From the NCBI GenBank assembly GCA_025356815.1, contig JANXQL010000016.1:1-38973 (forward strand): 38,973 nucleotides of DNA. The letters run 5' to 3'. This document shows positions 1 through 38,973 of the stretch, one piece after another (the stretch's first letter is position 1; each line of letters opens with the position of its first letter). Under the pieces are notes generated by a model that did no database searches, was not told where the DNA came from, and worked only from the letters and a program-made list of their open reading frames with translations. A program made the translations under genes and the position numbers. The DNA comes from Pseudomonadota bacterium (GTDB lineage: Bacteria > Pseudomonadota > Gammaproteobacteria > Steroidobacterales > Steroidobacteraceae).

Positions 1-271
1 GCCCGCCCGCAGCGCGAACGCTGACGGCCAGCGGGGAACGGCTCTGGCTTTCGGCGTGGCCGGTTCGGACGGAGGGTCGGACCGCGAATCCGACGGCAAG
101 CGGCGTAGGCGGCTCGTCGGGCGCGCAGGCATCACCCGGCATCCTCCACCCCTGCCCCGGCCGAGGCCACGATGGGCTCGCAGCGAAGCCGCACCCCGGC
201 AAACGCTGATCGCGACGCCTGAATGGCCAGACCTAGACTCGGCCGGAAGACGGTCACCTAGAGCGAACATC
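1..271. other. Left-edge region without a recognised gene
   Basis: No gene is recognised here. The frame of the downstream lipoprotein stays open back to the window edge, but the residues before the ATG at 272 are Arg/Pro-rich, have no recognisable domain and lie before an obvious signal peptide, so I read them as untranslated. The other two forward frames close at bases 22-24 and near 208. The tail of an upstream gene could lie in the first bases but cannot be identified. Confidence 0.4.
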
Positions 272-1789
272 ATGTTGCGCAACGCGACGCCTGCGACCGG
301 TAGGCTGTGGCTGCCCGTCACGCTCGGTCTGCTGCTCTGCAGCGGCTGCATCCACACGCGATCGCCAAATCGGCCCGCTCAGGGCGCAGGCATGGCCGCG
401 GGCCTTGTGCTGGTCAGCGGCGAGGCCGCCACGACACGTCGCGATGCGCAAAGTTCGAACGGTCGCCAGGCGACCGAGGGAGCGGCGACGGGCGTGGTCG
501 CGGGCCTCTACACGGCCGCCTCGACCGGGCCGTTCGCACTGGCCATTGCGCCGTTCGCCGTTGCCGCAGGTGCGGTCGCGGGCGCCGTCGTGGTGCCGCT
601 GCTGGGCCCACGCTCCGGCAAGGTTCCCGAACGCAGCGCAAAGGTCGTCGATGCCGCGATGCGCACGGCGATCAGCGAGTTGGAACTGTCCGACCGGTTG
701 CTCGCGCAGATCGAGCGCGAGGCGCGAGCGGTCGTGCCGTATCGCGTCGAGCTTGCGCCACCCGACGAGGCGACACGGCGCGAGCTGCGCGCCAGTCACC
801 GCGCCGCAGGCTACGCCGGCGTGTTCGAGGCGCGCGTGACGCAGATTGGCTTCGTCGGCGCTACGGGACTGGACAGTCGCCTGGCGCTCTTCATGGCCGC
901 TGAAATCCGCCAGTACGATGCGGCCAACGGCACGCTCGCGGCACGCCGCGGCCTCGTCTATCAAAGCGACTTCCGCGGTGATCGCGACTGGGCCCTCGAC
1001 GACGCGAGCCGCGTTCGCGCGGAAATCGTTCGCGCCTACGTCACGCTCGCCCGCCGCGCCGTCGACAGCGAACTGCTCGATGAGCAGGCAGGGGCTCGCT
1101 TTGCCGCCCACGGGCCGCTCGAAGCCGCCGTGTGCGGCCTGCAGCCGCTATCGCCACCGATCCATTCCAGGATGCACCTTCTTGCACGTCGACCCGGCGC
1201 GCGCCTCTCGGCCACCCAGATCGACACCCGGACGCCGACCTTCCGCTGGCAGTCGCTGTTCGAGCCCGAGGCGACGCCGCGTGCAAGCCAGGAGGCGGAC
1301 GCGCAGCCAACCGACGGCGAGGAACCGATCGCGGCTCCAGCCGCGGCTCGCAGCGTCGATCCAGGTGCCATGGCGCGCGTGCAGGACATCGCCTATGACT
1401 TGCGGGTGTGGCGCGATGCCAACGAGGATGCGCAGGCGCTACCCTACGAGCGCTTCGGGCTCACCACGACCGAGCACCGGATCGAATTGCCACTCGCGCC
1501 GCGGGCGACCTACCACTGGAGCGTGCGGGCGCGCTACGTGCACGACGGCAAGCCTGACGCCCTGCGCTGGACCGCCGCGACTGCGCCCACGACCGAGTTG
1601 CACCCGCTGCTGCAGGCTTTGAGCTACCGCTCGGCGCTCGACGGCGACCGGCTGGTGGACGTCGATTGCACCGGCCACCGGCCGCCGAGCGGTCGCTGGA
1701 GTCTGGGCGCAAGGCCCGCGGACTCGCCCTGTGGCTGCCTGGACTTCATCCCGGACAGCAGCGCGCTCACGTTCACGACGCCGGACTGA
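272..1789 (+). CDS. Predicted lipoprotein with glycine-rich hydrophobic segment
   Basis: A 505-residue envelope protein of unknown function. I chose the ATG at 272 because it begins a signal peptide: a short basic N-terminus, a hydrophobic stretch at about residues 12-22 and LLCSGC ending at Cys26, a lipidation candidate. The -3 position is Cys rather than Leu, so the lipobox is imperfect. A Gly/Ala-rich hydrophobic segment follows at about residues 75-115, resembling glycine-zipper segments of outer-membrane lipoproteins. The C-terminal part, about 320-440, has alternating aromatic and hydrophobic residues typical of a fibronectin-III-like beta sandwich (for example TYHWSVRARY). It stands alone, 70 bases before the amidohydrolase gene. 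Lipoprotein status is inferred from the signal; no specific family is recognised. Confidence 0.7.
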   Translation: MLRNATPATGRLWLPVTLGLLLCSGCIHTRSPNRPAQGAGMAAGLVLVSGEAATTRRDAQSSNGRQATEGAATGVVAGLYTAASTGPFALAIAPFAVAAGAVAGAVVVPLLGPRSGKVPERSAKVVDAAMRTAISELELSDRLLAQIEREARAVVPYRVELAPPDEATRRELRASHRAAGYAGVFEARVTQIGFVGATGLDSRLALFMAAEIRQYDAANGTLAARRGLVYQSDFRGDRDWALDDASRVRAEIVRAYVTLARRAVDSELLDEQAGARFAAHGPLEAAVCGLQPLSPPIHSRMHLLARRPGARLSATQIDTRTPTFRWQSLFEPEATPRASQEADAQPTDGEEPIAAPAAARSVDPGAMARVQDIAYDLRVWRDANEDAQALPYERFGLTTTEHRIELPLAPRATYHWSVRARYVHDGKPDALRWTAATAPTTELHPLLQALSYRSALDGDRLVDVDCTGHRPPSGRWSLGARPADSPCGCLDFIPDSSALTFTTPD

Positions 1790-1859
1790 ACCCGCCGAGG
1801 CCCGGTTCGGCCTGCGGTGCTACGCTCGATCCCTTGCCACGCCCGAGGGGAACCCACGC

Positions 1860-3566
1860 ATGCGCCTCCGTCACGCCTTGCTCGCCCTGCTCTGCACCTT
1901 TGGCGCCGCCTCGGCACCTGCGGCTGCAAAGCCCGCCCCGGCCGATTACGACCTGGTGATCAGCCACGGACACCTCGTCGACGGCAGCGGCTCGCCGTGG
2001 TTTGCCGCCGACATCGGAATCAGGGGCGGCCGCATCGCGACAATCGGCAACCTCGCGAAGGCGAGCGCCAAGCGACGCATCGATGCCGGCGGCCGCGTCG
2101 TCGCGCCCGGCTTCATCGACATGCTCGGCCAGTCCGAAATCTCCATCCTGGTCGACCCCCGGCTGCCGTCGAAGATCTACCAAGGCATCACGACCGAGAT
2201 CACCGGCGAGGGCGATTCGATCGCACCCCTGCTCGGCGAGGCACGCACCGAGATGCAGATGGGCTTCGACCGCTACCAGATCAAGCCCGACTGGACCGAC
2301 TTTGCGGGCTACTTCCGCCGCCTTGAGCAGCAGGGCATCGGCATCAACCTCGCCTCCTACGTCGGCGCAACGACCATCCGCAAGGTGGTCATCGGCACCA
2401 CCAACCGGCCGCCCACCGCGACAGAACTGCAGCGGATGCGCGCGCTGGTTCGCGACGCGATGCACCAGGGCGCCATCGGCGTGTCGAGCTCGCTGGAGTA
2501 CTCGCCGGCGCCGTACGCGAGTACCGAGGAGCTGATCGCGCTCGCCAGCGAGGCCGCGCCCTTTGGCGGCATCTACGCCACTCACCTTCGCTCGGAGGGC
2601 GACGGCATGGACGCGGCGCTCGACGAGGCGTTCCGGATCGGGCGCGAGGCGCACGTGCCGGTCGAAATCTGGCACCTGAAGATCGCCGGCAAGCGCAACT
2701 GGGGGCGGATGCCCGCGATCGTCGCGCGCATCGAGGCCGCCCGCGCAAGCGGACTGGACGTCGCCGCCGACACCTATGCCTACCCGGCCTGGTTCAACGG
2801 CATGTCAGCCTTCGTGCCGCCCTGGGCGCACGATGGCGGCACGGCGAAGATGGTCGAACGACTGAAGGACCCGGCGACGCGCGAGCGGGTCCGCAAGGAC
2901 ATGCTGACCCCGAGCAGCGACTGGGACAACGAGTGGGAGGAAGTCACCGGCCCCGAGGGCGTGCTGATCGGCGTCACCAACAATCCGGCGTTGCACGGCC
3001 TGCAGGGCAAGACGGTGCAGCAGATCGCCACCGCGCGCGGACGCGACCCGCTCGACACGCTGCTCGACATCCTGGTCGAGGACGGTGGCGGCACCGAGTG
3101 CGCCGTCTTCGGCATGAGCGAGGACGACGTCGCACTCGCGCTGATGCAGCCGTGGACCTCCGTGAACAACGACAGCTCCGGCACGGCCACCGACGGTCTG
3201 CTCGGCGCCGAGCACCCGCATCCGCGCGCCTACGGCACTTTCCCGCGCATCCTGCGCAAGTACGTCCGCGAGGAACACAAGCTCACGCTCGAGGATGCGG
3301 TGCGCAAGTTCACATCACTGCCGGCCGCCCGGGTCCGCCTCGCCGATCGCGGCCTGATCAAGCAGGGCCTCTGGGCGGACCTGGTCATCTTCGATCCGGC
3401 GACGGTGGCCGACCGCGCGACGTTCGAGTCGCCCAACCAGCTGTCGAGCGGCATGCAGTGGGTGCTGGTCAACGGCGTGCCGGTGATCGAAGACGGTCGC
3501 ATGACGGGCGCGCGGCCTGGCCGCGTGTTGCGCGGGGCCGGCTATCGGGCGCCGCCTTCGCACTAA
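1860..3566 (+). CDS. Amidohydrolase, N-acyl-D-amino-acid deacylase-like
   Basis: A 568-residue member of the amidohydrolase superfamily nearest to D-aminoacylases, which hydrolyse N-acyl-D-amino acids. The ATG at 1860 gives a signal peptide (MRLRHALLALLCTFG to about Ala23), so the enzyme is probably periplasmic. The N-terminal beta-sandwich strand carries DLVISHGHLVDGSG. The barrel carries ATHLRSEGDG and EIWHLKIAG, matching the metal-binding histidines of D-aminoacylases, and VNNDSSG sits where the catalytic Asp is expected. The usual HxH after GFID is replaced by GFIDMLGQSE, and the metal-bridging Cys region reads TEITGEGDS. This looks like a distinct subfamily rather than random decay, because the remaining motifs are intact. 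Substrate is unknown; dipeptide or D-amino-acid derivatives are plausible. Confidence 0.8.
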   Translation: MRLRHALLALLCTFGAASAPAAAKPAPADYDLVISHGHLVDGSGSPWFAADIGIRGGRIATIGNLAKASAKRRIDAGGRVVAPGFIDMLGQSEISILVDPRLPSKIYQGITTEITGEGDSIAPLLGEARTEMQMGFDRYQIKPDWTDFAGYFRRLEQQGIGINLASYVGATTIRKVVIGTTNRPPTATELQRMRALVRDAMHQGAIGVSSSLEYSPAPYASTEELIALASEAAPFGGIYATHLRSEGDGMDAALDEAFRIGREAHVPVEIWHLKIAGKRNWGRMPAIVARIEAARASGLDVAADTYAYPAWFNGMSAFVPPWAHDGGTAKMVERLKDPATRERVRKDMLTPSSDWDNEWEEVTGPEGVLIGVTNNPALHGLQGKTVQQIATARGRDPLDTLLDILVEDGGGTECAVFGMSEDDVALALMQPWTSVNNDSSGTATDGLLGAEHPHPRAYGTFPRILRKYVREEHKLTLEDAVRKFTSLPAARVRLADRGLIKQGLWADLVIFDPATVADRATFESPNQLSSGMQWVLVNGVPVIEDGRMTGARPGRVLRGAGYRAPPSH

Positions 3567-3592
3567 ACCGCCGCACGAGGCGGGCTCAATTT

Positions 3593-3618
3593 CCCGGCGG
3601 GCGGTGCTGCCCGCCGGG
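3593..3618. terminator. GC-rich perfect hairpin after the amidohydrolase gene
   Basis: Two perfectly complementary 10-base arms (CCCGGCGGGC at 3593-3602 and GCCCGCCGGG at 3609-3618) with a 6-base loop lie 27 bases after the amidohydrolase stop. There is no T-run after it, so it would be an atypical intrinsic terminator or an RNA-stabilising hairpin. Confidence 0.4.
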
Positions 3619-3649
3619 CGACGAAGTACCGCCGGCCCGCGCGACTGCG

Positions 3650-3655
3650 CACAAT
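3650..3655 (+). promoter_or_regulatory. Candidate -10 box for the MAPEG gene
   Basis: CACAAT matches four of six positions of the sigma-70 -10 consensus and lies about 30 bases before the MAPEG start codon. No good -35 is visible. Confidence 0.25.
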
Positions 3656-3686
3656 AGCCGCTCCAACCACTGATCCGGGGACCTCA

Positions 3687-4058
3687 ATGACCACAGCACT
3701 CTGGTGCGTACTGGCGGCAGGCCTGCTGCCCTACGTCGCGACCGTTTCGGCCAAGGTCGGCAAGCGCTTCGACAACCACCTGCCACGCGCCTGGCTCGCG
3801 GCGCAAAGCGGCTGGCGCGCGCGGGCCAATGCCGCGCAGATGAACAGCTTCGAGGCGTTTCCGCTGTTCGCGGTCGCGGTCCTGGTGGCACACCACACCG
3901 GTGCCCCGCAGCCGCGGGTCGACACGCTCGCGCTGGTGTTTGTCGCGGCGCGCATCGCCTACATTGTGACGTATGTCGCAGACCTCGCGCTGCTGCGCAG
4001 CATCGTCTGGTTCGCAGGCATCGCCTCGGCGGTCGCGATCTTCGTAGCTGGGACCTGA
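3687..4058 (+). CDS. MAPEG family membrane protein
   Basis: A 123-residue integral membrane protein. Its four hydrophobic segments (about residues 3-20, 52-70, 78-97, 102-120) and the R-x-x-x-A-x-x-N-x-x-E-x-x-P pattern (RARANAAQMNSFEAFPLF, about 46-63) are the hallmark of MAPEG proteins, whose best-known members are membrane glutathione transferases and eicosanoid enzymes. Bacterial members of this size are mostly uncharacterised. The length is normal for the bacterial family. The ATG at 3687 begins directly with the first membrane helix. It is separated from its neighbours by 120 and 61 bases and is probably a single transcription unit or co-transcribed with the next gene. Substrate cannot be read from the sequence. 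Confidence 0.88.
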   Translation: MTTALWCVLAAGLLPYVATVSAKVGKRFDNHLPRAWLAAQSGWRARANAAQMNSFEAFPLFAVAVLVAHHTGAPQPRVDTLALVFVAARIAYIVTYVADLALLRSIVWFAGIASAVAIFVAGT

Positions 4059-4119
4059 TCGCTGGCAGTAGCGGTGGGTTTTGGCTAGGGTGGCGACGTC
4101 CTCCTCGCGAGCGGCTGGC

Positions 4120-4734
4120 ATGCACCCCGCGGAACAACGCGTCACCGAACTGCTCGACAAGTGGCTGCAGAGCCTCGAACTGCACCGTAAGTACGCCTCG
4201 CTCAGCAACGAGGCGTACTGGCAGGCGCAACCGTGGGCGGCGCATCAGCGGCCGGCGCCGTGGATCATCGAGCTTGCCCGCACGCGCGTGCTCGAACTGC
4301 AGTCGCACATCGCGACCCGCATCGCCAGCGGGGACCCGGCGTTCGCCGAGGCGCTCGAACTGATGTCGTTCCTGGCGACGCTGGTCGGCGTGCAGGACAT
4401 CGCACGTTACATCCCGCTTGCGGACGCCGCCCGCGAAGGCACGGCCGCAGCCACGAACCCGCCCGGCGACACGGTCCTGATGCCGGCCCAGCCGGGGGCG
4501 GCCAACGCACCGGCGTCGCCTGCCGCCGCGCCGCCGCCGGGGCTCGCCGCCGGCACCACCGACGACCCCGAGGCCGCGATCGTCGCTGACGCCGTGCGGT
4601 TGCTCAAATGGGGTCGCGAATGGCACGAACTTGCCCCGGCAATCGCCCGCATCGCCGGGCGCCCCGGCGTCGTCGAGGTGCGTCGCGTGCTGCGCGCGCA
4701 GAAGGGCCGGATCGAGGCGGCCGCCAAGGCCTGA
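4120..4734 (+). CDS. Hypothetical protein with Pro/Ala-rich linker
   Basis: A 204-residue soluble protein I do not recognise. The N-terminal part, about residues 1-105, is mostly helical and charged, with WLQSLELHRKYASLSNEAYW and ELARTRVLELQSHIATRIA segments. A Pro/Ala/Gly linker spans about 125-158, and a short helical domain with RLLKWGREWHEL and VRRVLRAQKGR closes the protein. There is no signal peptide or membrane segment. The ATG at 4120 is used; TTG at 4081 or GTG at 4090 in the same frame could extend it by up to 13 residues. Coding status is supported by consistent codon phase and two compact domains around a flexible linker. No function is proposed. Confidence 0.6.
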   Translation: MHPAEQRVTELLDKWLQSLELHRKYASLSNEAYWQAQPWAAHQRPAPWIIELARTRVLELQSHIATRIASGDPAFAEALELMSFLATLVGVQDIARYIPLADAAREGTAAATNPPGDTVLMPAQPGAANAPASPAAAPPPGLAAGTTDDPEAAIVADAVRLLKWGREWHELAPAIARIAGRPGVVEVRRVLRAQKGRIEAAAKA

Positions 4735-4758
4735 GTCACCGGCCGCGGCGGGTACAAT
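4731..4758 (+). promoter_or_regulatory. Candidate promoter for the RDD gene
   Basis: TACAAT at 4753-4758 matches five of six -10 positions. CTGAGT at 4731-4736, 16 bases upstream, is a weak -35. It would give a leader of about 105 bases. Confidence 0.35.
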
Positions 4759-4870
4759 GCCCGCTCCGCTGATCACCCACCGGCACCGGCGCGCGGTCCC
4801 ACCTCATGGGCGCCGGCGCGCAGCCGCAATGCGCCAGGGGCCCAGCGCCTCCGGCCGGGAGCACTGACAC

Positions 4871-5419
4871 TTGCCGCCAACCGCAACGCCCGCCGCGACG
4901 GGTCCTGCACCCGCCCGCGCAGTTCCCGCCGGGACCTGGCGCACGCTCTGCGCGAGCGCCTACGACGGCCTGCTGCTGCTCGCGCTGCTGATGGTGCTGA
5001 CCGCCGCCCTGCAGACGTTCACCGCCGGCGAGGCGATCACCCGCGCCCGCGTGGGCGCCTGGGAGTACGCTTATCGCACCCTGCTGCTGCTCGCGGTCGT
5101 CGCCTACTTCGGCGTTACCTGGACGCGCCGCGGGCAGACGCTGGGCATGAAGGCCTGGCACCTGCGCCTGGAACAGCGGGACGGCTCGCTACCCAGCTGG
5201 CGCACCGTGCTGGCGCGGCTCGCGTGCGCGATGCCCCTCTACTTGCTGCCTATCGCAGGCGTCGCGCTGTACATGGCGCACGAGGGCGGCTGGCTGCTGC
5301 TGTGCGCCAGCGCGCTGCCACTGGCCGCAAGTCACGCCTGGCACAGCCTCACCGGCGGCGGCACGCTGCCGGATCGCGCGTCGGCGACACGCATCGTGCG
5401 CGTCCGCAAAGAAAGCTAG
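4871..5419 (+). CDS. RDD family membrane protein
   Basis: A 182-residue inner-membrane protein of the RDD family, whose general role is unknown apart from members linked to ion or solute transport. The first helix carries the conserved Arg and Asp (WRTLCASAYDGLLLL), and the second pair of helices is followed by TWTRRGQTLGMKAWHLRL, the RDD signature with its G-x-T-x-G-M-x-x-x-x-L-R pattern. Hydrophobic segments lie at about residues 29-46, 66-84, 119-134 and 138-154. The start is TTG at 4871, preceded by GGGAG at 4858-4862. It converges on lptG, next to which RDD genes are common in gammaproteobacteria. Its TAG stop lies in the palindrome CTAG, which also gives lptG its stop on the other strand. 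Confidence 0.85.
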   Translation: MPPTATPAATGPAPARAVPAGTWRTLCASAYDGLLLLALLMVLTAALQTFTAGEAITRARVGAWEYAYRTLLLLAVVAYFGVTWTRRGQTLGMKAWHLRLEQRDGSLPSWRTVLARLACAMPLYLLPIAGVALYMAHEGGWLLLCASALPLAASHAWHSLTGGGTLPDRASATRIVRVRKES

Positions 5420-6495
5420 CGCACGCGGGCGATGGCGACGGTCGTGACCGCGGCCAGTGCGGCGGCCGGCCCCCAGGCGACCAGCAGCGGACTCAGCCCA
5501 TAGACGTCGCCGCTGTTCTCGAGCGTGCGGTTGACGAGGAAGTAGGCGATGCCGATGACGATGCCGATGGCCGTCCGCGAGCCGGCGCCGGTCGAGCGCA
5601 GCGGGCCGAACACGAACGGCACGGCCAGCATGCACAGCAGAATCGTCGACAGGCTGCGGGCGATGCGCGACCACAGCGCGATCTCCCAGGAGCGTGACTC
5701 CAGGCCGTTCGCGCGCAGGTGCGACACGTAGTGCCAAAGCCCGCGCAGCGGCAAGGATCCCGGGTCCACCGCCGCGGCGGCGAGCAGTTCGGAGCTGACG
5801 TCACTGTCGACGAGCGTCGTCGCGGCGCGTTGCGTGGTAACGCGCTCGGCTCCCAGCAGGGTCGCCGCGTAGTTGCTCAGCCGCCAGGTCTGACCGCGAA
5901 CGAGCGCGGCGCTGTCGGCGCGCACGACGGCCGCGAGATGCTGGCGACCGTCGGCGCCTGCCTGCAGCTGGAAGACGAAGATGCCGCCATACAGGTTGTC
6001 GGCCGACTGCTGCTCGATGCTGACGATGCGCGGGCCGTCCTTGAGCCAGATGCCTGCGCGGCCGGCATAGTTCATGTTCGAGTACTTGCCGAGCGTCTTC
6101 ACCTGCCGTGCGTACGCCTCCAGCGGCGGAGCGAGGACCTCGCCCAGCACGGCCCCGACCAGCACGAGCACGGCGCCGGCCATCGCCGCGGCCAGCGCCA
6201 CCCGCAGCACCGAAACGCCCGCGGCACGGATCACGATCAGCTCGCTGCCGCGCGCGAGGTTGCCAAGGCCAAGCAGGGCACCAATCAGCGCCGCGATCGG
6301 CAGCAGCTGGAACGTCTGCTTTGGCACCAGCAGCAGCGTGACCAGGAAGGCGTCGAGCATGCCAAAGGAGCCGACGCCGACGTCGCTCTGCTGCTCGATA
6401 AACGCGAACAGTGCAGCGAGCGTGCCCAGTGCCGCAGTGACCAGCAGCGTGAACCAGAGCATCTGGCCGATCAGGTAGCGGTCGAGCAGCCTCAT
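5416..6495 (-). CDS. lptG: LPS export permease LptG
   Basis: A 359-residue permease subunit of the LptB2FG ABC transporter, which extracts lipopolysaccharide from the inner membrane and passes it to the LptC/A bridge. The start MRLLDRYLIGQMLWFTLLVT is typical of LptG. Three N-terminal membrane helices are followed by a periplasmic beta-jellyroll domain (about residues 140-260) and three C-terminal helices ending near the stop. Length matches the family. The ATG at 6495 overlaps the lptF stop by four bases (ATGA), so the pair is translationally coupled. The longer upstream open frame lies inside lptF and is rejected. Confidence 0.95.
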   Translation of the reverse strand: MRLLDRYLIGQMLWFTLLVTAALGTLAALFAFIEQQSDVGVGSFGMLDAFLVTLLLVPKQTFQLLPIAALIGALLGLGNLARGSELIVIRAAGVSVLRVALAAAMAGAVLVLVGAVLGEVLAPPLEAYARQVKTLGKYSNMNYAGRAGIWLKDGPRIVSIEQQSADNLYGGIFVFQLQAGADGRQHLAAVVRADSAALVRGQTWRLSNYAATLLGAERVTTQRAATTLVDSDVSSELLAAAAVDPGSLPLRGLWHYVSHLRANGLESRSWEIALWSRIARSLSTILLCMLAVPFVFGPLRSTGAGSRTAIGIVIGIAYFLVNRTLENSGDVYGLSPLLVAWGPAAALAAVTTVAIARVR

Positions 6496-7565
6496 CGGGT
6501 GGCCCACCGCGGCGGCGACTGACGCCACCACAACCAGCCGGCCGCGGCCAGCACGAGCAGGTGCGGCCACCACATCCCGAGCAGTTCCGGCGCGGTGCTC
6601 TTCTCGACCCAGGTTCTGGCGACCGACAGCAGATTGAAGTAGATAAAGAGCACGAGGATGACCACGCCGACCCGCGCGTAGCGCCCCTGACGCGGCTGCA
6701 ACTCCGACAGCGGCACGGCCAGCAGCGTCAGGATCACGACCATCAGCGGCAGCGACATTCGCCACTGGAACTCGGCTTGCGCGCCCGGGGCGGGGTCGGC
6801 GTACAGGTCCCAGGTGCCGCGGCTCTCGACCCGCTGCGGGCCGGCGGCCTGCCCGCCCACCGGGACCGGGATGCCGTGCTCGGCAAAGCGCACGCGGCGC
6901 ATGGCCGCGAGCCCCGGAGTTCCCTCGAACCGCTCGCCGTCGTACAGCACGAGCGTGTGCAGGTTGCCGTCATCGCTGACCAGATGGCGCGCGCGGTCGG
7001 CAAGCACGATCTCGATGCGATCGGCGTCGCGGCGCTGCAGGAAAACCCGGTGCAGCGTCCCGTCCGCATCGGCGGACTCGGCATAGAGCACCGCCCGGCC
7101 GTGCGACAGGGTCAGGAACTTGCCCGGCTCGAGCAGGCTGAATTCGGCGCTCTTGAGGGCATCCCTCTGGATCTGCTGGACCTGCTCGTAGGCGTGCGGG
7201 GCAGTCTCCAGCACCAGCCAGCCGACGAAGCCGGTCGCCACCAGCGCCAGCAGGGCGATGGGCCGCAGCAGCGCGCCAGGCCCCACGCCGCAGGCCCGCA
7301 GCGCCGCCATCTCGCTCTCGTGGTAGAGCCGCCCGAGCGCCAGCGTGATGCCCAGCAGCAGGCCGAACGGGACCAGCAGAGTGCCGTTCTGGATCGACAT
7401 CAGCCCGATCAGGCGCAGGATCGCGGCCTTCGGGTAGCCGCGCTCCGCGGCCTGACCGAGGACCTGGGCCAGCTGGTTGCTCACCAGGATCGCGAACAGC
7501 ACCCCGGTCACCGCGAGCGTTGATTGGGCCACCTCGCGCAGCACGTAGCGATCAAGCGTCCGCAA
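6492..7565 (-). CDS. lptF: LPS export permease LptF
   Basis: The partner permease of LptG in the LptB2FG complex, 357 residues. It shows the YjgP/YjgQ fold: N-terminal helices from about residue 12, the LLVPFGLLLGITLALGRLY segment with a conserved E-S-E-M-x-A-L-R cytoplasmic coupling helix, a periplasmic domain at about 130-265, and C-terminal helices including LPLMVVILTLLAVPLSE. The start is TTG at 7565, supported by GGAGG four bases upstream. It precedes lptG in a two-gene operon and is transcribed away from pepA, the arrangement found in Escherichia coli. Confidence 0.95.
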   Translation of the reverse strand: MRTLDRYVLREVAQSTLAVTGVLFAILVSNQLAQVLGQAAERGYPKAAILRLIGLMSIQNGTLLVPFGLLLGITLALGRLYHESEMAALRACGVGPGALLRPIALLALVATGFVGWLVLETAPHAYEQVQQIQRDALKSAEFSLLEPGKFLTLSHGRAVLYAESADADGTLHRVFLQRRDADRIEIVLADRARHLVSDDGNLHTLVLYDGERFEGTPGLAAMRRVRFAEHGIPVPVGGQAAGPQRVESRGTWDLYADPAPGAQAEFQWRMSLPLMVVILTLLAVPLSELQPRQGRYARVGVVILVLFIYFNLLSVARTWVEKSTAPELLGMWWPHLLVLAAAGWLWWRQSPPRWATR

Positions 7566-7762
7566 CCCGCCTCCGATATTGGCCCGCCCGGGGCCCCGCG
7601 CCCGCCCGCGCCGGCAAGCCCTTGAAGTACACTCCCACCCCAGGACGAGAGCGGCGGCGAAAACCGCCGCGCCCCGTAAGTTAAACCCAAAGCAGCGCGC
7701 TTAGAAAGGCAGCGAGACCTGAGCAATCGGCAGGGTCGCGGTCGTGCGCCACGGAGAGGTCG
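7566..7762. other. Divergent lptF/pepA intergenic region with hairpin
   Basis: This 197-base gap must hold promoters for both lptFG and pepA-holC-valS. The clearest structure is a hairpin with 7-base arms (GCGGCGG at 7651-7657 and CCGCCGC at 7664-7670) around a CGAAAA loop. In the pepA direction an AT-richer stretch follows at 7677-7688. No convincing -35/-10 pair could be assigned on either strand. Confidence 0.45.
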
Positions 7763-9250
7763 ATGGAGTTTAAAGCAGAGACGGGCGGCAAGCGCCGCGC
7801 ACGCAGCGAATGTGTGGTGATCGGCGTGCACGAGCGCTCGGAGCTCGCGGGCGAGGCACAGGCGCTGGACCGCGCCCTCGGCGGCCGCCTCGGACGCATC
7901 CTGCGCGGTGGCGACTTCGCCGGCCGCCTCGGCGAGACGCTGCTGCTGCCGGATCTCGGCGCCGGGCCCGCCGCACGCGTCCTGCTGGTGGGCCTTGGCG
8001 GCACCAAGTCCTGGTCGCGGCGGCACTATCGCCGCGCACTGCTGACGGCGGCCCAGGCGCTGCTCAAGTGCGGCGCGCGGGAGGCGCTGGTGACGCTTGC
8101 CACCCAGGAGGTGCCGGAGGTCGACGCGTATTACCGCGCCCGCCACGTGGCCGAGGCGTTCGGCCAGGCGCGCTACCAGATCCCTGCGCTGAAGTCGGCG
8201 CGCAAGCCGGCCGCACCGAAGCTCAGCGCGGTGCGGGTGCTGGTCGCCGAGCGCGGCGATCTCGCCGCGGCGCGCCGCGGGCTTGAGCATGGCGCGGCGA
8301 TCGCCACCGGCAGCGCCGTGACGCGCGACCTCGCCAACCTGCCGGCGAACATCTGCACGCCGAGCTACCTTGCGAACGTCGCGACCCGCATGGCTCGCAC
8401 CCATCGCAAGCTCAAGACCCGCGTCCTCGGCGAGCGCGACATGAAGCGCCTCGGGATGGGCTCGCTGCTGTCGGTCACCGAGGGCACCGAGGAGCCCGCG
8501 CGCCTGATCGTCGTCGAGTACCGCGGCGGCAAGGCCGGCGAAGCGCCGGTGGCGCTCGTCGGCAAGGGTGTCACCTTCGACTCCGGCGGCATCTCGCTGA
8601 AGGACCCGGGGGGCATGGACGAGATGAAGTTCGACATGACTGGCGCCGCGTCGGTACTCGGCGCGATCACCTCGCTTGCGGTGCTGCAGGCGCCGATCAA
8701 CGTCGTCGGCATCATCGCCGCCTGCGAGAACATGCCCGGCGGTCGCGCGACCAAGCCCGGTGACATCGTCACCTCGATGTCCGGAATCACGATCGAGGTT
8801 CTCAACACCGATGCCGAGGGACGCCTGATCCTGTGCGACGCGCTGACCTACAGTCGCCGCTTCAAGCCGCGCCTGGTCGTCGACATCGCGACGCTGACCG
8901 GGGCCTGCGTCGTCGCCCTCGGCGCCCACAACAGCGCCGTCATGAGCAATGACGAGGATCTGGCGGAGCAGCTCGTGGCCGCCGGCCGCCGTGCCGCCGA
9001 TACCTGCTGGCGCCTGCCGCTTGGCGAGGAGTACCAGGAGCAGCTCAAGAGCAACTTCGCGGACGTCGCAAACGTGGGGGGCCGCGACGGCGGCGCGATC
9101 ACCGCGGCGTGCTTCCTGTGGAAGTTCGTCGACGGCATGAAGTGGGCGCATCTGGACATCGCGGGGACCGCCTGGCAGACCGGCGCCGCGAAGGGCGCCA
9201 CCGGTCGTCCGGTGCCGCTGTTGGTCGACTTCCTGCTATCCAATCGCTGA
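7763..9250 (+). CDS. pepA: Leucyl aminopeptidase PepA (M17)
   Basis: A cytosolic two-metal aminopeptidase that removes N-terminal residues, especially Leu, from peptides; in Escherichia coli it also binds DNA at the carAB promoter and at cer sites. The 495-residue length is usual. The N-terminal macro-like domain spans about residues 1-165 and the catalytic domain follows. VGKGVTFDSGGISLK holds the metal-binding Lys and Asp, and the M17 signature NTDAEGRL lies at residues 348-355. It heads the pepA-holC-valS cluster, and its TGA overlaps the holC ATG by one base. Confidence 0.96.
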   Translation: MEFKAETGGKRRARSECVVIGVHERSELAGEAQALDRALGGRLGRILRGGDFAGRLGETLLLPDLGAGPAARVLLVGLGGTKSWSRRHYRRALLTAAQALLKCGAREALVTLATQEVPEVDAYYRARHVAEAFGQARYQIPALKSARKPAAPKLSAVRVLVAERGDLAAARRGLEHGAAIATGSAVTRDLANLPANICTPSYLANVATRMARTHRKLKTRVLGERDMKRLGMGSLLSVTEGTEEPARLIVVEYRGGKAGEAPVALVGKGVTFDSGGISLKDPGGMDEMKFDMTGAASVLGAITSLAVLQAPINVVGIIAACENMPGGRATKPGDIVTSMSGITIEVLNTDAEGRLILCDALTYSRRFKPRLVVDIATLTGACVVALGAHNSAVMSNDEDLAEQLVAAGRRAADTCWRLPLGEEYQEQLKSNFADVANVGGRDGGAITAACFLWKFVDGMKWAHLDIAGTAWQTGAAKGATGRPVPLLVDFLLSNR

Positions 9251-9693
9251 TGGCGCCACGGGTCGACTTCTACGTGCTGGAAGGCGCCGACGACCGGGCG
9301 CGGCTGGTCTACGCCTGTCGCCTGGTCGAAAAGGCGTTCCAGCAGCAGAATACTGTCTGCGTGACGCTCGATACGCCCGCCGCCGCCGAGGCCTTCGACA
9401 ACCTGCTTTGGACCTACGCCGACCACAGCTTCGTGCCACACGCGCTTGCCGTCGATGCGGCCGCGAGCGCGGGTCCCGCGCCGCTGACCCCCGTGCATGT
9501 CGGATGCGGTGTGCCGGTCGCGGCCGATCTGCTGGTGAATCTCGGCCAAGAGGTGCCGGCGTTCTACGACCGCTACGCGCGCGTGGCCGACTTCGTCGAC
9601 GCACAGCCGGCCCGGCGCGACGCCGGCCGGCGCCGCTTCGCCCAGTATCGCGACCGTGGCCACACTCCCCAGACCCATAAAGTTATCGCCTGA
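9250..9693 (+). CDS. holC: DNA polymerase III chi subunit
   Basis: A clamp-loader accessory protein that links the psi subunit to single-strand-binding protein at the replication fork. The 147-residue product has the chi pattern: VDFYVLEG at the start, then a conserved [16 protein letters not shown] helix-strand, [16 protein letters not shown], and [21 protein letters not shown] near the C-terminus. The ATG at 9250 overlaps the pepA stop (TGATG), which selects this start over the longer frame inside pepA. valS begins six bases after its stop, so expression is probably coupled to both neighbours. Confidence 0.94.
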
Positions 9694-9698
9694 TACCC

Positions 9699-12461
9699 AT
9701 GGACAAGACCTACTCCCCGCGTGACATCGAAGCGCGCCTGTACGCGCACTGGGAGGCGGAAGGCCGCTTCAGGCCGGCCGGCGACGGTACGCCGTATGCC
9801 ATCGTGATTCCGCCGCCGAACGTCACCGGCACGCTGCACATGGGCCACGCCTTCCAGGACACGATCATGGACGCGCTGACCCGCTATCACCGCATGCGGG
9901 GCGACCGCACGCTGTGGCAACCGGGCACCGACCACGCCGGCATCGCGACGCAGATGGTGGTCGAGCGGCAGCTCAATGCAGCCGGCCAGACGCGCCACGA
10001 CCTCGGCCGCGAGGCGTTCATCAAGCGCGTCTGGAAATGGAAGGACGAGTCGGGCGGCACGATCGCCCGGCAGATGCGCAGGCTCGGCACGAGCGTCGAC
10101 TGGACGCGCGACCGGTTCACGATGGACGAGGGACTGTCGCGGGCGGTCACCGAGACATTCGTGCGGCTGTTCGACGAGGGCCTGATCTACCGCGGCAAGC
10201 GACTGGTCAACTGGGACCCGGTGCTGCACACGGCGCTGTCCGACCTCGAGGTGCTGTCGCACGAGGAGACCGGCAGCCTCTGGCACCTGCGCTACCCGCT
10301 CGCCGACGGCAGCGGCCACCTGGTCGTGGCGACGACGCGGCCCGAGACGATGCTCGGCGACACGGCCGTCGCCGTCCACCCCGAGGACGAGCGCTACGCG
10401 CACCTGGTCGGCCGGCAGATCGCGCTGCCCCTCACCGAGCGCAGGATCCCGATCGTCGCCGACACCTATGTCGAGCGCGAGTTCGGCAGCGGCTGCGTCA
10501 AGATCACGCCGGCACACGACTTCAACGACTACGAGCTCGGTCAGCGCCACGACCTGCCGCTGATCAACATCTTCGACCGCAACGCAGTCCTCAACGACGA
10601 GGTGCCCGCGACCTACCGTGGCCTGGACCGGTTCGAGGCCCGCAAGCGCGTGGTCGCCGACCTCGAGGCCGCCGGCCTGATCGAGAAGATCGTTCCGCAC
10701 AAGCTGATGGTGCCGAAGGGCGATCGCAGCAACGCGGTAATCGAACCGTGGCTGACTGACCAGTGGTACGTGCGCATCGAGCCGCTGGCAGGACCTGCGA
10801 TCGAGGCAGTCGAGTCGGGGCGCATCAAATTCGTGCCCGAGAACTGGGACCGCACCTACTACGAATGGATGCGCAACATCAAGGACTGGTGCATCAGTCG
10901 CCAGCTATGGTGGGGCCATCGCATCCCGGCCTGGTACGCCGCCGACGGCAGCATCTACGTCGGCCGCGACGAGGCCGAGGTTCGCGCCCGTCACGGGCTG
11001 GGCGCGGACCTCGCACTGCGCCAGGACGACGACGTGCTCGACACCTGGTTCTCGTCCGCGCTGTGGCCATTCTCAACGCTCGGCTGGCCAGAGAGCACGC
11101 TGGAGCTGAAGCAGTTCTACCCGACGGCGGTGCTGGTCACCGGCTTCGACATCATCTTCTTCTGGGTCGCCCGGATGATCATGATGGGACTGAAGTTCAT
11201 GGGGGACGTGCCGTTCCGCGAGGTCTACGTCCACGGCCTGATCCGCGATGGCGAAGGCCAAAAGATGTCGAAGTCGAAAGGCAACGTGCTCGACCCGCTC
11301 GATCTGATCGACGGCATCGACCTCGAGACGCTTCTCGCCAAGCGCACCGCGGGCCTGATGCAGCCGCACCTCGCCGCCGGCATCGAGAAGGCTACCCGCA
11401 AGCAGTTCCCGGACGGCATCGCCTCCTACGGCACCGACGCGCTGCGTTTCACATTCGCCTCGCTCGCGACACTGTCGCGTGACATCCGCTTCGACGTCGG
11501 TCGCATCGAGGGCTACCGCAACTTCTGCAACAAGCTGTGGAACGCCGCACGCTTCGTCATCATGAGTGTCGAGGGCCATGAGCTCGGTGACGGCCCGCAG
11601 GCGCCCACGCTCGCCGATCGCTGGATCCGCTCGCGACTCGCCGCCGCCCTCGAGGCGACCCGCACCGGCTTCGACGGCTATCGCTTCGACCTCGCAAGCC
11701 AGGCGCTGTACGAGTTCACCTGGTACGACTTCTGCGACTGGTACCTCGAGCTGAGCAAGGCCGTGCTCAATTCCGAGACCGCAAGCGAGGCCGAGAAGCG
11801 CGCGACCCGCCACACGTTGATCTCGACGCTCGAATCGTTGCTGCGCGCCCTGCACCCGCTGATGCCGTTCATCACCGAGGAGATCTGGCAGCGCGTCGGC
11901 GTGCTCGCCGGCCGCACGGGCCCGACGATCATGCTCGAGCCGTGGCCGGTCGCCGACACGACGGCGCGCGATCCCGAGGTCGATGGCGAAATGCGCTGGG
12001 TCATGGACCTGATCCTCGCGGTGCGTCAGATCCGCGGTGAGATGGACATCGCGCCGTCGCGCCGCTTCGAGGTACTGCTGGCCCACGCCTCAGAATCCGA
12101 CCTTGGGCGCCTGGCGCGGACGCGCCACTGGGTGGAGCGGCTGGCGAACCTGAGCAGCTTGCGCCCGCTTGAATTGGGTGTCGCCGAGCCCGAATCCGCG
12201 GTCGCGCTGATGGGCCAGATGCGCATCCTCGTGCCGATGGCAGGCCTGATCGATGTCGTCGCCGAAATGGCGCGCCTCGAGAAGCGCATCGTGAAACTGC
12301 GGGCCGACCTGGGCAAGACCGAGGGGAAGCTGTCGAACGCGAACTTCGTCACCAACGCGCCGCCTGCGGTGGTCGAGCAGGAGCGCGCCCGCATTGCCGA
12401 TTTCAGCCGCGAGCTGGCCGGGCTCGAAGCCCAGCTCGAACGCGTCCGACGGCTGCAGTAG
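9699..12461 (+). CDS. valS: Valyl-tRNA synthetase
   Basis: A class I aminoacyl-tRNA synthetase that charges tRNA-Val, 920 residues. The ATP-binding HIGH-type motif is HMGH at residues 47-50 within [13 protein letters not shown]. The CP1 editing domain follows, with [22 protein letters not shown] is at 522-526, followed by an anticodon-binding helical domain and a C-terminal coiled coil (about 850-920) typical of ValRS. The CDS begins five bases after holC. All hallmark motifs are present. Confidence 0.97.
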
Positions 12462-12474
12462 GAACACTCCCGCC

Positions 12475-13410
12475 ATGAGCCCAGGCATCGATGCCCGCCG
12501 CACGCTCGAGCCGGTGATCGCGGCCCTGAACTCGATCGTGCTGGGCAAGGATCGCCAGATCCGGCTCGCGGTCGCGTGCCTGCTCGCCCGCGGCCACCTG
12601 CTGATCGAGGACCTGCCGGGGGTGGGCAAGACGACGCTTGCGCAAGCGCTGGCAAAGACTCTCGGCCTGAGCTACCAGCGCGTGCAGTTCACCAGCGACC
12701 TGCTACCCGCCGACGTGATCGGTGTGTCGGTGTTCGATCGCGATCACGCCCGCTTCGAGTTCCGTCGCGGGCCAGTGTTCACGCAGCTGCTGCTGGCGGA
12801 CGAGGTCAACCGCGCGACGCCAAAGGCGCAGAGCGCGCTCTTGGAGGCGATGGAGGAACGGCAGGTGACGGTCGACGGCCAGACCCACCCGCTGCCCGAA
12901 CCGTTCTTCGTGGTCGCCACCCAGAACCCGAGCTACCAGCTCGGCACCTATCCGCTGCCGGAGTCGCAGTTGGACCGGTTCCTGATGCGCATCGACCTGG
13001 GTTACCCCGACCCCGTGCACGAGCGCGAACTGCTGCGCGGGCGCGACCGACGCGCGCTGCTTGCCGAGTTGCAGCCACAGCTGCCGGCGGAGACCTTGCG
13101 CGCCCTGCAGGCGGCCGTGCCGCAGCTGCATGTCGCCGAGCCGCTGCTGGACTACGTCCAGGCACTGGTGCGCCGCACACGCGACTCGGGCCTGTTCGAG
13201 GCCGGCCTGTCGCCGCGCGCGGCGATCGCGTTGTTGCGGGCGAGTCAGGGCTGGGCGCTGTGCCACGGCCGCACCGGCGTGCTGCCGGAGGACGTGCAGG
13301 CCGTGACCCGCGCGGTCGTCGGGCATCGTCTGCAGCTGCGGACCGCCGTGGACGGCGACCGCGCCGCCGACCTCGACGGCCTGCTGCTGCAGGCGGTCGC
13401 CGTCCCCTGA
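12475..13410 (+). CDS. MoxR family AAA+ ATPase
   Basis: A 311-residue AAA+ ATPase of the MoxR group, proposed chaperones that assemble or activate partner complexes, often metal- or VWA-domain proteins. Walker A is GVGKTT at residues 49-54, Walker B is LLLADEVNRA at about 105-114, followed by TPKAQSALLEAMEERQVTVDG and the sensor segment FVVATQNP. The ATG at 12475 follows the valS stop by 13 bases. It begins a tight run with a DUF58 protein, a transglutaminase-like membrane protein and a metallopeptidase. MoxR-DUF58-transglutaminase is a recurrent bacterial set, so the three probably act together at the envelope. Confidence 0.92.
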   Translation: MSPGIDARRTLEPVIAALNSIVLGKDRQIRLAVACLLARGHLLIEDLPGVGKTTLAQALAKTLGLSYQRVQFTSDLLPADVIGVSVFDRDHARFEFRRGPVFTQLLLADEVNRATPKAQSALLEAMEERQVTVDGQTHPLPEPFFVVATQNPSYQLGTYPLPESQLDRFLMRIDLGYPDPVHERELLRGRDRRALLAELQPQLPAETLRALQAAVPQLHVAEPLLDYVQALVRRTRDSGLFEAGLSPRAAIALLRASQGWALCHGRTGVLPEDVQAVTRAVVGHRLQLRTAVDGDRAADLDGLLLQAVAVP

Positions 13411-13421
13411 GGCCGGCCGCG

Positions 13422-14414
13422 GTGGGCGCGGCGGCATCGCTGTGGACGGAGCTGCGACGGCGCGGCCGGGAGCGGGTCGCGGCCTGGGCCCGCCGCCGCC
13501 ACGGCAGCGAACCGGGACCGGTGACGATCAGTCGTCGACGGGTCTACATCCTGCCTACCCGGCTGGGCCTGACCTACGGTGCGATGCTGTTCGCGATGCT
13601 GCTGGCGGGCCTCAACTACGGCAACAACCTCGCGCTCGCACTGACGTTCCTGCTCTCGGCTGCGGGCTGGGTGGCGATGCACCAGTGCCACTACAACCTC
13701 GCAGGCCTCAGGCTTGCCCCGGCCGGCACCCGTCCACCGTTCGCAGGCAGCCCAGCGGAGTTTTCCTTTCGGCTGTCGACCGACTCGGCGCGCGAGGAGC
13801 TGGCGATCAGCGGCGGCCCGCTGTCGCGTGCCACGCTCAGCCTCGGGTCCGGCGACACCGCGGTCGCGACGGTTGCGTTGGCGACCACGCGGCGCGGGCG
13901 AACGCGCCTCACGCGGCTGCGCATCGAGTCGACCTATCCGCTGGGTCTGTTCACCGCCTGGGCCTGGGTTCACCCGGACCTGGACTGCCTCGTGTACCCG
14001 CGGCCCGCGGCGCGCGACGGCGGCGGGCCGCCGCCGGCTGCCGAAGCCGGCGCCGCGCACGATGGCCGCGCGCGCGGCGAGGAGGATTTCGCCTCGCTGC
14101 GCGCGTTTCGCGCCGGCGATCCGCCGCGGCGTATCGCCTGGAAGGCGTGGGCGCGCGGCGGTGAACTGGTCGTCAAGCAGTACGTCGGCGCCGCCCGCGC
14201 GCCGGTGATGCTGGACCTCGCCGCCGTGCCGGGCCCGGACCTGGAGCAACGCCTGGCGCGGCTCGCGCGCTGGATCCTGGACGCCGAAGAGCGCGGCGAT
14301 CGCTACGGTGTGCGCCTCGGGTCGTTCGAGGTGCCGCCAGGCAGTGGCCTGCCGCACCGCAACCGCTGCCTCGCGCCACTGGCCGTGTGGGGACTGCCGG
14401 AGGCTGCGCCATGA
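13422..14414 (+). CDS. DUF58 domain membrane protein
   Basis: A 330-residue protein with two adjoining membrane helices (about residues 45-80, containing LTYGAMLFAMLLAGLNYGNN) and a C-terminal DUF58 domain. The DUF58 hallmark is FASLRAFRAGDPPRRIAWKAWARGG with a preceding Glu-Asp, and VKQYVG after it. DUF58 proteins resemble VWA domains and are the usual partners of MoxR ATPases. I use GTG at 13422, 11 bases after the moxR stop; no strong ribosome-binding site is visible, so the start is approximate. The stop overlaps the next gene by four bases. Function is inferred only from the MoxR association. Confidence 0.85.
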   Translation: MGAAASLWTELRRRGRERVAAWARRRHGSEPGPVTISRRRVYILPTRLGLTYGAMLFAMLLAGLNYGNNLALALTFLLSAAGWVAMHQCHYNLAGLRLAPAGTRPPFAGSPAEFSFRLSTDSAREELAISGGPLSRATLSLGSGDTAVATVALATTRRGRTRLTRLRIESTYPLGLFTAWAWVHPDLDCLVYPRPAARDGGGPPPAAEAGAAHDGRARGEEDFASLRAFRAGDPPRRIAWKAWARGGELVVKQYVGAARAPVMLDLAAVPGPDLEQRLARLARWILDAEERGDRYGVRLGSFEVPPGSGLPHRNRCLAPLAVWGLPEAAP

Positions 14415-16408
14415 CGCCGTCGCCGGCGCTGCGCCGGCTGATGGCGACCTGTGGCGCACTGTCGGTCGCGGTCCTGCCGCACGTCCCGCAACTGCCACCG
14501 TGGATCACCGCGACGTTCGCGCTTGCGGTGATCTGGCGCCTGGTGGCCGAGCAGCGCGCGTACGCCCTGCCGTCGCGCTGGCTGCGCCTGGCGGCCGCGC
14601 TCGCCGCGCTGCTCGCGGTGCTCTTGAGCTTCCACACGCTCAACGGACTCGCCGCGGGCACGGCGCTGCTGTGCCTGATGGCGGCACTGAAGCTCGGCGA
14701 GACGCGCACCCCGCGCGACCACGCGGTGCTCGTGCTGGTCGGCTACCTGCTGTGCCTGGCCGCGCTGTTGCACGAGGAATCACTCGCGCGGCTGTGCTTC
14801 GTGCTGGTGGCCGTATGGCTGCTGACCGCGGCGTTGGCACGCGCGCAACGCCCGCTCGAAGCGGCTTCGTCCGGACATCCGCTGCGCCTGGCCGCACGAC
14901 TGCTGGGGCTGGGCCTGCCGCTGGCGGCGATCCTGTTCGTGTTCGTGCCACGCCTGGAGGGTCACTTCTGGGCGTTGCCGTCGCAGCCGGATGCGGCCGT
15001 CACCGGCATCGGCGACGACATGACGCCGGGCGATGTGGCGAGCCTTGCGCGCTCGGACGAACCTGCCTTTCGGGCCTGGTTCGAGCAGGGTGCCCCGCGG
15101 CCGCCGCAGCGCTATTGGCGCGTACAGGTGCTGGAGGCCTTCGACGGTCGCGGCTGGCACCGTGCCACCGCCCGTGCCGACGCGGTCCCGCCGCCGATCG
15201 AGGCCGACGGCACCGAATACGACTACCGGGTGGCCCTGGAGCCGACCCACCGGCCGTGGCTGGTCGGCCTCGACACCGTGCTGGACTGGCCGCACGCACT
15301 CGCCGGGCGCAGCCGCACCGGCGCGCTGATGCGCCTGGGCCGGGGGCCGGGCGGTCTGCAGGCCATCGACACGCGGCTCGAGTACACGCTGCACTCGGCG
15401 CCCACCGCGCGCGTGATGGCCGCGGCGCTGCCGGCGGACCTGCGCCACCGGGACCTGGAACTGCCGCCGGCGGCGGCTCCGGCGACGCGCGCGCTCGCAG
15501 CCACGCTGCGCGCCGCGGCGAGCGGCGATCGCGATTACATCGACCAGGTGCTGCGACGCTTCCACGACGAGGCCTTCGAGTACACGCTCGAGCCGCCCCG
15601 ACTGGGCGCGGAGCCGACCGACGAGTTCATGTTCCGCACGCGGCAGGGATTTTGCGAGCACTACGCAGCCGCGTTCGCCGTGCTGATGCGCGCCGCCGGC
15701 ATCCCGGCGCGCGTCGTGATCGGCTATCAGGGCGGTGACTGGAACCGCTACGGCGGCTACCTGCTGGTACGGCAATCCAGTGCGCACGCCTGGAACGAGG
15801 TCTGGCTCGAGGACTCGGGCTGGACGCGCGTCGACCCGACCGCGGCGGTGGCGCCGGAGCGCGTGCGTCGCGGCGCGGATGGCCGTGCGAACGCCGCCGG
15901 CGGGGTCGCCGGCGCGCTCGCCGACTGGGCCTGGCTCGGCCGCGCGCGGCAGCTGTGGGACGCCGCGCGTACCGCGTGGTACGAAGGTGTCGTCAACTTC
16001 AGCGGCACCACCCAGCAACGACTCCTGGACGCGCTCGGACTCGGCGAGTGGGGCCTGCGCGGTCTTGCGATCGCGCTGACCACGGGCTTCCTGCTGACGG
16101 CGCTGCTGCTCGGCGCATGGTTGGCGTGGGAAATGCGCCCGCTGCCACTGGATCCGCTGCAGCGGGCCTGGCGCGACGTGTGCGCGAGCCTCGCTGCGGC
16201 CGGACTGCCGCGCGATCCGTCCGAGGGCCCGCTGGACTACGCCCGCCGCGTCGCGCGGACGGCGCCTGCGCTCGCCGCCGTCATGATGGCGTTCACCGAG
16301 GTCTACGTGCGTGCCCGCTACCTGCCCAGGCCCGTCGCGGCGGACATCGCCACGGCCGGGCAGCTCGCGCGCCAGGTGCGCCTGCAGGCACGCCGAGGCG
16401 GCGTGTGA
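14411..16408 (+). CDS. TgpA-like transglutaminase membrane protein (DUF3488)
   Basis: A 665-residue inner-membrane protein with an N-terminal block of helices (about residues 10-185, DUF3488-like), a periplasmic transglutaminase-fold domain and a late helix at about 552-578 followed by a cytoplasmic DUF4129-like tail. The Cys-His-Asp triad is intact: Cys415 in GFCEHYAAAFAVLMRAAGIPAR, His459 in SAHAWNEVWL and Asp475 in RVDPTAAV. The family includes TgpA, an essential periplasmic-facing protein of Pseudomonas aeruginosa with transglutaminase activity. The ATG at 14411 overlaps the DUF58 stop (ATGA), and the TGA overlaps the next GTG, indicating tight coupling. A role in envelope or cell-wall protein modification is likely but inferred. 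Confidence 0.9.
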   Translation: MTPSPALRRLMATCGALSVAVLPHVPQLPPWITATFALAVIWRLVAEQRAYALPSRWLRLAAALAALLAVLLSFHTLNGLAAGTALLCLMAALKLGETRTPRDHAVLVLVGYLLCLAALLHEESLARLCFVLVAVWLLTAALARAQRPLEAASSGHPLRLAARLLGLGLPLAAILFVFVPRLEGHFWALPSQPDAAVTGIGDDMTPGDVASLARSDEPAFRAWFEQGAPRPPQRYWRVQVLEAFDGRGWHRATARADAVPPPIEADGTEYDYRVALEPTHRPWLVGLDTVLDWPHALAGRSRTGALMRLGRGPGGLQAIDTRLEYTLHSAPTARVMAAALPADLRHRDLELPPAAAPATRALAATLRAAASGDRDYIDQVLRRFHDEAFEYTLEPPRLGAEPTDEFMFRTRQGFCEHYAAAFAVLMRAAGIPARVVIGYQGGDWNRYGGYLLVRQSSAHAWNEVWLEDSGWTRVDPTAAVAPERVRRGADGRANAAGGVAGALADWAWLGRARQLWDAARTAWYEGVVNFSGTTQQRLLDALGLGEWGLRGLAIALTTGFLLTALLLGAWLAWEMRPLPLDPLQRAWRDVCASLAAAGLPRDPSEGPLDYARRVARTAPALAAVMMAFTEVYVRARYLPRPVAADIATAGQLARQVRLQARRGGV

Positions 16409-17166
16409 ACGGACTCGGGCTCGCGCTCGTCGCTGCGTTCGGGGTCATCCTCGCGATCGTCGCACCGCCGTGTCTGCGCCTGCGCCGACGCCGACGGCTG
16501 CTCGCCTCGCCGCTCCCCGCAGCGCTCGGCGCGGGACTTCGCCAGACGCGCGCGTGGCAGCGCCTGCCCGCCGCGCTGCGACCACAGCTGGAAGGGCGGG
16601 TGCGGGTATTCCTGGCCGAGCAGTCCTTCGTCGGCTGCGGTGGGCTCGAGGTCGACGCCGCGATGCGGATGGAGATCGCAAGCCAGGCCTGCCTGCTGCT
16701 GCTCGGATCCCGCGTCGCCTACGACGAATTGCGCGCGATTCTCGTCTACGCCGAACCGTTCGTCGTGCCCCGGCACGACGAGGAGGACGGCGTGGTGACC
16801 GAGTACGAGGAGGAGGTATCCGGCGAAACCTGGGATACGTCGCGGATCATCCTCGCCTGGAGCGATGTGGCGAACGCGGACGAGTACTGCAACCCGGTGC
16901 TGCACGAGTTCGCTCACCACCTGGACCATCTGGAGGGCACGCTGAGCGCGCACCCCGCGCTCATGGCGGCCTACCGGCAGCTGCAGGCGGCGGTAGATGC
17001 CGGCGACGAACCGCCGATCGATCCGGACGCGCTGCAGAACCTGGCGGAGTTCGCCGCCTACGCCACCGAGGTGTTCTTCGAGGCGCCACAGGCGCTCTTG
17101 TCATTCTCGGCGCCGCTGAACCGGGCGCTGATCGAGTACTACGGCGTCGACCCCGCTCGCTGGTAG
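16405..17166 (+). CDS. MtfA-like zinc metallopeptidase (M90)
   Basis: A 253-residue protein of the MtfA/M90 family. In Escherichia coli MtfA is a zinc peptidase that binds the repressor Mlc and so affects glucose-PTS regulation. The zinc-binding HExxH is HEFAH at residues 167-171, and the third ligand Glu probably lies in the FAAYATEVFFEAP segment near residue 220. Typical family features QSFVGCGGLEV and YDELRAILVYAEPFVV are present. An N-terminal hydrophobic stretch (about 5-22) may anchor the protein. The GTG at 16405 overlaps the previous stop (GTGA), placing it as the last gene of the MoxR-DUF58-transglutaminase run. It converges on prfC with a five-base gap. Confidence 0.88.
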   Translation: MNGLGLALVAAFGVILAIVAPPCLRLRRRRRLLASPLPAALGAGLRQTRAWQRLPAALRPQLEGRVRVFLAEQSFVGCGGLEVDAAMRMEIASQACLLLLGSRVAYDELRAILVYAEPFVVPRHDEEDGVVTEYEEEVSGETWDTSRIILAWSDVANADEYCNPVLHEFAHHLDHLEGTLSAHPALMAAYRQLQAAVDAGDEPPIDPDALQNLAEFAAYATEVFFEAPQALLSFSAPLNRALIEYYGVDPARW

Positions 17167-17171
17167 CGCGA

Positions 17172-18773
17172 TCAGCCGGGACCGGTCTGGTGCTCGCGGG
17201 TCTCGCGGAACTTCACGCCCGGCCAGCGCTCCATCGTCAGCTCGAGGTTCACGCGCGACGGCGCGAGGTAGACCAGCCCGCCGGCATGATCGAGCGCGAG
17301 GTGCTCGTAGCAGCGCTCGCGGAACTCGGCGAGCTTCTTCGCGTCGCCGCACTCGATCCAGCGAGCCGTCGCGACCGGTACCGCCTCGAACACGCACTGC
17401 ACGCTGTACTCGTCCTGCAGGCGGAACGCGACCACCTCGAACTGCAGCTGCCCGACCGCGCCGAGGATGGAGTCGTTATTGCGAAGCGGCCGGAACAGCT
17501 GCGTCGCTCCCTCTTCGCAGAGCTGGGCCAGCCCCTTCTGCAGCGCTTTCGCCTTCAGCGGGTCCTTCAGCACCGCCCGGCGGAACAGCTCCGGCGCGAA
17601 GTTCGGGATGCCGGTAAAGGTCAGTTTCTCGCCCTCGGAGAACGTATCGCCGATGTTGATCGTGCCGTGGTTGTGCAGGCCGATGATGTCGCCGGCGAAG
17701 GCCTCCTCGGCGGCCTGGCGGTCCGCCGCCATGAACGTCAGCGCGTCCGCGACGCGCACTTCCTTGCCGAGCCGCACGTGGTAGAGGCGCATGCCGCGCT
17801 GGTAGCGACCGGAACAGATCCGCAGGAATGCGATCCGGTCGCGGTGCGACGGGTCCATGTTGGCCTGGATCTTGAAGACGAAGCCGGCGAACTTCGGCTC
17901 GCACGACCCGACCTCGCGGGCGAGGGTCGCGCGCGGGCGCGGGCCGGGGGCATGCTCGACGAACGATGCGAGCAGTTCCTCGACGCCGAAGTTGTTGATG
18001 GCGGAACCGAAGAACACCGGCGTCTGCTTCGCGGCACGATATTGGTCGAGATCGAAGTCCGTGGTCGCACCGCGGACGAGTTCGATCTCGTCGGTCAGCG
18101 CCTTGCGCCGGTCACCGAGCAGTTCCTGCGCGGCGTCCGAGGCGAGCCCGTCGATCACGAGGTTCGTGCCGGCGCGGCCCTTCTCGGCGGCAGAATAGAC
18201 GTAGATCCTGTCCTCGGGCAGATGGTAGATGCCGCGCAGGTCGCGCCCCATGCCGATCGGCCAGGTGATCGGGGCGCAGCGCAGTCCGAGTACGCGCTCG
18301 ATCTCGTCCAGCAGCTCGATCGGCTCGCGGCCCTCGCGATCGAGCTTGTTGACGAAGGTCATGATCGGCGTGTCGCGCAGCCGGCATACCTCCATCAGCT
18401 TGATGGTGCGTTCCTCGACGCCCTTGGCACAGTCGATGACCATCAGCGCCGAGTCGACCGCCGTGAGCGTGCGGTAGGTGTCTTCGGAGAAGTCCTCGTG
18501 ACCAGGGGTGTCGAGCAGGTTGACGATGCGCTCCCGGTAGGGGAACTGCATCACCGAAGAGGTGACCGAGATGCCGCGCTGCTGCTCCAGGCGCATCCAG
18601 TCGGAGGTCGCATGGCGAGCGGCCTTGCGGCCCTTGACGGTGCCGGCCATCTGGATGGCGCCGCCGAACAGCAGCAGCTTCTCGGTCAGCGTGGTCTTGC
18701 CGGCGTCCGGATGCGAAATGATCGCAAAGGTCCGGCGCCGCTCGATCTCGGCGGTTAGAGTCGAATCGTTCAT
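17172..18773 (-). CDS. prfC: Peptide chain release factor 3
   Basis: A translational GTPase that removes RF1 or RF2 from the ribosome after peptide release. The 533-residue length matches RF3 (529 in Escherichia coli). G1 is HPDAGKTT at residues 21-28, G3 is DTPGH at 88-92 and G4 is NKLD at 142-145; domain II and the C-terminal domain, with [11 protein letters not shown], follow. The start ATG at 18773 ([20 protein letters not shown]) is chosen because RF3 proteins begin a few residues before this segment; the longer open frame runs through rimI. It lies 35 bases after the rimI stop on the same strand. Confidence 0.96.
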
Positions 18774-18808
18774 CGGATACGGCCTCGAGGGGCCGCAATG
18801 GTAGCCGG

Positions 18809-19336
18809 TCAGCGCTCTGGCCGCACTGCGTTCGCCGCCCGCTCCCTGGCCGCTGCCCACTGGTCGAGGTCGAGGCGATAGACGATCGCGTCCTCGCGGC
18901 CACCGACGGCCTGGTAGTAGCCGCGCCGCAGGCCGACTTGGGCGAAGCCGAGCGATTCGTACAGCAGGATCGCCGGCCGGTTCGAGGGGCGCACCTCGAG
19001 AAAGGTCCAGCCCTGCCCTGCACGGCGCGCCTCGTCCAGCAGCCAGGTCATCAGGCGCCTGCCGACGCTTTGCCCGCGCAGGTCGGCTCGGATGCAGATG
19101 TTGAGGATATGCGCCTCGCCGGCGCCCATCGACATGATGCCGTAGCCGCCGATCCCATCCGGCACCCGCACCAGCCGGCAGGTATAGCCGACGCGCAGGC
19201 AGTCGCGGAAGATCCCTGCGCTCCACGGGAACATGTACGACAGGTTCTCCAGGTCGCTGACCGCGCCCACGTCGGCTTCGGTCATCGCCCGGTGCGTGAC
19301 CCGCGCCGGCGGCAGGCGGTCATGCGCGCTGGCCAA
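18809..19336 (-). CDS. rimI: Ribosomal protein S18 alanine N-acetyltransferase RimI
   Basis: A GNAT acetyltransferase that acetylates the N-terminal Ala of ribosomal protein S18. The acetyl-CoA pocket motif appears as [18 protein letters not shown]. The RimI-specific features are [10 protein letters not shown] near the start and [19 protein letters not shown] followed by [18 protein letters not shown] use TTG at 19336, which has GGAG upstream (19346-19349) and restores the first strand of the fold (about 175 residues). ATG at 19285 is the alternative, giving 158 residues but cutting into that strand. It overlaps the end of the uracil-DNA glycosylase gene by 17 bases. Confidence 0.88.
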
Positions 19337-20033
19337 GTGCCGTCTCCATCGCCAGTTGCAGGTCGGCCCAGGCCTTGCGCTTCTCGCCGGGCGAGCGCAG
19401 CAGGTACGCCGGGTGGTAGGTGACGACGACCCGTTTGCCCAGCGGCTTGAGTTCGTGGACACGGCCACGCAGCTGGCCCAGCGGCGTGTCGACGCCGAGC
19501 AGGTTCTGGGCAGCGATGCGGCCGACGCAGAGGATCAGCGACGGATCCACCAGCGCGATCTGGCGCTGCAGGTACGGCAGGCAGCAGCGCACCTCGTCCG
19601 GGTGCGGATCGCGGTTGCCGGGCGGGCGACACTTCAGCACATTGGCGATGAACACCTGCTGCCGCGCCAGGCCCGTCGCGCGTAGCATCGAGTCGAGCAG
19701 CTGGCCCGCGCGGCCAACGAACGGCTCGCCGGCGCGATCCTCGTCGGCCCCCGGCGCCTCGCCAACGACCAGCCAGCGGGCGGCGCGATCACCGACGCCG
19801 AACACCGTCTGCGTGCGACTGCCGGCGAGCCCGCAGCGGGTACAGGCCCCGACACGGGACGCAAGCTCGTCCCAACCGAGCGCGGCGACGTCGGGCGCAT
19901 CCATCGCGGCGGCGGCAGCGACCACGGGCAGCTCCACGACGGACCCGCTCGCAGGCGGCGCCTCGGCCGTCGCCCGCGCGACGAAGCGGTAGATGCCCAT
20001 CGCCTCGAGGATCGCCGCGCGTCGCGCGTCCAT
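19320..20033 (-). CDS. Family 4 uracil-DNA glycosylase (Fe-S)
   Basis: A 237-residue uracil-DNA glycosylase of the 4Fe-4S family 4, which removes uracil from DNA to start base-excision repair. The cluster cysteines appear as Cys64-x2-Cys67, Cys135 and Cys150 or Cys151. Motif 1 is GEAPGADEDRAGEPFVGRAG (residues 91-110), followed by NVLKCRPPGNRDP, and HPAYLLR contains the C-terminal catalytic-loop His207. Residues 1-50 form an Ala-rich extension typical of proteobacterial members. The ATG at 20033 overlaps the pssA stop by one base. It shares the window with dCTP deaminase, which makes dUTP precursor, so uracil repair is relevant to this cell; that link is general, not operonic. Confidence 0.93.
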   Translation of the reverse strand: MDARRAAILEAMGIYRFVARATAEAPPASGSVVELPVVAAAAAMDAPDVAALGWDELASRVGACTRCGLAGSRTQTVFGVGDRAARWLVVGEAPGADEDRAGEPFVGRAGQLLDSMLRATGLARQQVFIANVLKCRPPGNRDPHPDEVRCCLPYLQRQIALVDPSLILCVGRIAAQNLLGVDTPLGQLRGRVHELKPLGKRVVVTYHPAYLLRSPGEKRKAWADLQLAMETALGQRA

Positions 20034-20854
20034 CAGCGCGGACCCGCCCCCGCTGACTCGTTCGGCCGGCGACGCGCACGTCGCCACACCCACATCACCG
20101 GCGCGGACAGCGCGAAGGTGCCGAACATCGCGAACAGCACCAGCGGCGGTTCGCTCGCGATCACGGCGAAGGTCAGCGGAATCAACAGCACCGAGGTGTA
20201 GCGCACGCGACCGGTGAGCTTCAGCCCCTTGAAGCTCGAATAGTAGAAGCGGCTCACCATCAGCACGCCGATCACCGCGGTGACGACGAAGGCCGCGATC
20301 AGCGACGCCATGCCGCTGAGCGGCAGGTAGCGATCGTAGCTGTGGACACACCAGATGAACGAGGCCACGACCGCGGCGGCGGAGGGCGACGGCAGCCCCT
20401 CGAAGAAGCGCTTGTCCACCGACGCGGTGCGCGTGTTGAAGCGCGCCAGGCGCAGCGCCGTGGCGACAGCGTAGAAGAACGTCACGAGCCAGCCGAGCCG
20501 GCCCCAGACCGCGTTGTGCTCGGTCAGGCGGGCGACCCCCCACTGGTAAACGACGAGCGCCGGCGCAAGCCCGAACGCGACCAGGTCGGACAGGCTGTCG
20601 TACTCCTTGCCGAACAGCGTCTCGGTATGGGTCCAGCGCGCCACCCGGCCATCCAGGCCATCACAGAGCATCGCGCCGAAGATGGCCATGGCCGCGCGGT
20701 CATAATTGCCGTCAATGGCCGCCACGATGGCGTAGAACCCGGAAAACAGAGTGCCGGTCGTCAGCAGGTTGGGCAGCAGGAAGACGCCGCGGCGGGTCGG
20801 CCGGGACGGCGGGCTGATGGTCGGGTCGTCGGTGTCTGGCATGCGGCGGATCAT
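20033..20854 (-). CDS. pssA: CDP-diacylglycerol-serine O-phosphatidyltransferase
   Basis: An integral membrane enzyme that joins serine to CDP-diacylglycerol to make phosphatidylserine, the precursor of phosphatidylethanolamine. The CDP-alcohol phosphotransferase signature DGLDGRVARWTHTETLFGKE, continuing YDSLSD, gives the DG-x2-AR-x8-G-x3-D-x3-D pattern. About eight hydrophobic segments follow through to residue 250. GVFLLPNLLTTGTLFSGFYA at the start is typical of the type II (membrane) subclass. The start is uncertain: ATG at 20854 is used, and ATG at 20842 would be four residues shorter; neither has a clear ribosome-binding site. It is first in a probable pssA-udg-rimI-prfC operon. Confidence 0.92.
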   Translation of the reverse strand: MIRRMPDTDDPTISPPSRPTRRGVFLLPNLLTTGTLFSGFYAIVAAIDGNYDRAAMAIFGAMLCDGLDGRVARWTHTETLFGKEYDSLSDLVAFGLAPALVVYQWGVARLTEHNAVWGRLGWLVTFFYAVATALRLARFNTRTASVDKRFFEGLPSPSAAAVVASFIWCVHSYDRYLPLSGMASLIAAFVVTAVIGVLMVSRFYYSSFKGLKLTGRVRYTSVLLIPLTFAVIASEPPLVLFAMFGTFALSAPVMWVWRRARRRPNESAGAGPR

Positions 20855-20905
20855 AGGGCCGGGCGGTGTCAGCAACAACCTCGGGGCGGCCGGGGGCCGC
20901 GTGCC

Positions 20906-20914
20906 TGATAAGAT
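20906..20914 (+). promoter_or_regulatory. Candidate extended -10 promoter of proS
   Basis: TGATAAGAT matches the extended -10 form TGn followed by TAAGAT (five of six). It would start RNA near 20921, 46 bases before proS. The -35 region is poor, as expected for extended -10 promoters. Confidence 0.45.
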
Positions 20915-20966
20915 TCGGCCTTGGCTGCGCTCCCGAGCCCCCCTTTAGACCGAGGCCCCGTCCCGC

Positions 20967-22676
20967 ATGCGCCTGTCCGCCTACCCGATCGTGAACCTGA
21001 AGGAACTCCCGGCCGACGCCGAAATCGTCAGCCACCAGCTGATGCTGCGTGCGGGCCTGATCCGGCGCCTGTCGGCCGGCCTGTACACGTGGCTGCCGAT
21101 GGGCCTGCGGGTGCTGCGCAAGGTGGAGACCATCGTCCGCGAGGAGATGAACCGGGCCGGCGCGCTGGAACTGCTGATGCCGACGATCCAGCCGGCGGAG
21201 CTGTGGCAGGAGTCCGGCCGCTGGGAGCAGTTCGGGCCCGAGCTGCTGCGCCTGAAGGATCGCCATGATCGCAGCTTCGTCTATGGCCCGACCCACGAGG
21301 AGGTCATCACCGACATCGCCCGACGCGAGCTCAAGAGCTACCGCCAGCTGCCGGTGAACTTCTACCAGATCCAGCTGAAGTTCCGTGACGAGATCCGGCC
21401 GCGCTTCGGGGTGATGCGCGCGCGCGAATTCCTGATGAAGGACGCCTACAGCTTCCACATCGACGAGGCCTCGCTCGATGAGGGCTATCGGCTGATGTAC
21501 GAGGCGTACACGCGGATCTTCACGCGCCTGCAGCTGAAGTTCCGCGCTGTGCTGGCCGATCCCGGCGCGATCGGCGGTACCGGCTCGCAGGAATTCCACG
21601 TGCTGGCCCCCTCGGGCGAGGACGCGATCGCGTTCTCCGATGGCGACGACTACGCGGCCAACATCGAGAAGGCCGAGGCGCTGCCGCCGGCCGGCCCTCG
21701 CCCGGCGCCCGCCGAGGCCATGGCGCAGGTCCCGACGCCACACGTGAAGACCATCGCAGAGCTCGCCGCGATGCTCAAGGTGCCCGCCCAGAAGACCATC
21801 AAGACGCTGATCGTCGATGGCGCCGACGGCGGTCTGGTCGCGTTGGTGATCCGTGGCGACCACGAACTGAACGCCGTCAAGGCCCAGCACCTGCCGGCGG
21901 TGGCGCAGCCGCTGCGCATGGCCGCGCCGGAACGGATCGTCCAGCTGCTCGGCGTCGAAACAGGCTTCCTCGGCCCGGTTGGCCTGGGGTGCCCGATCAT
22001 CGCGGATCATTCCGCACTCGCGCTGACTGACTTCGTCTGCGGCGCCAACGTGCGCGACGCCCACCTGACGGGCGTCAACTGGGGCCGCGACCTGCCGCCA
22101 GCGGCGGCCGCGGACCTGCGCAACGTCGTCGAGGGGGACCCGAGCCCGTCGGGCAAGGGCCGCCTTTCGATCGCGCGTGGCATCGAGGTGGGCCACGTGT
22201 TCAAGCTTGGCCGCAAGTACAGCGAATCGCTGGACGCAGCCGTGCTCGACGCCCAGGGCGCGAAGATCCCGATGCTGATGGGCTGCTACGGGATCGGCGT
22301 GACGCGCGTCGTCGCGGCCGCAATCGAGCAGAACAACGACGAGCGCGGCATCGTCTGGCCGGAGCCGATCGCACCGTTCGACGTCGTGATCGTGCCGATG
22401 AACTACCAGAAGTCGCAGCGCGTGCGCGAAGCGAGCGAGCAGCTGTACACCGACCTCACGACCGCCGGTTTCGATGTGCTGCTGGACGACCGTGACGCCC
22501 GACCGGGCGTGAAGTTCGCCGACGCCGAGCTGTATGGCATCCCGCACCGGATCGTGGTCGGCGAGCGCGGCCTGGACGCCGGTCGGCTCGAGTACCGCCA
22601 TCGTCGCGCGACCCAGAGCGAGGATTTCGAGGCCGGCGATGCGATCGCATTCCTGCGCGGGCGCAGGACTGCCTGA
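20967..22676 (+). CDS. proS: Prolyl-tRNA synthetase (bacterial type, with editing domain)
   Basis: A class II aminoacyl-tRNA synthetase charging tRNA-Pro, 569 residues, the usual bacterial length. Motif 1 lies in the [23 protein letters not shown] region, motif 2 is [21 protein letters not shown] and motif 3 is [12 protein letters not shown]. An inserted YbaK-like editing domain occupies about residues 230-390 ([24 protein letters not shown]) and removes mischarged Ala. The anticodon-binding domain is C-terminal (about 470-569). The ATG at 20967 fits [15 protein letters not shown], the standard N-terminus. It is divergent from pssA. Confidence 0.97.
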
Positions 22677-22691
22677 CGACGGGCAGCCCCG

Positions 22692-23294
22692 ATGCGCGCG
22701 GCGGCAATCGGACTTGCAGCGCTATTGGCGCTTTCGCTGCCGGCGCGCGCGGACCAGCAGCAGGACCCGGAACTGCGGGCGGTGCTCGAGCACGCGCTCG
22801 CATCGACCCGCTGCGACGGCCACAGCGACCGCTTCGGCGGGGAGGTCTTCTTCAAGCTGCACGAGCCGCAGATGCGCCGCATCGTGCACGAGCCGGCCGA
22901 GCGCATCGACATCCTGCGTGCTGTCTACTGCGAGTCGAACGCCGTCATCAACCGCTACCGCGACGAACGCGGCATCGAGCTGCGCATGACACCGGAGCTG
23001 GTGCTCGCGGTCATCGATATCGAGAGCCGCTTCAACCGCTATGCGGTGTCCAGGGCCGGGGCGGTCGGCCTGATGCAGGTGATGCCGTTCTGGCCCAAGC
23101 GCCTGGGCATCGACAATCGCCTGTTTGGTAGCGTCGACTTCAACATACGCGTTGGCTGCGCGATCCTCGGCTTCTACATGAACGCCGAGCACAACGACTA
23201 TCGCAAGGCGCTGGCACGCTACAACGGCAGCATCGGGCGCCGCGAGTATCCGGACCTGGTGCTGATGCGCCTCGCGGATCGCTGGCGCGGTTGA
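22692..23294 (+). CDS. Lytic transglycosylase (SLT domain)
   Basis: A 200-residue periplasmic enzyme predicted to cleave peptidoglycan glycan strands non-hydrolytically. A signal peptide covers residues 1-20, cleaved after ARA. The catalytic SLT domain covers about 95-195. The catalytic Glu is Glu111 in IESRFNRYAVS, followed by GAVGLMQVMPFWPKRLGI, and ALARYNGSIGRREYPD supplies the late motif. It starts 15 bases after the proS stop and is probably co-transcribed with it. It converges on a small lipoprotein gene with a six-base gap. Confidence 0.92.
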   Translation: MRAAAIGLAALLALSLPARADQQQDPELRAVLEHALASTRCDGHSDRFGGEVFFKLHEPQMRRIVHEPAERIDILRAVYCESNAVINRYRDERGIELRMTPELVLAVIDIESRFNRYAVSRAGAVGLMQVMPFWPKRLGIDNRLFGSVDFNIRVGCAILGFYMNAEHNDYRKALARYNGSIGRREYPDLVLMRLADRWRG

Positions 23295-23300
23295 GAAGGA

Positions 23301-23591
23301 TCAGCGCAGCCGATGCTGGGTGGCGCTGAGCGCGTCCGCGGCGCTCTGCCGCGCCGCCTCGGCCTCGCGTCGCGCGGCGCGGTACTCGCCGCTGCGGATC
23401 ATCGCCTCGGCACGGCGCAGCTCGTCCCGCGCGGCGGCCAGCAACTCCGGTGCCGCCTCCGAGGCGCCGGCCGACTCCGCTGCTCGGATTGTCTGGCGGG
23501 TGTCGCTCATCGTCTGCACCGGTGCGCCTGCGCAGGCCGCGGCCAGCCACGCCGCCGCGAGCAGCACACAGCAACCGCGCCGGGAAAACAT
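23301..23591 (-). CDS. Small DUF4398-like lipoprotein
   Basis: A 96-residue predicted lipoprotein. MFSRRGCCVLLAAAWLAAACAG is a signal peptide with the lipobox-like AAAC, placing the lipidated Cys at residue 20. The mature part is a long Ala/Glu/Arg-rich helix pair with IRAAESAGASEAAPELLAAA and ELRRAEAMIRSGEYRAARRE, the pattern of DUF4398, which occurs in envelope proteins sometimes fused to OmpA-like domains. I chose ATG at 23591; ATG at 23612 would add seven polar residues before the signal peptide. No function is known. Confidence 0.78.
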   Translation of the reverse strand: MFSRRGCCVLLAAAWLAAACAGAPVQTMSDTRQTIRAAESAGASEAAPELLAAARDELRRAEAMIRSGEYRAARREAEAARQSAADALSATQHRLR

Positions 23592-23627
23592 GCGATTATT
23601 GGCCGTCCCCATGTCAGCAGACGCTAG

Positions 23628-24646
<1,019 letters not shown>

Positions 24647-25309
24647 CGAACGGCACCGTCAACCGTCGCTGGTGCGACAGCGACGCGGCATCGAGCTGGT
24701 CCAGCGCGTCGCACAGGACCGCAAGCGCGCGCGGCAGGCGCCGCTGCAGGTACTGCAGCGTGTCGTCGGGCAGTTCGACTCCCAGGCTGCGCGCCCGCGC
24801 CTGGAGCGCGCGCCCCTGATCCGCCTCGTCGAGCGCCCGCACCTGGAACACGACGCAGGCAGTCAGGCGCGAGGCCAGATCCGCCAGCCGCACGCCGAGT
24901 CCGGCCGGAGCGGCATTCGCGCTCATGACCAGGTTGCCACCGCGCTCGGCGATGTCGTTGTAGAGCCGAAACAGCGCGGCTTCCCACGCGTCGCGGCCGA
25001 GGACGCGATCGACATCGTCCAGGCACAGCAAGTCCAGTTGCTCGAGCCCGGCGAGCATCGCGGCATCCGGCCAGGACTCGGCGAGCGGCAGGTAGCCGGC
25101 ACGGCGGCCCTCCGTCGCGGCACGGGCGCAGCACCCCTGCAGCAGGTGTGACCGGCCCAAACCCGGGAGCGACCACAGCAGCAGTGGCGGCAAATCGCGG
25201 CCCGTCGCACGCGCCTCCAGCGCCGCGACGAGCGCGCCGTTGCCGCCCACCTGGAAGACGGCCATGGTCGAGGCAGGACGAAGCCGCACGCCCAGCGGCA
25301 GTTGTTCCA

Positions 25310-25876
25310 TCACGTCGCCGATGGCGCGCGCCGGCTCGCGCGCATCGCCTCGCGGGCATAGGTCAGCACGTAGTCCAGGCCGCTCACGACCGTGGTCACG
25401 AACGTTGCCGCACCGAGCCCGACCAGCAGCGCGTACGGCACGGTCGGCCACGCGGCGTCCGCAATCACGGCAAGCACGAACGAGAGCTGCAACAGGGTGT
25501 TGAGCTTGCTGATGGGCGTCGGGTGGCCCTCGATGTAGCCGATCAGGAAGTGATAGGCCGCGGCACCGCCGACGATCAGCAGGTCGCGCACCACGACCGC
25601 GACGGCGAGCCACAACGGCACGCGACCGAGCCAGGCGAGCGTCAGGAACACGCACACGAGCAGCAGCTTGTCGGCGATCGGATCGAGGATCTTGCCGAGC
25701 CTGCTGGTCCAGCCGAAGGTCTTGGCGAGCCAGCCGTCGAGCGCATCCGACACGGCCGCGACGCCGAACAGCAGCAGCGTCAGTTCATAGCGACCGACGA
25801 GCAGCGCGATGACGCTCGGCAGCACCAGCACGATCCGGCCGATGCAGATCGCGTTGGGCAGCCAGGCCAGCCTCAT
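25310..25876 (-). CDS. CDP-alcohol phosphatidyltransferase, PgsA-like
   Basis: A 188-residue membrane protein of the CDP-alcohol phosphotransferase family, closest by length to phosphatidylglycerophosphate synthase. The catalytic motif is DALDGWLAKTFGWTSRLGKI followed by LDPIADK, where the usual AR is AK; this variant is seen in gammaproteobacterial members beside hda. Six hydrophobic segments are visible. The ATG at 25876 overlaps the DUF2066 stop (ATGA). The head-group acceptor cannot be read with certainty: glycerol-3-phosphate is likely, but a second, paralogous role is possible if pgsA exists elsewhere. Confidence 0.82.
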   Translation of the reverse strand: MRLAWLPNAICIGRIVLVLPSVIALLVGRYELTLLLFGVAAVSDALDGWLAKTFGWTSRLGKILDPIADKLLLVCVFLTLAWLGRVPLWLAVAVVVRDLLIVGGAAAYHFLIGYIEGHPTPISKLNTLLQLSFVLAVIADAAWPTVPYALLVGLGAATFVTTVVSGLDYVLTYAREAMRASRRAPSAT

Positions 25877-26868
25877 GGCCGCAGCACCAGCTGCAGCTCG
25901 CCGCCGGACGGCGCACTGTCGTCGATCTGCAGCCGACCGGCCTCCCGCACGGCGCGACGCAGCGCGTCGGAGTCGCCGTCGAACACGAGCCTGAAGCGCA
26001 GCCGCGCGCCGGTCGCCTCCTCGAGCGTGACGCCGCGGATACTCGGGATGGTGCTCACCGCTGCGAAGGCGGCCGCGTAGGCGCCCAGATCGTGGATGCC
26101 CTGCACCACCGCGACCAGCCGGCCGGCGTCGGCGGGGACCGACGCCAAGAGCGCGCCGTACCGGTCCGCCAGCGCCTGGACCGCGTCGGAGGGCGTACCG
26201 GTGACGAGCACCTCGCCTGCGGCGCCCAGATACGACCAGGCGATGCCGCCCGGCGCGACACGCCCGAGCAGCACGCCGTCCGCGCCGTACTGGCGGGCGA
26301 GGGCCGACAGCGGCTCGAGCCGTCCGGCGAGCGCATCCTGGTAACTGGCGTCCTCGACCGCCGGGGCAAGGCCCGAGGGGAAGCTCAGTGGCAGGCCGCG
26401 CAGCTGGGCGGCGGCCTGCGCCTCGCGGCGCGCGCCGGCGGTGCCCGGGGCGGCAAAGCGGGCTCCCGCGGCGGCACCGGGAGCCACGAGCACGAGCAGG
26501 GTGGCGGGCCGCTCGCGCGACCACAGCCGCTGGCCCGCCTTGGCCAAGCGGGTATCGAGCGTCGACGGATCAAAACTGGCGATGACCTGCCCCGCGGTCC
26601 CCGACCGGAATGTCTGCGCGAGTCGCGGGGCGTCGGCATACAGGGCGGCAAGCGCGGGATCGGTCGCCGCGCCACGGCGTCCGGTGACCCGCACCACGAC
26701 CTGGCGCAGGGCCTCCTCGGCGGCCGCGCCGCGGCCGGCCTCGGTCAGCGCGCCGGCGACCGAACCTTCGTATAGGGCGTCGACGCCCGCCGCGCGGCTG
26801 CCGGCCGGCGATCCCAGGGCCGCCAGGGCGAGGAGCAATGCGGTGGCGATACGGTTGACAGCGCGCAT
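25873..26868 (-). CDS. DUF2066 domain protein
   Basis: A 331-residue exported protein with signal peptide [20 protein letters not shown] to about Ala26. The DUF2066 pattern begins with VDALYEGSV and continues with [14 protein letters not shown] and [20 protein letters not shown]. Function is unknown; the gene is regularly found between purM and hda in gammaproteobacteria. It is first in a three-gene operon with overlapping stops and starts, and is transcribed divergently from purM. A GGGAT ribosome-binding site precedes the ATG. Confidence 0.87.
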
Positions 26869-26927
26869 GAATATCCCGGCGAAACGCTAAGGTCACCGCT
26901 CGGCCGGCGGCGACCCGGATCGGCATG

Positions 26928-26933
26928 TAAAAT
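26928..26933 (+). promoter_or_regulatory. Candidate -10 box of purM
   Basis: TAAAAT (five of six to consensus) lies 34 bases before the purM ATG at 26968 in an otherwise GC-rich gap. No clear -35 and no PurR-like operator were recognised. Confidence 0.4.
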
Positions 26934-26967
26934 ACCACAGCCTCCACCCATGCCCCGGCGACCCCCC

Positions 26968-28005
26968 ATGACCGACCAGCGCCCCTCCGTGACCTATCGT
27001 GACGCAGGCGTCGACATCGACGCAGGCGACGAGCTGGTTGAACGCATCAAGCCTCACGTCAAGCGCACGATGCGCCGCGAGGTGATGGGCGGCCTGGGTG
27101 GCTTCGGCGCACTGGTGCGGGTGCCGCTGGACCGCTACCGCAAACCCGTGCTCGTCTCGGGGACGGATGGAGTCGGCACGAAGCTGCGACTGGCGATCGA
27201 CACCGGACGCCACGACACGATCGGCATCGACCTGGTCGCGATGTGCGTCAACGACGTCGTCGTGCAGGGTGCCGAGCCGCTGTTCTTCCTGGACTATTAC
27301 GCCACCGGCAAGCTCGATGTCGCCATCGGCGAGCGGGTCGTGGCTGGCATCGCCGAGGGTTGCGTGCAGGCGGGCTGCGCGCTGGTGGGCGGCGAGACCG
27401 CCGAGATGCCGGGGATGTACCACGGCGAGGACTACGACCTCGCCGGATTCTGCGTCGGCATCGTCGACGAGGATCGTCTGCTCGATGGCAGCGCCACGCG
27501 AGCCGGCGACATCGTGCTCGGCCTCGCCTCCTCCGGCCCGCACTCGAACGGCTACTCGCTGATCCGCAAGCTGCTCGCGATCAGCCACGCCGGCCTGTCG
27601 ACCCAGGTCGACGGAGGGTCGTTGTACGACCAGCTGCTGGCGCCCACCCGCATCTACGTGAAGCCGCTGCTGGCGCTGCTCGCGGCAGTGCCGGTACATG
27701 GGCTCGCGCACATTACCGGCGGTGGCCTGCTCGACAACATCCCGCGCGTCGTCCCCGACGGCCTCGAGGTGCGACTGGATCGCACGAGCTGGCAGCGGCC
27801 TGCCGTGTTCGAGTGGCTCAAGTCGACCGCCAACATCAACGAGACCGAGATGCACCGCACGTTCAACTGCGGCATCGGCATGACCGTGTGCGTGCCGCCG
27901 GACTCGGTCGACGCGGCGACCACGCTGCTGCGCGCGCAGGGCCAGACGGTCAGCATCATCGGCGAGGTGCGCCCGGGCATGAACGGTGTCGTCCTCGACA
28001 CCTGA
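26968..28005 (+). CDS. purM: Phosphoribosylformylglycinamidine cyclo-ligase
   Basis: AIR synthase, which closes the imidazole ring in step five of purine synthesis using ATP. The 345-residue product starts [20 protein letters not shown]. The family signatures [40 protein letters not shown] and [11 protein letters not shown] are present. [13 protein letters not shown] and NCGIGM mark the C-terminal domain. ATG at 26968 is preferred over ATG at 26950, which would add six residues and is not family-like. purN overlaps its 3-prime end by 20 bases. Confidence 0.96.
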
Positions 28006-28669
28006 GCGCACCGGCCGCCTGCCGGTCGTCGTCCTGCTTTCCGGCAGCGGCACGAATTTCGCGGCGATCGCGGCGGCTGCGGCGAGCGGGCAGCTGCCGA
28101 TCGAGGTGCGCGCGGCGCTCTCCGACCGCCCCGCCGCGTTCGGCCTCGAGCGCGCCCGCGCGCTGGGCATCGCCGCGATCGCCGTTGCGCCTGGCGATTA
28201 CCCGGACCGGGCGGCCCACGACCGTGCGCTGATCGCGGCGATTGATGCACACGACCCGGCGCTCGTGATCCTCGCCGGCTACATGCGGATCTTCACCGCC
28301 GAGTTCGTCGCGCACTACGCCGACCGGATGCTCAACATCCATCCGTCGCTGCTGCCGGCCTACACTGGCCTGCACACGCACCGTCGGGCACTGGCGGATG
28401 GTGCGACGCGGCACGGCTGCACCGTGCACTTTGTCACCGAGGAGCTCGATGGCGGCCCGCGCGTGGCGCAGGCGACGGTGCCGGTACGCGCGGGGGACGA
28501 CGAGGACTCGCTCGCACAACGGGTTCACCGGGCGGAACATCGGCTCTATCCCGAGGTCATACATTGGTATGCGACCGGTCGCCTGCGTTCGGCAGGCGGG
28601 GTCGTCACGCTCGACGGCCGCGTGCTGGCGGAACCGTTGCCACTGGAGTACGCGGATGCGCAGGACTGA
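27986..28669 (+). CDS. purN: Phosphoribosylglycinamide formyltransferase
   Basis: Transfers a formyl group from 10-formyltetrahydrofolate to GAR in purine synthesis step three. The 227-residue product has [14 protein letters not shown] at the phosphate-binding loop, [13 protein letters not shown], and the active-site segment [20 protein letters not shown] containing the catalytic Asn-His. [16 protein letters not shown] follows, with Asp in ELDGG completing the triad. The start is GTG at 27986, giving a 20-base overlap with purM and a short N-terminal extension before the first strand. DUF3108 follows after four bases, forming a purM-purN-DUF3108 operon. Confidence 0.95.
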
Positions 28670-28673
28670 ATCG

Positions 28674-29420
28674 ATGCCTTCACTGGGCAAGCTCGCGGCA
28701 ATGCTTTGGCTGGTCGCATTGCCTGTCGCCGCGCACGCCGAGGGGTTGCGCGCCCATCAGGCGACCTTCCACACGACGTTCAAGGGACTCAGCGCTGGCG
28801 ACCTGCAGCTCACGCTCACGCCGGACACGCCACCGGACAGCTGGGTCTACGAGACACGCGCGTTTCCGAGCTTCCTGGCGAGCTTCGTGATCAGCCCGAA
28901 GTCGATCGAACGAAGTTGGTTTCGGGTGACGCCGACGGGCGTCGAACCGCACCGCTACCAGCTCAACGACGGCAGTGCCGACGGCGACAAGGCCACCGAC
29001 TTCAGCTACGAGCAGTCGTCGCATCGCGTCACCGGCATCGCCGACGGCAAGCCGCTCGACATGAGCGTCGACGCCGGGACCCAGGATGTGACCTCGATCC
29101 GGGCAGCGCTGATGGTTGACCTCGGTGCCGGGCGCGAACCGCACGAATACGCGATGATCGACGGCCGCGAGCTCAAGCATTACGTCTACACCCGCGTGGG
29201 CACCGCGCGCATCCCGACCGCGCTGGGCGAGATGGACACCGTGATCTTTCGCAGCGACCGCAAGGGCTCCAACGGCAAGGGCCGCATCTGGCAGTACTGG
29301 TACGCGCCGTCGCTGGACTGGTTGCCGGTGCGAATCGAGCAACGTGAGGACGGCAACACCCGCATGACGTTCGCGCTGCGGACTCTGAAGTGGCTGCCGG
29401 CGGACGCCGGCAGCCACTGA
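28674..29420 (+). CDS. DUF3108 exported protein
   Basis: A 248-residue periplasmic protein with signal peptide MPSLGKLAAMLWLVALPVAA, cleaved near HAEG. The mature protein is rich in beta strands, as in DUF3108, a family that commonly follows purN in gammaproteobacteria. Typical segments are SFVISPKSIERSWFRV, HRYQLNDG and SLDWLPVRIEQREDG near the C-terminus. Function is unknown. The last eight sense codons are spanned by a 12-base perfect inverted repeat, and the gene converges on dcd with four bases between the stops. Confidence 0.87.
   Translation: MPSLGKLAAMLWLVALPVAAHAEGLRAHQATFHTTFKGLSAGDLQLTLTPDTPPDSWVYETRAFPSFLASFVISPKSIERSWFRVTPTGVEPHRYQLNDGSADGDKATDFSYEQSSHRVTGIADGKPLDMSVDAGTQDVTSIRAALMVDLGAGREPHEYAMIDGRELKHYVYTRVGTARIPTALGEMDTVIFRSDRKGSNGKGRIWQYWYAPSLDWLPVRIEQREDGNTRMTFALRTLKWLPADAGSH
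29391..29416. terminator. 12-bp perfect inverted repeat at the DUF3108/dcd convergence
   Basis: TGGCTGCCGGCG (29391-29402) and CGCCGGCAGCCA (29405-29416) are exact complements around a two-base spacer. The repeat is immediately followed by the palindrome TGATCGATCA (29418-29427), whose two ends are the stop codons of the converging genes. A bidirectional transcription stop or RNA-end stabiliser is likely, but there is no T-run on either side, so classical intrinsic termination is not proven. Confidence 0.5.
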
Positions 29421-29424
29421 TCGA

Positions 29425-31956
29425 TCAAGTCTTCGGCAGCGTCACGCCGCGCTGACCCTGATACTTGCCGGCACGATCGGCGTAGGACGTGCTGCACACC
29501 TCGTCCGACTCGAAGAACAGCATCTGCGCGACACCTTCGTGCGCGTAGATCTTCGCAGGCAGCGTCGTGGTGTTGGAGAACTCGAGGGTGACATGCCCCT
29601 CCCACTCCGGCTCCAGGGGCGTGACGTTGACGATGATGCCGCAGTTGCGGACGAAGACGCCGGCCTGCAGGGCGAAGTTGCCGGCCTCCGGCACCGTCAG
29701 GCAGAACACGTCATGGACGCCCGTCACCGGCCGGATCGACGCCACCTTGTGGTTGCGCACCGCGTGGCGGACGGCGAACGTGCCGGTGCCGGGACTGCCA
29801 GTGCGCCGGCGGGCTGCCTGCGCCTGCTGCGCGCCGCGCGACCGGTCACCCTTCGCCCACGCAGCGCCCATGACCGCCGCGCGGCGCGCTGCGTCGAATT
29901 CCTCGCCAGGCGCCTCGCTGTCGTGCCGGCGAAGCTGCTCCGGCGCATCCAGCCGGACGATGTTGGTCGGATAGTTGTTGCGGCGATCCTGGTCGAGGTG
30001 GTGGCGATGAGCGCCCGGTCTCTCGGCATAGGTTCCGTGACGCAGGTTCCACTCGTCGCCGAGCTGATGGGTCGGCAGCAACTGGCCCGTCAGCGGCTGG
30101 TATGCCGTCTCGTGACCACCCCGCGACTGCCGGTACAGGGGCATCAGCGAATCTCCCGCCCGCAGCGCCTGCGCCGCCACCATGCGGCCGTCGCGGGTCA
30201 GGAACAGATGATCCGGAGTCGCGTGAACGACGGCGCCATCGTCCAGCTCGATCTCGAGCAGCGAGTCGCGGCCGATGTAGCGCGGCGCCTCGAGCCTGGA
30301 CACGATCATGCGGCCCTGCGCGCCGATACTGTAGCCAAAGAATACCTCGCCGCTGTCGGCGCGCCGCGCCATATCCTCGAGCGTCGCACTCGAGCCGTTG
30401 GCGAGCGCGACCTGAGTGTCGCCGCGAAAGCACCGGGCGTAGGTTGAATTGTGAACGATGAGTCCGTTGGCGAGGAAATTGTGCAGGCGTGAAATGGAGA
30501 TGTCATACACCTCGTCTTCGCCAGCGGGCTGGATCGATTCGACGACATCCCACAGCGGCCCGTCGGCAAGCGCAGGCGTTGCCCCCTCACCGGTTGCTCC
30601 CGACACTGCCGGCGCTTCATGCAGGGACACTGATGGGCGCGCAGTCGCGCCAGCGGCGGCGCGCTGCACCGACTGGCACGCTTCACGCGCAAGCGCAGCG
30701 ACATCGCGCGCGAGCAGCGACGCGGTCTGCGCCTCGAGCCGACGCTGCTTGATCGAGCCCGACACGAATCCGACGCGTCCTGCGAAGCGCAAGATCTGCG
30801 CCTGGTCGGTGATCTGCACCGAGCAGGCCGGCGCGCCGACTGCCGAGGCGGTGTCCCTGAGCACGGCCAGTACGCCGAAACGCAGCAGTAGGTGCTGGAC
30901 GTCCTCGGCGAGGCGTCGCGACTTCGAGCAGTACTCGAGGCACGCGTCCTCGCCCTGACGATAGTGCCCGCCATCCCCTGCGAAGAGCGACTGCAGGAAG
31001 AGTCGCACCGACTCGCGCGGGGCCATGAAGACTGCCTGTGGCACACAGGCGGCTGAGGCGTCGCCATTCAAGTCGTATTTCGCAAGCCAGGCCGCCGCGC
31101 GACTGGCTGGCGGCATTTCGCCCTGGCTTTGATCGTTGCCGGGGCAGCGCCCCGTCACGGCCTCGCGCGTGACCTCGTCAGGCCCCGTCGTGGCCACGCA
31201 CGCTGCAAGCAGCGCCGCCTGCCGCGGGTCTTCCGCGGCGAGCACGGGGCTGCCCCCGGGCGTGGCGCACTGCCCCGCGGCGATCATCATGCCCAGCAGC
31301 GATGCCTCCCAGTCAGGCAGCGGGGTGTGGCCGAAGACCGGCACCTCGCGTGCGGCCGCGATCCGGTCGCCGACCTGCAGTTCCCCGAGTGGCTTCCAGC
31401 CGTCGAGCTGTCGGAACGGATGATTGGCCGTCGCCCGGATGCGAAGCCCGGAACGGGTCTGCAGCTCGAACACCGGCTTGCGGCCCTGCACCATGAAGGC
31501 AGTGACGCTCGCGGGCTTGAGCTGCCAGTCCTCCAGCGCGAGCGTCGCGCGCCCGAAGCGCATCTCGGTGATCGGCAGGTAGGCGCCCGTGTCGGCGTCG
31601 ACCACGCGGGTGTCGCCCGTGACGCACTTGCCCAGGCACACGACGAGCGTGCTGCGCGGGATCCGGAAATACTCCACGGTTCGCGCCAAGGCGAACGAGT
31701 TCGGCGGAATGATGCACACGTCCGCATTGACGTCGACGAAGCTCGCCGGATCAAACGCCTTCGGGTCGACGATCGTCGAGTTGATGTTCGTGAAGATCTT
31801 GAACTCGCCCGCGCAGCGCACGTCGTAGCCGTAGCTCGAGGTCCCGTACGATACGATCTTGCGGCCATCGATCTCGCGCACCTGGCCGGGCTCGAATGGC
31901 TCGATCATGCCGGCGGCAGCCTGGCGACGGATCCAGTGGTCTGACTTGATGCTCAT
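29425..31956 (-). CDS. dcd: dCTP deaminase precursor interrupted by two inteins
   Basis: Encodes an 843-residue precursor. The host protein, dCTP deaminase, converts dCTP to dUTP for dTTP synthesis. Extein parts are residues 1-110 (starting [11 protein letters not shown] and ending VVCLGK), 504-508 (STYAR) and 772-843 (from [20 protein letters not shown]). Joined, they give 187 residues, the normal Dcd length, and restore the uninterrupted family segment CLGKSTYARCGIIVNV. By alignment with Escherichia coli Dcd (active residues Ser111, Arg115, Glu138), the catalytic residues are Ser504, Arg508 and Glu792, so each intein splits the active site. Intein 1 is residues 111-503 and intein 2 is 509-771. 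There are no stops or frameshifts. The gene is downstream of mrp on the same strand, a common pairing. Confidence 0.95.
29644..30432 (-). mobile_element. Intein 2 of Dcd (263 aa, HNH-like endonuclease)
   Basis: Residues 509-771 of the precursor. Block A begins Cys509 in [15 protein letters not shown]. Block B is [14 protein letters not shown], with the TxxH as Thr580-Pro-Asp-His583. The region [20 protein letters not shown] (651-669) followed by His678 resembles an HNH homing endonuclease; the position where such inteins often have EH reads EQ. Block F/G is [20 protein letters not shown] then Arg770-Asn771, followed by +1 Cys772 of the extein. The terminal Asn and +1 Cys are proper, but the penultimate residue is Arg instead of His and the block F position usually His is Gly759. 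Splicing is likely given an intact host frame, but efficiency is uncertain. Confidence 0.9.
30448..31626 (-). mobile_element. Intein 1 of Dcd (393 aa, LAGLIDADG-type endonuclease)
   Basis: Residues 111-503 of the precursor. Block A starts Cys111 in [14 protein letters not shown]. Block B contains TANH at residues 176-179. A first dodecapeptide motif [10 protein letters not shown] (220-229) has Ala227 where the catalytic acid is expected; the second, [12 protein letters not shown] (320-331), keeps Asp328. [18 protein letters not shown] (345-362) fits block H. A low-complexity Ala/Gly/Thr stretch (about 434-466) precedes block F. The C-terminal part [19 protein letters not shown] ends His502-Asn503 with +1 Ser504. 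All residues for standard class 1 splicing are present. The endonuclease is probably inactive or impaired because of Ala227. Confidence 0.93.
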
Positions 31957-32011
31957 GCGGGCCCTGCTCGAAGTGCTGTCTGGTCGGTGCTCACGAACCG
32001 CCTGCGGCGGC

Positions 32012-33082
32012 TCAATCGTCGCTGACGCTCAACGTCGGGAACGCGGCGCCGGCGCCGGCCGCGAGGTGTGCCGCGGCGCGTCGGGCGATCCGGCCGTAGG
32101 CCGCCGCCAGCCGGCCGTCGGGTTCGGCGACGACCGTCGGCCGACCGCTGTCGGCCTGCTCGCGGATGCGGATGTCCAGTGGCAGACTGCCGAGCACCGG
32201 CACGCCGTAGTCGCGCGACATCTTCTCGCCGCCACCGGTGCCGAAGATGTGCTCCTCGTGACCGCAGGCCGTACAGATGTGCAGCGCCATGTTCTCGACG
32301 ATGCCGAGGACGGGCACCGCGACCTTGCGGAACATCTGCAGGCCCTTCGTCGCGTCAGCCAGCGCGATGTCCTGCGGGGTCGTGACGATGATCGCGCCGC
32401 TGACCGGCACCCGCTGCGCCAGCGTCAGCTGGGTGTCGCCGGTCCCCGGCGGCAGGTCGACCACCAGGTAGTCGAGATCGCCCCAGCTGGTGTCGCCGAG
32501 CAGCTGCATCAGCGCCTGGGTCACCATCGGACCACGCCACACCATCGGCTGGTCGGGATCGATCAGGAAGCCGATCGACATGACCTCCACGCCGTAGGCC
32601 CGCAGCGGCTCGATATGCTTGCCGTCGGGCGAATTTGGGCGCTCCCCAGCGAGGCCCATCATCAACGGCTGGCTCGGCCCGTAGACGTCCGCGTCCAGCA
32701 GCCCCACCCGGGCGCCCTGGGCGCACAGTGCCAGCGCGAGGTTGGCGGCAGTGGTCGACTTGCCCACGCCGCCCTTGCCGGACGCGATCGCGAGGATGTT
32801 GCGGATGTTCGCCAGCGGCTTCAGGCTGCCCTGCACCGCGTGCGCGGTGATCCGGGCGGTCGCCTCGACGCGCACGCTGCCGGTCCAGCCGACGGCGGCG
32901 AAGGCCGGCGCGAGCGCGGCCTCCAGTTCCGCACCATAGCCGCCGACGGGGTAGCCAAGGGTCACCTCGACCACGGCGACCGCACCGTCGGTCCGGACGG
33001 CGGTCACGGCGTCGCCGAGCGGCCGACCGAGGGACGGGTCGGCGACGCCGGCGGCGAGGGCTCTGAGTTCTTGGGGGTTCAT
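32012..33082 (-). CDS. mrp: Mrp/ApbC iron-sulfur cluster carrier ATPase
   Basis: A 356-residue P-loop protein of the Mrp/NBP35 group that binds and transfers Fe-S clusters to target enzymes. The N-terminal DUF59 (MIP18-like) domain covers about residues 1-80. The deviant Walker A is [10 protein letters not shown] at 101-110. Walker B is [11 protein letters not shown] at about 206-216. The cluster-bridging CxxC is Cys270-Thr-Ala-Cys273. The start ATG at 33082 gives [20 protein letters not shown]. It is upstream of dcd (55-base gap) and divergent from the kinase gene. In Escherichia coli mrp is divergent from metG; here three extra genes lie between them. Confidence 0.94.
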
Positions 33083-33112
33083 GCCGGGAAACGTGTGGCT
33101 CGAGGGGCGGCC

Positions 33113-33118
33113 ATTCTA
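33113..33118 (-). promoter_or_regulatory. Candidate -10 box of mrp
   Basis: Read on the minus strand this is TAGAAT (five of six to the -10 consensus), about 31 bases before the mrp ATG. The -35 region is GC-rich and weak. Confidence 0.4.
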
Positions 33119-33158
33119 GCGGAGCGCGACCCGGAAGGGCGGCTCGCGCTTGGGCGTA

Positions 33159-33167
33159 TGGCATAAT
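33159..33167 (+). promoter_or_regulatory. Extended -10 promoter directly before the kinase gene
   Basis: TGGCATAAT is an extended -10 element (TGn plus CATAAT). The expected transcription start, five to nine bases downstream, falls at 33172-33176, which is the GTG start codon of the kinase gene. The same nine bases occur before metG at 37778-37786. Confidence 0.55.
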
Positions 33168-33173
33168 TCCGGC

Positions 33174-35564
33174 GTGAAGTTTCTCACGTCCCTAAGAAGC
33201 GAAAGGATCCTTGCCGACCTGAAGTCGAGCCAGGACCCTGCCAGCCCGCAGTTCCGCAAGGCCGTCGAGCGCCTGATCGGACTGGGACGGGACGCCATCC
33301 CGATCGTGATCGAGGCGCTGCCGACGGCCGACAAGCGCGAGACGATGGCGTTTGTCGAGGTGCTCGGCGCGCTGGCGGACGCAAAGACGCTGCCGACGCT
33401 GCTCCATGGCCTCGCCGAGAACAATCCGCGCACGGTGGCCGCCGTCTCGTGGGCGCTTTCCAGCGCGCGAGGATTCCCTCCCAACCTGCTGCTGGAAGCG
33501 CTGAAGGACCCCGACTTCGCCGGGCCGCCGCTGATGGAAGTCATCGCGGCGCACAAGACCCGCATCCCGCTGCGCGAGTTGCTGGCGGCCGCCTATGCCC
33601 AGGACACCGGTGACAAGGCGGCGCTGTTCAAGATCATCGGCGACGTCGCCGACGAGCAGGCGATCCCGGAGCTCCTCTCGCGGCTCGACGGCAAGGACAT
33701 CGCCGTCAGGGTGAACCTGATCCAGATCCTTTGCCGCTTCAATACGCCCGAGGTGCAGGACGCCCTGCTCGGGCAGCTGAAGGACCCGAACAGGGTCGTC
33801 AGGCAGGCCACCCTCGGCGCGCTGCTGAAGATGCCGGCGGTTCTGAACGTAGCCGCGGTGGCGCCGCTGCTCGGCGATCCCGACATCGAGGTCTCGAATC
33901 GTGCGGTTGAGGTCCTGATCCGCGCGAAGAACCCGGAGACGGTCCGCTACCTTGTGCCGGCGCTGCAGGACGAGTCCGAGTTCGCCCGTCGTGCCGCCGT
34001 TGAGGTCCTGAACGAGGTCGGCGATCCCACCTCGATCAAGTACCTGCTGGAGCGGATCAAGGACAGCGACTGGTGGGTGCGCAGCCGTGCCGCCGACGCC
34101 CTCGGCAAGATCGGCGGGCCACGGGTCGTGGATGCGGTTCTCGAACTGGTCAAGGACAAGGACGACGACATCCGCCGCACGGCGATCGAGATCCTCAACC
34201 TCACCAAGGACGAGCGGGCCATCGACCACCTGCTGCAGGCAACCCGCGACTCCGACTGGTGGGTCTGCGAGCGCGCCGTCGACGCGCTCGCCGAAATCGG
34301 CAGTGTGCGGGCCGTTCCGCGCCTGGTCGAGATGCTCAACGGCCAGGTACACACGATCCCGGCCACCATCCGGGCGCTGGCCAAGCTCGGCGACGCGCAG
34401 ACGGTGGATGCCCTGCTGCCGCAACTGGCGCGACCGGAAACGGAAATCCGCGTCGAGGCCATTCACGCCCTGGCCAAGCTCAGCGACGATCGCACCGCCG
34501 AAGCCGTCCGAAACCGCATCCGCAGCGTCGGCGAGCTGTCCACCGACCAGACCATCTCGATGGCCGCCAGCCGCGCGCTGCAGGACCTCGATGCCCGCTT
34601 CTCCACGACTCAGGCGTTCGCCAACCGCAAGACCGAAGCGATCATCGCGGCGCCTGCCCGCACGATGCTGATCGAAAACGCCGACGTGCGGCAGCTGGTG
34701 GAGCAGAACGAAGCGTCCGCGCAGCGCCTGGACATCTCGACGCTGACGCCCGGGGACGTCCTCGATGGCCGCTACAAGTACATCGAGAAGATCGGCAAGG
34801 GCGCATTCGGCACGGTACTGCTGATGGAGGACACGGTCGTCGACGAGCGACTGATCCTTAAATTCCTCAATCCCGCGGTCTCCGGGGACGAGGAAATGAT
34901 GAAGCGCTTCGTGCACGAGCTGCGTTACTCGCGCAAGATCACCCACCGCAACGTCATTCGCATCTACGACTTCCTCTTCATCCGCGGCAACTACGCGATC
35001 TCGATGGAGTACTTCCCCAGCCACACGCTCGGGCAGGAAATCGTCAATGAACAGCCGATGCCGATCGCCAAGGCCGTCAAGTACGGCATCGACATTGCCA
35101 CTGGCATGACCGTGGCGCATCAGGTCGGCATCGTGCACCGCGACCTGAAGCCCGCCAACGTGCTGATCAACGATCAGGGCCTCCTGAAGATCGTCGATTT
35201 CGGCGTGGCCGCCGCGCAAAAGGAAGGCGACGCGCAGCTGACCAAGACCGGCTACGTGATCGGCTCGCCGAAGTACATGGCCCCGGAGCAGATCCTCGGC
35301 AAGCCGGTGGACCCGCGAGCCGACATCTACAGCACCGGCGTGATCCTCTACGAAATGCTGACCGGTGTGCCGCCGTACTCGCGCGGCGACCACATGGCCG
35401 TGATGTACCAGCACGTGCAGGGCAAGGCCAGGATCCCGATCGAGTTGAACCCGCGCCTGCCACAGCAGCTGTCGGAGCTCGTCATGAAGGCGATGGCCGT
35501 CGACAAGATGAAGCGCTTCCAGAGCATGGACGAACTGCGCTCGGCTCTCGAGCGCTTCATCTAG
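33174..35564 (+). CDS. HEAT-repeat serine/threonine protein kinase
   Basis: A 796-residue cytoplasmic protein. Residues 1 to about 470 are tandem HEAT-like repeats, with recurring units such as SDWWVRSRAADALGKIGGPR and SDWWVCERAVDALAEIGSVR, a solenoid for protein binding. The kinase domain runs from about 534 to the C-terminus: glycine loop IGKGAFGTV (540-548), Lys563, helix-C Glu582, HRDLKPAN with catalytic Asp657, DFG at 675-677 and MAPEQ. All catalytic residues are present, so activity is expected. There is no signal peptide, membrane helix or PASTA domain. I use GTG at 33174; the TTG at 33150 would place the start inside the promoter. It heads an operon with two PilT-family ATPases. A role in sensing or regulating pilus retraction is inferred from this context. 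Confidence 0.92.
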   Translation: MKFLTSLRSERILADLKSSQDPASPQFRKAVERLIGLGRDAIPIVIEALPTADKRETMAFVEVLGALADAKTLPTLLHGLAENNPRTVAAVSWALSSARGFPPNLLLEALKDPDFAGPPLMEVIAAHKTRIPLRELLAAAYAQDTGDKAALFKIIGDVADEQAIPELLSRLDGKDIAVRVNLIQILCRFNTPEVQDALLGQLKDPNRVVRQATLGALLKMPAVLNVAAVAPLLGDPDIEVSNRAVEVLIRAKNPETVRYLVPALQDESEFARRAAVEVLNEVGDPTSIKYLLERIKDSDWWVRSRAADALGKIGGPRVVDAVLELVKDKDDDIRRTAIEILNLTKDERAIDHLLQATRDSDWWVCERAVDALAEIGSVRAVPRLVEMLNGQVHTIPATIRALAKLGDAQTVDALLPQLARPETEIRVEAIHALAKLSDDRTAEAVRNRIRSVGELSTDQTISMAASRALQDLDARFSTTQAFANRKTEAIIAAPARTMLIENADVRQLVEQNEASAQRLDISTLTPGDVLDGRYKYIEKIGKGAFGTVLLMEDTVVDERLILKFLNPAVSGDEEMMKRFVHELRYSRKITHRNVIRIYDFLFIRGNYAISMEYFPSHTLGQEIVNEQPMPIAKAVKYGIDIATGMTVAHQVGIVHRDLKPANVLINDQGLLKIVDFGVAAAQKEGDAQLTKTGYVIGSPKYMAPEQILGKPVDPRADIYSTGVILYEMLTGVPPYSRGDHMAVMYQHVQGKARIPIELNPRLPQQLSELVMKAMAVDKMKRFQSMDELRSALERFI

Positions 35565-35576
35565 GGAGAGACCCCG

Positions 35577-36668
35577 ATGCCGCGCATAGACGCGTTCCTG
35601 AAGCTGGGCACCGCACAGGGGTGCTCGGACATCCACCTCGCGGTCGGCGTTCCGCCGATGCTGCGCATGAACGGCGACCTGATGCCGATCCGTTTCCGCA
35701 ACCTTGGCGACGCGGAGCTGGAAGGCTACGTCAGCGAGATCATGACGAAGAAGCAGAGCGAGTCGTTCAAGACCGGCCACGACCTGGACTTCTCGTACGT
35801 CGCCGAGGATGGCGGCCGGTTTCGTGTGAACATCTTCCGCAAGGAAACGGGCGTCGGCGCCGTCTTTCGCGCGATTCCCTCAAGCGTGCCGACGCTGGAC
35901 AGCCTGAACCTGCCGCCGATCGTCAAGAAGCTGCTCGACTACCACCAGGGAATGATCCTGGTGACCGGCTCCACCGGCACAGGCAAGTCGACCACGCTTG
36001 CCGCGATGATCGACGAGATCAACCGCAAGCGCCGACTGAACATCATCAGCCTCGAGGACCCGATCGAGTTCGTGCACCGCAGCCAGGAGGCGCAGATCAT
36101 CCAGCGCGAGTACGGCACGCACGTGCCCTCGTTCGCCGAGGGCGTTCGGGCCGCGATGCGCGAAGACCCGGACGTGATCCTCGTCGGCGAAATGCGCGAT
36201 GCCGAGACGATCCGCATGGCGATGACCGCCGCGGAAACCGGCCACCTCGTGCTCGGCACCCTGCACACGACCAGCGCCACCAAGACCATCGACCGGATCA
36301 TCGACGCGCTCCCCATCGAGGAGCGCGAGCAGACCAAGAGCTTCCTGTCGCAGAGCCTGCTCGCCGTGATCACGCAGGTGCTGGTCAAGCGCGCGGACAG
36401 TCGCTCCCGCCGCGCCGTCTGCGAGATCATGGTGATGAACCGCGCGATCGGCAAGCTGATCCAGACCGATCAGTCGCACCAGATCACCGCGCAGCTGCAG
36501 ACCGGCAAGGACTCTGGTATGCAGACGCTCGACCAGGCACTGATGCTCGGGATCCAGGCCAAGGAACTCGACCCCGACGACGCTTACATCTACGCCGCGG
36601 ACCGCAAGCAGTTCCAGCGCTTCGTGACCGATACGAGCATGCTGCCGAAAAACGAACTCGCCGAGTGA
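35577..36668 (+). CDS. PilT-family retraction ATPase, copy 1
   Basis: A 363-residue hexameric secretion ATPase of the PilT/PilU family, which powers type IV pilus retraction at the inner membrane. Walker A is GSTGTGKST at residues 131-139, the Asp box is SLEDPIEFVH, Walker B is DPDVILVGEMRD and the His box ends LGTLHTTSATKT. The C-terminal motif reads AIGKLIQTD where PilT has AIRNLIREG, so this copy diverges at the segment important for retraction and may be PilU-like. GGGAGAG lies six bases before the ATG. It is 12 bases after the kinase gene and nine bases before the second copy. Confidence 0.92.
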   Translation: MPRIDAFLKLGTAQGCSDIHLAVGVPPMLRMNGDLMPIRFRNLGDAELEGYVSEIMTKKQSESFKTGHDLDFSYVAEDGGRFRVNIFRKETGVGAVFRAIPSSVPTLDSLNLPPIVKKLLDYHQGMILVTGSTGTGKSTTLAAMIDEINRKRRLNIISLEDPIEFVHRSQEAQIIQREYGTHVPSFAEGVRAAMREDPDVILVGEMRDAETIRMAMTAAETGHLVLGTLHTTSATKTIDRIIDALPIEEREQTKSFLSQSLLAVITQVLVKRADSRSRRAVCEIMVMNRAIGKLIQTDQSHQITAQLQTGKDSGMQTLDQALMLGIQAKELDPDDAYIYAADRKQFQRFVTDTSMLPKNELAE

Positions 36669-36677
36669 GGATGCTAC

Positions 36678-37739
36678 ATGGCAGCCATTGACGAGTACCT
36701 CGCCGATGTCCTCAACCGCAAGGGATCGGACCTGCATTTCCTGGCCGGCGACCCGGCCAGGCTGCGCGTCTACGGCGACCTGCAGGCGCTGCGCCCGGAG
36801 CCGCTGAAGGCCGATTTCGTGCGCGAAGCGCTGCTGGAGATCATGCCGCAGAAGGCAATCTCGCGCTTCGAGGAGAAGGACGGCGCCGACTTCGCCTATT
36901 CGGTGCCCGGCCTGGCGCGCTTTCGAGTCAACGTGATGCGCCACCTGCACGGCATGGGCGCGATCTGCCGCGTGATCCCCTCCGCGGCACTGACGCTCGA
37001 CCAACTGAGCATGCCGGACGCGGTGCGCAACATGTGCCGCGTCAACAGCGGCCTGATTCTCGTCACCGGCAAGACCGGCTCCGGCAAGTCGACGACCCTC
37101 GCGGCGATGATCGACGATATCAACACGCGCGTGCAGGGGCATATCCTCACCGTCGAGGACCCGATCGAGTTCGTGCACCAGCGCAAGAGCTGCCTGATCA
37201 GCCAGCGCGAGGTCGGCGTGCATGCGCCATCGTTCTCGGCTGCCGTCCACTCGGCGCTGCGCGAGGATCCGGACGTCGTGCTGGTCGGCGAAATGCGCGA
37301 CCTGGAGACCATCAGCGTCGCGGTCTCCGCGGCAGAGATGGGCATCCTCGTAATGGGCACCCTGCACACCAACGGCGCGTCCGCGACGGTCGATCGCATC
37401 GTCAACGCGTTCCCCTCGGACAAGCAGCCACACGTGCGCACGATGCTCTCCACCAGCCTGCGTGGCGTCATCTCGCAGCAGCTGATCCCGCGCGTCGGGC
37501 AGCCCGGCCGGGTGGCGGCGCTGGAGATCATGGTCAACACGCCGGCGGTTGCCAACCTGATCCGCCAGGGCAAGATCGACCAGCTCGAGAACACCATGCA
37601 AAGCGGTGCCGCGCATGGCATGCGGACGATGGACATGGCGATCACGCAGCTGCTCGAGGCCCGCGCCATCAGCGGCCGGGAAGCCTACCGCAAGGCCATC
37701 AACAAGCAGCGCTTCGAGCAGTACAAGGACGCCCGTTGA
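36678..37739 (+). CDS. PilT-family retraction ATPase, copy 2
   Basis: A 353-residue paralogue of the preceding ATPase. Walker A GKTGSGKST is at the same residues (131-139), followed by VEDPIEFVHQ, DPDVVLVGEMRD and MGTLHTNGASATVDR. Its C-terminal motif AVANLIRQGK is closer to the AIRNLIREGK of PilT than copy 1. The N-terminal domain (MAAIDEYLADVLNRKGSDLH) is of the usual PAS-like type. GAGG lies seven bases before the ATG. The pair may form a PilT/PilU-type system, or serve a separate pilus or secretion machine; no other pilus genes are in the window. Confidence 0.92.
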   Translation: MAAIDEYLADVLNRKGSDLHFLAGDPARLRVYGDLQALRPEPLKADFVREALLEIMPQKAISRFEEKDGADFAYSVPGLARFRVNVMRHLHGMGAICRVIPSAALTLDQLSMPDAVRNMCRVNSGLILVTGKTGSGKSTTLAAMIDDINTRVQGHILTVEDPIEFVHQRKSCLISQREVGVHAPSFSAAVHSALREDPDVVLVGEMRDLETISVAVSAAEMGILVMGTLHTNGASATVDRIVNAFPSDKQPHVRTMLSTSLRGVISQQLIPRVGQPGRVAALEIMVNTPAVANLIRQGKIDQLENTMQSGAAHGMRTMDMAITQLLEARAISGREAYRKAINKQRFEQYKDAR

Positions 37740-37777
37740 CGACCCCGCGGCGCCCCTGAGCGGGACGACCGCCGCGC

Positions 37778-37786
37778 TGGCATAAT
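37778..37786 (+). promoter_or_regulatory. Extended -10 promoter of metG
   Basis: TGGCATAAT, an extended -10 element, lies 34 bases before the metG ATG and would give a leader of about 28 bases. The same nonamer precedes the kinase gene. Confidence 0.55.
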
Positions 37787-37820
37787 AGCGGGCCGTCCTG
37801 CCCCCAACCGTAGACCCTTC

Positions 37821-38973
37821 ATGCGCCGTATTCTCGTCACCAGCGCCCTGCCCTACGCCAATGGTCCGCTGCACTTCGGGCACATCCTTGAGGCTGTGCA
37901 GACCGACATCTGGGCCCGCTCGCTGCGCATGGCCGGCCACGAGTGCACCTACGTCTGCGCGGACGACACCCACGGCACGCCGATGATGCTCAAGGCGCAG
38001 GCCGAGGGCATCACGCCGGAGGAACTGATCGCCGCCGTGGAGGCCGAGCACCGCGCGACCTATCGCGACTTCATGGTCGACCACGCCCAGTTCCATTCGA
38101 CGCATAGCGCCGAGAACCGGGAGATGACCGAAAGGATCTTCCTGGCCCTCGACAAGGCCGGCTACATCGCCAAGCGGACGATCCGCCAGGCGTACGACGC
38201 CCAGGCACAGATGTTCCTGCCGGACCGCTACGTGAAGGGCACGTGCCCGCGCTGCGGCAGCAAGGACCAGTACGGTGACAGCTGCGAATCCTGCGGTGCG
38301 ACCTACTCGCCCTCCGAACTGATCGACGCGGTCTCAGTCGTCAGCGGCACGCCCCCGGTGGAACGCGAGTCCGAGCACCTGTTCTTCCGGCTCGACGCGT
38401 TCGAGACCATGCTGCGAGCGTGGACGCGCTCCGGCGCCCTGCACCAGAGCGTCGCCAACAAGCTCGACGAGTGGTTCGACGCGGGCCTTCGCGACTGGGA
38501 CATCTCGCGCGACGCGCCATACTTCGGCTTCGAAATCCCCGGCCACCCGGGCAAGTACTTCTACGTCTGGCTCGACGCCCCGGTCGGCTACATGGCCTCA
38601 AGCCTCGCCCTCGCCCGCCGCAAGGGGCTTGATTTCAACGCCTGGTGGGGCGCCGAGAACCCGGGCGTCATCAAATGGGGCGACCGGCTGCAGAGGGACT
38701 ACAACAAGGCGTGCGAGGCCATGCTCACTGAGCTCTGGTCGAACTACGGCGAGCTGACCGAGATCTGGTTCGACGGCGGAGTGCTGCCCGTGGACAAGGG
38801 CGGCCCCGACCTGTTTCCCATACTGCAGAAACATCAGCCCGACGCGGTCGTGTTCCAAAGTCCCGCTCCCGGCGGAATCCGTTGGATCGGGAACGAGAAC
38901 GGCGTTGCGAAGTATCCGTGCTGGAGCACCGTCAAGAAGCTGAACGATTCGGGGGCCGGCGACCCGGACGGCG
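37821..38973 (+). CDS. metG: Methionyl-tRNA synthetase, N-terminal part; aberrant 3-prime end
   Basis: The first 277 or so codons encode a normal class I Met[18 protein letters not shown] carries the HIGH-type motif, [19 protein letters not shown] follows, then the zinc knuckles [26 protein letters not shown]-like helix segments and [16 protein letters not shown]. From about codon 278 the frame stops resembling MetRS, where family members continue toward YHFIGKDI and KMSKS, and becomes GH29 alpha-L-fucosidase-like to the window end. There is no stop or frameshift, so the open frame runs off the edge. The catalytic core is incomplete: KMSKS and the anticodon-binding domain are absent from the visible part. 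An assembly chimera is likely. The start and N-terminal identity are secure. Confidence 0.9.
38655..38973 (+). other. Alpha-L-fucosidase-like (GH29) segment fused to metG
   Basis: In the metG frame this segment encodes [20 protein letters not shown], then EIWFDGG (with the nucleophile-type Asp of GH29), [20 protein letters not shown] and [20 protein letters not shown], all characteristic of GH29 fucosidases. Codons such as ATA, AAA, CAT, AGT, GGA and TAT appear here, while they are rare upstream. The boundary lies roughly at 38650-38670, around WWGAENPG. It is partial, lacking both the fucosidase N-terminus and its end. Different codon use and unrelated function point to foreign sequence, most simply a misassembled contig end. 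Confidence 0.75.

Follow-up and report, generated by a model that had tools for sequence, protein, structure and literature searches.

Two inteins five residues apart in a dCTP deaminase gene of the Steroidobacteraceae, and the occurrence of both insertions, alone and together, in related bacteria

Inteins have been described before in dCTP deaminases (Dcd). The single Dcd intein of cyanophage vB_AphaS-CL131 excises itself in E. coli, and the paper that describes it mentions intein-bearing dCTP deaminases known from two bacteria, belonging to the Proteobacteria and the Chloroflexi (PMC6293099). Neighbouring inteins have been described in another gene and another domain of life: in haloarchaeal MCM, two homing inteins, MCM-a and MCM-d, sit at neighbouring conserved positions and, like the inteins reported here, are found singly or together in relatives; according to the same source, neighbouring endonucleases that are both active hinder one another in homing (PMC10643990). 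Here we describe a bacterial Dcd gene in which these two situations meet.

The stretch of DNA that was analysed (38,973 nt, hereafter the window) holds one uninterrupted ORF of 843 aa with an ATG start (29425..31956, minus strand; taken from the ORF list, with the coordinates of its parts rechecked). It encodes a full 187-aa Dcd with two insertions, a LAGLIDADG-type intein of 393 aa at what we call site A and an HNH-type intein of 263 aa at site B, and the pentapeptide STYAR alone separates the two inteins. The parts of the locus are as follows.

31627..31956, minus strand: N-extein of Dcd, residues 1-110, ending in ...VVCLGK (ORF, 4DHK match, empty homologues)
30448..31626, minus strand: intein A, residues 111-503, 393 aa, Cys1 ... 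VHN, LAGLIDADG/DnaB-type, +1 residue Ser504 (Pfam and TIGR models)
31270..31299, minus strand: LAGLIDADG motif 1 of intein A, residues 220-229, Ala in place of the acidic residue
30967..30999, minus strand: LAGLIDADG motif 2 of intein A, residues 320-330, acidic residue retained
30433..30447, minus strand: middle extein STYAR, residues 504-508, 15 nt, TCAACCTACGCCCGG
29644..30432, minus strand: intein B, residues 509-771, 263 aa, Cys1 ... VRN, HNH-type, endonuclease truncated, +1 residue Cys772
29920..30009, minus strand: HNH remnant of intein B, residues 650-679
29425..29643, minus strand: C-extein of Dcd, residues 772-843, plus stop codon
32012..33082, minus strand: Mrp/ApbC-like P-loop NTPase gene, upstream, given for context (PF10609, E 3.7e-101)

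This is the anatomy that the sequence-only reading had proposed, and it is borne out by the single ORF, the Pfam and TIGR intein models, the match to the B. thailandensis Dcd 4DHK and the empty homologues, which read GKSTYARCGIIVN at the insertion region with nothing in between. The alignment of the extein to Dcd families that this reading had suggested as a check places residues 1-110 and 772-843 on 4DHK in two stretches (phmmer, E 1.2e-90) and gives 114.2 bits with TIGR02274 (dCTP deaminase), above the cut-off of 92.8. The inteins match Hint/intein profiles, with two stretches each for PF14890, TIGR01445 and TIGR01443. As had also been proposed, the insertions (slashes in GK/STYAR/CG) flank the active-site Ser and Arg, which correspond to the catalytic residues Ser111 and Arg115 of E. 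coli Dcd. It follows from this anatomy that an active Dcd would need both inteins to be spliced out. No second Dcd was matched in a search of the 207 contigs of the organism's own genome, which does contain a separate dUTPase. Further along the window, an 804-aa ORF on the plus strand (33150-35564) carries HEAT repeats and a protein kinase domain and is adjoined by two ORFs for T2SSE-type ATPases (35577-36668 and 36678-37739).

We consider it very probable that a working Dcd was invaded by two independent mobile inteins at neighbouring codons, that both excise themselves, and that the two came together in one allele at least three times in the family. The targets of both inteins would be adjacent codons in one highly conserved active-site motif, and the middle extein would be only five residues long because both inteins target that same motif. 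After translation, intein A would be excised through Cys111, Ser504 and Asn503 and intein B through Cys509, Cys772 and Asn771, and the exteins of 110, 5 and 72 residues would thereby be joined into the 187-aa Dcd. The two inteins align with each other over short stretches only (E 0.02 or worse). One might instead picture a single giant composite intein from C111 to N771, which would also remove STYAR and leave a 182-aa protein; formally, its two ends could serve as the beginning and the end of an intein, but nothing more speaks for it, A and B both possess a complete set of N- and C-terminal blocks, and STYAR, which holds the active-site Ser and Arg, is retained in all three double alleles described below, so that the probability of this reading is negligible.

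Residues 111-503 match Pfam Intein_splicing (PF14890) and LAGLIDADG_3 in a profile search. Intein A shows all class 1 hallmarks, i.e., Cys1 (CVTGDT...), block B TANH at residues 176-179 and a VHN end with the penultimate His, followed by Ser, and its block F reads HNF. Among solved sequences, the intein that it matches best is one from DnaB, and it shares 31.5% identity with the DnaB intein of its own genome. The latter, 405 aa long, lies in an 878-aa replicative helicase DnaB (contig C123, 1294-3930, minus strand). An acidic residue in both motifs was taken as the mark of an active LAGLIDADG endonuclease; intein A has none in motif 1 and keeps the Asp of motif 2. In the sister allele of G005, motif 1 reads LLGMMIAEGQ. 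Both acids are kept in 10 of the 15 A alleles of the family (one of them, in G165, with an internal deletion) and not in the other five.

Intein B shows the core class 1 hallmarks: Cys1 (CFRGDT...), block B TPDH at residues 580-583 and a terminal Asn, then Cys772. The usual, not strictly required, His is absent, with Arg at the penultimate position (VRN) and Gly in block F (GNF). Many site-B relatives likewise lack the penultimate His and end in VRN, VKN or VSN. Because this is common in site-B inteins, including that of CL131 (VKN), we do not take it as a loss of splicing. An active HNH endonuclease would have the HNH motif and also the downstream part of the full-length relatives; in intein B, an HNH remnant is kept and approximately 110 downstream residues of its 375-386-aa relatives are missing. 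Among the 27 B-only inteins of the family that were measured, six have a length of 375-376 aa, and a full-length endonuclease is absent from most B-only alleles. Thus, of the hallmarks listed in the sequence-only reading, Cys1, TxxH, the terminal Asn and Ser or Cys at +1 stand, with the correction that the penultimate residue of B is Arg and not the usual His and that both homing endonucleases in the source genome look decayed. Since they look decayed, the two inteins are probably passed on chiefly together with the gene that carries them. The Dcd of CL131 (MG209611, gp069) carries its intein exactly at site B (STYAR/C ... N/CGII), and this intein is also of the HNH type, with a VKN/C end, and is homologous over its length (26% identity to B of the window and 33% to B of locus L042), but it is the only intein in that gene and site A is empty.

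The extein is under strong constraint: between the window and the A-only allele of G005, dN is 0.009 and dS 0.76 (dN/dS 0.012). Consequently, Dcd still works or did until recently, and such strong selection on the extein suggests that splicing works. In the same comparison, dN/dS of intein A is 0.11 for the N-terminal and 0.08 for the C-terminal splicing part and 0.345 for the endonuclease region. For intein B, the comparison with G008 yields 0.12 and 0.16 for the splicing parts and 0.40 for the HNH region, although the C-terminal splicing part compared with G001 (0.40) runs contrary to this pattern of constrained splicing parts; synonymous sites are near saturation in several of these comparisons. 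Endonuclease decay is not tied to the double state, since the endonuclease region of A shows the same looseness when two A-only alleles are compared (G005 and G003, 0.44) and is tight between the double of G159 and A-only G169 (0.05). These data also bear on the idea that the gene is dead or dying, i.e., that one or both inteins have lost the ability to splice and leave an inert precursor. The two non-canonical residues of intein B, the penultimate Arg and the block F Gly, and the decay of both endonucleases would fit it. However, the low dN/dS of the extein at a dS of 0.76, the intact frame of 843 aa, the frequency of VRN, VKN and VSN at site B and the published splicing of the VKN intein of CL131 (PMC6293099) make a dead gene very improbable. 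An AlphaFold model of the precursor, built from 68 sequences in a MAFFT alignment that places the short core imperfectly, has pLDDT values mostly of 80-98 in the inteins, approximately 40 or less in the B endonuclease remnant and mostly below 50-60 in the exteins, and a Foldseek search with it returned intein structures, with 4DHK lower down. As the exteins mostly fall below a pLDDT of 50, the model is no proof that the two Hint domains could function at such a short distance from each other.

The family was surveyed by a protein search of 98 relatives and of 217 genomes, followed by a search for the core pattern over the same 217 genomes. The pattern was matched in 178 of them, one match (G146) being spurious by its letters; the 39 genomes without a match may be incomplete or have divergent codons. 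Among the matched genomes, 12 carry A only, 29 carry B only, three carry both (the source genome G000, G106 and G159) and approximately 133 carry neither. We regard the tally of A alleles as complete because A alleles rank top in the protein search of the 217 genomes; the B tally is complete by itself. Some relatives thus have one of the inteins by itself, inserted at precisely the codon used in the window, and the two further doubles, loci L113 (G106) and L112 (G159), belong to two other genera. The recurrence at the same codons and the two additional double alleles show that the insertions are not due to chance, and they go beyond what had been read from the window: the double is not unique and its two sites are occupied singly in relatives. 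They also bear on a possible assembly artefact, in which A-only and B-only strain variants would have been merged into one contig. The genome is in 207 contigs and the genus includes A-only as well as B-only relatives, both of which would fit such a merger. Yet the sequence common to the two types of allele at the join would be no longer than 15 nt, direct repeats within the gene reach 12 nt at most, and the double occurs in three assemblies of three genera with differing core codons (TCAACCTACGCCCGG, TCGACCTACGCAAGA and AGCACGTACGCGCGC), which renders an artefact extremely improbable.

Outside this survey, a search of genome contigs gave 580 relatives; from the best 80, 79 loci were extracted, of which five had A only, seven B only, none both and 67 were empty, and the 80th (L034) has the length of a single-intein gene and a site-B end. 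Several named loci of this search come from genomes that also have a G handle in the family survey. At the order level, the A pattern occurred in 13 of 396 genomes, all in the same family. At the class level it occurred in four of 369, i.e., the window, the A-only genome G646 and two matches that were set aside, one (G571) on its letters alone and one (G794) because the only ORF of at least 200 aa at the locus is no Dcd. Phage records (108 matched) and plasmids (25 matched) gave no match over 80% of the query. Viral contigs contained no double by the exact pattern. Among the best 80 of 247 viral relatives, 66 were empty by pattern and, on re-reading, 11 more were empty and two had a single site-B intein, so no double was found among the 79 viral loci read; the remaining locus (L240) has an ordinary match length. 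Site A was not found occupied in viruses, either among these best 80 loci or by the double pattern. The two viral Dcd genes with a short site-B intein, L179 (match 2501-3562) and L208 (ORF 2498-3496), lie on contigs of 270 kb and 165 kb, respectively. Together with the full-length intein of CL131, they make viruses a possible vehicle for intein B.

The phylogeny of the inteins argues for separate origins of the three doubles. In the intein A tree (18 rows), A of the window is sister to that of the A-only genome G005 of the same genus (support 95/99) and A of G159 to that of A-only G169, also of its own genus (85/91), and A of G106 stands alone without a partner from its genus. In the intein B tree (32 rows), B of the window groups with B-only G006, G008 and G014 of the same genus (100/98), B of G159 with B-only G166 of its genus (96/69) and B of G106, on long branches, with B-only G132 of its genus (90/79). 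Trees constrained to a single clade of the three doubles are rejected, with p-AU 3.84e-15 for A (17 rows) and 1.45e-4 for B (32 rows). Supports are moderate in places, branches are long, that of B in G106 above all, and the tested group was named after the first trees had been made. With these caveats, a single bacterial family appears to have acquired the double insertion on at least three occasions.

In homing, an intein is copied when a cut is repaired and the allele that carries the intein serves as the template. As A and B alleles share only 15 nt between the two insertion points, ordinary repair should often swap one intein for the other rather than add a second. Three doubles exist all the same, and the second intein may have entered by annealing inside the 15-nt core. 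In G106 and G159, the probable later arrival is A, as its endonuclease motifs are intact in both (L113 and L112), whereas their B inteins (191 and 196 aa, respectively) are mini-inteins without the HNH region. A full-length B is absent from all three doubles, and both acids of A are kept in two of them. The Ser codon in the core of G106 is AGC, which occurs in B-only and empty relatives and in none of the 12 A-only alleles. Motif state, B length and this codon are, however, only hints as to the order of entry. A mosaic of A-allele and B-allele extein was looked for, but the nearest relative, at 89% nucleotide identity, is too diverged to tell. The decayed B endonucleases of the doubles would agree with the mutual obstruction of homing described for neighbouring active endonucleases (PMC10643990), although most B-only alleles are also without a full-length endonuclease.

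With independent occupancy of the two sites, 2.7 doubles would be expected and three were observed (Fisher p 0.74); in the four genera where both types occur, the expected number is 3.7. No mutual exclusion of sites A and B was seen, which with only three doubles is a weak test. Dcd converts dCTP to dUTP and so feeds dTTP synthesis, and the pair might be thought to act as a two-key switch, the inteins splicing at different rates or under different stresses, with Dcd active only when both allow it and the arrangement kept for that reason. M. smegmatis DnaB does have two differently behaving inteins, one of them responsive to stress (PMC6195587), and here both inteins use Cys1 and conservation is for the most part higher in the splicing parts than in the endonuclease parts. 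Any intein in a gene that the cell needs should, however, show such constraint on its splicing parts, the doubles are not enriched, and the 12 A-only, 29 B-only and approximately 133 empty relatives manage without the pair. Regulation by splicing is possible, but we deem a switch for which the arrangement is kept unlikely. Quite unlikely, too, is the more specific proposal of an AND lock on the Dcd active site, assembled repeatedly and kept for control of dUTP and dTTP, in which new doubles would form despite the 15-nt spacing and so demand a repair route nearly free of homology. The Dcd double shows how closely two inteins can be spaced within one protein, and it suggests that five residues are enough for an internal extein with a splicing reaction on either side. 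As one family holds single, double and empty alleles, it becomes possible to test the competition of neighbouring homing sites, the entry of a second intein without erasure of the first and the order of splicing of adjacent inteins, and a natural middle extein of five residues is a lead for three-piece protein ligation.

Neither a double-intein Dcd nor a middle extein this short was found in searches of mainly openly available full texts, which did turn up the single-intein Dcd of CL131; this is in line with the sequence-only reading, which knew of no described Dcd with twin inteins and had called the middle extein extraordinarily short. The stated spacings elsewhere support the latter: in the T. 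kodakarensis DNA polymerase and P. abyssi CDC21, each with two inteins in one gene, the middle exteins are 85 and 48 residues long, respectively, as given in PMC8966425, compared to five here. In RFC (sites a and b) and in the archaeal and yeast V-ATPase (sites a and b), close sites in conserved parts lie approximately 25 and 20 residues apart, i.e., four to five times the Dcd spacing, and these figures refer to insertion sites, not shown there to be filled in one gene (PMC2814812). M. smegmatis DnaB is, like the Dcd described here, a bacterial enzyme with two unlike inteins, but it is another host protein, and its splicing rates and stress response have been measured (PMC6195587), whereas the Dcd double is known from sequence. 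The haloarchaeal MCM pair that was studied differs in having two active endonucleases (PMC10643990), whereas in Dcd the two sites are 15 nt apart and no full-length B endonuclease is present in any of the three doubles. Genes with two inteins are, therefore, already known, and what is new is that ordinary inteins occur here in an extreme and repeatedly assembled arrangement, with a spacing far shorter than those stated for the polymerase and CDC21.
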